A DNA stretch of 64,000 nucleotides from Eubacteriaceae bacterium (GTDB taxonomy: Bacteria > Bacillota > Clostridia > Eubacteriales > Anaerofustaceae), in the NCBI GenBank assembly GCA_009782515.1, contig WRIY01000002.1, forward strand, positions 1 through 64,000, in the 5' to 3' direction. Below the pieces are notes generated by a model. It did no database searches. It saw nothing but the letters and a program-made list of their open reading frames with translations, and was not told where the DNA came from. How positions within the stretch are numbered: the first letter of the stretch is position 1; every line of letters begins with the position of its first letter. Of the stretch, positions 1-64,000 are shown one piece after another. The position numbers were made by a program, and so were the translations under genes.

Positions 1-2
1 TT

Positions 3-89
3 ATAGACATCGAAAACTTCAGCTATCTGCCAATAATGGGCTATATCAAAAGCAAGCAGGGCAAAAGCTTGAAAAAGAAGGCTGCTTAG
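3..89 (+). CDS. 3' end of an unrecognised gene (partial)
   Basis: An open frame enters from the left edge and stops with TAG at 87-89, giving 28 residues ending in a lysine-rich tail (KKKAA). It is too short to assign. It precedes the sigma-G-like fragment, where clostridia often carry other sporulation genes, but no match is recognised. It could be chance coding. Confidence 0.3.
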   Translation: MDIENFSYLPIMGYIKSKQGKSLKKKAA

Positions 90-242
90 CAATTTGTGCC
101 TAGAAAACTTTGGACTGTTAAGAAAACTGAAAAAAACCACTCTCCAGAATAAAGACATCTATGCTAAATACTGTTATTTCGGCTTCGAATAAACAGCAAC
201 GCAAGCGGGAAAACTGTTCTAAGTAACAGGAGGTTGCTTGCT

Positions 243-548
243 TTGCTTAACAAAGTTGAAATTTGCGGTATCTCTACTGCCTCATTGCCAAAGGTAAAAC
301 AACAAGAAGTAGAAACAATGCTTAGACGCATCAAGAATGGGGAAGAGGAATTAAAGGAAGAGTTTATTCGGAGCAATTTGAGGCTTGTCTTAAGCGTTGT
401 ACAGAAATTTAACAATAAGAAAGAAAATCTGGACGATATATTCCAAATAGGGTGCGTTGGCTTAATAAAGGCCATAGACAATTTCGACTTCAGATTTAAT
501 GTGAAATTTTCTACCTATGCCGTGCCAATGGAAATAGATAGTTGTTAA
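243..548 (+). pseudogene. sigG: truncated sporulation sigma factor, sigma-G-like
   Basis: The 101-residue product begins with NKVEICGISTASLPK, the hallmark amino terminus of sigma-G, the late forespore RNA polymerase sigma factor. It continues through region 2 (NLRLVLSVVQKFNN, FQIGCVGLIKAIDNFD, KFSTYAVPM) and then ends abruptly with EIDSC and a stop. Intact sigma-G proteins are around 250-260 residues, so the end of region 2 and regions 3 and 4 (the -35-reading helix-turn-helix) are absent, and nothing in 549-690 resembles them. AGGAGG at 228-233 is well placed for the TTG at 243 and too close to the TTG at 234. This is most likely a dead gene left by a deletion, suggesting that sporulation is lost or depends on another copy. 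A sequencing error cannot explain the missing ~150 residues. Confidence 0.8.
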
Positions 549-696
549 AATGGAATAATTTATATATATTGCCATAAAACCACACATCAATTTCTCTTTG
601 CCAGAACACATCTTGAGCCTATATCTGAGATGAGCAGCTTATGCGATGTGATATTGGCTTGTTGTCGCCAATATACTGTATATAGGAGAATTGAAG

Positions 697-1809
697 TTGC
701 GTAAACTACATATCGCGCTTATATGCGCTTTTTTGATCAATGCTGCATTTGCCACCCCAGTTGGAGCGTCTTCGAGAGCGCATGTTGTAATAGAGCAGAA
801 GACGAAAGCAATACTGTATGAAAACAATGCGCATGAGCGCCTGCCAATGGCGTCAACTACTAAAATAGCTACAGCTATAGTGGCAATAGAGTCAGGCAAG
901 CTCAATGAGACAGTGACTGTATCAAGCAGAGCCGCCGGAGTCAGCGGTTCCTCGCTGTACTTAAAGGCAGGGGACACAATCCAGCTTGGAGAGCTCATTG
1001 CTGCAACGCTGTTTGTCTCTGCCAATGATGGCACTGTAGCCATTGCAGAGCACATTGATGGCACGATGGAAAAGTTTGTTGACAGGATGAATGCTTATGT
1101 CAAAAAGCTCGGGCTTGAGAACACAAACTTTGCAAATCCCCATGGCTTAACAGCTGAGAACCATTACTCCACTGCATATGACTTAGCATATATAATGGCG
1201 ACAGCTATTGAAAATGAGACATTCCTAAAAATGGTCTCATCACAAACCTGGTCTGTAACGATAAACGGGGAAACGAAAATGTATTTGAACAAGGACCAGT
1301 TTTTATATCTGTACGAATATTCGATTGGTGGCAAAACAGGCTTGACAAGCGCAGCAGGGCGGTGCTTTGTAAGCGCATCAGAGCAAAACGGGCTTACTCT
1401 TTGCTCAACAGTGCTCAACAGCAGCAATATCTACAATGAATCTATAAATCTTATGAACACAGCATTCAGCGAGTATAAGCTCTCCTGCGCTGTGCGAAAA
1501 GGGGAGTATATAGCCACAGTGCCGATAGAAGGCGGACGCCAAAGCGAGCTTAAGCTAAAGTTTATAGATGATATATATGTTCCAACCAAGAAAAGCGAAC
1601 CGGATGATTTTAAAGTTGAAGCTTACTATGAAGAATACTTGCAGGCTCCAATAGCCAAAAACCAGATAATAGGAAAATACTACATCATATCCGGCCAGAA
1701 TGTGCTTATTGAAGGCAACATCCAATCCCCCAGAAGAGTAGTTGCCAAAGAGCCATTTGTCCAGGGATTTTTAAAGTGGTACAGGTATTTGCTAGAGCTG
1801 GCAGTATAA
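697..1809 (+). CDS. dacF: D-alanyl-D-alanine carboxypeptidase (S11 family)
   Basis: This is a penicillin-binding-protein-type D,D-carboxypeptidase that trims the terminal D-Ala of peptidoglycan stem peptides outside the cell. An amino-terminal hydrophobic signal (LHIALICAFLINAAFA) is followed by the three active-site motifs: STTK (SxxK nucleophile), SAND (SxN) and KTG in GGKTGLTS. The ~370-residue length fits the DacF group, including the beta-rich carboxy-terminal domain. GGAG at 685-688 favours the TTG at 697 (8-nt spacing) over the TTG at 691 (2 nt). DacF genes often sit beside sporulation sigma genes; here the neighbour is the broken sigG. The carboxy terminus (FLKWYRYLLELAV) could be an amphipathic membrane anchor. 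Confidence 0.9.
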   Translation: MRKLHIALICAFLINAAFATPVGASSRAHVVIEQKTKAILYENNAHERLPMASTTKIATAIVAIESGKLNETVTVSSRAAGVSGSSLYLKAGDTIQLGELIAATLFVSANDGTVAIAEHIDGTMEKFVDRMNAYVKKLGLENTNFANPHGLTAENHYSTAYDLAYIMATAIENETFLKMVSSQTWSVTINGETKMYLNKDQFLYLYEYSIGGKTGLTSAAGRCFVSASEQNGLTLCSTVLNSSNIYNESINLMNTAFSEYKLSCAVRKGEYIATVPIEGGRQSELKLKFIDDIYVPTKKSEPDDFKVEAYYEEYLQAPIAKNQIIGKYYIISGQNVLIEGNIQSPRRVVAKEPFVQGFLKWYRYLLELAV

Positions 1810-1813
1810 AAAA

Positions 1814-1881
1814 GAAAGACGCGTTTTCATCGCATCTCTCTCTGGCATTTATGTTAATTAAGAGGGGAAAATTTATTAGCA
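1814..1881 (-). repeat. direct repeat copy A; candidate minus-strand small RNA with terminator
   Basis: This segment is nearly identical to 1998-2064, and weaker similarity continues about 40 bp to the right in both. Read on the minus strand, each copy has a C-rich, CU-rich stretch (TTTTCCCCTCTT) followed by a GATGCG/CGCGTC hairpin and a T-rich tract (TTTCTTTTTTT here), the layout of a short RNA ending in an intrinsic terminator. The T-G pair in the stem is allowed only on the minus-strand RNA. No strong promoter is visible: TATTAT lies upstream with a poor -35. It could instead be only a terminator for dacF. Confidence 0.5.
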
Positions 1882-1997
1882 ATGCGATAATAGCATAGAA
1901 AGCTTTAGCCAAACTTAAAATCGCCAAAAACCTCCAAAAAATTTCATCATGCAAATTGCTTTTTCTATGTCTTTGCCAAAAGCCAGGCAAAAAATAA

Positions 1998-2064
1998 GAA
2001 AGACGCGTTCCTTCGCATCTCTCTCTGGCATTTATGTTAATTAAGAGGGGAAAATTTATTAGCA
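1998..2064 (-). repeat. direct repeat copy B; candidate minus-strand small RNA with terminator
   Basis: This is the second copy of the 1814-1881 repeat, 184 bp away. The hairpin loop differs (AAGGAA rather than ATGAAAA) while both stem arms are preserved, as is the C-rich segment. On the minus strand the hairpin is followed by TTTCTTATTTTTT, again terminator-like. A TAATAT hexamer occupies the equivalent upstream position. The rest of the 1810-2188 gap holds no gene that I can support. Confidence 0.5.
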
Positions 2065-2188
2065 CCACCATATTAGCGCTAAAAGCTTAAGCTAACCTTT
2101 ATGAATGAACTTTTTTTATTTATTTTTCGTTGGGCAAGCATGAACATAAACTTAGATCATTGCTCATATGATATTTTGGAGGACTGAT

Positions 2189-2566
2189 ATGGATAAAACA
2201 AAAATAGAGAACTTTCTAAAGCAATCAAAAGGAACGGTTTGGGGGTTTGCTGCTTTTATTTTATTGTTGGCTTTATGGGCTCTTGTAGGCTACATATTCA
2301 ATGTTAATAGCCAGGCTGCAGCTCTGGGCAGCTTCGTAATAATAAACCTATGCTTGGTAGGCGCTGGTTTTTATAAAGCCAACACTTCGGAAGGCAAAGG
2401 CTGGCTTAATGGGCTAATAGGCGGAGGCATGCTGCTCGCAGTGATTGCAGTTTTTGGCCTTATATTTCTGCAAGGGCGTTTTGATTTTATTGGGTTTGCC
2501 AAAAAATGCCCGCTATACCTGGTGGTGTCAATGATAAGCGGGATCATAGGCATCAACGTAAAATGA
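2189..2566 (+). CDS. small integral membrane protein, TIGR04086/YrzE-like
   Basis: The product is 125 residues with an amino-terminal charged stretch (MDKTKIENFLKQ) and about four hydrophobic segments (FAAFILLLALWALVGYI, AALGSFVIINLCLVGAGF, GLIGGGMLLAVIAVFGLIF, and a carboxy-terminal one). A GGAGG just upstream is correctly spaced for the ATG at 2189; an in-frame ATG at 2168 lacks such a site. Small membrane proteins of this kind are frequently found directly before the SCIFF gene in clostridia, which is the main reason for the family suggestion. Function is unknown. A role near SecDF or in SCIFF export is inference from position only. Confidence 0.65.
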   Translation: MDKTKIENFLKQSKGTVWGFAAFILLLALWALVGYIFNVNSQAAALGSFVIINLCLVGAGFYKANTSEGKGWLNGLIGGGMLLAVIAVFGLIFLQGRFDFIGFAKKCPLYLVVSMISGIIGINVK

Positions 2567-2637
2567 AAGTTGCTTAGAGTTGCATTTTAAGCGCAAAAAT
2601 GATACGCTTATCGTGCAAATTATTTGGCGCTCGATCT

Positions 2638-2657
2638 CCGGCAGCGAGGCTTGCCGG
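2638..2657 (+). other. inverted repeat upstream of scfA
   Basis: CCGGCA and TGCCGG (six perfect pairs) flank an 8-base loop about 125 bp before scfA. There is no T-tract after it. It could be a leader structure of the scfA transcript or part of a regulatory site. The 2567-2780 gap otherwise shows nothing recognisable. Confidence 0.3.
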
Positions 2658-2780
2658 CGGGAAGGCTTCAACTTATTCGCGCAAAGCAAACCATGCAATC
2701 TACAAGAGGAGGGCGCGCATACCGCACCTGCTCGCTAGCTGCTTGTGCTGGCAGAGGCTTGTGCTTAAGATGCGAGAACC

Positions 2781-2927
2781 ATGAAGCATATCAATCAGAT
2801 TAATAACGATGCAACAATACATGAAGAGGAGAATTGCCAAGACTGCAAAACATCATGCCAGTCGGCATGCAAGACATCATGCACTGTAGGCAACCAATCT
2901 TGTGAAAAAGAGAGCACAAGCTGCTAA
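2781..2927 (+). CDS. scfA: SCIFF ribosomal peptide precursor (six cysteines in forty-five residues)
   Basis: This 48-residue peptide starts MKHINQINND and contains CQSACKTSCTVGNQSCE, the near-invariant core of the SCIFF peptides found across Clostridia. SCIFF precursors are modified by the adjacent radical-SAM enzyme, which installs a thioether between a cysteine and a threonine; the mature product's role is not settled. Cysteines lie at 19, 22, 26, 30, 34, 41 and 48, so this copy has a seventh, carboxy-terminal cysteine beyond the usual six. The ribosome site is weak. An intrinsic terminator hairpin overlaps the stop codon and separates the peptide gene from its maturase. The gene is too short for ordinary gene callers but is very well supported. 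Confidence 0.93.
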   Translation: MKHINQINNDATIHEEENCQDCKTSCQSACKTSCTVGNQSCEKESTSC

Positions 2928-2939
2928 GGCAGCTTTTTT
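2918..2939 (+). terminator. attenuating terminator between scfA and scfB, containing the scfA stop
   Basis: AAGCTGC (2918-2924) pairs perfectly with GCAGCTT (2929-2935) around a four-base loop TAAG that contains most of the TAA stop, followed by six T (2934-2939). This would end most transcripts after the peptide gene and allow limited read-through into scfB, giving precursor in excess of maturase. Confidence 0.75.
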
Positions 2940-2960
2940 GCTTGCACTTGCGCTAACCGT

Positions 2961-4322
2961 ATGAGCATTCATAAATTCCAATACAAAGGCGCCTATATCG
3001 TAGTTGACTCAGAGAGTGCGAATTTTTTTTCCTCAGACGAAATTGCATATAGAGCGCTTGACTACTATCCGAAACTCAGCCGCAGCGAAACAGCAAAAGA
3101 GCTGAGCAGCCAATTCAGCGAGCAGGCTGTTTTAGAGGCAATCAGCGAGATTGATGAGCTTGCCGGCCAAAACAAGCTTTTTTCGAAAGCAGAAGACTAT
3201 AGCCAATATAGCCCAGGAAGCACCAAAGCGCTGTGCCTGAATATTTCCCATGACTGCAACATGGCATGCAAGTACTGCTTTGCCTCAGGTGGCGGCTTCA
3301 AAATGAAGCGCGAACAAATGTCTGAAACAATAGCCCTAAAAGCAGTTGACTACTTAATAAAAGCAAGCGGCAGCACTGCCAGCCTGGAGATTGACTTCTT
3401 TGGCGGCGAGCCGCTGATGAACCTGGGCGTTTTAAAGAGCACTGTGCGCTATGCCAGATCGCAGGAAAAAAAACATGCTAAGCAGTTTCGCTTTACGCTG
3501 ACCACCAATGCCCTTATGCTAAGTGGCGAGAATGCTGCATGGATAAACGAAAACATGGAGAATGTTGTGCTGTCTATAGATGGCAGGCAAGCTGTGCATG
3601 ATGCTATGAGGCCGCTTTCATCTGGAGCGCCTAGCTACAGCCAAGTTGCAGAAAATATAACTGCCTTTGTTAAAATCAGGGAAAACAAAAGCTATTATGC
3701 CCGCTCTACATTTACGCGCAGCAATTTGGATTTCTCTAAGGATGTAGCGCACCTGGCATCCCTAGGCATCAAAAACATTTCAAGCGAGCCGGTTGCAGCA
3801 GCAAAGCATGAAGCATATGCAATAAGGGAAGGCGACTTAGGCGCTGTCTTCAGTGAATATGACGCCTTAACAGACATTTACCTGGCCAGCAAGGGAACAG
3901 AGTCCTCTTTTAGCTTTTTTCACTTTAGCATTGATGCCGATAATGAAATATGCATGAAAAAGAGGGTAGGCGGCTGTGGCGCCGGATCAGAATACTTGGC
4001 AGTCACGCCAACAGGGGATATATACCCATGCCACCAGTTTATTGGCTTAGAAGGCTACTGCCTGGGCAATGTCACTGTAAGCTTGCCGGGTGCCATCACA
4101 GCAAAAGCCAGCCTTCAAAATGTAGGCTTGCTCGGGAAAGAAGAGTGCGATGCCTGCTGGGCTAAGCTATTTTGCGGCGGAGGCTGCAGCGCCAACAACC
4201 TGCTATATGAAGGCAGTGCGGACAAGCCGTACTCAATTGGCTGTGAAATGCTTAAAAAGCGCCTTGAATGTGCTTTATATATAAAAACAATGGAATCAGA
4301 GCAAGTTTATGCAAGCTGCTAG
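2961..4322 (+). CDS. scfB: SCIFF radical-SAM maturase
   Basis: This radical S-adenosylmethionine enzyme modifies the SCIFF peptide encoded just upstream. Residues 1-80 resemble a precursor-recognition domain. The radical-SAM cluster motif CNMACKYC (CxxxCxxC) lies near residue 100, followed by the glycine-rich FFGGEP motif. A carboxy-terminal SPASM-type region carries two auxiliary iron-sulfur clusters (CGAGSEYLAVTPTGDIYPC, then CDACWAKLFCGGGCSANN). The 453-residue length fits the family. No convincing Shine-Dalgarno lies before the ATG at 2961, and with the terminator upstream this points to low expression relative to scfA. SecD/SecF follow, the usual clostridial order. Confidence 0.92.
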   Translation: MSIHKFQYKGAYIVVDSESANFFSSDEIAYRALDYYPKLSRSETAKELSSQFSEQAVLEAISEIDELAGQNKLFSKAEDYSQYSPGSTKALCLNISHDCNMACKYCFASGGGFKMKREQMSETIALKAVDYLIKASGSTASLEIDFFGGEPLMNLGVLKSTVRYARSQEKKHAKQFRFTLTTNALMLSGENAAWINENMENVVLSIDGRQAVHDAMRPLSSGAPSYSQVAENITAFVKIRENKSYYARSTFTRSNLDFSKDVAHLASLGIKNISSEPVAAAKHEAYAIREGDLGAVFSEYDALTDIYLASKGTESSFSFFHFSIDADNEICMKKRVGGCGAGSEYLAVTPTGDIYPCHQFIGLEGYCLGNVTVSLPGAITAKASLQNVGLLGKEECDACWAKLFCGGGCSANNLLYEGSADKPYSIGCEMLKKRLECALYIKTMESEQVYASC

Positions 4323-4418
4323 CTTGCTGAGCAGTTATGCTCACCCGAATCGAATCAGGAGGTTGCGCAACAGCCACAAGCCCACAGGGCTTATGGCAGC
4401 GCAGATAACAATGCAATT

Positions 4419-5699
4419 ATGAAGAAAGGCAGAGCTGTGCTATTAATAACGGCTGCAACAATCTTTTCAGCCTTTGCAGCAGTAGTTTTTTTTGCAGGCA
4501 TAAAGCTAAGCAGCATTGCTGGCGTTTATGATATCTTGCCAACATGGACAAGCTTAAATTATGGATTAGACTTAACTGGAGGGGTGATGGCAGTGCTGCA
4601 TGCTGATGAAGCATCAGGCGCTGCCAGCGATGAAGCAATAGAAAAAGCAATTGGCATTATTACAAACCGCATTGGCTCTTTAGGCCTTAAGGGCGCAACA
4701 GTGCAAAAGCAGGGCGCAAAGCAGGTGCGCATATGCATTCCGCAAGCCAGCGATCAGCAGGAAACCCTGCGTATTATTTCAAGAACAGCAAACATTTCTT
4801 TCGAAGACCCTAATGGGGAAGTAATCCTAACTGGCGATGACATTTCAAATGCAGAGTACCAGAGGGTGTTAGACTCTAATGGCATGAATAATGAGACTGT
4901 CAGGATTGAATTCAGCGAAGAAGGCAAAACGAAGTTTGCTGAGGCTACAACTGAGTTCATTGACCAAGCTATTACAATCAAGCTCGATGGCGATATTGTG
5001 TCTGCGCCTGTTGTACAGAGCGCTATAACTGATGGCGTAGCCTCAATTAGCAATATTGGGACTGCACAAGAAGCAATATTGCTTGCAAGGCTAATACGAT
5101 CAGGAGCATTGCCCATTCCTTTTGAAATTGCCCAAGTTGAAAGCATAGCGCCAACGCTAGGGGAGGCAGCGCTGCGGCGGAGCACGGCAGCTTGCGCAGT
5201 CGGGCTAATCGCTGTGATAGCCTATCTGGCATATGCATATCGCTTGCTAGGCGTTGGGGCTTCTCTGGCGCTTGCTGTGTATATGGCTCTTTACCTAAAT
5301 GCGCTTGCGCTGCTTAAGGCTACTTTAACTCTGCCTGCCATTGGCGGAATCATTCTTTCCCTTGGCATTACTGCTTATATAAACAGCATTGCTTTTGAGC
5401 AGGTGAAAGACCAGATTGCTATCGGCAAAAGCATAGACAATTCACTGAGCGCTGGCTATGCAAATGCGATGCCATTACTGCTTGACATAAGCGCAGCCAT
5501 GCTTATTATCGCATGCGCACTATTTTTTATCGGCACTGGGGCAGCCAAAGGGTTTGCTGAAGCATTTGCCACAGGCATTGCAATAGGAATTGCCTGTTTT
5601 ATGGCGCTGAGCAAACTGTTTAGCAAAGCGGTATTTGCCATCTCAGGCAATCAGGCGCCGAGTATGGTAGGCTTAAAGGAGACGCTGCCGAGACTATGA
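4419..5699 (+). CDS. secD: protein translocase subunit SecD
   Basis: SecD, with SecF, uses the proton gradient to pull secreted proteins out of the Sec channel. The protein has an amino-terminal transmembrane helix, the conserved LNYGLDLTGG motif, a large external domain (including ISFEDPNGEV and the conserved IRSGALPIPF) and five carboxy-terminal membrane segments. At 426 residues it is compact, as in Firmicutes with separate secD and secF. The frame is open back to the scfB stop but contains no earlier start. An isolated AGGAGG about 57 bases upstream is not suitably placed. Its stop overlaps the secF start (ATGA), indicating translational coupling. Confidence 0.92.
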   Translation: MKKGRAVLLITAATIFSAFAAVVFFAGIKLSSIAGVYDILPTWTSLNYGLDLTGGVMAVLHADEASGAASDEAIEKAIGIITNRIGSLGLKGATVQKQGAKQVRICIPQASDQQETLRIISRTANISFEDPNGEVILTGDDISNAEYQRVLDSNGMNNETVRIEFSEEGKTKFAEATTEFIDQAITIKLDGDIVSAPVVQSAITDGVASISNIGTAQEAILLARLIRSGALPIPFEIAQVESIAPTLGEAALRRSTAACAVGLIAVIAYLAYAYRLLGVGASLALAVYMALYLNALALLKATLTLPAIGGIILSLGITAYINSIAFEQVKDQIAIGKSIDNSLSAGYANAMPLLLDISAAMLIIACALFFIGTGAAKGFAEAFATGIAIGIACFMALSKLFSKAVFAISGNQAPSMVGLKETLPRL

Positions 5700-6583
5700 A
5701 GGATTTTGCATTTATTGAAAAGAAAAGACAATTTTTTATGGCATCTTTGGCACTGGCTGCCTTGTTTGCGATTATTGCCGCTGTGCGCGGCTTCAATCTG
5801 GGCATTGACATTAAAGGCGGCAGCATTGCAATTTTAGATCTGCATAAAGAAATCACTATAACTGAAGCTAAAAGCATTGTAAATTTATTTGACCCTTATG
5901 CAGATATTGCGATTGTAGGCGATGATGGGACAAAAATAGCAGTTAGTTCAGCAAAAGAATTCTCAGAGCCTGAGAAGAAAGAGCTGTTTGCAAGGTTTGA
6001 GTCCGAATACAGCCTTGCGCCTTCCGATCTTGTCACTTTCAGCGCACTCTCGCCTGCAGTTGGCAAGGATCTTTTTAGGCAAGCGATTATAGCTTGCGCT
6101 ATCGCCCTTTGCTGTATCTTTGCCTATATTTCGATTCGTTTTGCGCCAGCCATTGCACTTGCGTCACTGGCATGCATATTGCACGATGTGATTATTGTTC
6201 TGGGGATATATTCAGCGCTTCATTTGCCAGTAAATGCGCCATTTGCCCCTGCAATGATCGCTGTATTATGCTATTCAGCCAACAATACCCTCATTGTTTT
6301 TGATAAAACAAGAAAAAGCTCAAAGACAGATTGGCAAGGCAAGCCAAACGCCTTTAATGAGCTGATACGCTCATGCTTTGGCAGGGTTCTGAATGCAACG
6401 ATTCTATCAATGCTGCCTGTTTTCGCAGTTATCACAATCAGCGCCGGCTCTGTCAGGCAGTTTGTTTTGCCCATGGCTGTTGGTATTTTGGCAAGCTTTT
6501 ATTCATCAATATTTCTCGCCTTGCCGTTATGGCACTCGCTTAGCGGCCTTGGGAATGCTGAAGAAAAACAAAATCAGCGCTAA
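5696..6583 (+). CDS. secF: protein translocase subunit SecF
   Basis: SecF partners SecD in the membrane. The protein has an amino-terminal helix, the LGIDIKGG motif, a short external domain and five helices with the conserved SANNTLIVFDKTR region (usually YSINDTIVVFDRIRE), here with asparagine in place of the usual aspartate. The length of 295 residues is typical. The ATG overlaps the secD TGA, so equimolar synthesis by coupling is likely. The carboxy terminus is short and charged. Confidence 0.9.
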   Translation: MKDFAFIEKKRQFFMASLALAALFAIIAAVRGFNLGIDIKGGSIAILDLHKEITITEAKSIVNLFDPYADIAIVGDDGTKIAVSSAKEFSEPEKKELFARFESEYSLAPSDLVTFSALSPAVGKDLFRQAIIACAIALCCIFAYISIRFAPAIALASLACILHDVIIVLGIYSALHLPVNAPFAPAMIAVLCYSANNTLIVFDKTRKSSKTDWQGKPNAFNELIRSCFGRVLNATILSMLPVFAVITISAGSVRQFVLPMAVGILASFYSSIFLALPLWHSLSGLGNAEEKQNQR

Positions 6584-6637
6584 GGGGGGAAGGGGGCAAG
6601 CATTGAAATATATTAAGGCGGCTGCCTTAAAAGGGGC

Positions 6638-7978
6638 ATGAAATCGCCATTCAAAAGAGCTGCAGCGATTATCATGTCTGCAGCTCTTGCGCTTAGCATA
6701 GCGTGCAGCAAAGAGCCTAACTCAGCCAGAAAAGTTGCTGACAGCTTTGTAAGCGACTATGCAAGCGGAAAATACGCCAACATGCTATCATCATATGAGC
6801 TTGATGAGGGCTTAAGAGAAAACTTAAGCGAAAGCTTGCTTGAGCAAGTTTGGAATAACGCTATACTCGCCTATTGCGGCCCTTATGTGGGCATAGATCT
6901 CAAGAATGCGATTTATGATATAGCCTCATCTACCTTTACCTATTCTTTGAGCTTTAGCTACCAGAAAGCATTCCTGATGGTGGGAGTTGATGAAAGCGGC
7001 ACTGTCTTTGAATTTGTCTTGCTTGGCTTTGAAAATACTCATGAGATAGAGTTTAGCAGCAGCCTAAAGGCGGTTAGCGTTTCTTACGGTGATGAGGAAT
7101 TTCCGGTCCAGGCAACATTAGTGTATAAAGAATCGAGCGAAAAGCTCCCTTGCGCAATCATAGTTGCCGACTCTGGGGCTTTGGCGCTTGGCAGGTATGG
7201 CTTAACTGGGCCAAACGCTGTATACTTTGACATCGCGCAGGCGCTTGCACAGGAGGGTATTGCGGTTATTTTGTATGAGCTAAGGCAGTACACATATGGT
7301 GCGGCGCTTGGCAGCTATATAGATGCCGAAACAGAGTATTTGCTAGATATCATGAATTCAGTTATATTTGCTGAGAAGCAGAGTGTGTGCGATCCTGAGA
7401 AAATATTTATTGTCGGGCATGGCACGGGCGCTTATATGAGTGCGCTGCTCGCGCATAGCGTAGAAGGCTTCAGCGTTGCAGGGCATGTATTTCTGTGCCT
7501 GAACAACTCTCCGATTGAAGACATGTTTTATGCGCAGCTTCATGCCATCGCAAGCCTCGACGGGCAAATAACAAGCGACGAAGAAGAAACGCTTGAGATG
7601 GCAAGAGAAATTGTAGACAGAATAAAATCATTGACTCCGCAAACAGCACAATTGCATAGCGCTGAGAGCCTTCTCGGCCGAACTGCTTCCTATTGGCTGT
7701 CGCTGCAGGGTTTCAGCCCCGCAGCCGCTTTAAAATCATTTGAAGCCCCAATGCTGCTATGCTATGCAGAGTATGACTATATAACGCCCTTATCTGAAAT
7801 GCTGGCATTTGAAGAAGAGCTCTCAGGCAAACAGGGCGTACAAATACTAATGCTGCCAAATACCAACCACCATTTCATGCCTGCACAGTCTTTGCTGGGC
7901 GTAGAGAGCTATTATCAGCCGGCTGATTTAGACCAAAGGCTAATTACGGCAATCGTTGGCTTTATAAATGGCATGTAA
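6638..7978 (+). CDS. alpha/beta-hydrolase-fold protein with DUF3887-like amino terminus, nucleophile missing
   Basis: The 446-residue protein has a signal-like start with a possible lipobox cysteine (ALSIACS), suggesting an exported, perhaps lipid-anchored protein. Residues ~30-150 resemble a DUF3887-type domain and the rest an alpha/beta hydrolase. The nucleophile elbow reads GHGTG where active relatives have GHSxG, so the catalytic serine is glycine. The acid position (AEYDYITP) and the catalytic-histidine region (PNTNHHFMP) are preserved. The protein may therefore bind rather than hydrolyse, or use the adjacent threonine. AAAAGGGG lies close before the ATG (about 2 nt), an imperfect ribosome site. 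The substrate is unknown. Confidence 0.7.
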   Translation: MKSPFKRAAAIIMSAALALSIACSKEPNSARKVADSFVSDYASGKYANMLSSYELDEGLRENLSESLLEQVWNNAILAYCGPYVGIDLKNAIYDIASSTFTYSLSFSYQKAFLMVGVDESGTVFEFVLLGFENTHEIEFSSSLKAVSVSYGDEEFPVQATLVYKESSEKLPCAIIVADSGALALGRYGLTGPNAVYFDIAQALAQEGIAVILYELRQYTYGAALGSYIDAETEYLLDIMNSVIFAEKQSVCDPEKIFIVGHGTGAYMSALLAHSVEGFSVAGHVFLCLNNSPIEDMFYAQLHAIASLDGQITSDEEETLEMAREIVDRIKSLTPQTAQLHSAESLLGRTASYWLSLQGFSPAAALKSFEAPMLLCYAEYDYITPLSEMLAFEEELSGKQGVQILMLPNTNHHFMPAQSLLGVESYYQPADLDQRLITAIVGFINGM

Positions 7979-8179
7979 GCGATCTGGCACCGAGTTTTCC
8001 AATAAAACAGATTAGGGAAGCAACCAAAAATAAACAACAAACTGCAAAATATTCTCTTTGCCGACATTATTTGTGCTATAATTGGGCAGGCACAAAAATC
8101 GAATGCACATTCAATCAGATGATGGCTGCATAGATTTCAAATGACTGTAAAAGAGGGTATCTGATGCCATGCCTATACA

Positions 8180-8287
8180 ATGGAGATAGCGAGAAATATG
8201 TTGAAGCGCAACAGACCCATAGACGAAATCATCGAGGATGCCGGCTTGGCCCGCGAGGAAGTGGAAAAATTGCGCGATTCTGAGTAA
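8180..8287 (+). pseudogene. remnant: carboxy-terminal tail of an Rpn/PD-(D/E)XK transposase-like nuclease
   Basis: Thirty-five residues (MEIARNMLKRNRPIDEIIEDAG then LAREEVEKLRDSE) match the helical tail common to Rpn-family recombination-promoting nucleases, where a short helix-turn-helix-like segment follows the nuclease domain. An in-frame stop lies 18 bases upstream and no nuclease core is present, so this is a leftover fragment. It marks 8.0-9.2 kb as accessory DNA. A short independent protein cannot be excluded. Confidence 0.45.
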
Positions 8288-8347
8288 GGCAGATTTGTCC
8301 TACTTGCCACTACAAATAAAAGATATTCTTGGAAAGGAACTACAGCT

Positions 8348-8851
8348 ATGGGGGCCGGAATTTTTGCGGCAATACCTATCGTTTTCGAACCAGCCAAACA
8401 TAATGGCTTGGATGAAAACAATTTTTCCAGTGGTTTTTTTGATAATTATAATGCTGGGGAAATAGAGTCTAAAAGGGTATACACTATTAAGAAAGACCTG
8501 CTCATCTATAACTATATAGCGTTTCTTCATGAGTTTTATGGTCTGATAGGGGAGGATTTCTATAAGAATACTCAACTTGCTCTTGACAGTATTCCTGACG
8601 TAACGGACTTCGATGAATTTATGAGAGTATTCAATCGAAATATTCGGGGTGGTTGGATACCCTATGTTTATGAAGTCCCGTATGCTTTTAGTGTTTGTGG
8701 ATGCCTATGTAATGTATATTGGATGTTTTACAGCGGCAGCTACAAAGCGGATTTAGAAGAATATAGTACTTTGGTACATTTCGAGAGAATACTTGCGAAA
8801 GGAATGAACAACCCGCTTTCCAATGCTGTGAAGTTCGGTATTTTTGGGTAA
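8348..8851 (+). CDS. hypothetical protein, unrecognised
   Basis: The 167-residue product is acidic and aromatic-rich, with no signal peptide and no clear membrane segment, although the middle (PYAFSVCGCLCNVYWMFYSG) is hydrophobic with a cysteine pair. GGAAAGGAA ends about 8 bases before the ATG, a good ribosome site, which supports real translation. I do not recognise a family. Its size and its place beside a transposase-like remnant are compatible with an immunity or stress protein of an accessory patch, but that is speculation. Confidence 0.55.
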   Translation: MGAGIFAAIPIVFEPAKHNGLDENNFSSGFFDNYNAGEIESKRVYTIKKDLLIYNYIAFLHEFYGLIGEDFYKNTQLALDSIPDVTDFDEFMRVFNRNIRGGWIPYVYEVPYAFSVCGCLCNVYWMFYSGSYKADLEEYSTLVHFERILAKGMNNPLSNAVKFGIFG

Positions 8852-9136
8852 GCGATAGGAGTTCCAATGAGGGTGCCAGCCACCTTTTGATAGCGAGGCT
8901 GCTGAAAAAGCGCTGGAGAGTTTTCAATCGAAAGAATAATAGAAAGCCTAAACATGGCACCATGCAGCCACTTTAGAGGGAACTTGTTTATATGCGATCA
9001 TAAGGACAGTGTTGTTGATGCATTAGCCGAGCATCTCGAAATTGGTTTAACAAGGAAATATCTATGGCAAGGCGAAATCAAGAAAATAATGGGAGAAAAA
9101 AAGGTTTGAGCCTACCGTATAAATATGTTTATAGCT
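8852..9136. other. intergenic accessory stretch with a possible 51-codon ORF
   Basis: This stretch separates the hypothetical gene from the next terminator. It includes an ATG frame at 8954-9109 (starting MAPCSHFRGNLF, ending in lysines) with no good ribosome site. I cannot support it as a gene. Nothing else is visible. Confidence 0.3.
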
Positions 9137-9180
9137 AACCTCTGAAAATTGCTCAGCAAGCGGCTTGCAGAGGTTTTTTT
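9137..9180 (+). terminator. intrinsic terminator
   Basis: AACCTCTG (9137-9144) pairs with CAGAGGTT (9168-9175), with a second small stem CAAG/CTTG inside, followed by seven T. It closes the plus-strand accessory patch before the convergent ispH operon. Confidence 0.75.
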
Positions 9181-9250
9181 AATTTTGCGCCAAACTCAAG
9201 GCGTAAATGGTATATGAGCGATCGGGCCAATGCGAAAAAGGGTAAAATTC

Positions 9251-9284
9251 AGAAAGCTGCCTCAGTTAAGAGAGGCAGCTTTCT
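9251..9284 (-). terminator. terminator of the cmk-plsC-ispH operon
   Basis: A 13-bp perfect stem (AGAAAGCTGCCTC with GAGGCAGCTTTCT) around an 8-base loop lies 25 bp after the ispH/S1 stop. The T-tract on the minus strand is weak (TTTCTGAATTTT), but position and strength suggest transcript termination. Confidence 0.65.
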
Positions 9285-9308
9285 ATAACATAATGCCTTC
9301 AAAAGATA

Positions 9309-11315
9309 CTACTTGTTGTTGTCTTGGTATTTTTTAAACAGATCCTCCATAGTTACAGAAGAATCTTCTCTGTGAAAAATCTTCTCAGACTCGATTCTCC
9401 TTTTTGGCGGAGAAGTCATGTCCTTAAGGCTTAAGCCTATTTTTCTCTTTTCCTGGTCGATATCTATTATTTTAACAGTAATCTCCTCGCCAACAGCGAC
9501 AACGCTCTCAGCACTGGCTACTTTCTCATGCGCTAGGTTAGATATATGGATAAGGCCTTCCACCCCCGGCAATATTTCAGCAAATGCGCCAAACTTAACG
9601 ATGCTTTTTATTTTGACATCTGCTTTATCGCCAACATTATAGTTCTCGGAAAACTGTATCCAAGGCTCTTGCGTTAAGGCTTTTATCGAAAGCTTGACTT
9701 TAAAGCTCTCTTTGTCGAGCTCAATTATCTTGGCTTCAATAACCTCTCCTACACTGCAAAAGCTCTTTGGGTTAGGCACTCGCCGCCATGACAGGTCTGA
9801 TACATGGATAAATCCGTCTACGCCGCCAAGATCGAGGAATATGCCGAAATCTGTTATATTCTTAATCGGGGCTGTAAGGACTTGCTCCAGCTCAAGGCTT
9901 TCAATAGCCTCATTTCTAAGGCGCTCTTTCTCCTCGCGCTGGCGAGCCCGCTCCTCTTGCAGAATGATTTTTCGTGAAAATATGATCTTATTTTTTTCTT
10001 TGTCGAATTCAATGATTCTGCCGGTAACATCCTTGCCAAGCAAAACATTTAGATCCTCAGTATACCTAAGGGCATACTGGTTGCCTGGCATAAAGCCTGT
10101 TGTAAAGCCCAGGTCAACAATGACTCCGCCTTTGACGATTTTTGTTATCTTAGCCTCAATGCTTTCGCCGCTTTTATATTTCTCTTCAGCCAAGTTGTAA
10201 GCTTCGATTTCGTCAACTTTAATTTTCGACAGAGATATGTTGCCAGTCCCGTCATTCATTTCAACAATCATTGCTGTAACTGAATCTCCAATTGCTGCAA
10301 TTGATGGCAGGTCGCTGTAAAGATCAAGCACATAATCTGATTTCTTTATAATCCCATCAGATTTATAGCCGATATTTACGTATATTTCTTGTTCGTTTAC
10401 TGAAATTATTTCACCAGTGACTATGTCTCCGGTTTTTAATTGGACCAAGTTGTCTATTGACTTTTCGAAATTTTCCATAGTGTTATCCATAACACTCAGT
10501 ACCTCCAGGATTGACTTCTCAGGTGTTGATGCCCCTGCAGTAATCCCAAGGGTTTCACACGCGCGAAATTGTTCGAATTTTATATCAGCTGCCGTTTCTA
10601 TATGAAAAACTTGCTTACAATTATTTTGGCAAATTTCCACAAGCTTTTTTGTATTGGAACTGTTTTTCCCACCTATAACGAGCATTGCATCAACAGTTTT
10701 TGAAATTGCGCCTGCTTCAGCTTGGCGAGCTTCAGTGGCTGAGCATATTGTCTCAAATACTTCAGAGCCTTCATAGCGCTGATTGATAATATCGCATATT
10801 TCATTGAATTGTGAGCGTATAAAAGTTGTTTGGGCCACAATGCAAAGCGGCGGGTTTGCTGATAGCATTTGTGCTTGCGCAGAGTTCGATACAATGTGCG
10901 CGCTGTCTTCACACCAGCCATTAACGCCTATAACTTCAGGATGATCTTTGTCTCCTATAATTACTATAGTATAACCTTTTTTATGATATTTTTCAACTGT
11001 ATTTTGTATCGATTTTACGTATGCACATGTTGCGTCGACATACTCTAGCCCTTTTGTTCTTAGCATTTCATAGCCTGCTTTGCTAATCCCATGAGATCTT
11101 ATTATCACAGTGCCTTCTGATATGGCCTGGATGCCGCTTGCTGCAGAAATGCCAAGGCTAGACAGCCTTTCGGTTACAATTGGATTGTGGATTAGTTCCC
11201 CAACAGTGAATATCTTGCTGCCAGGCAAGCTTTTTTCAGCTGTATTTTCAGCGAGCTTTACAGCTCTGGCTACTCCAACGCAAAAGCCGGCAGACTTTGC
11301 CAGTATCACTTTCAT
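9309..11315 (-). CDS. ispH: IspH (HMB-PP reductase) fused to four S1 RNA-binding domains
   Basis: Residues 1-285 are 4-hydroxy-3-methylbut-2-enyl diphosphate reductase, the last enzyme of the methylerythritol phosphate isoprenoid pathway, an iron-sulfur protein. Cluster cysteines are visible in AGFCVGVARAV, VDATCAYV and TICSATEARQ. Residues ~290-668 hold four S1 repeats (GDIVTGEI, GESIEAKI, EQVLTAPIKNITDFGIFLDL, GDKADVKIKSIVKFGAFAEI), like a ribosomal protein S1. This fusion is known across Clostridia. The start overlaps the plsC stop (ATGA), so it is translated from the cmk-plsC-ispH transcript. Confidence 0.93.
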   Translation of the reverse strand: MKVILAKSAGFCVGVARAVKLAENTAEKSLPGSKIFTVGELIHNPIVTERLSSLGISAASGIQAISEGTVIIRSHGISKAGYEMLRTKGLEYVDATCAYVKSIQNTVEKYHKKGYTIVIIGDKDHPEVIGVNGWCEDSAHIVSNSAQAQMLSANPPLCIVAQTTFIRSQFNEICDIINQRYEGSEVFETICSATEARQAEAGAISKTVDAMLVIGGKNSSNTKKLVEICQNNCKQVFHIETAADIKFEQFRACETLGITAGASTPEKSILEVLSVMDNTMENFEKSIDNLVQLKTGDIVTGEIISVNEQEIYVNIGYKSDGIIKKSDYVLDLYSDLPSIAAIGDSVTAMIVEMNDGTGNISLSKIKVDEIEAYNLAEEKYKSGESIEAKITKIVKGGVIVDLGFTTGFMPGNQYALRYTEDLNVLLGKDVTGRIIEFDKEKNKIIFSRKIILQEERARQREEKERLRNEAIESLELEQVLTAPIKNITDFGIFLDLGGVDGFIHVSDLSWRRVPNPKSFCSVGEVIEAKIIELDKESFKVKLSIKALTQEPWIQFSENYNVGDKADVKIKSIVKFGAFAEILPGVEGLIHISNLAHEKVASAESVVAVGEEITVKIIDIDQEKRKIGLSLKDMTSPPKRRIESEKIFHREDSSVTMEDLFKKYQDNNK

Positions 11316-11920
11316 GCCTTCTCAGCCATTTCCCTCAATCCAGCCAACCGAGGCTTTATTTGCTCGTCAGCCATCTTCTGGTATGCCTCTGAGTTTGGCT
11401 TATTATCAATTTTGTCCAATAAAAAGGCTTCTCCTACAATAACTTTCATTTTTGTGAACAACTTGTAAGTTCCAGATATATATATAGGCACGATGGGAGA
11501 CTGGGTCCTGTAAGCCAGCATTGCTGCCCCTGGCTTGAGATCCAGCTCGGAATCCGGGTCATTTATGCGCTGCCCTTCCGGAAACATGCCAATAGCCAAT
11601 CCGTCTTTTAGCGCACTTAAGGATTTCTTCATAACAGCAAGGTCGTTTCCGTCCCTGTTGACAGAAACAGCGCCAACTGAATTGAGTATAAAGCGCAGGG
11701 CGGCGTTCCTAAAAAGCTCAATTTTTGCTAAAAAAACAATACGCCGCTTCGTGCAAGAAGCGACGAAAAATGGATCAATATTGTTTTTGTGGTTGCAGGC
11801 AATGACCAGAGAGCCTTCTTTTGGCACATTTTCTGCACCAGTTACCGAAACCCGGTATATTATCTTTAGAAAGCCAACACAGAAGAATCTTACCACTGCA
11901 TAGGCAATTGCTGTATACAT
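11312..11920 (-). CDS. plsC: 1-acyl-sn-glycerol-3-phosphate acyltransferase
   Basis: PlsC acylates lysophosphatidic acid to phosphatidic acid at the membrane. The catalytic NHKNNIDPFF (HX4D) and the substrate-binding MFPEGQR motif are present in a 202-residue protein with a hydrophobic amino terminus. It lies between cmk and ispH/S1, a conserved clostridial order, and shares an ATGA overlap with ispH. With plsY and gpsA elsewhere in the window it completes the route from glycerol phosphate to phosphatidic acid, apart from PlsX. Confidence 0.9.
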   Translation of the reverse strand: MYTAIAYAVVRFFCVGFLKIIYRVSVTGAENVPKEGSLVIACNHKNNIDPFFVASCTKRRIVFLAKIELFRNAALRFILNSVGAVSVNRDGNDLAVMKKSLSALKDGLAIGMFPEGQRINDPDSELDLKPGAAMLAYRTQSPIVPIYISGTYKLFTKMKVIVGEAFLLDKIDNKPNSEAYQKMADEQIKPRLAGLREMAEKA

Positions 11921-12014
11921 TATATATATCGCGCCTGCACCAATTATTAAAATTAGTGCACGCGCGCCCTTCTCATTGTCAGGTTTGCGCTAAGAGTATT
12001 GATCGCATTCAGGA

Positions 12015-12665
12015 TTATATAACTAGCTGGCTGATAATGGCCTCGACCACTTCATCAACTGTCTTTTCAGACGAATCAATATAAATGCTCTCAGGGCTTG
12101 CCACAAGCTGCCCAACTTCTTTGTTCATGTCTGATGTGTCCCGCTTGTGCATAAGCTCCTTAACGCTGTCCAGGTCTGATTCCAGCCCTTTTTGAAGATT
12201 TTGCAGGTGCCTTCGCTGTGCCCTGACCTCTTCGCTTGCGCTTAGGTAAAACTTGTTAGGAGAGTCTTTAAGAACAACTGTTCCAATATCTCTGCCTTCC
12301 ATGACTACCGGCCTGCCTGCAGCTATTTCCTGCTGCAGGGCAACCATGCGGGAGCGAACATGCCTAAAAGCTGAAAACTGGCTTACGACTGCTTCAACAT
12401 AAGGCGCCCTGATCTCATCTGATATGTCTTCGCCATTCAGAAAAGTCCGCTGGCCGGCAAAGTCCAGCTTAAAGCCATCAAAAAGTCTATCCCAAACGCT
12501 GTCAGGATGCTCTTCAGGCATAATATCCTGCCTGATCGCCATGAGGGCAAATGCCCTATACATAGCGCCTGTATCCAAAAGCAGAATTCCAAGTCTTTCT
12601 GCAAGCGCTTTTGCTACTGTGCTTTTTCCTGCGCCTGCCGGGCCATCAATTGCTATTTGCACCAT
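12015..12665 (-). CDS. cmk: cytidylate kinase
   Basis: CMP/dCMP kinase of pyrimidine nucleotide metabolism. The P-loop GPAGAGKSTVAK lies at residues ~8-19, followed by the conserved LDTGAMYRA, EGRDIGTVV and ASEEVRAQRR regions; length ~216 is typical. An AAAGAG sequence is about 9 bases before the second ATG (12665) but only 3 before the first (12671), so the second start is preferred. It heads the cmk-plsC-ispH/S1 group, with a ~90-bp gap before plsC. Confidence 0.9.
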   Translation of the reverse strand: MVQIAIDGPAGAGKSTVAKALAERLGILLLDTGAMYRAFALMAIRQDIMPEEHPDSVWDRLFDGFKLDFAGQRTFLNGEDISDEIRAPYVEAVVSQFSAFRHVRSRMVALQQEIAAGRPVVMEGRDIGTVVLKDSPNKFYLSASEEVRAQRRHLQNLQKGLESDLDSVKELMHKRDTSDMNKEVGQLVASPESIYIDSSEKTVDEVVEAIISQLVI

Positions 12666-12747
12666 TTGCATTGCTCTTTTGCTATAATCAAATTTTCGAT
12701 TTAATTCTATATTAGCAAATGGGAATTGACAAGCATAATTTTGCCTG

Positions 12748-13182
12748 CTACTCCGGAAGAGATTGCGCTTCTATTTTAAATAGATGGCGAATGCCGTTGG
12801 CTTCGAAAATCTTTGTGCCAGCTTTTGGATATATTATGCCGGAGCTTGTAGAAGCGACGAATATCGATACCTCTTTTGATCCTGTTTTCCTCAAGTCAAT
12901 TTCGACAACATCCCTGTCATACACTTCAAATTCCTCATATCCGCTGCTGTTCAGGCTTGGCTCGATTGGCTCGCCGTTTATTAAAACAACTGCCTTCGGG
13001 TTGCTGATTTTGAGCGCTATGCTCTCAGGCTTTTTATATAGCGTTGACTTGGCATAGCTGAGGTTTTGCTGCTCAAAAGATGCCGGCTGCAAAACCCCCG
13101 CTTCATAAAAGATCTGTATGGCAAATACAAGAGTTGATAAAAGTATTGCGGTTAAAATTAGAATTTTTTCTATAGTTTTCAT
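12748..13182 (-). CDS. small membrane-anchored protein of unknown function
   Basis: The 144-residue product has a single amino-terminal transmembrane segment (ILILTAILLSTLVFAIQIF) and an exposed domain of about 115 residues with beta-rich character (VVLINGEPIEP, VVEIDLRKTG, SSGIIYPKAGTKIFEANGI). The carboxy region somewhat resembles the NusG-domain-II-like extracytoplasmic proteins of Firmicutes, but I cannot confirm this. It lies upstream of cmk on the same strand with an ~80-bp gap and may share its transcript. Confidence 0.6.
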   Translation of the reverse strand: MKTIEKILILTAILLSTLVFAIQIFYEAGVLQPASFEQQNLSYAKSTLYKKPESIALKISNPKAVVLINGEPIEPSLNSSGYEEFEVYDRDVVEIDLRKTGSKEVSIFVASTSSGIIYPKAGTKIFEANGIRHLFKIEAQSLPE

Positions 13183-13444
13183 GTTATTTTAATGGAACTG
13201 GCAAACGCGTTATATTTGGCCATTTTATTGCTCATATGCTGCCAGCTTTCCTAGATATGTTTATGTTATTATTGCCAGACAATGATATAATTAATGCAAC
13301 AGCTTGGCTTTTTTGAAGCAATGTTAATTGAATAAGTATAAAAAAACCAGAAATACAAAATATGCTGCTTATTATTTGTGCTTAAACGCATACATTATTA
13401 TCAAGTGGCCATTACAGCAGTATGTTACCCAATAGAGGTTAAAT
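13183..13444. other. divergent intergenic region before ftsH
   Basis: A-T-rich sequence between the minus-strand membrane-protein gene and ftsH. A TATAAT at 13286-13291 could be a -10 element for ftsH, though no convincing -35 is found at 16-18 bp. An AGAGG sits before the ftsH TTG start. No hairpin or operator is obvious. Confidence 0.35.
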
Positions 13445-15373
13445 TTGAACCAAAAAAAACCGGATAATCAAAACAATAATAGCCAACCTCCACCAACAAG
13501 GTGGGGCAGCCTAGTCCAAATGCTTATAATACTGGCATTAATTCCATATGTAATAACAACAATGATGACAGCTTCTATGAAAGCTGATAATCGTGAAATA
13601 ATGTATTCGCAATTTCTAAGCCTTGTTGACAAGGAGTATGTCGCCAGTGTTGAAGTTACATCATCGCAAATTAATATTAAGCTAAAGCCTGGAGTTGAAG
13701 AGGCTGCTGCTGAAATTCTAAACAGCGATATAAGCCAGGCGCAAAAGCCGGTCACTTACTATACCGGCGTAATATTTGATCCAGGCCTGTCAGCGAACCT
13801 TTATGAAAAGGGCGTTGATTATAAGCACTCCATACCGCAAACTGCCTCGATGTTTACAGTAATAGCCAGCTGGGTTATTCCATTCGGCATTGCTTATATC
13901 ATCTACTTCTTTTTTACTAGGAGCATGATGAAGAGAATGGGAGGCGACAGCTCCAGCATGGGGTTTATGGGTGGGGTCAGCAAATCAAAAGCCAAAGTAT
14001 ATAATGTAGAAAAAAATGTCGCCATTACATTTAAGGATGTAGCTGGCCAGGATGAAGCCAAAGAGAGCTTAGTTGAAATAATCGATTTTCTGCACAACCC
14101 AGAAAAATATGTTAAAGTTGGAGCCAAGCAGCCAAAAGGCGCTTTGCTCGTTGGCCCCCCTGGCACAGGCAAGACACTTCTTGCCAGAGCAATAGCAGGC
14201 GAAGCAAAGGTTCCGTTTTACCATCTGACAGGATCTGAGTTTGTTGAGCTGTATGTTGGCGTTGGCGCCAGCAGGGTTAGGGATCTGTTCCAAACAGCGA
14301 GCAAAGATGCGCCATGCATCATTTTCATAGATGAAATAGATGCCATTGGCAAAAGCCGAGACAATTCGCTTAGCTCAAACGACGAAAGGGAGCAAACTTT
14401 AAACCAGCTGCTTTCCGAAATGGACGGGTTTGACCCTTCCAGAGGAATAGTCGTTTTAGCTTCAACAAACCGGCCAGAGGTTCTTGACAAAGCGCTGTTG
14501 CGCGCCGGCAGGTTTGATCGGAGGGTTGTCGTTGAAAAGCCTGATCTTATCGGCAGGGAGTCTATTCTAAAGGTCCACGCTTCAAAGGTCATAATGGGCG
14601 ATGACATTTCGCTGCATGAGATTGCGCTGGCAACAAGCGGCGCAACAGGCGCAGATTTAGCCAATATCATTAATGAAGCTGCGCTTCGGGCTGTTCGCCT
14701 GGGCAGGGAGTTTGTGATACAGGAAGACCTCATGGAGTCTGTTGAGGTTGTCGTAGCGGGCAAAGAAAAAAAGGACAGGATTCTCAACAGCAAGGAAAAG
14801 GAGCTTGTAGCTTACCATGAGGTTGGCCACGCGCTAGTTTCTGTACTGCAAAAGAACTCCCAGCCTATACAAAAAATTACTATCGTGCCAAGGACAATGG
14901 GCTCGTTAGGGTATACAATGAATGTGCCTGAAGAAGATCGCTACCTCATGACAAGAGAAGATCTCCTAAGCCAAATAACTATGATGCTTGGGGGAAGGGC
15001 TGCTGAAATAGTCAAGTTTGACACTATTACAACAGGTTCATCAAATGATATTGAGCGGGCTACATCACTTGCACGAAATATCATTACTATATATGGCATG
15101 AGCGACAGGTTTGGCCCAATGGGCCTTGAGAGTACAACGCAGCAATACCTTGACGGCAGAAAAGTGCTCAACTGCTCAGACGATACTGGAAGCGAAATTG
15201 ACGAAGAGGTTAGGAAAATTCTAGATTCTTGCCAACAAGCTGCTATAGACATCATCGCAGCTAATATGGACAGCCTTGATCGAATAGCGAAATTCCTTAT
15301 TGAGAAGGAAAACATCAATGGCGAAGAATTTATGAAGCTGCTTAACGATAAAGACAAGACAAGCGCTGCCTAG
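13445..15373 (+). CDS. ftsH: ATP-dependent zinc metalloprotease FtsH
   Basis: FtsH is a membrane-bound hexameric AAA protease that degrades damaged membrane proteins and regulators. Two transmembrane segments flank an external domain (residues ~20-160). The AAA module follows with Walker A GPPGTGKT, Walker B IIFIDEIDAIG and the second region of homology (STNRPEVLDKALLRAGRFDR). The zinc protease motif is HEVGH with a downstream third ligand region. The length of 642 residues is typical. The start is TTG at 13445, with AGAGG 7 bases upstream. A perfect 7-bp hairpin overlaps the stop codon. Confidence 0.95.
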   Translation: MNQKKPDNQNNNSQPPPTRWGSLVQMLIILALIPYVITTMMTASMKADNREIMYSQFLSLVDKEYVASVEVTSSQINIKLKPGVEEAAAEILNSDISQAQKPVTYYTGVIFDPGLSANLYEKGVDYKHSIPQTASMFTVIASWVIPFGIAYIIYFFFTRSMMKRMGGDSSSMGFMGGVSKSKAKVYNVEKNVAITFKDVAGQDEAKESLVEIIDFLHNPEKYVKVGAKQPKGALLVGPPGTGKTLLARAIAGEAKVPFYHLTGSEFVELYVGVGASRVRDLFQTASKDAPCIIFIDEIDAIGKSRDNSLSSNDEREQTLNQLLSEMDGFDPSRGIVVLASTNRPEVLDKALLRAGRFDRRVVVEKPDLIGRESILKVHASKVIMGDDISLHEIALATSGATGADLANIINEAALRAVRLGREFVIQEDLMESVEVVVAGKEKKDRILNSKEKELVAYHEVGHALVSVLQKNSQPIQKITIVPRTMGSLGYTMNVPEEDRYLMTREDLLSQITMMLGGRAAEIVKFDTITTGSSNDIERATSLARNIITIYGMSDRFGPMGLESTTQQYLDGRKVLNCSDDTGSEIDEEVRKILDSCQQAAIDIIAANMDSLDRIAKFLIEKENINGEEFMKLLNDKDKTSAA

Positions 15374-15403
15374 CGCTTGGCCCTCTGCATACTGCACAAA
15401 AAA

Positions 15404-15424
15404 TGCACCCCAGATTTGGGTGCA
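15404..15424 (-). terminator. hairpin with T-tract on the minus strand
   Basis: TGCACCC and GGGTGCA (15404-15410 / 15418-15424) form a perfect 7-bp stem. The T-tract lies on the minus-strand side (TTTTTT), so it would stop leftward transcription coming from the accessory island toward ftsH. It may also mark the ftsH mRNA end. Confidence 0.55.
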
Positions 15425-15596
15425 GTGAAAAAAACATTTAAGGGATTGTCGGCGTGGCATAAAGCTATACCGGCAATCCCTGTAATTTTGCAGCCTGGGA
15501 TTGCTCAACCGCCCTGCTGCAATCAAACTTGTCGCTAAAAAACGCTCTCACTCAGCAGGCGCTATCACAGGAGTTTATTATCTAGGAGATTGATTT

Positions 15597-16066
15597 ATGG
15601 AGAACAGGCTTGAAACCTTGCGAAATGAAATCGATGGCTTAATTGCTAAGGAAAGCCCTGAAAATGTCCGTATATATATTTCTCACATGTATGGAGTTGC
15701 GAGCTTTTGTACGTTGCTTGCTTTGAAAAGAAATCTGGATGTTGAACTAGCTGCGACTTGTGGAATGCTGCATGACATCTTTTACATAACAGGCGGAAGC
15801 AGGGAGAATCATGCACTTCATGGAGCAAAGCAGGCAGAAACAATACTGAAAGCAATGCAAGTGTACAGCAGCGAAGAAATAAAAACCATTATTACCGCTA
15901 TATCAGACACAGTGACAAAATCGCAGTACACGATTCCTATGACGAATTATTGAAAGATGCTGATGTAATGGAGCATTGCTTATATAACACTGATTTTCCG
16001 GTAGCTGAATGGGAAGTTGAACGCTATAGCAGCCTGCGCTCGGAATTTGGCCTTTCGCAGGAATGA
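15597..16066 (+). pseudogene. HD-domain phosphohydrolase, frameshifted
   Basis: The first frame (15597-15953) encodes an HD-type metal phosphohydrolase with an HD pair in CGMLHDI and a helical histidine in HALHGAK. It ends prematurely at residue 118. A second frame continues without interruption with RHSDK, LLKDADVMEH and CLYNTDFP to a stop at 16066, and this is exactly the conserved remainder of the family. The shift lies at about 15890-15905. Intact, the protein would be ~155 residues. This is either a real pseudogene at the border of the integrated element or a sequencing error. Confidence 0.75.
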
Positions 16067-16151
16067 AGAAGTATGGGCAAAGAGAAGTCTGGCGCATGAG
16101 ATATCATCAGATTCAGTTTTTCAAATTGTATAGAAACATAAAGTATGCGGC

Positions 16152-17520
16152 GGGCTTTGCCATGCCTTAATAGATGAGAGAGCATCTCAGAGGTTGTCTT
16201 TGCTGTGTGTTTTGTTTGATATGCTTTATTTGCTACCAATTTATTAAGTTACCAAGGATGCGGTGATGCGCCGTAGGCATATATCCAATCTGTACCGAAA
16301 TCCCACCATTTATAGCAACATAGGCAAAGTTCATTTTGAGGTAGAGGGTTTTTGTTTTCGTATTTATGTGTGCCATCTATTATTGTAATTGGATAGTTTT
16401 TAGGTTCTTTTAAAAAAAATTTAGCATATGACATATCTCCACCGAGATCAGAATGAAATACTGCTATTGCTTCGCCACTTCGCCTAGAAACATATACTTC
16501 GTTGCTTCTTGACGTTAATGAGTATGGAAATTTTAAGACTATTACTGTTGAAGTATTTTCTGGGCATTGCAATATAGCTTGTTCAGCGGCTGTTTGAAAT
16601 AAGCTGTACATGGCAGAAAAACGAACGGTCTCGTAGGCGATTTGTAATTTTGTGCCGTAAAATGGATATAAAAATGCTATTAAAAGAGAAAATGGTGCTA
16701 TAAACTTTTGAAAGGCTCTGCAGTGTTTTGAAAAAAGAACGCTTACAACAGTGATAATTAAGATAAATGAATTGAGTAAAAATATGATTTTCCATATTAA
16801 AACAGTTGTATGCATAAAAATGCATGATATGGATAAAGTGCTTGAAAAAAAAGCCCAGCATCGAAATGCAAGGCTTAGCTTTTTAAATTTATTATGGTGC
16901 GTCATTGTAGCCCTGAGTAATGATAGCTTGATCATTCATTTCATTAAGATCATATTTTAAACCGCCTACAATAAAGCTTCCTAGCTTTAAGGTTGATAGT
17001 GAAAATAAGAATTTTCCAGTATATCCATAGTTATAGTTACCCATATATTCACCTCCAGCTTCTGTGTGCATATTTTGCCCACGCGCATAGTTTAAGCATA
17101 GATACCCAGATCCAACATTGTATGGTGAAATTCGTTTGTAATCCCAAGCTCCTTTAGATTGCACTCTGCCGATCCAGTATGCAGCTGTTGAAGTGTGAGG
17201 ATCTATTTGCAGGCCGTATAGAGCTTGTTGTCTTACTAAATCGTTATACATGCTCTTTATGGCTGAATAGTTAGTTGAAACCATATTACCAAAATTTACT
17301 TTAGTATATGAGCATGTGTGTGCAATTTTTAGTGGTTCATAGATTTCTGGTTGTGTTGTGTTTGAAGAACGTAGAATGTGATCTGCATTAATAGCTTCAT
17401 TTTTTAAATATGATTCAATGTCTATTTTCATTGAAAACGGGTCTTTGCCGAATTTGTAAAGTCCAATTTTTACAAGCGAATTTATCATGTTCAAATCTGC
17501 TATTAGATCATTTAACCTGT
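16152..17520. repeat. 1.37-kb direct repeat, left copy
   Basis: This segment matches 21256-22627 (offset 5104-5107 bp). The first 481 bp (16152-16632) are identical; the rest carries scattered substitutions and one 3-base length difference. Outer flanks differ completely. It carries the membrane-protein gene and a 5'-truncated toxin gene. Paired copies in direct orientation around rep and mob genes are what a single homologous crossover of a circular plasmid leaves behind. Confidence 0.92.
16249..16905 (-). CDS. membrane protein of the toxin module, left copy
   Basis: The 218-residue protein has about three amino-terminal membrane segments (FFSSTLSISCIFMHTTVLIW, FLLNSFILIITVVSVLF, FSLLIAFLYPFYG) and a ~130-residue soluble carboxy domain ending GASPHPW. 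An AGGG 5 bases before the ATG at 16905 favours that start over the ATG at 16935; translation then overlaps the toxin-gene end by 14 bp. Its place directly after a toxin gene suggests an immunity or export partner, but a membrane immunity protein for a cytoplasmic nuclease would be unusual. I do not recognise a family. The carboxy half is identical to the other copy, while the amino-terminal ~70 residues differ at several positions. Confidence 0.65.
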   Translation of the reverse strand: MTHHNKFKKLSLAFRCWAFFSSTLSISCIFMHTTVLIWKIIFLLNSFILIITVVSVLFSKHCRAFQKFIAPFSLLIAFLYPFYGTKLQIAYETVRFSAMYSLFQTAAEQAILQCPENTSTVIVLKFPYSLTSRSNEVYVSRRSGEAIAVFHSDLGGDMSYAKFFLKEPKNYPITIIDGTHKYENKNPLPQNELCLCCYKWWDFGTDWIYAYGASPHPW

Positions 17521-17524
17521 ACAT
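16892..17524 (-). pseudogene. Toxin_44-like protein, left copy, amino terminus missing
   Basis: The predicted toxin domain is complete (GAWDYKR, GNYNYGYTGK, EMNDQAIITQGYND), but the ~49 residues that start the other copy are absent; similarity begins at RLNDL immediately after the repeat boundary at 17520. The first in-frame ATG after the boundary is at 17524, and a frame also runs back to 17584. A minus-strand promoter-like pair (TTGTCA ... TATTAT) lies at about 17530-17570, but would give almost no leader before 17524. It may be a nonfunctional truncated copy or a domain-only toxin. About 95% identical to the right copy at protein level by eye. Confidence 0.6.
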
Positions 17525-17579
17525 AAATTTTACTTTATAATATATATAAATGTGTGAAGTTGACAATAAAGGGCGCATT

Positions 17580-17620
17580 AACACACCGCTTCCAGCGGTG
17601 CAATGCTAAGGGCAAGTTCA
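17580..17620 (+). other. candidate origin of transfer (oriT) of MobQ type
   Basis: ACCGCT and AGCGGT form a perfect 6-bp inverted repeat with a three-base loop, followed closely by GCTAAGGGCA. Relaxases of the MobQ/MobA_MobL group nick beside such a repeat at sequences like TAAGTGCGCC. It lies about 100 bp before the relaxase start, the usual place. The nick position is inferred by analogy. Confidence 0.45.
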
Positions 17621-17681
17621 AGGGCGGCTTCGCTTTGCCCGTGCTCTTTTTCGACACCCGCGAAAGGAGGCGCAGCACTCT

Positions 17682-19196
17682 ATGAAGTTCGTGCACTGCT
17701 CAGTGAAAGTGATCTCGCGCAGCTCAGGCCGCTCCTCGGTGGCGGCAGCTGCCTACCGATCCGGTGACAGGCTAACCAACGAGCGCGATGGAAGGAGCCA
17801 TGACTACAGCAGGCGCACCGGCGTCGTGCATGAGGAGGTGATGCTCCCTGATGGGGCCCCGGAGGCCTATGCAGACCGATCGACACTTTGGAATGCCGTC
17901 GAGGCCATCGAAAAACAAAGGAACTCTAGGCTTGCAAGGGAAGTAGTGATCGCGCTGCCGAATGAACTCGGCAATGAAGAGAAAATAGCCTTTGTTCAAA
18001 ATTATGTTCGAGAAAATTTTGTGAAACGCGGCATGTGCGCCGATATCGCTGTCCACTCAGGTCATAATACGGAAAAGTCTAGCCAAAGCAACCCGCATGC
18101 CCACATCATGCTGACGATGAGGCCGGTAAGCAGGGAAGGCTTCGGGCCCAAGGCAAAAAAAGTGTATATTCTTGACAAAGATGGAAATCGCATAAAGACA
18201 GCAAGGGGCAGCTGGAAGTCATACAAAGAAAACAGCGTGGATTGGGACAAAAAAGAAAATGTCTTTGCTTGGAGGGCGGATCTTGCTAATCGCATCAATG
18301 CCGAGATGCAGCGCCTCGGTCTAGATGACCGCGTGGATCCCCGCAGCTACAAAGACCAGGGCATTGATCGGGAGCCTGGGGTGCATATGGGCGCAGCAGC
18401 CACGGCTATGGAGCGGCGGGGGATAAAAACTGATCTTGGGGAGCGAAACCGCGAGATCATGGAGCGAAACCGCGAGACGGAGCGGCTTGCCTATGAGCAA
18501 CAGCAGCTTCTGCTTGACCATAGCGCCGAAGGGCTGGCAATAAGGATGATCGAAGCAAGAGAGCAGTACATAAAGAGCGACAGCGAGTATAGCCAAGCTC
18601 GAAGCATGCAGGCAGCCGATCGCGACAGGATCGAGAAAGCTAAGGATGATATCAAAGAGCTATCGCTTCAAGTCTTTGCTGTAGAAAGCTATGAAGCAAA
18701 AAAAGACATGCTTGATGCGCAAAAAAGTCGGCTAGGTTTTTTTAGGCTTTGGGCAAAGAGGGATATCACTCGGCAGATAAAGGAAGTGGATGCAAGGCTT
18801 TATCAGGCAAAAGATCGCCTTGGCATTAGCATACAAGAGGCAGAGGAAAGAGCAAAAGAGCTGCATCAGCATGGAGTGCTTACAGCTGCTAGCATAAAAG
18901 AGCTTGATAGCAAAATCCATGAAGCAGCACAGAGCCGAGATGCTGCAGAGCGATCTTATATATCCATAGAGCAAGAGATAAGGGCGCATCCAAATGAAAA
19001 AGAGATAAGGGCTATTCTTAAGAGCGATCGCAGCTACAGCTTCAGCAAAGGCAAAGAAAAGCTTTCTGATCTGCTAGCCAAGATAAGTGCTGATCAGCGT
19101 CTTGAGAAGTCTGCAGATAAAGAGCTTGGCAAAAATGAGAGGGATCTTGAAAGAGCAGCGCGAGGCCGTGATCGTGACGATGGTTTAGAACGTTAG
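17682..19196 (+). CDS. MobA/MobL-family relaxase (MobQ)
   Basis: This mobilisation protein would nick oriT and pilot single-stranded plasmid DNA during conjugation. The amino terminus has the motif SVAAAAYRSGDRL with the catalytic tyrosine, and the metal-binding motif SNPHAHIMLTMRP lies near residue 145, both diagnostic of MobA/MobL. Residues ~250-500 are charged and helical, probably coiled coil, without a recognisable primase. At 504 residues it is complete. AAGGAGG precedes the ATG with a slightly long spacing. The codon choice and G+C look higher than in neighbouring chromosomal genes. It needs a helper conjugation system, none of which is in the window. Confidence 0.9.
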   Translation: MKFVHCSVKVISRSSGRSSVAAAAYRSGDRLTNERDGRSHDYSRRTGVVHEEVMLPDGAPEAYADRSTLWNAVEAIEKQRNSRLAREVVIALPNELGNEEKIAFVQNYVRENFVKRGMCADIAVHSGHNTEKSSQSNPHAHIMLTMRPVSREGFGPKAKKVYILDKDGNRIKTARGSWKSYKENSVDWDKKENVFAWRADLANRINAEMQRLGLDDRVDPRSYKDQGIDREPGVHMGAAATAMERRGIKTDLGERNREIMERNRETERLAYEQQQLLLDHSAEGLAIRMIEAREQYIKSDSEYSQARSMQAADRDRIEKAKDDIKELSLQVFAVESYEAKKDMLDAQKSRLGFFRLWAKRDITRQIKEVDARLYQAKDRLGISIQEAEERAKELHQHGVLTAASIKELDSKIHEAAQSRDAAERSYISIEQEIRAHPNEKEIRAILKSDRSYSFSKGKEKLSDLLAKISADQRLEKSADKELGKNERDLERAARGRDRDDGLER

Positions 19197-19495
19197 CTCG
19201 AAAAAAGCTGCCTTTTTGCATGCCCTACACCTCGATATCGTCCTTGACCTTTTCTTAAGTTGTGATAACAGAAAAAAAAATGACTAAAGTTGTTTTTTTA
19301 TGCTAGCTTTTAGCTCAAATAGAAGTAAAATAATGTATAAACAAAAAAAATGCGGCAAAAAGGGAAAAATGATCGCACCAGTGCCATCACTAAATAACAC
19401 GGGATCGACCATAATTCACACTCTATGTGAATATGATACCACACCTAGTGATGCTAAGCAACCTCCCTTAAGCCGCAAAGAAGGAGGAGAATAGC
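19197..19495 (+). promoter_or_regulatory. structured leader before rep, with nested inverted repeats
   Basis: CATCACTA (19385-19392) pairs with TAGTGATG (19446-19453), and inside it ATTCACA (19414-19420) pairs with TGTGAAT (19426-19432). This nested palindrome lies just before the rep ribosome site (AAGGAGGAG). Such structures in rolling-circle plasmids serve as copy-control or replication-origin elements. A CTTGATA resembling the pC194/pUB110-type nick motif occurs at 19541-19547 inside rep. No coding sequence is supported in this gap. Confidence 0.45.
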
Positions 19496-21085
19496 ATGAA
19501 GACAGAAAGCAGCCTTGACAGCAAAGCAATTGAAAGCCTTCTTGATACTCTCATAGCCCTTAACCCTGCAGAATACGAAAAACTTACAGAGGAAGGCCGC
19601 AAAGTTGAAGCCTTATCCACTCTGCTTAATATAGAGCACAAAAAAGCAAGCCCATCAAAAAATGTTGTAGCAGCATCCGAATTCCTAGGAACAATAGCCA
19701 GCATAGAAATCATGCAGGCGCAGCGAGAGCATGCGCTTGACGGCATAACAATAAAAGAGCCGAGGGGAGCGCTGTCTGAGATGGCAACCCGCCGCCAAAG
19801 GGCGGACAGGCTAGCCGATATATACATGGGGGTGCATGCAGCTGTCAAAAGCGGCATTTACCCCGAGCCTGTACCGGCAAAGAGCGGGAGGAAAAGGGCC
19901 TCCTACAAGTCCAAGGCTGAAAGGGTGGGCGACTGCGCTACATACCTGGTCTTTGCCCAAACCTTGACAGAGCAGAAGATGGTGCACGCAAACCATTGCC
20001 GCGACAGGCTGTGCCCCATATGCATGGAGGGCAGATCCTCAAAGATCTATGGGCAGGCTATAGAGGCGGCAAAGAAGGTGGTGCAAAGGGATCGCGCTCT
20101 CAGCCTCATAGCCATTACCCTCACTGAGAGGACATGCAGGGGCTGGGAGGTTAGAAGCGAGATGGATGAGCAGTCAAAGGCGTGGAACCGGTTTGCCAGC
20201 AACCCAAGCAGCAAGGCTATCATGAAAGGCTGGTTTAAGGGCATAGAGGTAACTTATGACCCCGTAACTGATATGTACCACCCGCATATGCATATAGTGG
20301 CCATAGTGGGCCCTGAGTATTTTAAAAGGGGGGGGCCTCCAAGGAAGGGCGAGAGCAAAAAGGGCTACAAAAAGGGTAGGATGAAAAAAGGCGGCTACCG
20401 CACCACTGAGGAGTGGGCAGCAGCATGGGGCAAGTCGCGCGGCCTTGACTATGAGCCTATAGTCCATGTGCAGAAGGTGGGCGGCGACTCGGAAAGCCGG
20501 GAAGCTGCGCTGGCAGAAGTCTCCAAGTACTCTGTAAAGGCTGAAGACTACATTTTCGAGGAGGGTCGCCAGAAGTCCAACAGGGAGAAGGCGGCTAAAA
20601 GAAAGGGTGAAGATTTCGACTCGGAGTGCTTTGGCTGTGAGGGCAGGTGCAGTGCAGAGTGCTGCGAAGAGCATGGCCAGATGTGGCTGAGCGAAGCTGA
20701 GGCGTACGATCTTTCGGTGGAAGTAGCCTACACGCTGACAGAGGCTTTAAGGGGGAAAAGGCTGTACGCTTTTGGGGGGCTGCTTAAAGAGGCTGTCAAA
20801 GAGGCCAAGGAAGAACGAAAAGAAAGCTGCAAAGACTATAAAGAGCAGATCACAGACAGCGATGGTACAGTCCTTATAAGGGACATAGACTACATTCTAT
20901 TTTCATACAGATGGGAGCCAGAGCTGCAGAAGTATGCCTTTTGCCAGCTTATGACAGAAAAAGAGTGCCGGATCGAAGACGGGCAGGGCGGCTATATAGA
21001 AAACCGCGGCCCTCCTGAGAGGCCGCCGCCAGTGCAGCTAAGCTTTTGGGACATAGGGCTGTCATACGAATGTTCGGATACATAG
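19496..21085 (+). CDS. rolling-circle plasmid replication initiator (Rep_1 type)
   Basis: The central region carries the features of pC194/pUB110-type Rep proteins: a cysteine-rich segment CRDRLCPIC, a conserved SLIAITLTERT strand, the HUH metal motif in HPHMHIVAIV, and a carboxy motif VSKYSVKAEDYI. It would nick the plasmid's double-strand origin and start rolling-circle synthesis. At 529 residues it is longer than usual, with an amino-terminal helical extension (~110 residues) and an extra carboxy region containing CFGCEGRCSAECC. AAGGAGGAG precedes the ATG with good spacing. An intact Rep inside a chromosome is unexpected and suggests recent integration or an assembly join. Confidence 0.88.
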   Translation: MKTESSLDSKAIESLLDTLIALNPAEYEKLTEEGRKVEALSTLLNIEHKKASPSKNVVAASEFLGTIASIEIMQAQREHALDGITIKEPRGALSEMATRRQRADRLADIYMGVHAAVKSGIYPEPVPAKSGRKRASYKSKAERVGDCATYLVFAQTLTEQKMVHANHCRDRLCPICMEGRSSKIYGQAIEAAKKVVQRDRALSLIAITLTERTCRGWEVRSEMDEQSKAWNRFASNPSSKAIMKGWFKGIEVTYDPVTDMYHPHMHIVAIVGPEYFKRGGPPRKGESKKGYKKGRMKKGGYRTTEEWAAAWGKSRGLDYEPIVHVQKVGGDSESREAALAEVSKYSVKAEDYIFEEGRQKSNREKAAKRKGEDFDSECFGCEGRCSAECCEEHGQMWLSEAEAYDLSVEVAYTLTEALRGKRLYAFGGLLKEAVKEAKEERKESCKDYKEQITDSDGTVLIRDIDYILFSYRWEPELQKYAFCQLMTEKECRIEDGQGGYIENRGPPERPPPVQLSFWDIGLSYECSDT

Positions 21086-21255
21086 GGATTGCGAAGCTTC
21101 TTATTGTACTTGAGACCTTGGCAGCAACTCAAAAATGATGCTTTCAAGGAAAAGAAAAGCAGAAAAGCTTCAAGAAAAGAGGACCTTGGCATCCCTTTAA
21201 AGAGAAAAGAAAAAGCTTAAACATCTCAAAATTTATTAAAGCGCCTAAAAAAGGT

Positions 21256-22627
21256 GGGCTTTGCCATGCCTTAATAGATGAGAGAGCATCTCAGAGGTTG
21301 TCTTTGCTGTGTGTTTTGTTTGATATGCTTTATTTGCTACCAATTTATTAAGTTACCAAGGATGCGGTGATGCGCCGTAGGCATATATCCAATCTGTACC
21401 GAAATCCCACCATTTATAGCAACATAGGCAAAGTTCATTTTGAGGTAGAGGGTTTTTGTTTTCGTATTTATGTGTGCCATCTATTATTGTAATTGGATAG
21501 TTTTTAGGTTCTTTTAAAAAAAATTTAGCATATGACATATCTCCACCGAGATCAGAATGAAATACTGCTATTGCTTCGCCACTTCGCCTAGAAACATATA
21601 CTTCGTTGCTTCTTGACGTTAATGAGTATGGAAATTTTAAGACTATTACTGTTGAAGTATTTTCTGGGCATTGCAATATAGCTTGTTCAGCGGCTGTTTG
21701 AAATAAGCTGTACATGGCAGAAAAACGAACGGTCTCATAAGCGATTTGTAATTTTGTGCCGTAAAACGGATATAAAAATGCTATTAAAAGAGAAAATGGT
21801 GCTAGAAACTTTTGAAAGGCTCTGCAGTGTTTTGAAAAAATAACGCTTACAACAGTGATAATTAAGACAAATGAATTGACTAAAAATATGATTTTCCATA
21901 TTAAAACTGTTGTATGCATAAAAATGCATGATATAGATAGAGTGCTTGAAAAAAAAGCCCAGCACCGATATGTAAGGCTTTGCTTTTTAAAGCTACTATG
22001 GCGCGTCATTATAGCCTTGAGTAATGATAGCTTGATCATTCATTTCATTAACATCATATTTAAAACCGCCTACAATAAAGCTTCCAAGCTTCAAGGTTGA
22101 TAGTGAAAATAAGAATTTTCCAGTATATCCGTAGTTATAGTTACCCATATATTCACCTCCAGCTATTGTGTGCATATTTTGCCCACGCGCATAGTTTAAG
22201 CATAGATACCCATAAGTTCCAACATTATATGGTGAAAATCGTTTGTAATCCCAAGCTCCTTTAGATTGCACTCTGCCGACCCAGTATGCAGCTGTTGAAG
22301 TGTATGGATCTATTTGCAGGCCGTATAGAGCTTGTTGCCTTGCTAAATCGTTATACATGCTCTTTATGGCTGAATAGTTAGTTGAAACCATATTACCAAA
22401 ATTTACTTTAGTATATGAGCATGTATGTGCAATATTTAGTGGTTCAAAGATTTCTGGTTGTGTTGTGTTTGATGAATGTAGAATGTGATCTGCATTAGTA
22501 GCTTCATTTTTTAAATATGATTCGATGTCTATTTTCATTGAAAACGGTTCTTTGCCGAATTTGTAGAGTCCAATTTTTACAAGCGAATTTATCATGTTTA
22601 AATCCGCTATCAAATCATTTAACCTGT
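21256..22627. repeat. 1.37-kb direct repeat, right copy
   Basis: This is the partner of 16152-17520. The right end stops within the toxin gene, whose first ~49 codons lie outside the repeat at 22628-22766. Thus the right copy joins a complete toxin gene to chromosome-side DNA, and the left copy joins the truncated toxin gene to mob. Confidence 0.92.
21353..22009 (-). CDS. membrane protein of the toxin module, right copy
   Basis: This is the second copy of the 218-residue protein with three amino-terminal membrane segments and a soluble tail. AAGG sits 5 bases before the ATG at 22009, within the end of the toxin gene, so translation is likely coupled. Differences from the left copy are concentrated in the first ~70 residues (for example SSFKKQSLTY against NKFKKLSLAF), while the rest is identical. 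Selection appears to keep both copies open. Function is unknown; a toxin-associated immunity or membrane-targeting role is inferred from position. Confidence 0.68.
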   Translation of the reverse strand: MTRHSSFKKQSLTYRCWAFFSSTLSISCIFMHTTVLIWKIIFLVNSFVLIITVVSVIFSKHCRAFQKFLAPFSLLIAFLYPFYGTKLQIAYETVRFSAMYSLFQTAAEQAILQCPENTSTVIVLKFPYSLTSRSNEVYVSRRSGEAIAVFHSDLGGDMSYAKFFLKEPKNYPITIIDGTHKYENKNPLPQNELCLCCYKWWDFGTDWIYAYGASPHPW

Positions 22628-22766
22628 TTGAATTGATATTATATGCATTGATTTTAAGATACCCTTGTTCATTTACGTCAAGCTTTCCGCCTTCGTAAAG
22701 AATGTCAAATAGTTCAGCCAATTCATCGTCAATAACAACACTTGATGATATATTTTCATTGTTCAT
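21996..22766 (-). CDS. Toxin_44-like polymorphic toxin domain protein, full-length copy
   Basis: The 256-residue protein has no signal peptide. Residues 1-50 are acidic, and residues ~150-256 carry the conserved pattern of the bacterial toxin 44 domain, a predicted RNase of polymorphic toxin systems: KGAWDYKR, GNYNYGYTGKFLF and NEMNDQAIITQGYND. In most systems this domain is the tip of a long secreted protein; here it is a short stand-alone gene followed by an overlapping membrane-protein gene. AGGAG lies about 13 bases before the ATG, rather far. The assignment rests on motif recall and needs a profile search. Confidence 0.65.
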   Translation of the reverse strand: MNNENISSSVVIDDELAELFDILYEGGKLDVNEQGYLKINAYNINSNRLNDLIADLNMINSLVKIGLYKFGKEPFSMKIDIESYLKNEATNADHILHSSNTTQPEIFEPLNIAHTCSYTKVNFGNMVSTNYSAIKSMYNDLARQQALYGLQIDPYTSTAAYWVGRVQSKGAWDYKRFSPYNVGTYGYLCLNYARGQNMHTIAGGEYMGNYNYGYTGKFLFSLSTLKLGSFIVGGFKYDVNEMNDQAIITQGYNDAP

Positions 22767-22892
22767 TCAAATAGTTATTCTCCTATGGTGTTATAGAATA
22801 ATATTCAATTCCTCGGCAAATGACGTAAATTTTGCTATATAATATCTAATGAATGTGGAGCTTTCGGTATTAACATGAAAAGAGGTTTGTAT

Positions 22893-23408
22893 ATGACTCC
22901 TGACCAAAAAATGGAATTTGTCATCGAATTGGCTAAGAAAGCAATGGACAGCGGAGAGTTTCCTATAGCAGCAGCAATATATAGTGGCGATGAGTTAATA
23001 GCCTCAGCTTTTACAACCGAAAACGCTGAAGGCAGATTCCTTGTTCATGCCGAGCAGAAAGCGTTAATGGAAGCTGACTTGAAGAAACTTCCCATAAAGG
23101 CTCGCAGAGGCCTTGAGCTGTACACTAACCTTGAACCGTGCCTTATGTGCCTTGGAACGGCGATATCAAGTTTTTTAGGCAAAATCTATTACGCGGTAGA
23201 AGCTCTTGATGACGGGGCGGTCGAACTCGTCAGCAAGGAATACGCAAGGCGCAAGCAAGCAGGAACACCTCTGCAATTTCCTTTCCCTGAAGTGCATTCA
23301 GGACTTTTGCGTAGCCAAAGCATACAGCTATTTCGTGAGTTCGTTAATAACAATGAAGGAAAACCCGGAATTGCTTATGCAAAGACAATAGCTGAGTTGC
23401 AGCAGTGA
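22893..23408 (+). CDS. nucleoside/cytosine deaminase family protein
   Basis: This is a zinc-dependent deaminase of the cytidine/tRNA-adenosine deaminase superfamily. The zinc-binding histidine and proton-shuttling glutamate are in LVHAEQKAL (HAE) and the other ligands in EPCLMCLG (PCxxC). The ~171-residue length and an extended carboxy terminus (after residue 110) fit a free nucleoside deaminase better than TadA. AAAGAGG is 8 bases before the ATG at 22893; the earlier in-frame ATG at 22875 has no comparable site. It lies just right of the integrated element. Substrate unknown. Confidence 0.82.
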   Translation: MTPDQKMEFVIELAKKAMDSGEFPIAAAIYSGDELIASAFTTENAEGRFLVHAEQKALMEADLKKLPIKARRGLELYTNLEPCLMCLGTAISSFLGKIYYAVEALDDGAVELVSKEYARRKQAGTPLQFPFPEVHSGLLRSQSIQLFREFVNNNEGKPGIAYAKTIAELQQ

Positions 23409-23834
23409 AAAGATTTAGGGAGAAATGCGCTTTGTCGTGCAGCCCCAAATTACGGGCAGGGAAAGCATGAGGGAGAAAGCCCCTTTGCTTTGAGCCATAG
23501 CGCCGTGTTGCTCAAATGGCGATTCGCCATTGCCGGTATAATTCCGTGCCTGTTTTAGCCGAACACTGCAATGCTCCCTTCCTGGAAACGGGTATAAAAA
23601 CATCGCATTCTTTTTGTTTCCTGCAGCAAAAATGGCAAATAGAAAAAGGGCACTACATCAAAATAGCGTCCCTTTTCATGTTTCGTATACGATTTTTATA
23701 CTGCCCCGATTGCCCGTTGCCATTAAAACACTGAATTTACCGGGTTTCATCATATTTTCTTACGGCAACGCTCTTATGCGGGTAAGTTTATTTCATTATT
23801 GAATTGCTCAGGGGCATGCATTAGGTTAATAGCC
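23409..23834. other. intergenic stretch with a terminator-like hairpin
   Basis: This 426-bp gap between convergent genes holds no supported gene. AAAAAGGG and CCCTTTT at about 23642-23679 can pair around a long loop and may end the deaminase transcript. GGCGATTCGCC near 23517 is a short palindrome. Nothing else is recognised. Confidence 0.35.
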
Positions 23835-24887
23835 TTAAGTTGGCTCCTGCAGATCATCGCCTATAGATTCTGAAAGCGCGCCTTGCCCATGCTCAGCTTC
23901 AAAGGCTAAATCTATTTGCCCTTCATCTGATTCTGAAAGCTCATAGCTCATATATGGATTGTGGAAAGGGGCAGGCGGCTCTAAAAGCATGGCTTCATCG
24001 GCATCAGAGCCCTGGACGGCTTCGGTGCCATCTGCCAAGCTGAAGTGCTCTTCTTCGTCGCTGGCTGCCAAAGCAGGCTGCTCATAATCTATAGCGCTGC
24101 CTATCGCTTCAAACTCTTCTTCTGCCGGCTCATGAACTGCTTGGGCGAAGCCTGTTGCAGATTGTTCTATTTGTTCTTCTTCGGAAGCATTATCGATGCT
24201 TTCTTCTGGCGTTATATGCTCTTGGGCTTCTTCGCGCTCTGAATCATCTTCGGTATAAGCGACTAATTCCTGGTTTTCACGAACTTGCGGATAGAAAGCT
24301 TCGGGATTTTCAATTATGGCGCTGGGCTCTGCTGCTAAAGGCTCAACTTTAGTAGCAGGTATTATTAGCTGGTTAATGGCCTTTCCGTTTACTCTTATCT
24401 GGCCATTTAGCGAACATGTTATGCTGTGCACGCTTGAGTCGTATGAATAGCCTTGTGGAACGTCGACAGCTTGCAGAGTGCACTTCTTCCCGGAATTTAC
24501 TACCAGGTATGCCTTGCCTTCATCGTCTGTCATTATCGTTTTTACTGTGCCATCATCGCTGCAAACTTCGAATTTTGCGCCAACAAGCCTTGTGCCGCTG
24601 GCTATGTCAATTATATATGCCCTAAGCTTGCCTATTGAAGGAAAGAAAGACTGCATCGTTGCATTGCGCCTTATTTCCAATGCGCTCAACGGCCTCACCT
24701 CTCGCGCATAAGATGAAGTGTCCTGCATCTGCATATACTTATTGCGCTTGTCTTGCTCAGGGATTATGTAGGGTTGGTTTGATCCCAGCATTCTCTTGTC
24801 ATCACATGAGGTGCAGAATCTGTTATTTTTAGGTGAGTAAACAACATGGTGCTCGCCATAGTCATAAAAAATTTCTTCGCCACGCAA
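23835..24887 (-). CDS. acidic protein with one Cna-B/SpaA-like domain, no signal peptide
   Basis: Residues ~85-185 resemble a single prealbumin/Cna-B-type beta sandwich (GKLRAYIIDIASGTRLVGA, then FEVCSDDGT, TDDEGKAYL, VPQGYSYDSS), the fold used in surface adhesins. Residues ~200-350 form a strongly acidic, low-complexity tail rich in Glu and Asp. The amino terminus has a CTSCDD cysteine pair and no signal peptide or LPxTG sorting motif, so it is probably not a conventional surface protein. AAAGGAG is 8 bases before the TTG at 24887, supporting that start. It is a single gene with its own A-T-rich promoter region. Role unknown. Confidence 0.6.
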   Translation of the reverse strand: MRGEEIFYDYGEHHVVYSPKNNRFCTSCDDKRMLGSNQPYIIPEQDKRNKYMQMQDTSSYAREVRPLSALEIRRNATMQSFFPSIGKLRAYIIDIASGTRLVGAKFEVCSDDGTVKTIMTDDEGKAYLVVNSGKKCTLQAVDVPQGYSYDSSVHSITCSLNGQIRVNGKAINQLIIPATKVEPLAAEPSAIIENPEAFYPQVRENQELVAYTEDDSEREEAQEHITPEESIDNASEEEQIEQSATGFAQAVHEPAEEEFEAIGSAIDYEQPALAASDEEEHFSLADGTEAVQGSDADEAMLLEPPAPFHNPYMSYELSESDEGQIDLAFEAEHGQGALSESIGDDLQEPT

Positions 24888-25065
24888 AGCATTTACTCCT
24901 TTACTTTATACTATACTAGTAAATATTATGTTGGAAGCAATGTTTGGTGCATGCCCACACTAAAGCAGCGCTATAAAACCGGCTTTTGGCGTTGCCTAAC
25001 ACAGCTTAAGCAGCAAGCGTCCAGCACAATGTTTGATCTTAGGGGTTGATGAAGCCATTTGTGCA

Positions 25066-25094
25066 TTGATTTAGATCATCTAAGCATTTATAAT
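25066..25094 (+). promoter_or_regulatory. sigma-A-type promoter for tRNA-Pro
   Basis: TTGATT (25066-25071) and TATAAT (25089-25094) are separated by exactly 17 bases, ending 8 bases before the tRNA. Confidence 0.75.
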
Positions 25095-25102
25095 AATAAA
25101 AT

Positions 25103-25179
25103 CGGGGCGTGGCGCAGCTTGGTAGCGTGCTTGAATGGGGTTCAAGAGGCCGGAGGTTCAAATCCTCTCGCTCCGACCA
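25103..25179 (+). tRNA. tRNA-Pro (anticodon GGG)
   Basis: A full cloverleaf can be drawn: acceptor stem CGGGGCG with CGCTCCG, D-arm with GCGCAGCTTGGTAGCG, anticodon stem CTTGA/TCAAG around loop ATGGGGT giving anticodon GGG, and T-arm GGAGGTTCAAATCCTC. The CCA end is encoded. Confidence 0.95.
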
Positions 25180-25206
25180 TTATTTGAAGGCGAGGTACAA
25201 GGCACT

Positions 25207-25395
25207 ATGACAGCAAATGACCTCATCATCGCAAAAAAAGAGCTGGGGAAGCTTCAAAAATCCCTCGGCAGAGAACTTGCCAAAGGCAAGTACAAAGATT
25301 CATCAAGAATACAGCAGCTTAGAAAAGACATAAGAAGCAAGAAGCTAGCCATAGGCGAGATAACTATGGAGCTGCTAGTGGAGATGGACGCTTAG
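25207..25395 (+). CDS. small charged protein, unknown
   Basis: The 62-residue product is lysine-rich and predicted helical (MTANDLIIAKKELGKLQKSL, SRIQQLRKDIRSKKLAIGEI). It starts 28 bases after tRNA-Pro, with AAGG and GGCGAGG upstream, and no terminator separates them, so it is probably transcribed with the tRNA. The size and charge recall small ribosomal or RNA-binding proteins such as L29, but conserved L29 motifs are not evident, so I leave it unnamed. It would usually be missed or called hypothetical. Confidence 0.5.
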   Translation: MTANDLIIAKKELGKLQKSLGRELAKGKYKDSSRIQQLRKDIRSKKLAIGEITMELLVEMDA

Positions 25396-25556
25396 GCGCT
25401 TATTCTTTTTTGCTGTATTGTACAGAGAGCTACTGTTTTGTTTATATTTATTATTGAATTGCTTTAGGCATAATATACCAGATATATGGCGTATTATGGC
25501 CTATTTTTTGAACTGAACAGGCCTGCTCAAACATGCTTATAAGGAGGGCATTTTTT

Positions 25557-26717
25557 GTGTACAAGATCAAAACTTTTAACAATATCGACGAAGAAGGCCT
25601 TGCCAGGCTTCCAGAGAGCTTTGAAATCGTAGATGGTGAGGACTATGACGGAATCATCCTAAGAAGCTACAACCTGTCTATGGATGAAATCAGCAAAAAA
25701 ACCAGCGCAATAGCTCGCGCAGGCGCTGGAGTAAACAACATACCTGTTGATGAATGCTCAAACAAAGGAATAGTCGTCTTTAACACTCCCGGCGCAAATG
25801 CCAATGCGGTTAAGGAGCTGGTAGTGCTCGGGGCGCTGCTGGCATCGCGAAAAGTGTTTGAAGGCATCAAATGGGCTCAAGGGCTTGAAAAAAACGAGTC
25901 AGTTGCCCAGGAAGTTGAATCAGAAAAGTCGCGCTTCACAGGGCCTGAAATATTCGGGAAAAAAGTTGGCGTTATAGGCCTTGGGGCTATCGGCCTTCTT
26001 GTAGCAAATACTTTTGTAGACATGGGCTGCGAGGTATTTGGGTTTGACCCGTTTATATCAGTTGAGCACGCTTGGGGCCTAACCAGCGATGTTACCAGAA
26101 TTAACAGTGTTGATTGGCTGTTTGAGAACTGCGATTACATAACCGTTCACATCCCTTATATGGATTCAACACACGAATTTGTCAATGCAGGCTTGCTTGG
26201 CAAGGCAAAGGACGGCATAAGGATTATTAACTTCGCAAGAGGCGAGCTTGTTGAAACAGAAGCTATTATCAGCGCTGTCCAAAGCGGCAAAGTTGCATGC
26301 TATATCACTGATTTCCCCAACGAGAGCTTTATCGGAGTCGATAATATAATTGCAGTCCCGCACCTGGGCGCATCAACGCCTGAAGCGGAGACGAACTGCG
26401 CAATCATGGCAGTTGAAGAGATAAGCGACTACCTCATGAACGGCAATATCAGAAACTCTGTCAACTATCCCGACTGCGAGCTCGGGGAACGCGGAAACAA
26501 AATTCGCTTGGCAATTAATCATCGAAATATTCCGAACATGGTTGGCCAGATAACCAGCCTGCTTGCTTCAGAGCATGTTAATATCGACAACATGATCAAC
26601 AGGAGCAGGGGAGACTATGCTTACACTATTGTTGATGTTGACAACTCTTTCAGCGATGTTGTTATGGACGAAATCATGGGAATCGACGGAATACTAAATG
26701 TGAGGCGCTTTGTTTAG
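25557..26717 (+). CDS. serA: D-3-phosphoglycerate dehydrogenase
   Basis: This catalyses the first step of serine biosynthesis, NAD-dependent oxidation of 3-phosphoglycerate. The Rossmann motif GVIGLGAIGLLVAN is near residue 145; catalytic Arg (INFARGE), Glu and His (VPHLGASTPEAE) are present. A carboxy-terminal ACT-like segment (residues ~315-386) suggests regulation by serine. AAGGAGG is 8 bases before the GTG at 25557; the ATG at 25533 precedes the ribosome site and is not the start. The 386-residue form is the short type common in clostridia. It is followed closely by the flavoprotein gene. Confidence 0.92.
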   Translation: MYKIKTFNNIDEEGLARLPESFEIVDGEDYDGIILRSYNLSMDEISKKTSAIARAGAGVNNIPVDECSNKGIVVFNTPGANANAVKELVVLGALLASRKVFEGIKWAQGLEKNESVAQEVESEKSRFTGPEIFGKKVGVIGLGAIGLLVANTFVDMGCEVFGFDPFISVEHAWGLTSDVTRINSVDWLFENCDYITVHIPYMDSTHEFVNAGLLGKAKDGIRIINFARGELVETEAIISAVQSGKVACYITDFPNESFIGVDNIIAVPHLGASTPEAETNCAIMAVEEISDYLMNGNIRNSVNYPDCELGERGNKIRLAINHRNIPNMVGQITSLLASEHVNIDNMINRSRGDYAYTIVDVDNSFSDVVMDEIMGIDGILNVRRFV

Positions 26718-26744
26718 GCAAAAGAAATCTCGGAAGGCTGCTTT

Positions 26745-27959
26745 ATGGGAACTGTTGTAATCGTTGGCGGCGGCGCATCCGGCATGGCTGCTGCAGTAGA
26801 GGCTGGCAGGCTTGGCAAGAAAACGCTGCTGCTTGAACAAAACGAAAAGCTGGGGAAAAAGATCTACATTACCGGCAAGGGCAGGTGCAACTTTACAAAC
26901 GCCTGCGAGCCGGATGTATTCATGGACAGCATTTTCGAAGGGAAAAATTTCGCATACAGCTCAGTTTGGCACCTGCCTCCGGAGCGATTGATAGACATGC
27001 TGAATTCTGTAGGCCTAAAGAGCGTTATTGAAAGAGGCAACCGGGTTTTTCCTGAAAGCAGCAAAGCATCTGACGTAACAAAAGCCTTTGAAAAGCTTAT
27101 GCGCCAAAATGGCACTGAAATTCGCCTGGGGCAAAAAGTGGGCAGCATCGTTGTTGAAGGCAACCGGGTAGTTGGAGTTGTGTCAAACGGGCAAGAAATA
27201 TTTGCTGACAGCGTCATTTTGGCTACTGGGGGCAAGAGCTACCCTTCAACTGGCTCTGATGGAAACGGGTATGACCTGGCTGCGAAGCTTGGCCATACCG
27301 TAAGCGCTCTAAGGCCCGCATTAACTGGCATGGCAGCAAAAAAAGAAGACATTTCCGGCCTTGTTGGGCTAAGCTTGAAAAACACCAAAGCAGAGCTTAG
27401 AGAAAATGGCAAGCCTGTTGCTGCTGATTTCGGGGAGATGCTTTTTACCCACAACGGCATTTCAGGGCCGATTATACTCACTCTGAGCTGCCACTGCGGC
27501 AATAGCGCGCAATATGAAGTTGCACTTGATCTAAAAACCGGCCTTACAAGCGAGGCCTTAGACAGGCGCATGCTCTCAGACTTTAAAAAGAACACTAACA
27601 AAAGCGCGAAATACTGCCTTGACGGCCTGCTGCCAAAAAGGCTGGCTGAGTTTGTAGTCGCCAAAAGCGGCATAAACCCGTCAAAGCCTATAAACCAGAT
27701 CACTGCATATGAGCGCCTCGCGCTTGTTGGCATGCTTAAAGAATTTCGAATAAAGATAGAAGGCTTAAATGGCTATAACGAAGCGATCATTACAGCTGGC
27801 GGCATAAGCCTTTCCGCTATCAAGCCTTCGACTCTCGAATCAAAACTCGTCGGTGGCCTATTTTTTGCAGGGGAGATGCTCGCTGTGCATGGCTACACTG
27901 GCGGCTTTAACTTGCAGCTTGCATTCTCAACCGGATCACTCGCTGGCTACAGCGCTTAG
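26745..27959 (+). CDS. FAD-dependent oxidoreductase, HI0933/BaiN-like
   Basis: The amino terminus GTVVIVGGGASGMAAA is an FAD dinucleotide-binding fold. The family signature KIYITGKGRCNFTN and the carboxy-terminal GEMLAVHGYTGGFNLQ are present, as in the HI0933/YhiN/BaiN flavoproteins. The 404 residues match the family. Some relatives reduce bile-acid intermediates, but this does not predict the substrate here. It follows serA by 27 bp and is probably co-transcribed. A CGCTG/CAGCG hairpin and six T near the stop may act as terminator. Confidence 0.85.
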   Translation: MGTVVIVGGGASGMAAAVEAGRLGKKTLLLEQNEKLGKKIYITGKGRCNFTNACEPDVFMDSIFEGKNFAYSSVWHLPPERLIDMLNSVGLKSVIERGNRVFPESSKASDVTKAFEKLMRQNGTEIRLGQKVGSIVVEGNRVVGVVSNGQEIFADSVILATGGKSYPSTGSDGNGYDLAAKLGHTVSALRPALTGMAAKKEDISGLVGLSLKNTKAELRENGKPVAADFGEMLFTHNGISGPIILTLSCHCGNSAQYEVALDLKTGLTSEALDRRMLSDFKKNTNKSAKYCLDGLLPKRLAEFVVAKSGINPSKPINQITAYERLALVGMLKEFRIKIEGLNGYNEAIITAGGISLSAIKPSTLESKLVGGLFFAGEMLAVHGYTGGFNLQLAFSTGSLAGYSA

Positions 27960-28380
27960 CTTTTTTCCCTGAAACGCTGCCTGCCTGAAGCGGCTATAAA
28001 GGTTATTGCCTTGGCCTTATATGCTAAGCAGCTTGCATGCTGCTGCCTTGCGCACTCATGAAGCCCTATTGGCGTTCTTGAGCTTTTTTTATTTACAGGC
28101 AGCTATAAATACGCCAGGGGCGCTGGCCAGCGCCGCTGCTGGCAACCTATGAAACCTCTTATTTGCGCAGTGAATGCGGCTGTTTACCGGCATGCCCTGC
28201 TTAGCGCAGATATGCTTTCTGTTAGCTAGACTTTTGTGCTGCTATCGTTTAAAATTTAGTTATATCGACAGGATGCTTCTTATATTGCACTTGTAACTAT
28301 AGTTTTTATAGTATCGAAATCAAAGAAATTAAAAGGAATTGCAGAAATTATTTTAGGAAAATACTGCGGAATATATATAT
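27960..28380. other. intergenic region upstream of the sugar-modification operon
   Basis: This 421-bp non-coding stretch has a short palindrome AGCAGC/GCTGCT near 28026-28043, and its last 100 bases are very A-T-rich, where the operon promoter is expected. No convincing -35/-10 pair, leader RNA or small gene is seen. Confidence 0.3.
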
Positions 28381-29574
28381 ATGATACCATTTTCCCCTCC
28401 CGATATAACAGAAGCAGAAATTGACGCTGTTTGCGAGGTTTTGCGCTCAGGCTGGATTACAACAGGAAGCAAAGTGGATCAGTTTGAAAAAGAGATAGCT
28501 GCTTATTGCGGCACAGAGCGTGCATCCTGCTTTAGCTCCCAAACGTCTGCTGCGGAGATGACTTTAAGGCTCCTGGGCGTTGGCGAAGGAGATGAAGTCA
28601 TTGTGCCCGCATACACATATACTGCTACAGCAAGCGTAGTGCTTCATGTTGGCGCAAAGCCAGTCATGTGGGATCTGGGGCCCAACAGCTTTGAGCCTGA
28701 CTACAGCGCGCTTGAAAGATTGGCAACTGCAAACACAAAATGCATATCGCCGGTGGATCTTGGGGGCGTTCCATGCGATTACAAGAAAATTTACGATGCT
28801 ATTGGCAATTTTGCTTTTACGCCAAACTCAAAGATGCAGGAAGCTATTGGCAGAGTAGCAGTAACTGCAGACACAGCCCATTCGCTTGGAGCGAGCAGAG
28901 GCAGCGAAAAAGCCGGCAGCATGGCCGATTTTAGCTGTTTTTCATTCCATGCAGTTAAGAATGTAACAACAGCAGAAGGTGGAGCAGCTGCATGGAAGGC
29001 TATAAAGGGCATGCCAAGCGATGAGGTCTATAAAGAGTACTCTTTGCTTAAGCTTCACGGCCAAACAAAAAGCGCACTTGAAAAACAGCATTCAAATTCA
29101 TGGGAGTATGACATTCTCGGCGCTTACTATAAATGCAACATGACTGACATAGCTGCAGCTATAGGCTGTGAGCAGTTGCGAAGATATGAAAGCCTGCTAT
29201 CCAGAAGGCATGAAATTGCTGCTATTTACTCTAAGGCGCTGGATGAATCTATAGAGAGCATGCCGCATGTTTGGGATGGCTGCAAATCAAGCGCCCACCT
29301 ATACATAACAAGGGTTCGCAATGCCAGCCTTGCCCAAAGAAATGAGATAATTGCGCGAATGTATGAGCGGGGCATATCCTGCAATGTGCACTACAAGCCA
29401 TTGCCCATGCTTACAGCATACAGGAATCTTGGCTACAGCATAAATGAGTGCCCGAATGCATACAGCCTGTATTCCCAGGAAATTTCCCTGCCGCTTCATA
29501 CGCTTCTTAGCGACGAACAAGCCATATACATCGCCGGCTCGCTCAACAGCATAGTCAGAGAGCTTGGGCTATGA
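28381..29574 (+). CDS. DegT/DnrJ/EryC1 aminotransferase, PglE-like
   Basis: This PLP-dependent aminotransferase acts on nucleotide-linked 4-keto sugars. The conserved start IPFSPPDITEAEIDAV, the WITTGSKVDQFE motif and the PLP-lysine region FSFHAVKNVTTAEGG are clear, and the 397-residue length fits. With the downstream dehydratase it would make a UDP-4-amino-4,6-dideoxy sugar of the bacillosamine type. No strong ribosome site is visible upstream. Its TGA overlaps the ATG of the next gene, so the three genes form one operon. Confidence 0.88.
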   Translation: MIPFSPPDITEAEIDAVCEVLRSGWITTGSKVDQFEKEIAAYCGTERASCFSSQTSAAEMTLRLLGVGEGDEVIVPAYTYTATASVVLHVGAKPVMWDLGPNSFEPDYSALERLATANTKCISPVDLGGVPCDYKKIYDAIGNFAFTPNSKMQEAIGRVAVTADTAHSLGASRGSEKAGSMADFSCFSFHAVKNVTTAEGGAAAWKAIKGMPSDEVYKEYSLLKLHGQTKSALEKQHSNSWEYDILGAYYKCNMTDIAAAIGCEQLRRYESLLSRRHEIAAIYSKALDESIESMPHVWDGCKSSAHLYITRVRNASLAQRNEIIARMYERGISCNVHYKPLPMLTAYRNLGYSINECPNAYSLYSQEISLPLHTLLSDEQAIYIAGSLNSIVRELGL

Positions 29575-30260
29575 GAAGCTGGGAATGCCTTCCCAGTGAA
29601 ATGCGCACTTCATCTGTTAAGCCATACTATAGCATCCTAAGGCAAAAGAAAGCTGCTCTTTTTGCCAAGAGGGCCTTTGATTTGGCAGCTTCAGCTGTGC
29701 TGATACTTGCGCTCTCACCGGCAATGGCGCTTGCTGCTATAGCAGTAAAGCTCACAAGCCCCGGGCCTGTTTTGTACAGGCAAGTGCGGCGTACAGCCTA
29801 TCTTAAGGAATTTGAGATCATTAAATTCAGAACAATGGCAGATGGCGCGGACAAAAAAGGCCCGCTGGTAACAGTGCACTCAGACAGCAGAATCACTCCG
29901 GCAGGCAAATTCCTGCGTTCAAAGCGCATAGACGAAATGCCGCAGCTGTTTAACATTTTAAAGGGCGATATGAGCTTTGTAGGCGCCAGGCCTGAAGTTG
30001 AAAAATTCATCGCGCATTACGATGATGAAATGCTGGCAACATTTCTATTGCCGGCAGGGCTGACAAGTGAATCGAGCATCGTTTTTATGGATGAGGAAAA
30101 AATCCTTAACAGCGCCGTCGATCCCGAACAGGCGTATATATATGAAGTGCTGCCAAAGAAGATGCAATTGAACCTTGAGTACATTCGCACCTATAGCTTC
30201 TTTGGCGATATAGGCATTTTAGCAAGAACCCTCTTCGCGGTGTTCGCTCAAAAGAGGTAA
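29571..30260 (+). CDS. undecaprenyl-phosphate sugar-phosphate transferase (PglC/WcaJ-like)
   Basis: This membrane enzyme loads the first sugar phosphate onto the lipid carrier for polysaccharide or glycan assembly. A single membrane helix (LAASAVLILALSPAMALAA) is followed by the family motifs PGPVLYRQVR, KFRTM, DEMPQLFNILKGDMSFVGARPE. At 229 residues it is the short, monotopic type like PglC. The coupled aminotransferase and dehydratase suggest that the substrate is an amino-deoxy UDP-sugar. Confidence 0.88.
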   Translation: MRSWECLPSEMRTSSVKPYYSILRQKKAALFAKRAFDLAASAVLILALSPAMALAAIAVKLTSPGPVLYRQVRRTAYLKEFEIIKFRTMADGADKKGPLVTVHSDSRITPAGKFLRSKRIDEMPQLFNILKGDMSFVGARPEVEKFIAHYDDEMLATFLLPAGLTSESSIVFMDEEKILNSAVDPEQAYIYEVLPKKMQLNLEYIRTYSFFGDIGILARTLFAVFAQKR

Positions 30261-30263
30261 GCC

Positions 30264-32153
30264 ATGCTGGATTTCATGTATAAGGCATTTCGCAAACATA
30301 GAATGCTTGTCCTGTTCGGGATAGATCTGATGCTCGTCAGCTTTTCGCTGGCGCTTTCTGTTTTGATTAAATTTGACTTTATGTTTGCCTCAATACGCAA
30401 AAACATTGGATTTTATGTTCTGCTGCGCTTTACAGCTTCAGCTCTGGCTTCATATACTGCATTCTTCCTGGCGTTTAGCATCCACCGCAGCTTGTGGTCT
30501 TATATTGGAATGCGCGAAGTTGCAAATATTGCTCTGGCGGCTGTTGCAAGCACAACAGCAATATCTTTGCTCATTCCCGTTCTGGGCATAGACAGGCAGT
30601 TTGTCAGCATCGCAATAATAATGGGGCTGGTCAGCCTGTCCCTTATGCTCAATGTAAGGGCCCTGTACCGCGCGCTAAAGGGCAGATTCGAAAAGCGCGG
30701 CGAAAACAGTTTGATCGTTGGCGCTTCTGACGGTGGCTACTTAATGCTAAAGGAGCTTGAGAAAAATAAAAAGCATGATGCCTATATCGTTGGCTTTATT
30801 GATGACAGCCGAGTCAGAAGCATTGTTGCAGGCAAAAAAGTTCTTGGCTGCATTGATGAAATTCCCGGCATCATTAACAAGTATGCAATTAAGAAAGTAT
30901 TTATTGCAATGCCAAACGCAACGCAAAAAGAGATCAACCATATACTAAGCTCATGCCAAAAGCGCTCAGTGGAAATAAAGATCATGAAAGAGGCAGAGCT
31001 GCTCGCCCAGGACACTGATTCCCCCCACGCATACCCTATTAAACCCGCAAATATAAGCGATCTCCTTGGCAGGGGAGAGCTTGATTTAGACATCAGCCAG
31101 ATAAGCTCATACCTGACGCAAAAAACAATACTGGTAACCGGAGCCGGCGGCTCGATTGGAACCGCGCTTGTAAAGCAAGCACTGAAGTTTTCGCCTGAGA
31201 AAATCGTCCTGCTTGATTTTTACGAAAACAGTGTATACAGCCTTGAGCAAGAGATAATGCAAGCCAAAATCCATGGGCTTATTTCCGATCGCATTGAGAT
31301 ATGCTCAGAAATCGCAAATATCAGGGAGTCCAGTGTGCTAAGCAGGATTTTTAATGCCCATAGCCCTGATGTTGTATTTCATGCAGCCGCGCATAAGCAT
31401 GTGCCCTTAATGGAGCACTGCCCTGCAGAGGCAATAAAAAACAATGTTTTCGGTACCATCAATGCAATTGAGGCAAGCATAAAAAGCGGCGCTGAGCGCT
31501 TCATTTTTATCTCAACTGACAAAGCGGTTAACGCTGCCAATGCCATGGGCGCTACAAAGCGCATAGCAGAAATGGTTATGCAAAAGTATGCAGCGTCCTC
31601 AAGGACAAAGATGGCAGCAGTCCGCTTTGGCAATGTTATCGGCTCAAACGGCTCTGTAATACCCCTGTTCGAAAAGCAGATTGCCGAAGGCGGCCCGATA
31701 ACGCTTACCCACCGGGATGTTGAGCGCTATTTTATGACAATACCGGAAGCTGCGCAGCTTGTTGTGCAGGCAGGCAGCTATGCCAACAAGGGAGAAATAT
31801 TCGTTCTTGATATGGGCGAAAGCGTCAAGATAGCTGATCTTGCTGAAAAAATGGTGCGCTTGTCCGGCTTTGTTCCATATGAAGACATAGATATCATCGA
31901 GATTGGCCTGAGGCCCGGGGAGAAAATTTCCGAAGAGCTGTATTTAACCGAGGAAGGCTTATGCGCTACAGCCAACCCTTCAATCTTTATGGCAAGCCCG
32001 CTGGAGCTTGCGCCCGGCACAGTTGATGAAATGCTGCGCGCGCTTGAGGCGATCTTGCGAAGCAATGAAAATAGCGCCGGCATATCAAAGCGCATCGTAG
32101 ATATAGCCAATCTCGTTGGCCTAAGCAAGGCTGATAACCCCACTATGCCTTAA
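30264..32153 (+). CDS. UDP-sugar 4,6-dehydratase, PglF/CapD-like membrane protein
   Basis: The 629-residue protein starts with four transmembrane helices (residues ~15-130), then a CoA-binding-like Rossmann region (residues ~145-270). The catalytic short-chain dehydrogenase domain follows, with VTGAGGSIGTALVKQ and the KHVPLME, ISTDKAVNAANAMGATKR and RFGNVIGSNGSV motifs. PglF enzymes convert UDP-GlcNAc to its 4-keto-6-deoxy form, the step before the PglE-like enzyme. In this family the catalytic tyrosine is often replaced by methionine, as in NAMGATK here. Third gene of the operon. Confidence 0.9.
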   Translation: MLDFMYKAFRKHRMLVLFGIDLMLVSFSLALSVLIKFDFMFASIRKNIGFYVLLRFTASALASYTAFFLAFSIHRSLWSYIGMREVANIALAAVASTTAISLLIPVLGIDRQFVSIAIIMGLVSLSLMLNVRALYRALKGRFEKRGENSLIVGASDGGYLMLKELEKNKKHDAYIVGFIDDSRVRSIVAGKKVLGCIDEIPGIINKYAIKKVFIAMPNATQKEINHILSSCQKRSVEIKIMKEAELLAQDTDSPHAYPIKPANISDLLGRGELDLDISQISSYLTQKTILVTGAGGSIGTALVKQALKFSPEKIVLLDFYENSVYSLEQEIMQAKIHGLISDRIEICSEIANIRESSVLSRIFNAHSPDVVFHAAAHKHVPLMEHCPAEAIKNNVFGTINAIEASIKSGAERFIFISTDKAVNAANAMGATKRIAEMVMQKYAASSRTKMAAVRFGNVIGSNGSVIPLFEKQIAEGGPITLTHRDVERYFMTIPEAAQLVVQAGSYANKGEIFVLDMGESVKIADLAEKMVRLSGFVPYEDIDIIEIGLRPGEKISEELYLTEEGLCATANPSIFMASPLELAPGTVDEMLRALEAILRSNENSAGISKRIVDIANLVGLSKADNPTMP

Positions 32154-32243
32154 TTGCAATAAATTCCATATAATTCAATTGAAATGAATAATTTCAGCCA
32201 TAAAGTCAAAAATGACTACATAAGCGCCATGGAGGAATTTTTG

Positions 32244-32966
32244 ATGAATAAAAGGGAAGGCCTTAGAGCGGCAGGCTTGTTGCTTGTGAGCCTTATTATT
32301 GTAGCTGGAATACTTTCACTCGCCTCACGGGAGAGGAAAGGGCCTGTTGATCTTGAAGACGACACGCCGGGGGGCATTGCCGGCATTGAAGACTTTATTG
32401 CCAATCAAGGCGATTTGGGTGATATGTTTACAAACGAAAACATGGCTGGCGAGCAATCCGGCGATGGAAGAGGCCAAATTGCCATAACTCCCGAGGCTAT
32501 CGGCGAGAATATTGCCTCAGTTGAGGCTGGCAGCCAAAGTGTATCTTTGGAGCTTATGAACCCTGTAGGCAGCCCTGTCGTATCGATGGCTTTTAGCTAC
32601 AACACTGCGCCTGTATTCTCGCAAACATTCGGCGAATACAGATCAGATCACAATGGCGTTGATCTGCAAGCGGACTTTGGAGCCGAAGTCAGCGCTGCTA
32701 TGAACGGCAGAGTATCGCAAACTCGGCATGACTCAAAGCTTGGGTGGCTTGTCGTAGTTGACCACGGCAGCAAAACGCTCACTGAATACGGAAACCTTGA
32801 TGAGATATATGTCAAGGAAGGCCAAAGCGTCACTACAAGCACAGTGCTGGGCACAGTCGGCAAAAGCGCGCCATACGAGATAATGAATACGTCCCACTTG
32901 CATTTTGGGCTTCAGCTCGATGATCAATACATTGACCCAATCCCGTATATGCAAATATACTATTAA
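32244..32966 (+). CDS. M23 (LytM/SpoIIQ-type) cell-wall endopeptidase
   Basis: A single amino-terminal helix (AAGLLLVSLIIVAGILSLA) anchors a protein with a ~100-residue linker and a carboxy-terminal M23 domain. Metal ligands and catalytic residues are intact: HNGVDL (first His and Asp) and SHLHFGL (HxH), with the VVDHG strand between. The size (240 residues) and layout match clostridial SpoIIQ, the forespore-side partner of SpoIIIAH, but general M23 enzymes look similar. GGAGGA 7 bases upstream supports the ATG at 32244. If it is SpoIIQ, its survival beside a broken sigG is notable. Confidence 0.8.
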   Translation: MNKREGLRAAGLLLVSLIIVAGILSLASRERKGPVDLEDDTPGGIAGIEDFIANQGDLGDMFTNENMAGEQSGDGRGQIAITPEAIGENIASVEAGSQSVSLELMNPVGSPVVSMAFSYNTAPVFSQTFGEYRSDHNGVDLQADFGAEVSAAMNGRVSQTRHDSKLGWLVVVDHGSKTLTEYGNLDEIYVKEGQSVTTSTVLGTVGKSAPYEIMNTSHLHFGLQLDDQYIDPIPYMQIYY

Positions 32967-32983
32967 AACCCAAGCATCAAAAT

Positions 32984-33009
32984 AGCCCCCGGCTAGCGGG
33001 GGCTGTTTT
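32984..33009 (+). terminator. strong terminator between convergent genes
   Basis: AGCCCCC and GGGGGCT pair around a 7-base GGCTAGC loop (32984-33004), followed by GTTTT. It ends the M23 gene and probably also the convergent yebC transcript. Confidence 0.8.
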
Positions 33010-33014
33010 CGCTT

Positions 33015-33761
33015 CTACATTTCCTGTGCTTCCTCCGGAAGCAATGCGTTGTGGTAGACCTCTTGGACATCGTCATTGCTCTCGAACATATCCAGCATTT
33101 TCATAAAACGCTTTACAATCTCAATATCTGCGATTTCTGTTTCAATTGTCGGGTTCATGGCGATCTCTGCTTGCACTGTCGGAATGCCTGCATTCTCAAT
33201 AGCATCGAAAACTGCTTGAAAGCCAGCAGGCGAGGTTATTATTTCATACCCGTCTTCGTTGGATATAAAGTCTTGAGCGCCTGCTTCCAGCGCAAGATCC
33301 ATTAGCGTCTCTTCGCCTATTTCGGCTTCAGATGCGACGAGTATGCTTCCTTGCCTTTCAAACATGTAGGAGACGCAGCCGGATGTCCCTAAATTGCCGC
33401 CATGCTTGTCGAAAATATGCCTGACTTCGCCAGCCGTCCTGTTCTTGTTGTCAGTTAGCGCCTCAACAATAACTGCAATGCCTCCTGCGCCATAGCCTTC
33501 ATAAGTTATAGTTTCAAAATTGCTGTTGCTAAGCTCCCCGGCCCCCTTCTTCATTGCCCTGTCAATTCTGTCATTGGGCATGTTGTTTGCCTTGGCTTTT
33601 GCAATTGCTTCCTTAAGCTTTGCATTTGAGGAAGGATCTGATCCTCCATCTCTGGCAGCAATAGCAATTAGCTTTGCCAGCTTCGTGTAAACAACGCCTT
33701 TAATGGCATCCTGCTTGCCTTTGCGAATTTTTATATTTGCCCACTTTGAATGGCCCGACAT
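33015..33761 (-). CDS. yebC: YebC/PmpR family regulator (TACO1-like)
   Basis: The 248-residue protein begins MSGHSKWANIKIRKG and has the conserved AIAKAKANNMPNDRIDRAMKKG and YEGYGAGGIAVIVEALTDNKNRT segments of the YebC/TACO1 family. Members act as transcriptional regulators or as translation factors that help ribosomes through proline stretches. It is complete and has an AAAGGAAA ribosome site. A single gene. Confidence 0.93.
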   Translation of the reverse strand: MSGHSKWANIKIRKGKQDAIKGVVYTKLAKLIAIAARDGGSDPSSNAKLKEAIAKAKANNMPNDRIDRAMKKGAGELSNSNFETITYEGYGAGGIAVIVEALTDNKNRTAGEVRHIFDKHGGNLGTSGCVSYMFERQGSILVASEAEIGEETLMDLALEAGAQDFISNEDGYEIITSPAGFQAVFDAIENAGIPTVQAEIAMNPTIETEIADIEIVKRFMKMLDMFESNDDVQEVYHNALLPEEAQEM

Positions 33762-33845
33762 ATATGTTTCCTTTCCAGCATGCCAAAGAGCCTAAAGGCT
33801 GTTAGTCTGATATATTGCCAAGGGCTCTTATATAGGCAGCTGCCT

Positions 33846-34424
33846 TTATTCTGCTATGTAGCTTAAGCCCAGATTTAGTGCTGCTATGTCTATATCGACA
33901 AAGCTTGCCCTGACATTCTGGGCGATAATTTCGTTCCAGTCTATAGCTTCCAGCCCCATATGCTTGACAATTATGCCAAGGAGTATGACGTTCATAACCC
34001 TCTCATTTCCCAGATCTTTGGCCATTTGGGTAGCAGGGACAATTATTGCTGAGACTGCATGCGATATTGCCTCTACGATATTTGAAGGGTAGTCAAGCTG
34101 CTGGCTTAGCACGCCGGCAGGATCTATTCTAAGATCATTTACAAGGGCTGTGCCTTCAGGCTTCAGGTATGAGAGGCTTCGCATTGCTTCCAGCCTCTCG
34201 AAGGCTACCAAAAGATCAGCGGATCCTTCTTCTATAACAGGGCAGCATACCTTGTCTCCATAGCGCACCATAGTAAACACGCTGCCGCCTCTTTGGCTCA
34301 TGCCATGTATTTCGCTCATCTTGACATCATATCCTGCCTGCATAAAGCCGCTTGAGAGAAGCTTTCCAATCAGGATAGTGCCTTGCCCCCCTACGCCTAC
34401 TATCAGTATATTCTTTGCAGCCAT
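33846..34424 (-). CDS. iorB: indolepyruvate:ferredoxin oxidoreductase, beta subunit
   Basis: The beta subunit belongs to the 2-oxoacid:ferredoxin oxidoreductase gamma-type fold (ILIVGVGGQGTILIGKLLSS, EIHGMSQRGGSV). With IorA it oxidatively decarboxylates aryl-pyruvates from aromatic amino acids to aryl-acetyl-CoA, reducing ferredoxin. At 192 residues it is complete. It starts at the base after the IorA stop, showing tight coupling. It indicates anaerobic amino-acid fermentation. Confidence 0.92.
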   Translation of the reverse strand: MAAKNILIVGVGGQGTILIGKLLSSGFMQAGYDVKMSEIHGMSQRGGSVFTMVRYGDKVCCPVIEEGSADLLVAFERLEAMRSLSYLKPEGTALVNDLRIDPAGVLSQQLDYPSNIVEAISHAVSAIIVPATQMAKDLGNERVMNVILLGIIVKHMGLEAIDWNEIIAQNVRASFVDIDIAALNLGLSYIAE

Positions 34425-36206
34425 TTATTCTCTGCCTTTCACAATAGATGAAGTTGGGCATACCTGCATGCAAACAGTGCAGCCAACGCATCCATCAAGT
34501 ATCTTTGATTTTTTGGTATCGGCATCAAATGACAGGGAAGGGCAGCCGACAGCCAGGCACAGCTTGCAGCCATTGCAGCTTTCGATGTCTACTGAGCAGG
34601 GCTCAGAGACAACATTTGCAAATTCGTTTAGATCATCGCTGGTTAGGCTCTTAAGCACGCAAGGCCACCTCGTTATAATCACGCTTGGCTCATCCAGCGC
34701 AATCGCCCAGTCCAGGGCGCTTGAGACTTCATCAAGAATGTTGGGGTTTATAGTCCTTACATGCTCAATGCCAATTGCATGCGCTATCTTTGCTATGTCT
34801 GCAACCGGCGCGCTCTCGCCTTGGGCGTTGTAGCCGGTTCCAGGGTTGTCCTGGTGGCCTGTCATGCCAGTTATTCTGTTGTCTAAAACAATTGTTATGA
34901 CTTTTGATTTATTGTAAGCAATATTTAGCAGGCCCGTCATTCCTGAGTGAAAGAACGTCGAGTCGCCGATTATGGCAACAGCGCGCATTCCGGTTTCAGG
35001 ATGCTCGTCAAATACCTTTTGGGCTCCATGCGCTGATGAAATGCTTGCACCCATGCAAGTTACTGCATCCATTCCATTAAATGGCGGTGAGTAGCCTAGC
35101 GTATAGCATCCAATATCCCCGGACAGGAAAAGCTTTTTGCGCTTTCCTAAAACTGTAAAGAGCCCTCTGTGGGGGCATCCTGCGCACAGTGATGGAGGCC
35201 TGGGCACTATTCCATCTGTCGGGTATTTCGGGGACGGCAGCTTTTCGCCAAAGTAAGCTTTGCGAATGGCATCAGGAAGGAGCTCGCCTTCCAGAGGGAA
35301 AATTTCCTTTCCGGTAACGTTTATTCCAGCAGCTTTTATTTGGGTTTCCATAATTGGCTCATTTTCTTCAAGTACAATAAGCTTTTCTACGGAAGCTGCA
35401 AACTCTTTGATTTTTTCAATTGGCATCGGATATGAGAATCCGGTTTTGTAATATGATGCGCTTTCTCCAAAGACCTCCTGCGCATATTCGTAGCATATGC
35501 TGGAAGCTACGATGCCCAGCTGTTTGCTGTTGTGCACTGCAAAGTTGTAGGCAGAGGCATTTGAATATGTAATAAGCTTTTCATTTCTTTGGATAAGGTT
35601 GTGCTTTAAGTTTCTGGAAACCGCTGGGACGGTCACATATTTATTCGGGTTCTTTTCAAACGGCGAGAAAGATTTTTCCCTAGCTTCCCTGGGCTCCACA
35701 ATGCTCTTTGAATGGCATACTCTTGTTGTAACGCGGATAAGCACCGGTACATCATAGGTTTCGCTTAGCTCATATGCTGTGAGCATCATGTCATAGCATT
35801 CCTGGGAGTTTGCAGGCTCAAACATCGGCACATTCGCATGGTATGCATAGTATCGGTTGTCCTGCTCGTTTTGCGATGAATGCATTCCTGGCTCATCGGC
35901 ATTGATGATGACCAGCCCTCCATTTATGCCTGTATAAGCGTTAGTAAAGAATGGATCCGCAGCAACGTTCAAGCCAACGTGCTTCATTGACGCCAATGAG
36001 CGCACTCCGGCATATGAGGCGCCAATTGCGCTTTCCAGTGCGACCTTTTCATTCACAGCCCATTCAGCGTATATAGCATCTGGCATTGTTGCGAGCGTTT
36101 CAAGGATTTCAGTGCTTGGCGTTCCGGGGTAAGCAGATGCATAGCTTACACCAGCGTCTATCGCGCCAAGCGCTAGAGCTTCGTCGCCAGTAAGTAGTTT
36201 CTTCAT
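34425..36206 (-). CDS. iorA: indolepyruvate:ferredoxin oxidoreductase, alpha subunit
   Basis: The 593-residue alpha subunit starts MKKLLTGDEALALGAIDAG. It has the pyruvate-binding region (YPGTPSTEI), the thiamine-diphosphate domain (GDIGCYTLG, MGASISSAHG, DNRITGMTGHQ) and a carboxy-terminal pair of iron-sulfur motifs (CNGCKLCLAVGCP, CVGCTVCMQVCP). An AGGG 10 bases before the ATG at 36206 and family alignment favour this start over the ATG at 36254. It forms an operon with iorB. Confidence 0.92.
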   Translation of the reverse strand: MKKLLTGDEALALGAIDAGVSYASAYPGTPSTEILETLATMPDAIYAEWAVNEKVALESAIGASYAGVRSLASMKHVGLNVAADPFFTNAYTGINGGLVIINADEPGMHSSQNEQDNRYYAYHANVPMFEPANSQECYDMMLTAYELSETYDVPVLIRVTTRVCHSKSIVEPREAREKSFSPFEKNPNKYVTVPAVSRNLKHNLIQRNEKLITYSNASAYNFAVHNSKQLGIVASSICYEYAQEVFGESASYYKTGFSYPMPIEKIKEFAASVEKLIVLEENEPIMETQIKAAGINVTGKEIFPLEGELLPDAIRKAYFGEKLPSPKYPTDGIVPRPPSLCAGCPHRGLFTVLGKRKKLFLSGDIGCYTLGYSPPFNGMDAVTCMGASISSAHGAQKVFDEHPETGMRAVAIIGDSTFFHSGMTGLLNIAYNKSKVITIVLDNRITGMTGHQDNPGTGYNAQGESAPVADIAKIAHAIGIEHVRTINPNILDEVSSALDWAIALDEPSVIITRWPCVLKSLTSDDLNEFANVVSEPCSVDIESCNGCKLCLAVGCPSLSFDADTKKSKILDGCVGCTVCMQVCPTSSIVKGRE

Positions 36207-36528
36207 GATTTGATGCCCTGAGGCATTGACCGCCTTCCCTAAAGCTTTGCACAATTATAGCGCTAGTTGCCTTTATTTATGAAAAGGCAAAAAAGCGCTT
36301 AATAGTCCTAAAGCCTTTCTGCTATGTAACAGAATAAAGGCCTTGTTGAGTGCCATTTTCCTATAAAATTTAGGCAGATTCCCAAAAAACGAACCTATAG
36401 GAAACAGCAGCAGCAAACTATGATTGTGAAAAACTGTTAGTAACATAATTAATTATATGGTAAAATAATTATAGTTTATTTTTCGATGTGCTGCAACAAA
36501 ATTCTAATAAAACGGGAATGGCGCTATA

Positions 36529-37146
36529 GTGGCTATTATTAAATTACCTCTGGCATGTATATTATCATACTTCATTGGCTGTTTTAATGCAGCCCATTTT
36601 ATTTCAACAAGAATAATGCACTCGGACATCCGCCAGTACGGAAGCGGAAACCCTGGCTCTGCCAATGTCTTGAGGGCTTTCGGCGCAAAAGCGGCAATTG
36701 CTGTATTTCTTATTGATGCCCTAAAGGGATATATATCGATGCAGCTTCCTTTGCTTTTTGGCATAAAAAGCGATGTTGCATGGCTTTTTTGCGGCCTTGC
36801 CGTCATTTCGGGCCACAACTGGCCGGTTACCCTTAAATTTAAGGGAGGAAAAGGGGTGGCAACAACAATAGGCGCTTCGTTTGCCTTTGCCCCGCTGCTC
36901 ACTTTTATAATCCTCATCATTTCGCTAATAGTTGTTGCTATTACGAAATATGTTTCTGTTGGAGCCCTGTTTGGCATAGGCATCGCATCTGTGATTCTCC
37001 TATTTACAAATGCTTCCGCACCGATTAAGGCTCTGGCGTGCATTAACTTCGCGCTGTCGCTATTTCAGCATAGGGGCAACATACAGCGCCTAATGTCTGG
37101 CACCGAATCAAAATTTAACCAAAAGTCCGGGAAAAATGCAGGATAG
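36529..37146 (+). CDS. plsY: acyl-phosphate glycerol-3-phosphate acyltransferase
   Basis: PlsY is the membrane enzyme that makes lysophosphatidic acid from acyl-phosphate. About five helices are seen, and three cytosolic motifs are present: YGSGNPGSANVLR, FKGGKGVATT and SGHNWPV. The 205-residue length is usual, with a GTG start. The gene runs into rarA with an 11-base overlap. With gpsA and plsC in this window it defines the phospholipid route. Confidence 0.92.
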   Translation: MAIIKLPLACILSYFIGCFNAAHFISTRIMHSDIRQYGSGNPGSANVLRAFGAKAAIAVFLIDALKGYISMQLPLLFGIKSDVAWLFCGLAVISGHNWPVTLKFKGGKGVATTIGASFAFAPLLTFIILIISLIVVAITKYVSVGALFGIGIASVILLFTNASAPIKALACINFALSLFQHRGNIQRLMSGTESKFNQKSGKNAG

Positions 37147-38464
37147 CTTTATCGATCATGCCCACAGCAAGCTTCTTCGCCAAAAAGCCCCTTTGGCTGA
37201 GCGAATGCGGCCGCAAAGCCTTAGCGATTTTCGCGGGCAGGAGAGCCTGATCGGATCTGGCAAGCAGCTCTCGCGCATGATTGAGTCAGACAAAATCTCA
37301 TCGATCATTTTGTATGGCCCGCCTGGGAGCGGGAAAACTACACTGGCAAATATCATAGCCTTAAGCACTGCTTGTGCTTTTGTTCGCATAAGCGCAACAT
37401 CAAGCGGCGCTTCTGATATAAGAACCTGCATTGCCGAGGCGAAAAGGCAGCTTAGCATTAACGGCAAGGGAACAATTCTTTTTATTGATGAAATACACCG
37501 ATTTAACAAAACCCAGCAAGACACTCTTTTGCCGGCAGTGGAAAACGGGACTGTTGTTCTTATTGGGGCAACTACTGAAAACCCCTACTTCGAAGTAAAT
37601 TCAGCGCTCATTTCGCGTTCAACTATTTTTCGCCTTGAAAAGCTCTCTGAGGCTGATATCGGGCAAATACTGGCCAGGGCGATCTCTGACAAGGAAGCCG
37701 GCTACGGCAATATGAAAGTTCATGCAGACCGCGAGGCTTTAGAAATGCTCTCAAGCATAAGCGGTGGCGACGCGCGCATCGCCTTAAATTCGCTTGAGTC
37801 GCTTGTAGCCTTGGCCGAGCCGGATGGCAACGGCGAGATTCATATTAGTGTTGGCTATATAGAAAGCTTTGAGCAGCAAAATGCCATGCTTTATGACAAA
37901 TCAGGGCAAAGCCATTATGACACAATCAGCGCTTTTATAAAAAGCCTTCGCGGAAGCGATCCTGATGCTGCGCTGTATTGGATGGCAAAGATGCTTGATG
38001 CAGGCGAGGACCCGAAATTTATTGCAAGGCGCATGGTAATATTCGCTAGCGAAGACGTCGGCAATGCTGAGCCCCATGGCCTTATGCTTGCTGTGAGCGC
38101 CTTTCAGGCGGTAGAGCAGGTGGGCCTTCCTGAATGCCGCTATAACTTAGCCCAGGCAGCCACTTTTTTGGCATGCTGCCCGAAGAGCAACGCTTCAGGC
38201 GCTGCTTTCTTTAAGGCGCTGGGCGATATTCACTCAAAGCCTGTTGCTGCTGTGCCAATTTACCTGCGCGATGGCGCCGGCACATTTGGCAGCGGGGAGG
38301 GGTATAAATACCCGCATGAGTATCCCAAGCACTATGTCGAGCAGGACTATCTGCCTTCCGGAAATTATGGGCCGTATTACCAGCCTACACAGCAAGGCCA
38401 TGAAAAGCGCCTGGCTGCATATCTTAGCTGGATTCATGAGAGTGAGCCAAAGCAACAGGAATAA
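37136..38464 (+). CDS. rarA: replication-associated recombination protein A
   Basis: RarA/MgsA is a tetrameric AAA ATPase acting at stalled replication forks. The Walker A GPPGSGKTTLA, Walker B TILFIDEIHRFN and sensor GATTENPYFEVN motifs are clear, and the carboxy region has the family-typical MLDAGEDPKFIARR and PKHYVEQDYLP. Complete at 442 residues. It overlaps plsY and is probably expressed with it. Confidence 0.93.
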   Translation: MQDSFIDHAHSKLLRQKAPLAERMRPQSLSDFRGQESLIGSGKQLSRMIESDKISSIILYGPPGSGKTTLANIIALSTACAFVRISATSSGASDIRTCIAEAKRQLSINGKGTILFIDEIHRFNKTQQDTLLPAVENGTVVLIGATTENPYFEVNSALISRSTIFRLEKLSEADIGQILARAISDKEAGYGNMKVHADREALEMLSSISGGDARIALNSLESLVALAEPDGNGEIHISVGYIESFEQQNAMLYDKSGQSHYDTISAFIKSLRGSDPDAALYWMAKMLDAGEDPKFIARRMVIFASEDVGNAEPHGLMLAVSAFQAVEQVGLPECRYNLAQAATFLACCPKSNASGAAFFKALGDIHSKPVAAVPIYLRDGAGTFGSGEGYKYPHEYPKHYVEQDYLPSGNYGPYYQPTQQGHEKRLAAYLSWIHESEPKQQE

Positions 38465-38544
38465 ATATATTTTTGCACTGTATAGGCTACAACAAAATAT
38501 TGAGCCAACAGAGGAAGCGCAAACCCTCTGAAACGTAGAATTTT

Positions 38545-39570
38545 ATGAAAAAAGCAGTTTTTATTTACATTGCAGCTGTTCTGCTAACCGTATGCCTGAT
38601 AATAGTGCTTACTTTTTTTGGAACAGCTAATATCACATTGCTGGAAACCTACAAGATACTGTCAATGAAGATTTTTGGCTTTTATAAAAGCGAAGCAGCA
38701 GGAATGGGGACCAAAGAAACGATTATATGGAGAGTTCGCTTCCCCAGAACACTGCTTGCTTTTGTTTGCGGCGGCGCGCTTTCAGTCTGCGGCGGCGTAT
38801 ACCAGGCAGTCTTCAAAAACCCTATGGCAGATCCATTTGTTTTGGGCGTCTCCTCCGGTGCAGCTTTCGGCGCAACAATAGGCATTGTGCTCAGGTACCC
38901 TGCAAACTTTTTAGGGATGAACATGATTAGCTGGCTTGCATTTCTCGGCTCCCTGTTTGCAATATTAATCGTCTACAACATAGCCAAGGTTGGCAGGCAA
39001 ACGCACCTCACATCGCTGCTTTTGACTGGCACTGCTTTGAGCCAGCTGCTCACAGCGATCATATCAATTGCAATGATGGTGTCCGGCGATGACATGAAGC
39101 GCATATACTATTGGACTCTTGGCAGCTTTAATGCCAGAGGCTGGAGCCATATTGCGACAGTGCTGCCATATTGCGCGGTTGGAATAGCAATTGTGGCAGC
39201 CCATACAAGAGAGCTTGACATTATAATGCTCGGAGACGACGCAGCAGTGCGCATGGGTGTTGAAAGCGAAAAAATAAAGCGCATAATGCTTGTAAGCACA
39301 GCCTTTATTATGAGCGCTTGCGTGTCAGTGAGCGGGATTATCGGCTTTGTAGGCTTGGTTGCCCCTCATGTTGTCAGGCTTTTTACCGGCCCGATGCACA
39401 GCAGGCTTTTGCCGGCAGCTTTCCTTGCAGGCGGATGCCTCTTGTCCATTTGCGACACGATTGCCCGCAGCGCCATTGCTGCTGAAATTCCGGTAGGGAT
39501 TGTGACAGCAATAATCGGCGCCCCTTTCTTTATCTACCTTCTGCGCACTCGCAGGCATGAGGTGCTTTAA
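38545..39570 (+). CDS. FecCD-type ABC transporter permease (iron chelate or cobalamin)
   Basis: The 341-residue permease has about ten membrane helices and the conserved WRVRFPRTLLAFVCGGALS, NPMADPFVLGVSSGA and IGFVGLVAPHVVRL regions of the BtuC/FecCD family. It pairs with the ATPase that starts on its last base. No substrate-binding lipoprotein is adjacent, so the ligand (siderophore iron, haem or B12) cannot be assigned. Confidence 0.9.
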   Translation: MKKAVFIYIAAVLLTVCLIIVLTFFGTANITLLETYKILSMKIFGFYKSEAAGMGTKETIIWRVRFPRTLLAFVCGGALSVCGGVYQAVFKNPMADPFVLGVSSGAAFGATIGIVLRYPANFLGMNMISWLAFLGSLFAILIVYNIAKVGRQTHLTSLLLTGTALSQLLTAIISIAMMVSGDDMKRIYYWTLGSFNARGWSHIATVLPYCAVGIAIVAAHTRELDIIMLGDDAAVRMGVESEKIKRIMLVSTAFIMSACVSVSGIIGFVGLVAPHVVRLFTGPMHSRLLPAAFLAGGCLLSICDTIARSAIAAEIPVGIVTAIIGAPFFIYLLRTRRHEVL

Positions 39571-40826
39571 TGGCTGAAGTTTTAAAATATGACAGTGTAA
39601 GCATTGAGTATGATGGCAAGAAAGTCCTTGAAGGGTTTGATCTGTCTATTGAGGAGGGTGAGTTTATATCTTTGATAGGCCCGAACGGATCTGGAAAGTC
39701 TACCCTGATAAACGCCTTTTTAGGGCTTGTTCCTCTGGCATCAGGCGCGATCTACCTTATGGGAAGCGACAACAGCATGATCAATGCCAAAAGCAGGGCC
39801 CAGGTTGCTGCTGTGGTGCCCCAGACTTTTAGCACACCGTTTTCATTCAGCGTGCATGATATCGTAATGATGGGCCGCAACCCGTTTATGAAAAGATTTG
39901 CTTCCCACACAGAAGACGATCTGAGAATTGTTGATGATGCGCTTGAGCAAACAGGCACGCTAGAGCTTCGCGAGCGCAAAATAACTACTTTATCGGGAGG
40001 CGAAAGGCAGAGGGTTGTTATAGCAGCTGCACTGGCGCAATCTCCCCGGATCCTCATACTCGACGAGCCAACCAACCATCTTGACCTGAACCATTCGCTT
40101 CAGATAATGCAGCTGGCAAAGTGGCTGAACGTATCAAAAGGCATCACAGTGCTTGCGGTACTGCACGATATCAATGCAGCAGCCCGCTTCTCTGACAGGA
40201 TATGCGTGCTGCATGGCGGCAAAATTGCAGCAGCAGGCAAAGTCAGCGATGTTGTGAGCGAAGATATACTTGGCGATGTATATGACATTGATCTTATTGT
40301 AAGAAACAACAGAATTACTGACTCTTTGGAAATAGTGCCGCTTCGAAACAGGCAGCGGGAAAAAAAGCTTGCCAACAAGCGCGTGCATGTCGTGTGCGGC
40401 GGCGGGAGCGGGGAGATGTTTTTAGAGGAGCTGCGCAGCAATGGCTACATAATAAGCTGCGGAGTGCTAAACGAAAGCGACAGCGACGCTGTGTGCTGCA
40501 ATTCGCTAGGCATTGAATTTATTGAGGAAAGGCCCTACAGCCCTATATCTGAGGGCAAGAAGGAAGACAACTTGGCCCTTATGAAAAGCTGCGAGGCAAT
40601 AGTGCTTACTGATGTCCCGTTTGGCACAGGCAATATGGCTAACCTGTCCTCAATTTGGCAAATCTGCGAAGAAAGCGATCTGCCCGTTTATATAGTTGCC
40701 GCTGAGGGAAGGGATTTTGTTGGCGGTGCTGCTGATGATATAATTGATAAGCTTATAAACCTGAAGGGCGCTATGAGCTGCTCACGCCAAGAGCTGCTTG
40801 CCTTAATCAAGTCAGGCCGTATATAA
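39570..40826 (+). CDS. ABC transporter ATPase with extra carboxy-terminal domain
   Basis: Residues 1-255 are a FecE/BtuD-like ATPase: Walker A GPNGSGKSTL, signature LSGGERQR, Walker B ILILDEPTNHLDL, and a switch histidine in LHDINAAARF. Residues ~270-418 form a second Rossmann-like domain (VHVVCGGGSGEMFLEEL, GVLNESDSDA, ADVPFGTGN-like TDVPFGTGNMANL) of unknown role. Similar fusions occur in some clostridial and archaeal transporters. It is translationally coupled to the permease (ATGG sharing the TAA). Confidence 0.88.
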   Translation: MAEVLKYDSVSIEYDGKKVLEGFDLSIEEGEFISLIGPNGSGKSTLINAFLGLVPLASGAIYLMGSDNSMINAKSRAQVAAVVPQTFSTPFSFSVHDIVMMGRNPFMKRFASHTEDDLRIVDDALEQTGTLELRERKITTLSGGERQRVVIAAALAQSPRILILDEPTNHLDLNHSLQIMQLAKWLNVSKGITVLAVLHDINAAARFSDRICVLHGGKIAAAGKVSDVVSEDILGDVYDIDLIVRNNRITDSLEIVPLRNRQREKKLANKRVHVVCGGGSGEMFLEELRSNGYIISCGVLNESDSDAVCCNSLGIEFIEERPYSPISEGKKEDNLALMKSCEAIVLTDVPFGTGNMANLSSIWQICEESDLPVYIVAAEGRDFVGGAADDIIDKLINLKGAMSCSRQELLALIKSGRI

Positions 40827-40897
40827 ACATTTACTGTTGTCTGAGAGGAGATAAGCGCTGTTGGCTGCAGTAATAGCTGCAGGCATGCGCAACTATT

Positions 40898-41860
40898 ATG
40901 AAAGTCTCTGTTCAAGGCTGTGGCCGCTGGGGCTCATTTATAGCTTGGTACCTGGATTCTATTGGCCATGAAACACTATTATGGGGCAGGCCGTCTTCCC
41001 CCAACCTGAAACAGCTATCGCAAATAAGAAAAAACAGCTATCTTACATTAACCGATTCGATCATGCTCACAGACGACTTAAGCCTGTCAACAAGCTTTTC
41101 GGATACAATTGTCATATCTATATCAGCCCAGGAAATGCGCTCGCATATGAAGCAGCTGGCAAAGCTTCCTATTGACGGCAAGGTAATAGTTTTGTGCATG
41201 AAGGGCATAGAAGACGCAACAGGCCTTCGCCTGTCTGAAGTAGCAAATGAGGAGCTCGAAAAGAGGGCGAGGATTGCCGTGTGGGTCGGCCCCGGGCATG
41301 TGCAGGACTTTGTGCGGGGGGTGCCCAATTGCATGGTTATAGACTCTGAAGACAGAAACCTCGTTGACTATCTGGTCAATTCATTTTCAAGCGAGCTAAT
41401 CCGCTTTTATTACGGATCTGATCTTATCGGCTCCGAAATAGGGGCAGCTGCCAAAAATGTAATTGGCATTGCATCCGGAATTTTGGACGGTCTGGGCATC
41501 TCAGCGCTCAAGGGCGCACTCATGGCCAGAGGCGCCAGAGAGATATCTAGGCTGATAAAAGCCATGGGGGGCAATGAGCTGACTGCCTATGGCCTTACGC
41601 ACCTTGGCGATTATGAAGCTACAGTGTTTTCTGCATTTAGCCAAAACAGGCGCTTTGGCGAAGCGCTTGTAAAAGGGGAGGAATTCAGCTTCCTGGCAGA
41701 GGGCGTTGCAACCTCATCAGCGCTTATGAAGCTTAAGGAAAAGCACAATGTTGAGCTGCCCATTAGCACTGCAGTCTATGAAACAGTTATAAACGGCAGC
41801 GATCCATCTGAATCCCTTAGCGGGCTTTTTTATAGAAGCATAAAGCAAGAATTCGATTAA
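40898..41860 (+). CDS. gpsA: NAD(P)H-dependent glycerol-3-phosphate dehydrogenase
   Basis: GpsA reduces dihydroxyacetone phosphate to sn-glycerol-3-phosphate for phospholipid synthesis. The nucleotide-binding motif GCGRWGS is at the amino terminus. The GPGHVQDF region and the catalytic lysine region EIGAAAKNVIGIASGILDGL are present, and the length of 320 residues fits. GPGHVQDF replaces the more common GPSFAxE, a diverged version. It lies 70 bp after the ABC operon. Confidence 0.88.
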   Translation: MKVSVQGCGRWGSFIAWYLDSIGHETLLWGRPSSPNLKQLSQIRKNSYLTLTDSIMLTDDLSLSTSFSDTIVISISAQEMRSHMKQLAKLPIDGKVIVLCMKGIEDATGLRLSEVANEELEKRARIAVWVGPGHVQDFVRGVPNCMVIDSEDRNLVDYLVNSFSSELIRFYYGSDLIGSEIGAAAKNVIGIASGILDGLGISALKGALMARGAREISRLIKAMGGNELTAYGLTHLGDYEATVFSAFSQNRRFGEALVKGEEFSFLAEGVATSSALMKLKEKHNVELPISTAVYETVINGSDPSESLSGLFYRSIKQEFD

Positions 41861-42010
41861 GCCGCTAAAAAGGGCATCTGCTGTTAAGCTTGGCAACTCC
41901 CGAATAGCGCTATATCAGCACTGTTGCTGAGCATAAAATGCTTAGGGCAGTGCTTTTTTGCGCCCGAAGCCGGCATAATAAAAGAAGAGAGCATAAATAA
42001 AGGTATTACA

Positions 42011-42946
42011 ATGGATATAAAAGGCCAAGAAGTCAGAGCCTACCTTGAGGGCCATAATATAAAGCCTGAATTAATCGATATGGTGATCGGCTTTCGAGAG
42101 CGCTACAGCCTTGACGAATCTATATCAAACAGAGTTGCAGTTCCGCAAAGCAACTATTATGGCACCGAAGTCTGGGAAATGGCAATTGCCGCATTGCTGA
42201 GAGGCGAAAACATATTGCTTAGCGGCCCAAAAGCCACAGGCAAGAATGTTCTTGCTGAAAACCTCAGCTATGTTTTTAACAGGCCGTCATACAACATGTC
42301 TTTTCATGTCAACACAGACTCAAGCTCGCTCATCGGCACAGACACTTTCGAAGACGGAATGGTAAAGCTTAGAAAAGGCCCTGTGTACCTTTGCGCCCTG
42401 CATGGCGGGTTTGGCATATTTGATGAAATCAACATGGCAAAGAATGACGCTGTGTCAGTGCTGCATTCAACGCTCGATTTCAGGCGCATTATAGATATTC
42501 CGGGGTATGAGAAGATTGTGCTGCATGAAGCTGCGCGCTTTATCGGCACTATGAATTATGGCTATGTTGGCACTAAGGAGCTCAACGAAGCTTTGGTATC
42601 GCGCTTTTTGGTTGTTGAGATGCCTGCTGTAACTGAAGAGACGCTTATTCGCATTATAAGCGAAGCGTTCCCTGATCTCACAGCAAGCGCGCTTGAGCAG
42701 TTCTGCGGCCTTTTTCTGGACCTGCAGCTCAAAGCGAATAATGGAGAGATAACTACAAAGCCTGTGGATCTGAGGGGGCTTATGGCATCCATTAAAACTA
42801 TTCAGATTGGGCTGATGCCGGCAAGCGCGATAAAGATGGGAATCACCAATAAGACATTTGACAGCTTTGAGCGAGACATTATTGATGATGCTGTTCTAAC
42901 AAGAATACCAAATGACTGGAAGCCAGGCGATGTCTTTAGATCATAG
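42011..42946 (+). CDS. MoxR-type AAA ATPase
   Basis: This 311-residue AAA ATPase is of the MoxR/NorQ/CbbQ kind, which remodel partner proteins together with a VWA protein. Walker A reads GPKATGKN, with asparagine where Thr or Ser is usual, and Walker B is GIFDEINMA. The start at 42011 (MDIKGQEV) has AAAGG upstream; the frame's first ATG at 41924 has none. The stop overlaps the VWA gene by 17 bp, so the two are co-translated. Confidence 0.82.
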   Translation: MDIKGQEVRAYLEGHNIKPELIDMVIGFRERYSLDESISNRVAVPQSNYYGTEVWEMAIAALLRGENILLSGPKATGKNVLAENLSYVFNRPSYNMSFHVNTDSSSLIGTDTFEDGMVKLRKGPVYLCALHGGFGIFDEINMAKNDAVSVLHSTLDFRRIIDIPGYEKIVLHEAARFIGTMNYGYVGTKELNEALVSRFLVVEMPAVTEETLIRIISEAFPDLTASALEQFCGLFLDLQLKANNGEITTKPVDLRGLMASIKTIQIGLMPASAIKMGITNKTFDSFERDIIDDAVLTRIPNDWKPGDVFRS

Positions 42947-44708
42947 CACTAACTACAGCGAATTTGAGCTTGAGCTTGAAAACCGCATAAGAAACCTTAT
43001 GTGGACAGTCAGCGGAAATTACGGGCTCAATGAGAAGGCTGATCTCGAAGCGTTTAAAATATCAAAGTATATCGCAATGTATGATGCGATCTGGAAAGGC
43101 GCGCTGGCGAAATATTTCGACAGAAACGCTATATCGCTGTATATAGCCAAAAAGCTCTACCTCGGGGCATCAGAAGCTTTGCTTTTTGAAGCAGTTGCCC
43201 TGTGCGGCGAAGCTGCAAGCTATAAAAAAGCAATCGGGGAAAGGCCCGGCGTTGAGGCGATTCGCAGCCAGGCTTTTGATGATCTGCTTGATTTGAGCTA
43301 TGATCGCCTGTCAAACACAACAGCAGGCAGAATCCGCCTTGCAATGATCCGCTATTACCTGACAGGCGAAACCCGCACATACAAAAGCCTGCAGCAGGCA
43401 TGCGAAACAATAGCTTCGATTGAGCATGCCCAAACCGCGCTTGAGATCATAGCTGCAATAGATGCTCTGTACAATGGCAGCTTTGACAAAGATTTCGAGC
43501 TTAAGCATGGCGATCTTGGCTCAGTGCTGGATGTCAGCATAGCCGAGTTGAGGCAGTCCAGCTTATGGTCTGACATTTTCGATGATGAGATATACCAAAA
43601 CTTCGATCAAGCTGTTGAGAATATATCTTCTGCTGTTATGGGCATCTCTACGCTCACTGAAGAGGATAAAGCGTCACGAAAAGCATCTCAAGCACGAGTC
43701 ATCATCAATGAGGAGGCGCTTGCCAAAGCGCACCAATACATCGAGATTAATTACGGCACTTCGTACCTGAGCCAAAGGGAGACACAGCGAATCGAAAATG
43801 CTGTGTGCAAGGGAATGCACCAAGGGTATGGGCTGCATTTTACTGAGGGGGTTTTGCACAGCGATGGCCCCAACAACTACCAGCGAAAATATATTACTCG
43901 GCAGCACGAAAAAAATATGATGGTGTTTTATGACAACTATAGGCTTGTGCGAAAAAACATTGCCATATTAACTTCATTTATTAAGAATGAAATGGAGCTG
44001 CATGACCAGGCAGAAACGAGGATAACGCAGCGTGGCATGCTTGTGCCGCACAGAGTGTGGCGCGTTGGTAGGACAAACGATCCTAAGCTGTTTCGGCAAA
44101 CAGTTGCGCATGGCTCATACGGCTTTGTAGTGGATGTGCTGATTGATGGCTCCGGCTCGCAAAACAAGCGCCAGTCCAAGGTTGCTTTGCAGTCGTATAT
44201 AATAAGCGAAGCCCTTTCCAATGTGAAGATACCCCACAGAGTAGCGAGCTTTTGCTCCTTTTGGAGCCACACGATAATAAGAAGGTTTCGAGACTATGGC
44301 GATCCGCGGGAAATGAATTCAAGAGTGCTTGAATTTTCGGCCTCATCAAACAATAGAGACGGCCTGGCTATTATGGCCATTGTGGAAAGCCTTTTAAAGC
44401 GCGAGGAGGAAAACAAGATCCTTATTGTGCTCTCGGACGGCCGCCCGAATGATATTAACATTAACAATCCGTATTCTGTTTCATCCGAGCTGTATACTGG
44501 GAATGCAGCAATAGCAGACACAGCGCACCAAGTTCGCTTCGCCCGGGCAAGCGGCATATCTGTTTTGGGCGTTTTCACAGGCAAAGAGGAGGATCTGCAA
44601 GCTGAAAAAAAGATATTTGGAAATGACTTTGCATATATTCGGGATATTGATAATTTTTCCAAGCTTGTTGGGCTGTACCTGAAAAAACAGCTCGACAATT
44701 TGCTGTAG
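42930..44708 (+). CDS. VWA-domain protein partnered with MoxR ATPase
   Basis: The first ~390 residues are mostly helical. The carboxy-terminal ~200 residues form a von Willebrand A domain with an intact metal site, DGSGSQ (DxSxS) and VLSDGRPND. MoxR-VWA pairs act in activating or assembling metalloenzymes and other complexes (NorQD, CbbQO), so a chaperone role is inferred; the client is unknown. The start at 42930 is favoured by GGAAG upstream. Length 592 residues. Confidence 0.8.
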   Translation: MSLDHSTNYSEFELELENRIRNLMWTVSGNYGLNEKADLEAFKISKYIAMYDAIWKGALAKYFDRNAISLYIAKKLYLGASEALLFEAVALCGEAASYKKAIGERPGVEAIRSQAFDDLLDLSYDRLSNTTAGRIRLAMIRYYLTGETRTYKSLQQACETIASIEHAQTALEIIAAIDALYNGSFDKDFELKHGDLGSVLDVSIAELRQSSLWSDIFDDEIYQNFDQAVENISSAVMGISTLTEEDKASRKASQARVIINEEALAKAHQYIEINYGTSYLSQRETQRIENAVCKGMHQGYGLHFTEGVLHSDGPNNYQRKYITRQHEKNMMVFYDNYRLVRKNIAILTSFIKNEMELHDQAETRITQRGMLVPHRVWRVGRTNDPKLFRQTVAHGSYGFVVDVLIDGSGSQNKRQSKVALQSYIISEALSNVKIPHRVASFCSFWSHTIIRRFRDYGDPREMNSRVLEFSASSNNRDGLAIMAIVESLLKREEENKILIVLSDGRPNDININNPYSVSSELYTGNAAIADTAHQVRFARASGISVLGVFTGKEEDLQAEKKIFGNDFAYIRDIDNFSKLVGLYLKKQLDNLL

Positions 44709-44980
44709 CATTCAAAAGGCGAAAGGATCATGGCCGGCAAATTTTGCAGCATGATATGGCAGCTATTGCCAAGGCAGCTGGCAATAGCCTTCAATTTCTT
44801 TGCACAAAAGGCGGCAATGATTGGCGGGCTGCCTGCGGCAATTCGCAGAATGCAGCTTATTGAAGGCTTTTTTGCCCTAAAAAGCAGCCTTCATTAAGAA
44901 ATTGCGCAAGCGCAAATACATTTTCTAGGCCTTTTTGTTTATTAGCAATATTGCGAAATTCAAATTCTTGTTCAGTTTTA
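44709..44980. other. intergenic region with two strong stem-loops
   Basis: CTATTGCC/GGCAATAG (44763-44787) forms a perfect 8-bp stem, probably the end of the MoxR-VWA transcript. A longer hairpin at 44861-44893 pairs TGAAGGCT with AGCCTTCA and TTTTT with AAAAA inside, and could terminate in both directions. No gene is supported here. Confidence 0.55.
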
Positions 44981-45009
44981 TTGTATTGTTTTTTTCATTA
45001 TGCTATAAT
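44981..45009 (+). promoter_or_regulatory. promoter of the TetR-family gene
   Basis: TTGTAT (44981-44986) and TATAAT (45004-45009) with a 17-base spacer lie 30 bp before the start codon. Confidence 0.6.
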
Positions 45010-45038
45010 TCTTCAAAAATATCATTCAGGAAGTTTAT

Positions 45039-45689
45039 ATGGCTGCTTACAAAAAAGGCATTGAGACCAAAGAACGGATTTTCCAATCAGCAAAAAAAAT
45101 GTTTTACGAATATGGATACAAATCTGCAACCATTGAAAAGATCGCTGACGAAGCTAATGTACCGATAGGGTTGGTAAATTATTACTTCAAAAAGAATGAG
45201 ATCCTATCGCTTGTATATACCCAATTTCTGCAGAGCATACGTAAGGAAATAGCTATTCAGGCAAACGATCTGCTGGAAAACCCACTGCAAAAGCATGTGA
45301 TTTTTACGCGAATCTTCTATACGATAATGCTTAATAACCATAGAAACCGTGAGCTATACAAAGAGATATTCATAAACCAGCTTGTAAAGGCTGATGCTGA
45401 CGATCTCGTTAGCGGAGATTTCATGGAGATCATAGGAACCTTCAATATTGACATTACCGAGCAGATTTTCAGGCGGCTTATGATTGCCGAATATGGCGCA
45501 AGAAGAGAGCTGCTGCTTGATCGCTACGATATCCTTGATCCAGAAAAATCAAAAGATTTCTTAAATTTCTTAGCCACAATATCTGTCAGGCTTGCCGGCG
45601 TTGACATTAAGCTGGTCATGCAAAATGTCCGCAAAGCAGAGGAAATTTTAAAACACATCGACTATTCAGACATAAAGTTTCTAATATAG
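45039..45689 (+). CDS. TetR/AcrR-family transcriptional regulator
   Basis: Residues 1-60 hold a helix-turn-helix of the TetR type (ETKERIFQSAKKMFYEYGYK, SATIEKIADEANVPIG, LVNYYFKKNEIL). The remaining ~155 residues are a helical ligand-binding and dimer domain with no recognisable sequence features. The gene stands alone; targets may be itself or neighbours, and no clear palindromic operator is seen. Start ATG with AGGA upstream. Length 216 residues. Confidence 0.85.
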   Translation: MAAYKKGIETKERIFQSAKKMFYEYGYKSATIEKIADEANVPIGLVNYYFKKNEILSLVYTQFLQSIRKEIAIQANDLLENPLQKHVIFTRIFYTIMLNNHRNRELYKEIFINQLVKADADDLVSGDFMEIIGTFNIDITEQIFRRLMIAEYGARRELLLDRYDILDPEKSKDFLNFLATISVRLAGVDIKLVMQNVRKAEEILKHIDYSDIKFLI

Positions 45690-45706
45690 CCAGCATTGCC
45701 CCAACC

Positions 45707-45733
45707 CTTGCTCCATTGCTGCGGAGCAAGGGG
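45707..45733. other. stem-loop between convergent tetR and valS
   Basis: CCCTTGCTCC and GGAGCAAGGG pair (10 bp) around an 8-base loop in the short gap between the two gene ends. T-tracts are missing on both sides, so it is a possible bidirectional 3'-end structure rather than a classic terminator. Confidence 0.5.
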
Positions 45734-45750
45734 CAGGCACTGCGAGATGG

Positions 45751-48099
45751 CTATATAGCAAAGCTAATAACCGAAGCTTTTGAGCACGCAACAAGATCGC
45801 TATGCGATTCAGCATACATATCAATGAATTCTGCAGGCACTCTCAGCTCATACGGGCCCATTTGCGCTCCCATTGAAAGATTATGCTCTGACTTATATTT
45901 ACGAATTTCATATATTGATTCTTTTAGCGCCTCTCCAAACAGCAGGTATGTTTCGTTAATGCCTGAATGCTTCCCCCAGGTGCATAAGTGGATTGATGCT
46001 TGGACCTCATGCGCTTTGTAGATGCTTTGGTAGATTGCTTCAGTAACATGGGGAACATACGGCCCATACATCTTAATGATGCTTAGCAGGGTGCTATATA
46101 GGGCATGAACGGCGCTTTGGTGATCTCTTTGGCTGCACTCGCCCGGGTTGTACAGGCGGGCCTTGGCTATTTCGATATAAATGCCGCAAAAATCCTTCCA
46201 AAAGAAATCATCTATAACTTTCCTTGCCGATCCTATTTCATATTCATTTAGCAGGCTTGCAGCGTTCATTTCAACCTGCTTTGAGCGCTCGGCAATATAT
46301 CGGTCGACAGGCAGATAATCCGGCTGATAGGCCAAATCAATGCCTTTTAGAAATGGCTCGGCAAAGTTGGCTGCATTCCAAAGCTTTGTAATAAACCTCT
46401 TTGCTATCCCAAGATCGCTTTGCGCAAAGTAAATGTCGGTGCCTAAGCGCGCCCCGGCAGTCCAGTAGCGCAGCGCGTCTGCTGAATGCTCGGCGATAAG
46501 GGCTTTGGGGTCAAGCTTGGCATTGCTCTTCGACTTGCTGATTTTTTCGCCTTTTTTAGCGAGGACAAATCCGCATACCATAAGATCCTTCCAAGGCATG
46601 CGGCCGGTATGGTACAGGCTTCTAACGATCGTGTAAAAGGTCCAAGTGCGGATTATCTCATGCGCATGCGTTCTCATTGACATAGGCGCCAGCTTGAGGC
46701 CAAGCCTCTCATTTATCTGGGGAGTTAGACTCGATGTCGCCCAAGTGTCAAATACGGCAGTTTCAGGCACGAATTCATCGCAGCCGCATGTGCAGGCAGA
46801 TTCAGGCTCGCTGTGCGCCGGATCTATTGGCAACTGGCTTTTGGCCGCGAAAGCAGGTTTTGCGCATTTTTTGCAGTACCAGATCGGCAAGGGGATGCCA
46901 AAGAATCGCTGGCGCGAAATGCACCAGTCCCACTTGAGGCTCTCAACCCAGGCAGTGTATCTGTGCTTCATGTATTCAGGATGCCAGCTAATCTCATCAG
47001 CAGCGCTAAGAAAGCTTTCGCGGCTGTCCAAAATGCTTATATACCATTGCCGCGAGGGTATTATTTCAATTGGGGTGCCGCACCGCTCATGGATGCCAAC
47101 CGAATGCACAGCGTATTCCTGCTTTGCCACAAGGCCTTTAGCAGTGAGAATGCTTATTATCTCGCTTCTTGCCTGCTCGATCTCCATCCCCCCTATATAA
47201 GGCACTTCACCAAAGACAACCCCGTTGTGCAAAATGGACTTCTTGTATTCCAAGGTGTATTCGCTATGCCACAAAGCGTCGGTTGCGTCTCCAAATGTAG
47301 AGCACATTGCAAGGCCGGAGCCTGTGGACATGTTAACTTTTTCATCTGCCATAATCGGGACGCTAAAGCCATACAGCGGCACAGTAGCGCTTTTGCCGAT
47401 ATAGCTTTGGTATCGCTCGTCTTGCGGATTTGCAAACAGGCATACAGTGCTATAGAGCAGTTCAGGCCTTGTTGTCGCAACCAGAAGGGCTTCATCGCCA
47501 ACATAAAACGGCAGGTATACAAAAGAGCTCGCCATTTCTAAAGTGCCAAGCTCAGCCTGGGCTATGGATGTCTGGCACTCCACACACCAAAGCACAGGCG
47601 CGTCTTTGGCATACGCTTTGCCGGCGTGCACAAGATCCAGAAATAGCTCTTGTGATATTTTGGCTGTTTCAGGGCTAATTGTCTGGTACTCAAGCGACCA
47701 GTCAACGGAAAATCCGAGGGATCTGAAGAACTGCCTGAATTGGCTTTCATATTGCCCGATAATGCTGCTGCTGATTTGCCTCAGATCGCTATGCGCGAGA
47801 TCTTTTGCGCGATACCCGGTTTCCGCCTCGATAAGGCGTTCTGTCGGCAAGCCGTTGTCATCAAATCCAAACGGGTAGAATACATTCAGGCCTTGCATTC
47901 TTTTGAAGCGAGCGATAATTTCTGCCTGTGTATACGAGAACAGATGCCCCAGGTGAAGGCTGCCGCTTACTGTTGGCGGCGGAGTGTCTATAGAATACAG
48001 CTCGCCATCTTTGCTTTCATCAAATCGGTAAATTTGTTCGCTTTCCCAAAAATTTTGCATTTGCCGCTCTGTTGTTGAAAAGTCATACTGTTTTTTCAC
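45751..48099 (-). CDS. valS: valyl-tRNA synthetase, archaeal-like type
   Basis: ValRS charges tRNA-Val. The class I motifs are SGSLHLGHLF (HIGH) and KISKSKS (KMSKS). The editing domain is marked by TTRPELLYST, and zinc-finger-type cysteines occur at YCKKCAKPAF and CTCGCDEF. The wording DTPPPTVSGSLHLGHLFSYT and YPFGFDDNGLPTERLIE, and the 782-residue length, match the shorter archaeal/rickettsial-type ValRS rather than the standard ~880-residue bacterial form with PPNVTGxLHxGH and a carboxy coiled coil. The start is GTG at 48099 with GGAGGA upstream. It is controlled by a T-box leader. Confidence 0.92.
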   Translation of the reverse strand: MKKQYDFSTTERQMQNFWESEQIYRFDESKDGELYSIDTPPPTVSGSLHLGHLFSYTQAEIIARFKRMQGLNVFYPFGFDDNGLPTERLIEAETGYRAKDLAHSDLRQISSSIIGQYESQFRQFFRSLGFSVDWSLEYQTISPETAKISQELFLDLVHAGKAYAKDAPVLWCVECQTSIAQAELGTLEMASSFVYLPFYVGDEALLVATTRPELLYSTVCLFANPQDERYQSYIGKSATVPLYGFSVPIMADEKVNMSTGSGLAMCSTFGDATDALWHSEYTLEYKKSILHNGVVFGEVPYIGGMEIEQARSEIISILTAKGLVAKQEYAVHSVGIHERCGTPIEIIPSRQWYISILDSRESFLSAADEISWHPEYMKHRYTAWVESLKWDWCISRQRFFGIPLPIWYCKKCAKPAFAAKSQLPIDPAHSEPESACTCGCDEFVPETAVFDTWATSSLTPQINERLGLKLAPMSMRTHAHEIIRTWTFYTIVRSLYHTGRMPWKDLMVCGFVLAKKGEKISKSKSNAKLDPKALIAEHSADALRYWTAGARLGTDIYFAQSDLGIAKRFITKLWNAANFAEPFLKGIDLAYQPDYLPVDRYIAERSKQVEMNAASLLNEYEIGSARKVIDDFFWKDFCGIYIEIAKARLYNPGECSQRDHQSAVHALYSTLLSIIKMYGPYVPHVTEAIYQSIYKAHEVQASIHLCTWGKHSGINETYLLFGEALKESIYEIRKYKSEHNLSMGAQMGPYELRVPAEFIDMYAESHSDLVACSKASVISFAI

Positions 48100-48111
48100 T
48101 TTGCTCCTCCA

Positions 48112-48420
48112 ATGAGTGTTAGTCCGGAATACAAAAACGCCCCAAGCAGCTGTTGCCGCCTGGGGCGAACGCAATCGTCCGTGGTACCACCCAATTTCAG
48201 AGAAGTTATCTCTGCTCTCAGCCGGTGCGGGATAGATAAAATCTGTCCGAGACCGTTTTCCTTTTTACGGTGGAAATTTCCGTTGAAGCCTACTTAGCTT
48301 GGCGCTGTTCGGTCCACAGCTCAGGGGCTACCTTCCATTCTTTCGTCGCGAAAGCTTGCACCAAGCGCTTTCTCTCTAAGCCTAAGAAAGAATGTACTCC
48401 TCCCCGTCATTGCCTTTAGT
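48112..48420 (-). promoter_or_regulatory. T-box leader for valS
   Basis: On the minus strand the conserved T-box GGGTGGTACCACGG (48180-48193) precedes a terminator whose stem pairs CGCCCCA with TGGGGCG, followed by TTTTT (48133-48167). Uncharged tRNA-Val would bind and favour the antiterminator. The UGGU bulge fits a discriminator A, which the tRNA-Val in this window has. A GTA in the GGAAGGTAGCC segment is the likely specifier codon (Val). A TATACT just upstream (about 48437-48442) may be the -10. Confidence 0.88.
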
Positions 48421-48562
48421 GTATTCCAGTCCATATAGTATACTTCATTTTACAGGCAAACGCCTCTTTTTTTTTCGCATTTGCGCGAAGTTATTGCAAT
48501 TGGCATGCAGCTCATGGCGCCTTGCGAAATTGCCAAGCTATTATGCGCCCAAAAAATGCTAA

Positions 48563-48584
48563 GAGCGCACACTTATGCGCGCTC
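48563..48584 (-). terminator. terminator of the small basic-protein gene
   Basis: A 9-bp stem (GAGCGCGCA with TGTGCGCTC in minus-strand sense, one G-U pair) around loop TAAG is followed six bases later by TTTTTT. It lies 16 bp after the stop of the gene at 48601-48768. Confidence 0.65.
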
Positions 48585-48600
48585 ACTCGGCATTGGCTTC

Positions 48601-48768
48601 CTACTTGCGCTTTCCTTTGCGCTGCTGTTTTGCGCTGTTTGTTGTTGAGAGCTGGCTTTGCTCGGATGTTGACGTAAGCTGCGGCTCACTGATGCTTGAA
48701 AGCCCTTCGCTAACTTTCGGGCTGGCAGGGCTCTGCTGTGGCGCGCGTTTGCGGTTTTTCTTGGCCAT
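48601..48768 (-). CDS. small basic, serine-rich protein, unknown
   Basis: The 55-residue product begins MAKKNRKRAPQQ and ends KQQRKGKRK, with a Ser/Thr/Gln-rich middle. GCGAGG is 6 bases before the ATG and an intrinsic terminator follows, so it looks like a genuine short gene. Both ends are very basic, suggesting nucleic-acid binding. The composition recalls small acid-soluble or ribosome-associated proteins but matches none that I know. The longer upstream frame to 48927 is not supported. Confidence 0.5.
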   Translation of the reverse strand: MAKKNRKRAPQQSPASPKVSEGLSSISEPQLTSTSEQSQLSTTNSAKQQRKGKRK

Positions 48769-49296
48769 TTTAAACCTCGCATTGGATTTTGTACTTTTAT
48801 TGTTTCCTCTTTTGAGCAAAAAATAACACCTATATCCATGCAATTGCCAAGAAAATGCATGTGAAAATTGATATGAATGCAGCATTATGATACTATTTAT
48901 AGAAATGGGCGTGCATGTTTGAGGCATGCAAAACGCTGCTTAGCAACACTAAATTCTCATAAACAGGCAGCAACTAAACTACTATTAGCTGATATAGCTG
49001 CACAAATTGCAAATGCTGCATCTGCGTTTGTTGGCCACAGGCCGCCATGTGCAATCCTTTGAAGTATAGGCAGTAACGGATTTGATTTGATAGCCACAGT
49101 TGGCATGCCATTGTTAGCGCAGCCATATGCTTGGCGTTTATATCTATTTCTTCCAATGCCTAAAAAAATGCTATGCGAAACACAGCGTAGAATAAATTAT
49201 AAGCCAGGCTTGCTTATGCCCTGCAGGCAGGCATAAAACAGCATCTATGCAATTATACTTATGCATGGATTTATGTAAGGTTGAAAGGCAGGATAT
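48769..49296. other. intergenic stretch before the peptidase genes
   Basis: No gene is supported over about 530 bp. TTATGCC/GGCATAA around 49213-49236 forms a stem-loop upstream of the peptidase gene. The rest is A-T-rich with short frames lacking ribosome sites. Confidence 0.35.
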
Positions 49297-50550
49297 ATGA
49301 CAAAAGACTTTTGTGCAAGTGCAAGATCATCGCTGCTTGATGGTTTGCCGGAAAATTCAATAGCGCTAATATACAGCGGGCAGGTTCAAGCTGCATCCAA
49401 TGATACAGATTACCCTTTCGAGGTGAATAGGAATTTCTACTATTTTACATCAATATCACAGCCGGGGCTTTTCTTTATGGCATGCAAAACGCCAACAGGG
49501 GCTGCTGAAATCCTATTTATTCCCAGAGTTGATCTTACAAAGGAAAAATGGACCGGGAAGATGCAAACCCCTGAAAGCTGTAATGAGGCAAGCGGCATAT
49601 CTGATGTAAGGTTTATTGATGAAATGGAAAATGTCATTGCTTCACTGGCGTCAAGGGGCATGAAGAATCTGTATCTTTATTCGAAAAACCTATATGACTA
49701 TCAGGCTATCCCTTATGAAAATGTAATCAGGCAAAGAATGTCTGAGAAATACCCGGGCTTTGAAATCAGGGATTTGTCGCCCATTACTGAAAAGCAAAGA
49801 AGCATAAAGGCTGATAGCGAGATAGACAAAATGAAAATTGCAGCCCGCCTGACAAAGCAAGCCCTTGATGAGGTTGTTAGCGCATTAAGGCCAGGCATGA
49901 AGGAATATGAAGCGCAGGCAGTTTTCGAGTATACAGTTAAGAGGCATGGAGGCAATATTGGCTTTAATACTATCACAGCCAGCGGCGAAAATGCTGTTTC
50001 CCTGCACTATACGTCAAACCAGGCCACGATGCCACAAGGCGATTTGCTGCTAATTGACTGCGGGGCATCATATGGGAATTATTGCGCTGATGTTACCAGG
50101 ACATACCCTGTTAGCGGCTCTTTTACTGAGGAGCAGCTTAAAATATACAATATAGTGCTTGGGGCAAATGAGCATATCATAAGCCTTGTCAAGCCGGGCA
50201 CAACGCTTGCGCAGCTTGATGAGTCGCTGATCGCTTTTTATGAAAAGGAGCTTGCCGAGGCAGGCTTAATAGACTCTGCAGATGAAATAGCCGAATATTA
50301 TTACCACAGCGTTTCCCATTCCCTCGGCCTTGATGTGCATGATGCTTTAAGCAAGCATGCCCCTTTGGAGCCAGGCATGGTTATAACAGTGGAGCCGGGG
50401 CTGTATTTTTCCGGCCTTGGAATCGGCATACGCATAGAAGACGATGTATTGGTTACAGAAAACGGGAACATTGTGCTTACTTCAGACATAGCAAAAGCGC
50501 CTAATGAAATTGAAGAAATAATGAACATATTCGAACTGGGCAGTATTTGA
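49297..50550 (+). CDS. M24 family aminopeptidase (Xaa-Pro aminopeptidase-like)
   Basis: The 417-residue protein has an amino-terminal aminopeptidase P-type domain and a creatinase-fold catalytic domain. The metal ligands are in [19 protein letters not shown] (two Asp), HSLGLDVHD (His), VEPGLYF (Glu) and [14 protein letters not shown] (Glu). It would remove amino-terminal residues preceding proline. It is followed by the M18 aminopeptidase 20 bp downstream, forming a peptide-breakdown pair. Start ATG with a moderate ribosome site. Confidence 0.9.
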
Positions 50551-50570
50551 GTTTAGAAAGGCGAATTCAT

Positions 50571-51965
50571 TTGGATTATAAAGAATTAGAAAAAGAGCTT
50601 GGCTATGAGAAGGAAAGCTCTTGGGGCGGCAAAGCCGCAGAAATTGAGGCATTCTCAGAACGCTATAAGAACTTTTTGGCAAACAAGACAGAAAGGGAAT
50701 GCGCTGCTTATGCGCAAGCCCTGTCAAAAGAGTTTGGCTTTATAGAGCTTAGCAGCGTCGATGGAAAGCTCAAGGCAGGCGACAAAGTGTACGCGCTCGG
50801 CAAAGGCAAGATTCTAATGCTGGCTGCTATAGGCACAGCGCCTTTGAGCGAAGGGCTTAACATTGCCGCTGCCCATATAGACGCCCCGAGAATAGATCTA
50901 AAGCCGGTGCCTTTGTATGAAGACAGCGGATTAGCTTTTTTCAAAACCCATTACTATGGCGGAATCAAAAAATACCAGTGGCTCACCATACCCCTTGCGC
51001 TTCATGGCGTTATTTATACCAAAGATGGCGCAAAGCTTGAAATCTGCATTGGGGAAGATGAAAGCGATCCTGTGTTTGTTATATCGGATCTTCTCGTTCA
51101 CCTGGCAGCTGACCAGATGCAAAAGAAGGCTTCTGATGTTGTTTCAGGCGAGCAGCTGAATGTCATAGTTGGCAGTATACCGCTTGCTGAGAGCGATGTA
51201 TCAAACAAGGTAAAGCTAAATATCTTGAACATGCTGAATGAAAAATACGCTATCAGCGAAGAAAGCTTCCTTACTGCCGAGCTTGAAATAGTTCCTGCAG
51301 GAAAGGCCAGGGATGTTGGGTTTGACAGAGGCATGATAATGGGCTATGCGCACGATGATCGCTCAAACAGCTTTGCTGCGCTCGCAGCGCTGCTTGGCAG
51401 CAGCGATCTGCATAGAACAAGCATTGTGCTGCTCTCTGACAAAGAGGAAGTTGGCAGCGAAGGCTCAACAGGAATGCAAAGCCGGTTTTTTGAAAACATG
51501 ATGGCGGAAATTATCGAGCTTACTGGCGACGGGCATTCTGATCTTGTTCTCAGAAGATGCCTTGCAAACTCGCGAGTGCTGTCAATGGACGTTACAGTAG
51601 CCTATGATCCGACATTCTCAGAGGCATTTGAAAAGCCAAACACAGCCCTGCTTGGATTTGGGGCAAGCCTGGTGAAATACGTAGGATCAAGAGGCAAGTC
51701 TGGCAGCAACGATGCCAACAGCGAATATATGCAGTGGCTGGCCAGCCTTCTAAAAGATAATGATGTAGCTTACCAGACAGGTGAGCTTGGCAAGGTTGAT
51801 CAAGGCGGAGGCGGCACAGTTGCCTACATGCTTGCAAAGTATGGCGCAGACACTATAGACTATGGAGTGCCGGTGCTGTCAATGCATGCGCCGTATGAGC
51901 TGATAAGCAAAGCTGATCTTTATTCCTGCTATGAAGGCGCAAAAGCCTTTTTCGCATCAGTTTAG
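50571..51965 (+). CDS. M18 family aminopeptidase
   Basis: This zinc aminopeptidase has the ligands in AAAHIDAPRIDLKP (His-Asp), DKEEVGSEG (Glu), YAHDDRSNSFAAL and a carboxy-terminal SMHAPYE (His). At 464 residues it matches clostridial M18 enzymes. AAAGG 11 bases upstream supports the TTG at 50571, whose frame starts MDYKELEKELGYEKESSW; the TTG at 50547 lies inside the previous gene end. A perfect hairpin (TTTAGGC/GCCTAAA) contains the stop codon. Confidence 0.88.
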   Translation: MDYKELEKELGYEKESSWGGKAAEIEAFSERYKNFLANKTERECAAYAQALSKEFGFIELSSVDGKLKAGDKVYALGKGKILMLAAIGTAPLSEGLNIAAAHIDAPRIDLKPVPLYEDSGLAFFKTHYYGGIKKYQWLTIPLALHGVIYTKDGAKLEICIGEDESDPVFVISDLLVHLAADQMQKKASDVVSGEQLNVIVGSIPLAESDVSNKVKLNILNMLNEKYAISEESFLTAELEIVPAGKARDVGFDRGMIMGYAHDDRSNSFAALAALLGSSDLHRTSIVLLSDKEEVGSEGSTGMQSRFFENMMAEIIELTGDGHSDLVLRRCLANSRVLSMDVTVAYDPTFSEAFEKPNTALLGFGASLVKYVGSRGKSGSNDANSEYMQWLASLLKDNDVAYQTGELGKVDQGGGGTVAYMLAKYGADTIDYGVPVLSMHAPYELISKADLYSCYEGAKAFFASV

Positions 51966-52052
51966 GCGCGAGCCTAAAAATGCCAAAGCGGCAAACACGA
52001 TTTATTGAAAAAAAGCCAGTGCAGAAATCATCTGCCTGGCCTATTTGTTTTG

Positions 52053-52898
52053 CTATAAATTGCCTTTGTATACATAAAGCAGATGATCTTGCGCCACTTT
52101 TGCCAGCGACTCGACAGTCTCGACGGGTGTTGGCTGCATATGGGCCATCTTGTAGCGGGGAAAGAATCTGGATATATGCAGTGGAATATCAGGCGATATT
52201 TCAGCAAGCCACGAAGCGAGCTCGCCCATTTCCTCTTTTGTGTCATTTTGGCCGGGGATAATTAGCGTTGTTGCTTCCACATGCGCTGATTGTGAGGCTG
52301 CCTTTACAGCAGCCTTAACAGTATCAAGATCCCCTCCATGCCTTGTGTAGAAATCATGCCTGAAAGACTTAATGTCAATATTGAGCGCATGTATAAATGG
52401 CAGCAGCATTCGCAAAGGCTCGCTATTGATAAGGCCGTTTGTCACTGCAACCACCTTTTGGGACTCAGATCCCAAAAGCTGTGCGCACTCCAGCAAGTAC
52501 TCATACGCTACAAACGGCTCATTATACGTAAATGCTACCCCTATGCTGGCCTTGGCAGAAAGCGCGAGCTCCAGCAGCCTGTCGGGAGAGTAGTATTCGG
52601 TTTGGGGAGTTTGCTGGCTTATAGCGTAGTTTTGGCAGAAGCTGCAGTGCATGCTGCATCCATAGCTGCCAACCGAGAGTATTTGCGATCCCGGATAAAA
52701 CCTCCGCAAAGGCTTCTTTTCTATCGGGTCAAGGGCAATGCTTGAGAGCTGCCCATAGCTGGCAGGCACCAGCTTGCCGGAGACGTTTTCCCTGGCTTTG
52801 CAGATGCCGCTGGCCCCTGGCTTTATGCGGCAAAAATGGGGGCATAGCTGGCAATGCGCGCTATCGCCTACAGCCTCATAAAATGCAGCCTCTTTCAT
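52053..52898 (-). CDS. amrS: AmmeMemoRadiSam system radical-SAM enzyme
   Basis: This is a radical-SAM protein of the AmmeMemoRadiSam group. The motif CSMHCSFCQNYAIS (CxxxCxxC) is preceded by CQLCPHFCRIKPGASGIC, a distinctive cysteine-rich amino terminus. It is complete at 281 residues. The start overlaps the end of the upstream Memo-AMMECR1 fusion (ATGA), so both make one operon. The reaction is unknown for the family. Confidence 0.9.
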   Translation of the reverse strand: MKEAAFYEAVGDSAHCQLCPHFCRIKPGASGICKARENVSGKLVPASYGQLSSIALDPIEKKPLRRFYPGSQILSVGSYGCSMHCSFCQNYAISQQTPQTEYYSPDRLLELALSAKASIGVAFTYNEPFVAYEYLLECAQLLGSESQKVVAVTNGLINSEPLRMLLPFIHALNIDIKSFRHDFYTRHGGDLDTVKAAVKAASQSAHVEATTLIIPGQNDTKEEMGELASWLAEISPDIPLHISRFFPRYKMAHMQPTPVETVESLAKVAQDHLLYVYKGNL

Positions 52899-54250
52899 GA
52901 ATGCCTCACAACCTCAAAGCGCTCTATCAAATAGGGTTCGCTTTGGCTAATGCCCCCCTTGCGCAATGCTATTGAGATTTGCTCTTTGACTGTGTCAACT
53001 CCACTAAGGTTTGGCAGCAGCAAGCCGCGCCGTGATCCCGAAGAGACTATTATTCCATACTTTTTTGCGTTAAGCACGGACATTTCGCTGACAGGCTCAG
53101 GCGTTGACAAAACGTCTACGCTATACACAAGCTCGTCAAGCTCGCTGTGCTCAACCGGATCAAATCGCGAATCTTTCGAGCAAGACGAAATGCTGTTTTG
53201 GATTATTTCTTCAGCGATGCTTGGGCAAGTGGGGTAAATGGTGCCTATACAGCCTCGCAATTCTCCGTTTTTGTATATGGAGACAAACACGCCTGCCTGC
53301 TCTTCAGCCATTTCGGGCGGAAGGCGCTCTGGCAGCACTGCCGGCTCGCCATATAAAACAAAATTCTCAACATTCATGCGGGCTAGGCGCACATACGCAT
53401 CTTCAGAGCTTCTGGTAGCTTCAAGCCTGCTTTCATAATCAGAAACGATATCGGCCAGCAGGCTATCGCGCATTCCAACCGAGCGTATAGAAGCTGTGAG
53501 ATAGCCAACTCCGTATGGGGCTTCATACGAATATACTTCGCTTTCAAAGTCCAAGCCGTCAAACACTCCTGCCAGCATTACAAGGCTTCTTAGGCCGCAT
53601 TCAGCAGCTGCGTTGGCAACAGCAGGATCTATAGCCATCAGTTTTTTGAAATCGCCTTCCTGCAGGCATTCCATTACGTAGCGATCATGCAAAGCGCCTT
53701 CCGGCGCAAGCCCGTATGAGCCTGTTTCTGAGAGCTTGTGCGACATATCCCCGCTTGCCACAATGACAGCATTGCGCCCCAGCTTCTCGATAGCCAGGCG
53801 CACACACATGCCAAACCGGTAATGATCTATCAGGGAAAATCCGGACAATCCGATTCTTACAATTTTATCGTGCTTAATAAAATGAAGCGGCACCATGCTT
53901 GCATGATCAAGCGCTTTGTCAACCTCTCCCAGAAAGCCGGCGCGTATGCCGTTTTCCTCAGCTATTTCGCCGATGAGCGCTGCAAGCTCGCTGTCGTAGC
54001 CAACGGAGTATTTGGCTTGGGGCGCGTTGTAGAGCCCGAAATTGCCATGCGCTTGCCGGCCCGGCGAAATGTGCAGGTAGTCTGAGTAGATAATGCTGTG
54101 AGGGGAGAAGATTACCAAAACATCAGGGCTGGCCTGTTTGGCCTCTAGTGCGATTTTTTTGTATGCTGCCCTTGTTGCAGGGATTTCATCAGGCCCTCCG
54201 ACTTCTTCTATGATTAAAGGCGGATGTGGCACTAAACATCCATAGAGCAT
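52895..54250 (-). CDS. Memo-like protein fused to AMMECR1 domain
   Basis: Residues 1-260 are a MEMO1/class III extradiol dioxygenase-like domain (GCLVPHPPLI, FSPHSIIYSDY, ASGDMSHKLSETGSYG). Residues ~275-451 are an AMMECR1 domain (GVFVSIYKNGELRGCIGT, FDPVEHSEL, GIIVSSGSRRGLLLPNL). The three-component AmmeMemoRadiSam set is thus complete with the next gene. Function is unknown; a modification pathway for a cellular substrate is suspected. Length 451 residues. Confidence 0.9.
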   Translation of the reverse strand: MLYGCLVPHPPLIIEEVGGPDEIPATRAAYKKIALEAKQASPDVLVIFSPHSIIYSDYLHISPGRQAHGNFGLYNAPQAKYSVGYDSELAALIGEIAEENGIRAGFLGEVDKALDHASMVPLHFIKHDKIVRIGLSGFSLIDHYRFGMCVRLAIEKLGRNAVIVASGDMSHKLSETGSYGLAPEGALHDRYVMECLQEGDFKKLMAIDPAVANAAAECGLRSLVMLAGVFDGLDFESEVYSYEAPYGVGYLTASIRSVGMRDSLLADIVSDYESRLEATRSSEDAYVRLARMNVENFVLYGEPAVLPERLPPEMAEEQAGVFVSIYKNGELRGCIGTIYPTCPSIAEEIIQNSISSCSKDSRFDPVEHSELDELVYSVDVLSTPEPVSEMSVLNAKKYGIIVSSGSRRGLLLPNLSGVDTVKEQISIALRKGGISQSEPYLIERFEVVRHS

Positions 54251-54562
54251 TTTTTTAGCCTCCGTAACTAAAGCATTAAGCCGATAAGCCAGCGTTTTTG
54301 CTGCCTATGCGTCACAATGCTGTATTGTTTATTATTGGGCAATAGGCGAGCGGGTTAGCTGCGCCTACTAAAATAATAGCACAGGCGCAGCCGCATTTAA
54401 TGCTGAAGGCATGCTCTAAAAGGCTGCCCGGTATTGGCTTTGTTCGCCGAAAATGTATAGAGGAAACGAGTGAAAAACACTGCTTTTGAAGCTGATCTCT
54501 GGCAGCTGTTGCATTGCCATGAAAAGGCTCTTAACTTTTTTATGCCTTTGGGGTATCGGCGC
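54251..54562. other. intergenic stretch between two minus-strand genes
   Basis: About 310 bp without a supported gene, between the HipA-like gene end and the Memo-AMMECR1 start. It should contain the promoter of the AmmeMemoRadiSam operon, but no strong -35/-10 pair is clear. Confidence 0.3.
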
Positions 54563-54591
54563 CTAAAAAAAAGCGGGCCCTGCTTAGGCCC
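54563..54591 (-). terminator. terminator overlapping the HipA-like stop
   Basis: In minus-strand sense GGGCCT pairs with GGGCCC around AAGCA, followed by GCTTTTTTTT. The TAA stop codon of the HipA-like gene lies within this stem-loop. Confidence 0.75.
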
Positions 54592-55477
54592 CTTCAAAGC
54601 TGTCTAGCTTGTCCATGATAAAATCATAGCAGCCCAGGCTGGCAGTGCCCTGCCTAAACTCGTCGCTTCGAATCCGCTCGCTATAATAGCTGATTAATTC
54701 CGGATAGTCATTTTTGATATACCCGTATAGATCATCGAAAGGAAAGCTGCTTCCAAACCCGCCTCTGCCAAAATAGGGGAAAGAGGATCCGCCAAACATA
54801 AACCAGCCCCTGCGCATTCCCCTGCCTCTCCCGCGAAACTCATCCCTGCCATTTCCTACGTCCATGCCTAAAGCGGTGCAAAAATCATGCAAATAGCTGA
54901 TTTCCTGAAAGCAAAGCCCGTGATCAAATAATGGCAGCAAGCTGTTAATTGCACCGCGGCTATCTATAGAAAACATATAGTTGCTCTCATGGCGCCCGGG
55001 ATTGTCAGTTATGCAGTCAAAGTACATCATTTTAACCAGGCCAAGCTCTGCTTCATAGGTTAAAAACGGCAACAGCCCTTGAAAGGACATCTCAGAAGGC
55101 CTCCCGTAAACTCTCTCGCTTTCGCTTGACTCTCTCAGCTTCAGCAAATCGCCAGACCATTGCAGTGAATCTGCAAGAATTATTTTGTCTGTATATCCGC
55201 TGCGCACATCAAGGCTTATGCAGCCAGGCATATTGGCCAAGATGCCAACAAGCACTTTTGCGCTTGGAATACCAAGCAGCTCAGCAACTTTTGATGCAGC
55301 GTATTCGCAATAGGCAGAGCGCTTGCGATAGCTTTCCGGCTTAAACAATCCGCTTTCCCCGGTTAGCGTGTTTGTTGCCCAGCGCATGCCCGGGGTTGTG
55401 CCTCTTTGCTCATATTCATCAAACTCCCATGCTTCAGAGTCGATCCAATCTGATTCGCTCCACCAACTCACGCCCAT
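54584..55477 (-). CDS. HipA-like kinase-fold protein with altered active site
   Basis: The 297-residue protein shows features of the HipA carboxy domain: a phosphate-binding lysine in GLFKP, an EYAASKVAELLGI helix and the catalytic-loop region. The loop reads CITDNPGRHESNYMF where active HipA kinases have N-x-DRHxxN, so the catalytic aspartate is glycine. LFDHG follows as the metal-binding position. A glycine/arginine-rich insert (EFRGRGRGMRRG, then GRGGFGSS) is unusual. No HipB-like antitoxin is adjacent, so it is not a standard toxin pair. It may be a pseudokinase. Confidence 0.6.
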   Translation of the reverse strand: MGVSWWSESDWIDSEAWEFDEYEQRGTTPGMRWATNTLTGESGLFKPESYRKRSAYCEYAASKVAELLGIPSAKVLVGILANMPGCISLDVRSGYTDKIILADSLQWSGDLLKLRESSESERVYGRPSEMSFQGLLPFLTYEAELGLVKMMYFDCITDNPGRHESNYMFSIDSRGAINSLLPLFDHGLCFQEISYLHDFCTALGMDVGNGRDEFRGRGRGMRRGWFMFGGSSFPYFGRGGFGSSFPFDDLYGYIKNDYPELISYYSERIRSDEFRQGTASLGCYDFIMDKLDSFEGA

Positions 55478-55790
55478 ATCCTCCTATATTTATAAGCATA
55501 AGCGCGCCTGCTTTACAGGCTGCTTTTAAGAGCAAAATTATTATAAATTATAAATGATCAAGATACCATTATCAAGGTGCCTTCCTTTTTTTCAGCGTGT
55601 TTTGCTTTTTATACTGTTCTCTGGCAAAAAAATAGCTTGGAAGCTATTGCAGCCTCACATTCGATACAAAGAGCCCTGCTCTATATACAATTTTTAATAG
55701 CTTAGGAGCATTGCTTTTGATGCTGCAAGCTTTGCAGTTTGGCAAAGCATAGCGCATCAAGGCCCAAATCAGCAAAGCTCCTGCACCCGG
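55478..55790. other. intergenic stretch between tRNA-Val and the HipA-like gene
   Basis: No gene is supported. The segment contains the expected upstream region of the HipA-like gene and the downstream region of tRNA-Val. Confidence 0.3.
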
Positions 55791-55838
55791 AAATAAAAAA
55801 AGGCTTCAGCGCTATAATCGATATTTTTGGCTGAAACC
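55791..55838 (-). terminator. terminator of tRNA-Val
   Basis: In minus-strand sense GGTTTCAGC pairs with GCTGAAGCC (nine pairs, one G-U) around a ~19-base loop, followed by TTTTTTTATTT. Confidence 0.75.
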
Positions 55839-55853
55839 TGCTTAATTGCAATT

Positions 55854-55930
55854 TGGTAGAGGCAAAGGGACTCGAACCCATGGCCTCTCGCATGTGAAGC
55901 GAGCGCTCTAACCAACTGAGCTATGCCTCC
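55854..55930 (-). tRNA. tRNA-Val (anticodon CAC)
   Basis: The acceptor GGAGGCA pairs with TGCCTCT, the D-arm is GCTCAGTTGGTTAGAGC, and the anticodon stem CTCGC/GCGAG encloses TTCACAT with anticodon CAC. The T-arm is TGGGTTCGAGTCCCT, discriminator A, and CCA is encoded. Confidence 0.95.
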
Positions 55931-55943
55931 AAACCTTGTATGA

Positions 55944-55972
55944 ATTCTATCATAATTTTCGCTTTCCCGCAA
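55944..55972 (-). promoter_or_regulatory. promoter of tRNA-Val
   Basis: In minus-strand sense TTGCGG (55967-55972) and TAGAAT (55944-55949) are spaced by 17 bases, upstream of tRNA-Val. Confidence 0.55.
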
Positions 55973-56012
55973 ACATTTAGAGTGGCCTCAGGGCTTGTTG
56001 ACTGAGAAATGC

Positions 56013-56570
56013 TTAGCAGTTGTAAGGCTCTGTTTCCAGTGCAGCATCTGCGGCAAAGTCTTCGTAGCTTGGCAGCTCAGAAAGGCTTTTGATATTCATA
56101 AGCGTGAGAAATTCCCTTGTTGTTGAGAATGCGCTTGGCTTTCCGGGCAAGTCAAACTTTCCTGTTTCTTTAACCAGCCCCTTTGCTATAAGCACATCAA
56201 GAGAGCTTGATGACTTTACACCCCTGATTCGCTCTATATCGCTTCTTGCAACAGGCTGTTTATATGCTATTATTGCAAGAGTCTCCACAGCTGCTTGCGA
56301 AAGCGCATGCGGCTGGCTGACGCCTAGCGCTTCTTTGACGTATTCAAACACTTCCGGGCTGGTTTGCATTTCGGCATAGCCGTCTGCTACGCTTATCTCA
56401 AGTCCCCGATCCCCAGCCGCATAGTCTTCCTTCAGCTTTTCAGCCAGCTCTTCCGCGACGCCTATTGGTATATTAAGCGCAGATGCTATAGCCCTTATGC
56501 TTACAGGCTCTCCGGAAGCAAATAGGATGGCTTCGAGCGCAGCTGAAAAAATCTTGCTTTGCTTAATCAT
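56013..56570 (-). CDS. scpB: segregation and condensation protein B
   Basis: ScpB is the winged-helix kleisin-associated subunit of the SMC-ScpAB condensin that organises and segregates chromosomes. The 185-residue product has the family segments EAILFASGEPVSI, LSQAAVETLAIIAYKQPV and IERIRGVKSSSSLDVLIAKGLV. Start ATG overlaps the scpA stop (four bases), so both are coupled. Confidence 0.93.
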   Translation of the reverse strand: MIKQSKIFSAALEAILFASGEPVSIRAIASALNIPIGVAEELAEKLKEDYAAGDRGLEISVADGYAEMQTSPEVFEYVKEALGVSQPHALSQAAVETLAIIAYKQPVARSDIERIRGVKSSSSLDVLIAKGLVKETGKFDLPGKPSAFSTTREFLTLMNIKSLSELPSYEDFAADAALETEPYNC

Positions 56571-57289
56571 GTAATCAGCATAAGGCTTATGTCGCCAAAT
56601 TCATATTCTTGCACGATATCAATAAACCCTCTTTTAAACAATTCTAAGATAGCTAAGAAGAAAGCTATCGCCTCATCCCTGCTAATGCCTTTAAGCAGAT
56701 CAAAAAACGCTGCTTTTTTTTGAATGCTTAGCAGTTGCTTAACCTTATCCGACATTTCCTCAACTGATGCATAAGGCTCAGGAATCTGGTAAGCTGCCGG
56801 TTTGGCTCTTTGCTGCGCTGTAAGCGACTTAGCCAATGCCTTTTGAAGGGCTGCATAAAGATCGGCTGGTTGAATGCCAAGCTCCAAAGCCTCTGGCTCC
56901 ATATCGCAAAAAAACAGCGGATCCTTCCCTATGTGCAATAAATGCTCTTCTTCGTAATGCTTTAAATATGCAGCTATATGCTTGATGGCTTTATACTCAA
57001 GCAGCATTTTTGAGAGCTCTTCGCTTGTAAAAGCCTCTGAGCTGTCGCTTGCATCATCGCCTTTCGGCAACAGCTCCCGTGATTTAAGCTCGATTAAGAG
57101 AGAAGCCATGGCAATAAATTCGCTTGCGCTTTCAATGTCAAAAACATCGCACAATGATAAGTAATCGAGAAATTGCGATGTTATCTGTGCAATTGGTATA
57201 TCAAAGATATCGATTTCGTTTTGCTGGACCAGATATAGCAGCAGATCGAGCGGGCCCTCGAAAGCATCAAGAGAAAAATTCTGTTTCAT
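56567..57289 (-). CDS. scpA: segregation and condensation protein A
   Basis: ScpA is the kleisin of the SMC complex. The conserved amino terminus MKQNFSLDAFEGPLDLLLYL is followed by IDIFDIPIAQIT and the family-typical FEFxD-type carboxy region, here diverged. The start at 57289 is chosen by family conservation; the ATG at 57316 would add nine residues and the ribosome site is weak for both. Length 240 residues. scpA and scpB form a two-gene operon downstream of the membrane protease gene. Confidence 0.9.
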   Translation of the reverse strand: MKQNFSLDAFEGPLDLLLYLVQQNEIDIFDIPIAQITSQFLDYLSLCDVFDIESASEFIAMASLLIELKSRELLPKGDDASDSSEAFTSEELSKMLLEYKAIKHIAAYLKHYEEEHLLHIGKDPLFFCDMEPEALELGIQPADLYAALQKALAKSLTAQQRAKPAAYQIPEPYASVEEMSDKVKQLLSIQKKAAFFDLLKGISRDEAIAFFLAILELFKRGFIDIVQEYEFGDISLMLIT

Positions 57290-57381
57290 CTCATTTGCCA
57301 GGCAGCAGCTTCTCAAAAGCGCTTGGCATGCACCCCTTTCTTTGCAATCATATGGCGTGCTGCGTATGCCTGCGCAGATAG

Positions 57382-58002
57382 CTAAAAGCCGATCAATTTT
57401 AAAAGCAAGCCGCTTATGTAAGCAATCGGAGCTTCTATCAAAGGATCAATTACCCCAAAGTATATAAGAGCCATAAAAACAGCGCTAAAGTATTTTTGGT
57501 ATTGGTAGAAAAAAGCTTCTGCTTTAATCGGCATAAATGAGAGCAATATTTTTGATCCGTCCAATGGAGGGAACGGCAATAAATTAAATACAGCAAATCC
57601 TATATTCATAGCCATTCCTTGAAGAAACATAAAAAACAGCATATTGTTTAGGCATATCAAAGAAATTTTGGCTCCAAGCAGGCAAAACAGGCACTGGGCC
57701 ATATTTGCCGCCGGCCCTGCAATGCTGACAATTCGTATTCCGGTTCTTGGGTTCTCAAAGTTGTTCGGGTTTATTGGAACAGGCTTAGCCCAGCCGTACC
57801 TGAAGAGCACAAAGCAAACAAGCCCTATCGGATCGATGTGCTTAAGCGGGTTCAAAGACAGCCTTCCCATCTCTTTGGCCGTATTGTCGCCAAGCAGGTA
57901 AGCGGCATATGCATGGGAGTATTCATGCAATGTAATAGCAAGAAATCCGAAAAAAACACCGGGCAGGACTCTATATATATCAAAACCGCGCAGTATCCCC
58001 AT
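57382..58002 (-). CDS. site-2-protease family (M50) membrane metalloprotease
   Basis: The 206-residue protein has about five membrane helices. The zinc motif HEYSH (HExxH) is in the first third, and NLLPFPPLDGSKIL supplies the third ligand region typical of M50B proteases of the YwhC/YdiL-like type without a PDZ domain. It probably cleaves membrane-embedded substrates. In Firmicutes this gene often lies next to scpAB, as here; lysA precedes it. Confidence 0.9.
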   Translation of the reverse strand: MGILRGFDIYRVLPGVFFGFLAITLHEYSHAYAAYLLGDNTAKEMGRLSLNPLKHIDPIGLVCFVLFRYGWAKPVPINPNNFENPRTGIRIVSIAGPAANMAQCLFCLLGAKISLICLNNMLFFMFLQGMAMNIGFAVFNLLPFPPLDGSKILLSFMPIKAEAFFYQYQKYFSAVFMALIYFGVIDPLIEAPIAYISGLLLKLIGF

Positions 58003-58027
58003 TGCTCTACCTATCTTTATTTATAAT

Positions 58028-59332
58028 CTATTGTTTGTTGCCCATCCACTCCGGAATGACATCATTCGCTATTATTGTAGCATAGGTATCGCGCTTGACG
58101 ATTAAATCATCGCGCTCTCCACTCAAAAGCACTACGCTGGGTGAAAGCAGACGGTTGTAGTGGCTTGCCATAGAGTAGTTGTAAGCCCCTGTATCCATTA
58201 CAGCCAATATATCGCCCGGCTCTGTGGGAGGCAGGAGAATATCTTTTATCAGAGTGTCAGTTTCGCAGCATTTGCCGCTGATTGTGACCAAATCGGTCGG
58301 CTCATAGTCATATTTATTGGCAACAACGGCAGAATGCACAGCATTGTACAATGCAGGCCTTGGGTTGTCAGCCATGCCGCCATCAACGCTAACATACTTT
58401 CTAATATATGGTATTTCCTTAATTGTGCCCACAGTATACAGCGTAATTCCTGACTTTCCTACAATGAAACGGCCCGGCTCAACAATGACTTTTGGGACCT
58501 TAATTCCAAGAGACTGGGCGTTTTCGCGCAAAAAGTCAGCTACTGACGGAAACAGCGAGTCTATGTCAAAATCGTTTTCGTCTGCCAGGTAATTAATAGC
58601 AAACCCTCCGCCAAGGTTTATTTCGCGTATTTCGGCACCCATTTCTTTGATGTTATACACCATCTCGATCATGCCTGTGAGTGCGATAAAGTATGGCTTT
58701 GTGTTAAAGATCTGTGAGCCTATATGGCAATGCAGCCCTTTTAGATCAAGGTTTGGCTTTTCTATGGCCATTCTTGCGGCCCTTGATCCCATGCTTATCG
58801 GTATGCCAAATTTGGAGTCAACGCGGCCTGTTTGCACATATTCATGAGTGTGCGCCTCAACGCCAGGGGAAAGGCGCAAATGCACTTGCACTACTTTGCC
58901 CATTGATGCTGCAATATCATTAAGCAGATCAATCTCATACAGGCTGTCAATAGTTATGGTTCCGACCCCGGCTTCAATTGCTTCGGTTATTTCCTGCTGG
59001 GATTTATTGCTTCCATGCAATGTTATGCGGGACGGGTCAAACCCGGCCGCCAGCGCTGTATAAAGCTCACCGCCGGAAACGACATCCAGGTCCAGGCCTA
59101 AAATGTCAGCAATTCTGCACATAGCGGTGTTTAGAAATGCCTTTCCTGCATAGTTTATACTGTATTCCAGCCCACTTTTTTCAAAAGATGCTTTCAGCTT
59201 GTCTACTGAGCGCTTAATTGCATCGTAGCTCATTACATAAAGCGGGGTGCCGTACTTTTTTGCCAGTTCGACTGTATCATGCCCTTCAAAAATGAATCTG
59301 CTGCCCAAAAGTTTATCCTCATTGCTTTCCAT
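58028..59332 (-). CDS. lysA: diaminopimelate decarboxylase
   Basis: LysA is the PLP enzyme of the last lysine-biosynthesis step. The PLP lysine is in SINYAGKAFLNTA, and VSGGELYTAL, HCHIGSQI, NLGGGFAI and VEPGRFIVG are all characteristic; a carboxy-terminal GAYNYSMASHYNR closes the active site. 434 residues, complete. It implies a meso-diaminopimelate pathway, also useful for peptidoglycan. It may be transcribed with the protease and scpAB downstream. Confidence 0.94.
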   Translation of the reverse strand: MESNEDKLLGSRFIFEGHDTVELAKKYGTPLYVMSYDAIKRSVDKLKASFEKSGLEYSINYAGKAFLNTAMCRIADILGLDLDVVSGGELYTALAAGFDPSRITLHGSNKSQQEITEAIEAGVGTITIDSLYEIDLLNDIAASMGKVVQVHLRLSPGVEAHTHEYVQTGRVDSKFGIPISMGSRAARMAIEKPNLDLKGLHCHIGSQIFNTKPYFIALTGMIEMVYNIKEMGAEIREINLGGGFAINYLADENDFDIDSLFPSVADFLRENAQSLGIKVPKVIVEPGRFIVGKSGITLYTVGTIKEIPYIRKYVSVDGGMADNPRPALYNAVHSAVVANKYDYEPTDLVTISGKCCETDTLIKDILLPPTEPGDILAVMDTGAYNYSMASHYNRLLSPSVVLLSGERDDLIVKRDTYATIIANDVIPEWMGNKQ

Positions 59333-59547
59333 AAATAATTAATTGCTAAACGCTTAATATTGAGCTTATGGTACCATGATAAGCTATAATGCGCAAATTA
59401 TTTTTGTGCATTAAGCAAAGCGATATTCCCCCCGCAGCAAAACAGGTGTTGCATGCGCAAGTTGGCAATGCCATAATGCTTATTATAAACATGAAAAGCA
59501 AAAGCAGGCTGCTTTGAGAGAGAAACTGCCCGCTTACAATAAAAAAT

Positions 59548-60342
59548 ATGAGAATTAATCAGTACTTAGCAAAATGCAGCTTAGGATCGCGCAGAAAAGT
59601 AGAGTCACTTGTGCTTGGCGGGCTAATTTCTGTGAACGGGGCTACAGTCAAGGATCTTTTCTTTCAGGTAAATGAAGGCAAAGACATCGTCACGCTTGGC
59701 GGCAAGCAAGTAACGGCGCAAAGCAATGTCTACTATATGCTCAATAAGCCGAAAGGCGTAATTAGCGCTGTTTCAACAAAGCATGGCGAGCAGACAGTAA
59801 CAGATCTTATTGCCGATGAAGCCAGCAGGATATTTCCGGTTGGAAGGCTTGACAAGGATAGCGAGGGCCTTATTTTTCTGACAAATGATGGCGACTTTGC
59901 GCTCAAGCTTACACACCCGAGATATGGCAAAGAGAAATCCTACGAAGCAGCCATAAACAGAAAGATTTCCTCAAAAGAGCAGCACGCGCTTGAGAGGGGA
60001 GTTGGCATTGGGGACGGGGAGGTTTCTGCCCCGGCGCAAGTTCGCCTGCTCATTTATAGGGAAGGCAAGCATCCTGTATACCTCGTCACGATAAAAGAAG
60101 GCAAAAACAGGCAAGTTAGAAGAATGTTTGAAGCTATAGGCGCAAGCGTTGTCAGCCTGAAGAGGGTTAGCGAAGGGGGCGTAAGCCTAAGCGGCCTGAA
60201 GGCAGGGGAGTATAGAAAGCTTACAAAAAAGGAAGTTGCATTGCTCATGTCTGATGCGAAGCCTAATACTGCTAAAAGCCAAAACAGCGGTGAAAAAAAG
60301 CGCAAGCCGGCAAACAGGCAAAACAAAAAAAAGCAGCCTTAG
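59548..60342 (+). CDS. rluB: 23S rRNA pseudouridine synthase (RluB/RsuA family)
   Basis: An S4 RNA-binding domain (residues 1-60, MRINQYLAKCSLGSRRKVES) precedes the RsuA-type catalytic domain, with the catalytic Asp in GRLDKDSEGLIFLTNDG. The carboxy terminus is a lysine-rich tail. Members modify 23S or 16S rRNA; RluB (position 2605) is the usual bacterial form. Length 264 residues. The stop lies in a small hairpin that probably terminates the opposite-strand tRNA-Asn transcript. Confidence 0.9.
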   Translation: MRINQYLAKCSLGSRRKVESLVLGGLISVNGATVKDLFFQVNEGKDIVTLGGKQVTAQSNVYYMLNKPKGVISAVSTKHGEQTVTDLIADEASRIFPVGRLDKDSEGLIFLTNDGDFALKLTHPRYGKEKSYEAAINRKISSKEQHALERGVGIGDGEVSAPAQVRLLIYREGKHPVYLVTIKEGKNRQVRRMFEAIGASVVSLKRVSEGGVSLSGLKAGEYRKLTKKEVALLMSDAKPNTAKSQNSGEKKRKPANRQNKKKQP

Positions 60343-60349
60343 CGCTGCT
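60325..60349 (-). terminator. terminator of tRNA-Asn, overlapping the rluB stop
   Basis: AGCAGC and GCTGCT (60332-60337 / 60344-60349) pair, and on the minus strand eight T follow. It lies about 80 bp after the tRNA-Asn. Confidence 0.7.
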
Positions 60350-60429
60350 ATAACCATGCCTGCCACGCGCTGCTCGCCGGCAAGCCCTTCAGGGCTATGC
60401 GGCAAAGGAATGCAAATAAGCAAAAAAAA

Positions 60430-60505
60430 TGGCTCCCCAGGTAGGACTCGAACCTACGACCTCTCGGTTAACAGCCGATTGCTCCACCGATTGAGCTACT
60501 AGGGA
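60430..60505 (-). tRNA. tRNA-Asn (anticodon GTT)
   Basis: The acceptor TCCCTAG pairs with CTGGGGA, the D-arm is GCTCAATCGGTGGAGC, and the anticodon loop CTGTTAA gives GTT. The T-arm is GTAGGTTCGAGTCCTAC, with an encoded CCA. Confidence 0.95.
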
Positions 60506-60520
60506 ACACTCACTTAAACT

Positions 60521-60548
60521 ATTATATACAGTGCCGCCCATTTGTCAA
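60521..60548 (-). promoter_or_regulatory. promoter of tRNA-Asn
   Basis: In minus-strand sense TTGACA (60543-60548) and TATAAT (60521-60526), 16-base spacer, end about 15 bases before the mature tRNA. Confidence 0.75.
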
Positions 60549-60604
60549 TAAGAAGGAGAATCAAGTGGCCTATTTTTTTATAGCGAGGCTTTCAAACTGC
60601 CGGT

Positions 60605-61318
60605 ATGCAAAGTAAAAAAACAATTCTTGGCAGCAGGCTAAGCACTATAGCGGCTTTGGCATATGAGTGCCAGACTTTTGCTGACATAGGATCAGATCAT
60701 GCGTTCCTGCCCATTTGGCTCCTTGAAAACAACAAAGCCAAGCAGGCAATAATCACTGAGGCCAGGCTTGGCCCTTTGCAAAACGGCATAGCTAATGCCG
60801 TGAAAGCAGGCGTTGCCGGCAGGTGCAGTTTTAGGATAGGAAACGGCCTTGAGCCCTTAAGCGCAGGGGAGGCAAGCTGCGTAAGCATTACCGGCATGGG
60901 CGGCCGGACAATTATGGGCATATTGCAAAAAAATGAGCAGAAATCCAAAAGCTTTCCAAAGCTGATTCTGGGCCCGCAAACCTATGTCGATGAGCTGCGG
61001 TTGTTCCTCTCGCAGCACGGCTACTTCATTGATGAAAACGCTATTGCCAAAGAGCACGGCCATTTTTATCAGATTATGCTTATTGACAATGCAAAAGCGG
61101 CTCCTTATTGCCCTGATAAAGCCAGCATTATATTTCCCGAGAAATGCCGAAACGCGGAAATATATGAAGAGTACCTGCTTAGCCGTTTGCAAAAAGCGCA
61201 AAAGGAGCTTGCTTTAATGAGAGGCGCGCTTGCTAAGCGCACACATCAGGAAGCGCTTAAAATGTCTGAGATTGAAATGATACAATTTCGCATCAATGCG
61301 CTGGGCAGCAATCACTAA
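60605..61318 (+). CDS. trmK: tRNA (adenine(22)-N1)-methyltransferase
   Basis: TrmK methylates A22 of tRNA. The SAM-binding motif FADIGSDHAFLPIWL is near residue 25, followed by TEARLGPLQNGIANA, ISITGMGG-like VSITGMGGRTI and LGPQTYVDELRLFL, all typical. A carboxy-terminal coiled coil (residues ~185-235) matches the B. subtilis protein. Complete at 237 residues. A 12-bp hairpin with one mismatch encloses the stop codon. Confidence 0.92.
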   Translation: MQSKKTILGSRLSTIAALAYECQTFADIGSDHAFLPIWLLENNKAKQAIITEARLGPLQNGIANAVKAGVAGRCSFRIGNGLEPLSAGEASCVSITGMGGRTIMGILQKNEQKSKSFPKLILGPQTYVDELRLFLSQHGYFIDENAIAKEHGHFYQIMLIDNAKAAPYCPDKASIIFPEKCRNAEIYEEYLLSRLQKAQKELALMRGALAKRTHQEALKMSEIEMIQFRINALGSNH

Positions 61319-61330
61319 CTTGCCGCCCAG
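61301..61330 (+). terminator. stem-loop over the trmK stop codon
   Basis: CTGGGCAGCAA (61301-61311) pairs with TTGCCGCCCAG (61320-61330), with one A-C mismatch, around a loop that contains the TAA stop. Only weak T-rich sequence follows, so it may be a 3' processing structure. Confidence 0.6.
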
Positions 61331-61342
61331 CCAAAAATTCAT

Positions 61343-61371
61343 TTGATTATGCTCTTTTTTTTTGCTACTAT
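61343..61371 (+). promoter_or_regulatory. promoter of rnpB
   Basis: TTGATT (61343-61348) and TACTAT (61366-61371) with a 17-base spacer, just before the RNase P RNA 5' end. Confidence 0.65.
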
Positions 61372-61375
61372 TATC

Positions 61376-61709
61376 AGCGAGCAAGCCGTTTGGCCGCAGC
61401 ACTTCGGTGTTGAGGAAAGTCCGAGCTCCACAGGGCAAGAATGCCTGGTAACGCCAGGTGGGGGCGACCCTAAGGAAAGTGCAACAGAAAGGAAACCGCC
61501 TATGTTCGCATAGGTAAGGATGAAAGGGTGCGGTAAGAGCGCACAGGCGGGCAGGCAACTGCCCGGACATGCAAACCCCATTCGGAGCAAGACTAAGAAA
61601 GAGCGTATACAGTGGCCCGCTGATGCTCGTGGTAAGTCGCTTTAGGGTACTGGCGACAGTATTCCAAGATAGATGGCCATTAAAACAGAACTCGGCTTAT
61701 GAGCTTGCT
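61376..61709 (+). ncRNA. rnpB: RNase P RNA
   Basis: This is the catalytic RNA of RNase P, bacterial type. The conserved GAGGAAAGTCCGAGCTC (CR I) follows the first helix, ACAGAA (CR V) is near the 3' end, and the terminal stem pairs AGCGAGC and AAGCCG with CGGCTT and GCTTGCT. A run of T after 61709 gives the terminator. About 334 nucleotides. Reading frames across it should not be called genes. Confidence 0.95.
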
Positions 61710-61719
61710 TTTTTTTGTT

Positions 61720-64000
<2,281 letters not shown>

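Follow-up and report, generated by a model that had tools for sequence, protein, structure and literature searches.

Tandem minus-strand repeats beside dacF in an Eubacteriaceae genome: putative sibling small RNAs with an OmpR-type promoter box and a C-rich seed

Streptococci (CiaR and the csRNAs) and Listeria (LisRK and LhrC) use two-component systems with sibling small RNAs (sRNAs) that target ribosome-binding sites. The csRNAs are intergenic and 51-202 nt long, with a terminator behind them; each genome encodes several siblings, and an unpaired tract is complementary to the Shine-Dalgarno (SD) sequence and the AUG. Their promoters were predicted with TTTAAG-N5-TTTAAG, 10 nt from the -10 element, and CiaRH is present in all streptococci and apparently absent from other bacteria (PMC3091779). 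In S. pneumoniae, transporters are encoded by four of the six known csRNA targets (PMC4507080). LhrC1-5 of Listeria monocytogenes are multicopy siblings, all LisRK-dependent, whose UCCC motifs bind translation start regions; RsaE and FsrA are counted among the UCCC sRNAs as well (PMC4132741). The PmrA boxes contain head-to-tail CTTAAG/XTTAAT half-sites 5 bp apart, which are bound by an OmpR-family regulator (PMC3973317).

In our study, the window (the whole stretch analysed, 64,000 nucleotides of contig WRIY01000002.1 from an Eubacteriaceae bacterium) was found to contain two near-identical short direct-repeat units on the minus strand. The copies, at 1825-1916 and 2008-2099, were 85% identical and 183-184 bp apart, each flanked by a copy of AAGAAAGACGCGTT (1808-1825 and 1992-2009). 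On the minus strand, TTTTCCCCTCTTAATTAA was followed in both units by GAGAGAGATGCG-loop-CGCGTCTTTCTT and a T-rich tail; the same reading is also given as TTTTCCCCTCTTAATTAACATAAATGCC ahead of the GAGAGAGATGCG / CGCGTCTTTCTT hairpin. A preliminary description had measured the repeats at 68 bp. The repeats and their distance were reproduced, whereas the full duplicated unit, comprising promoter, transcript and terminator, was about 105 bp long, and the 2.67-Mb genome contained two copies only (blastn). The features of the locus were as follows.

2070..2101, minus strand: putative promoter of the upstream copy, with a TAAAG-N6-TTAAG direct repeat (2101-2086), a 10-nt spacer and -10 TAATAT (2075-2070); from pattern search of the own genome and alignment with relatives
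1989..2063, minus strand: predicted sRNA of the upstream copy, ~75 nt, its start placed 7 nt after the -10; from anatomy and folding
2037..2054, minus strand: single-stranded C-rich seed TTTTCCCCTCTTAATTAA of the upstream copy, an invariant core in nine aligned members, unpaired probability 0.94-1.0
1989..2025, minus strand: predicted intrinsic terminator of the upstream copy; from terminator scan and folding
1887..1918, minus strand: putative promoter of the downstream copy, with a TTAAG-N6-TAAAG direct repeat (1918-1903), a 10-nt spacer and -10 TATTAT (1892-1887); from pattern search and alignment
1805..1880, minus strand: predicted sRNA of the downstream copy, ~76 nt, its terminator tail overlapping the dacF stop codon; from anatomy and folding
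1854..1871, minus strand: conserved single-stranded C-rich seed of the downstream copy; from alignment of relatives and folding
1805..1843, minus strand: predicted intrinsic terminator of the downstream copy; from terminator scan and folding
691..1809, plus strand: dacF-like D-Ala-D-Ala carboxypeptidase gene (Pfam PF00768 and PF07943), convergent with the sRNAs; same neighbour in G001
2189..2566, plus strand: TIGR04086-family membrane protein gene (TIGR04086 above cut-off), divergent from the sRNAs; same neighbour in G001

The copies did not differ at any position from the predicted start to the last base of the 5' stem arm (38 of 38 and 12 of 12 bases, 50 in total). The promoter segment showed 24 of 37 identical positions, and the -10, the two TWAAG half-sites and the distance between them were all kept. 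A 34-nt stretch elsewhere in the genome (G000:C25:7081-7114, L003) matched the sRNA core at 79% with neither box nor C-run, and is possibly a decayed copy or a chance match.

The minus-strand hairpins were far more stable than shuffled sequences (z -6.1 and -4.4) and both were called as minus-strand terminators by the terminator scan. The plus-strand units folded near their shuffles (z about -0.5 and -0.1), since the stem pairing depends on G-U wobbles. The hairpin as a dacF terminator was ruled out by this plus-strand folding. In both predicted window RNAs the seed was unpaired, and the UUUUCCCCUCUUA tract was fully exposed. A sigma-70 consensus scan picked up neither unit promoter, because the box stands in for the -35 element.

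The conserved part of the unit was found by comparison with relatives. Whole-unit blastn over 198 genomes gave mostly chance hits and nonetheless exposed a conserved core: AATTTTCCCCTCTTAATTAA-type cores were present in G001 (three copies inside ~900 bp), G005 (two on one contig), G009 and G011, each with a different terminator. The exact 35-nt core had no match in a collection of genome contigs. Alignment of nine members showed the direct repeat AAGGTTnnnTnAAGGTT, the -10 at a constant distance and an invariant TTTCCCCTCTTA. With a sequence-only covariance model, G003, G004, G006 and G010 yielded weaker members, and G009 a second one; these likewise ended in unrelated terminators. By this covariance search, which the preliminary description had suggested, the unit was present in 9 of the 13 searched genomes of the same taxonomic family, own genome included, with at most three copies each; in four f1 genomes that contain the regulator gene considered below, the model detected no unit. 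A candidate RNA related to the units, which combines the box with a shorter seed (ACCCTCTTTC), was present in three examined genomes of genus g10 (L058, L059, L068) and scored just under the clear-hit range of the model.

The gene order in G001, a distant genus, was that of the window: dacF, opposite-strand sRNAs, TIGR04086, SCIFF, SCIFF maturase, secD and secF. The DacF proteins of the two were 43% identical, and the retention of seed and box at this distance therefore argues for selection. A mobile or REP-like element in two tandem copies, as near-identical direct repeats with a hairpin might suggest, is the least credible of all readings considered, given only two copies in 2.67 Mb, relatives that share short functional motifs and not the body, and a locus that is syntenic in a distant genus.

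The same comparison bears on whether the repeats are mere terminators, acting on minus-strand read-through or bidirectionally for dacF, with no RNA product. Terminator features are present in both hairpins, one of which lies directly against the stop codon of dacF; the plus strand, however, is without a stable stem and T-tract, there is no minus-strand gene in the vicinity that could require termination, and relatives keep the box and the C-rich tract but not the hairpin, which makes this reading highly improbable. The preliminary description had named a kept hairpin with a lost C-rich part as a case that would speak against it, and the reverse was found, as relatives swap their terminators. 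Its view of the hairpin itself as a conserved functional structure was not borne out, the terminators of relatives being unrelated and interchangeable. Its central proposal, sibling sRNAs read from the minus strand, each with a C-rich seed and a terminator of its own, is supported by the comparison of relatives, and on this sequence evidence the units are very likely sRNA genes.

The strongest feature, absent from the preliminary description, was a response-regulator box upstream of each unit. Both window copies contained the box and -10 consensus TWAAG-N6-TWAAG-N10-TANNNT, which had four matches in the own genome: the two units, one before an HPr-like gene and, probably by chance, one immediately before purH. 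The match before the HPr-like gene (G000:C22:16962-16993, L111) was a third good box with -10; the HPr-like gene has apparently lost its His-15 motif, and the next gene encodes a 280-aa protein without family match. Over 71 genomes, a stricter box pattern gave 19 matches vs. none for the reversed pattern. The box with -10 and CCCC gave 53 matches, representing 42 distinct loci in 24 of the 67 genomes of the order, vs. 5 for the reversed control. Of the order-wide loci examined, nearly all gave predicted RNAs 61-125 nt long with a terminator at the end; the matches in G037 and G017 look like chance. Outside the order the pattern was at background, with 14 distinct matches vs. 20 for controls in 372 genomes, and a phage collection contained nothing except an insignificant match in tape-measure genes.

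Compared with the csRNAs, the window units have the same box spacing and the same 10 nt to the -10, with one TAAAG half-site in the box of each copy. They also appear to share the intergenic RNA followed by an intrinsic terminator, as seen in the predicted anatomy, the presence of siblings, and the unpaired SD/AUG-complementary tract, for which the seed and an 18-nt complement in G001 provide the example, the own-genome matches being shorter. The differences are that CiaR drives the csRNAs whereas the likely regulator of the window units is another OmpR-family protein, and that in the window RNAs the seed UUUUCCCCUCUUA is close to the 5' end and is followed by a single terminator hairpin, whereas the pneumococcal seed sits between two stem-loops. 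The units were not assigned to the csRNAs, because that class requires CiaR dependence and CiaRH reportedly occurs in streptococci only (PMC3091779). The likeness to LhrC is looser and consists of sibling sRNAs, a two-component system and C-rich motifs for translation starts. LhrC contains three UCCC sites in loops and linker, whereas the window RNA has a single C-rich tract within its unstructured 5' half; the LisR-responsive element lies upstream of -53 (PMC4132741), whereas the window box overlaps the -35 position. RsaE/RoxS and FsrA share a C-rich tract that binds SD sequences. The PmrA boxes share head-to-tail half-sites and an OmpR-family regulator, but they drive protein genes, and no sibling sRNA set is described there (PMC3973317). 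Rfam gave no match at the gathering score in the window scan and nothing credible for the locus at high sensitivity, and the openly accessible papers searched contained no description of such an sRNA family. We rate the units as a new family with a proposed mode of action of a known, csRNA-like kind.

The units are very probably controlled by an OmpR-family regulator. A candidate gene, with a histidine kinase gene directly downstream, was found at G000:C2:76583-77254, 12.6 kb past the end of the window and at a distance of ~74 kb from the units; the region upstream of it contained no box. Its product was 52-55% identical to the regulator proteins of the f5 genomes, where the box drives a predicted C-rich intergenic RNA divergent from the OmpR-family regulator gene. 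In two f2 genomes the box was at the same place beside the same regulator orthologue; altogether, it was divergent from this orthologue in f5, f2 and four f1 genomes. In G002, G007, G008 and G012 the box lay upstream of a small zinc-ribbon gene, and likewise in G006 with one mismatch. The f1 and f5 orthologues have VEIY-type recognition helices in common. In a single-helix comparison, the helix of the C2 regulator (TVEIYIHYLRKKL) shared 7 of 13 residues with that of CiaR (VVEVYVSKVRKKL).

The box linkage in relatives makes it reasonably likely that the C2 regulator acts on the window units. Another OmpR-family regulator of the own genome, such as C16:28684-29352, is a less likely candidate, although several paralogues are encoded and the L121 promoter is box-like with one mismatch per half-site; the perfect boxes adjoin the C2-type regulator in f5, f2 and f1 genomes. 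Two paralogous OmpR-family regulator genes (L056 and L121) contained box-like promoters directly upstream, and the box may thus not be exclusive to a single regulator. The small zinc-ribbon gene (L206, L208, L209, L210, L200) has the box and is oriented divergently to the regulator gene; it is therefore probably an anchor member of the regulon. The regulator-divergent RNAs of f5 (L123-L126) were of another design, with several C-runs and a GGAACCA...TGGTTCC stem around CAACCCCCTTTTCCCTTTTCCC.

The preliminary description had proposed SD sites as targets. A G001 gene for the binding lipoprotein of an amino-acid ABC transporter has at its start TAAGAGGGGAAATTTATG, an 18-nt perfect complement of the G001 sRNA that spans the SD and the AUG (-27.6 kcal/mol for copy a). 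In the own genome, AGAGGGG...ATG sites were not significantly enriched (26 vs. 18 for the control), and its best matches, L178 with AAGAGGGGATATAAATG and L182 with AAGAGGGGAATTATG, are therefore candidates only; from their sequences, L178 appears to be a branched-chain amino-acid-type binding lipoprotein and L182 another lipoprotein. Over the order, AGAGGGG...ATGAARAA sites lay before mixed genes. The lack of overall enrichment and the mixed genes would also fit real two-component-controlled sRNAs whose main partner is a protein or another RNA (sponge), the SD matches being incidental. We consider this unlikely in view of the G001 complement and of the C-rich tracts of Gram-positive sRNAs, which are documented SD binders (PMC4132741), and the seed would probably act by SD blocking. 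Our confidence in the sRNA reading, in OmpR-family control, in the specific regulator and in SD blocking was judged, not computed.

In the proposed mechanism, a phosphorylated OmpR-family regulator, most likely the C2 product with the kinase from the adjoining downstream gene, would bind the direct repeat of 11-bp period at the -35 position and recruit RNA polymerase to the -10. The product would be a ~75-nt RNA with a single-stranded 5' half carrying UUUUCCCCUCUUAAUUAA and an intrinsic terminator at its end. Its C-rich tract would pair with AGAGGGG-type SD sequences, sometimes through the AUG, and block the translation of selected mRNAs, with transporter and lipoprotein genes foremost among the candidates. 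We regard the whole circuit, that is, tandem sibling minus-strand sRNA genes under two-component control with csRNA-like action, as probable. Its basis is the anatomy of box, -10, seed and terminator, the conservation, the synteny, the predicted seed accessibility and the box-regulator linkage in relatives, from which we infer transcription, activation (vs. repression), the identity of the acting regulator and the targets. Since a candidate regulator, promoter box, seed and first target are supplied, the circuit is directly testable.

The findings suggest that a comparable circuit is spread through an order of gut and rumen Clostridia that are largely uncultured. That a CiaR/PmrA-type regulator and sibling C-rich, SD-blocking sRNAs form an order-wide module, with fixed box and seed and freely exchanged terminators, has about an even chance in our judgement. 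If true, the module would either share ancestry with the CiaR-csRNA circuit or have reached the same design independently, and in both cases the csRNA circuit would be no streptococcal peculiarity; whether csRNA-type circuits are ancient or convergent can now be asked.

The neighbourhood also contained a truncated sigG (234-548, plus strand). A truncated sigG of another genus (G006, L048:1668-1988) ended at the same point, after ...FSTYAVPM. Both frames were open and 72% identical, and the 3' tails and downstream genes differed. The C-terminal half of sigG was found neither on the own contig C2 nor on the G006 contig C27. Random decay would not be expected to produce this shared break point, which is reminiscent of the splitting of a gene by a skin-like element.
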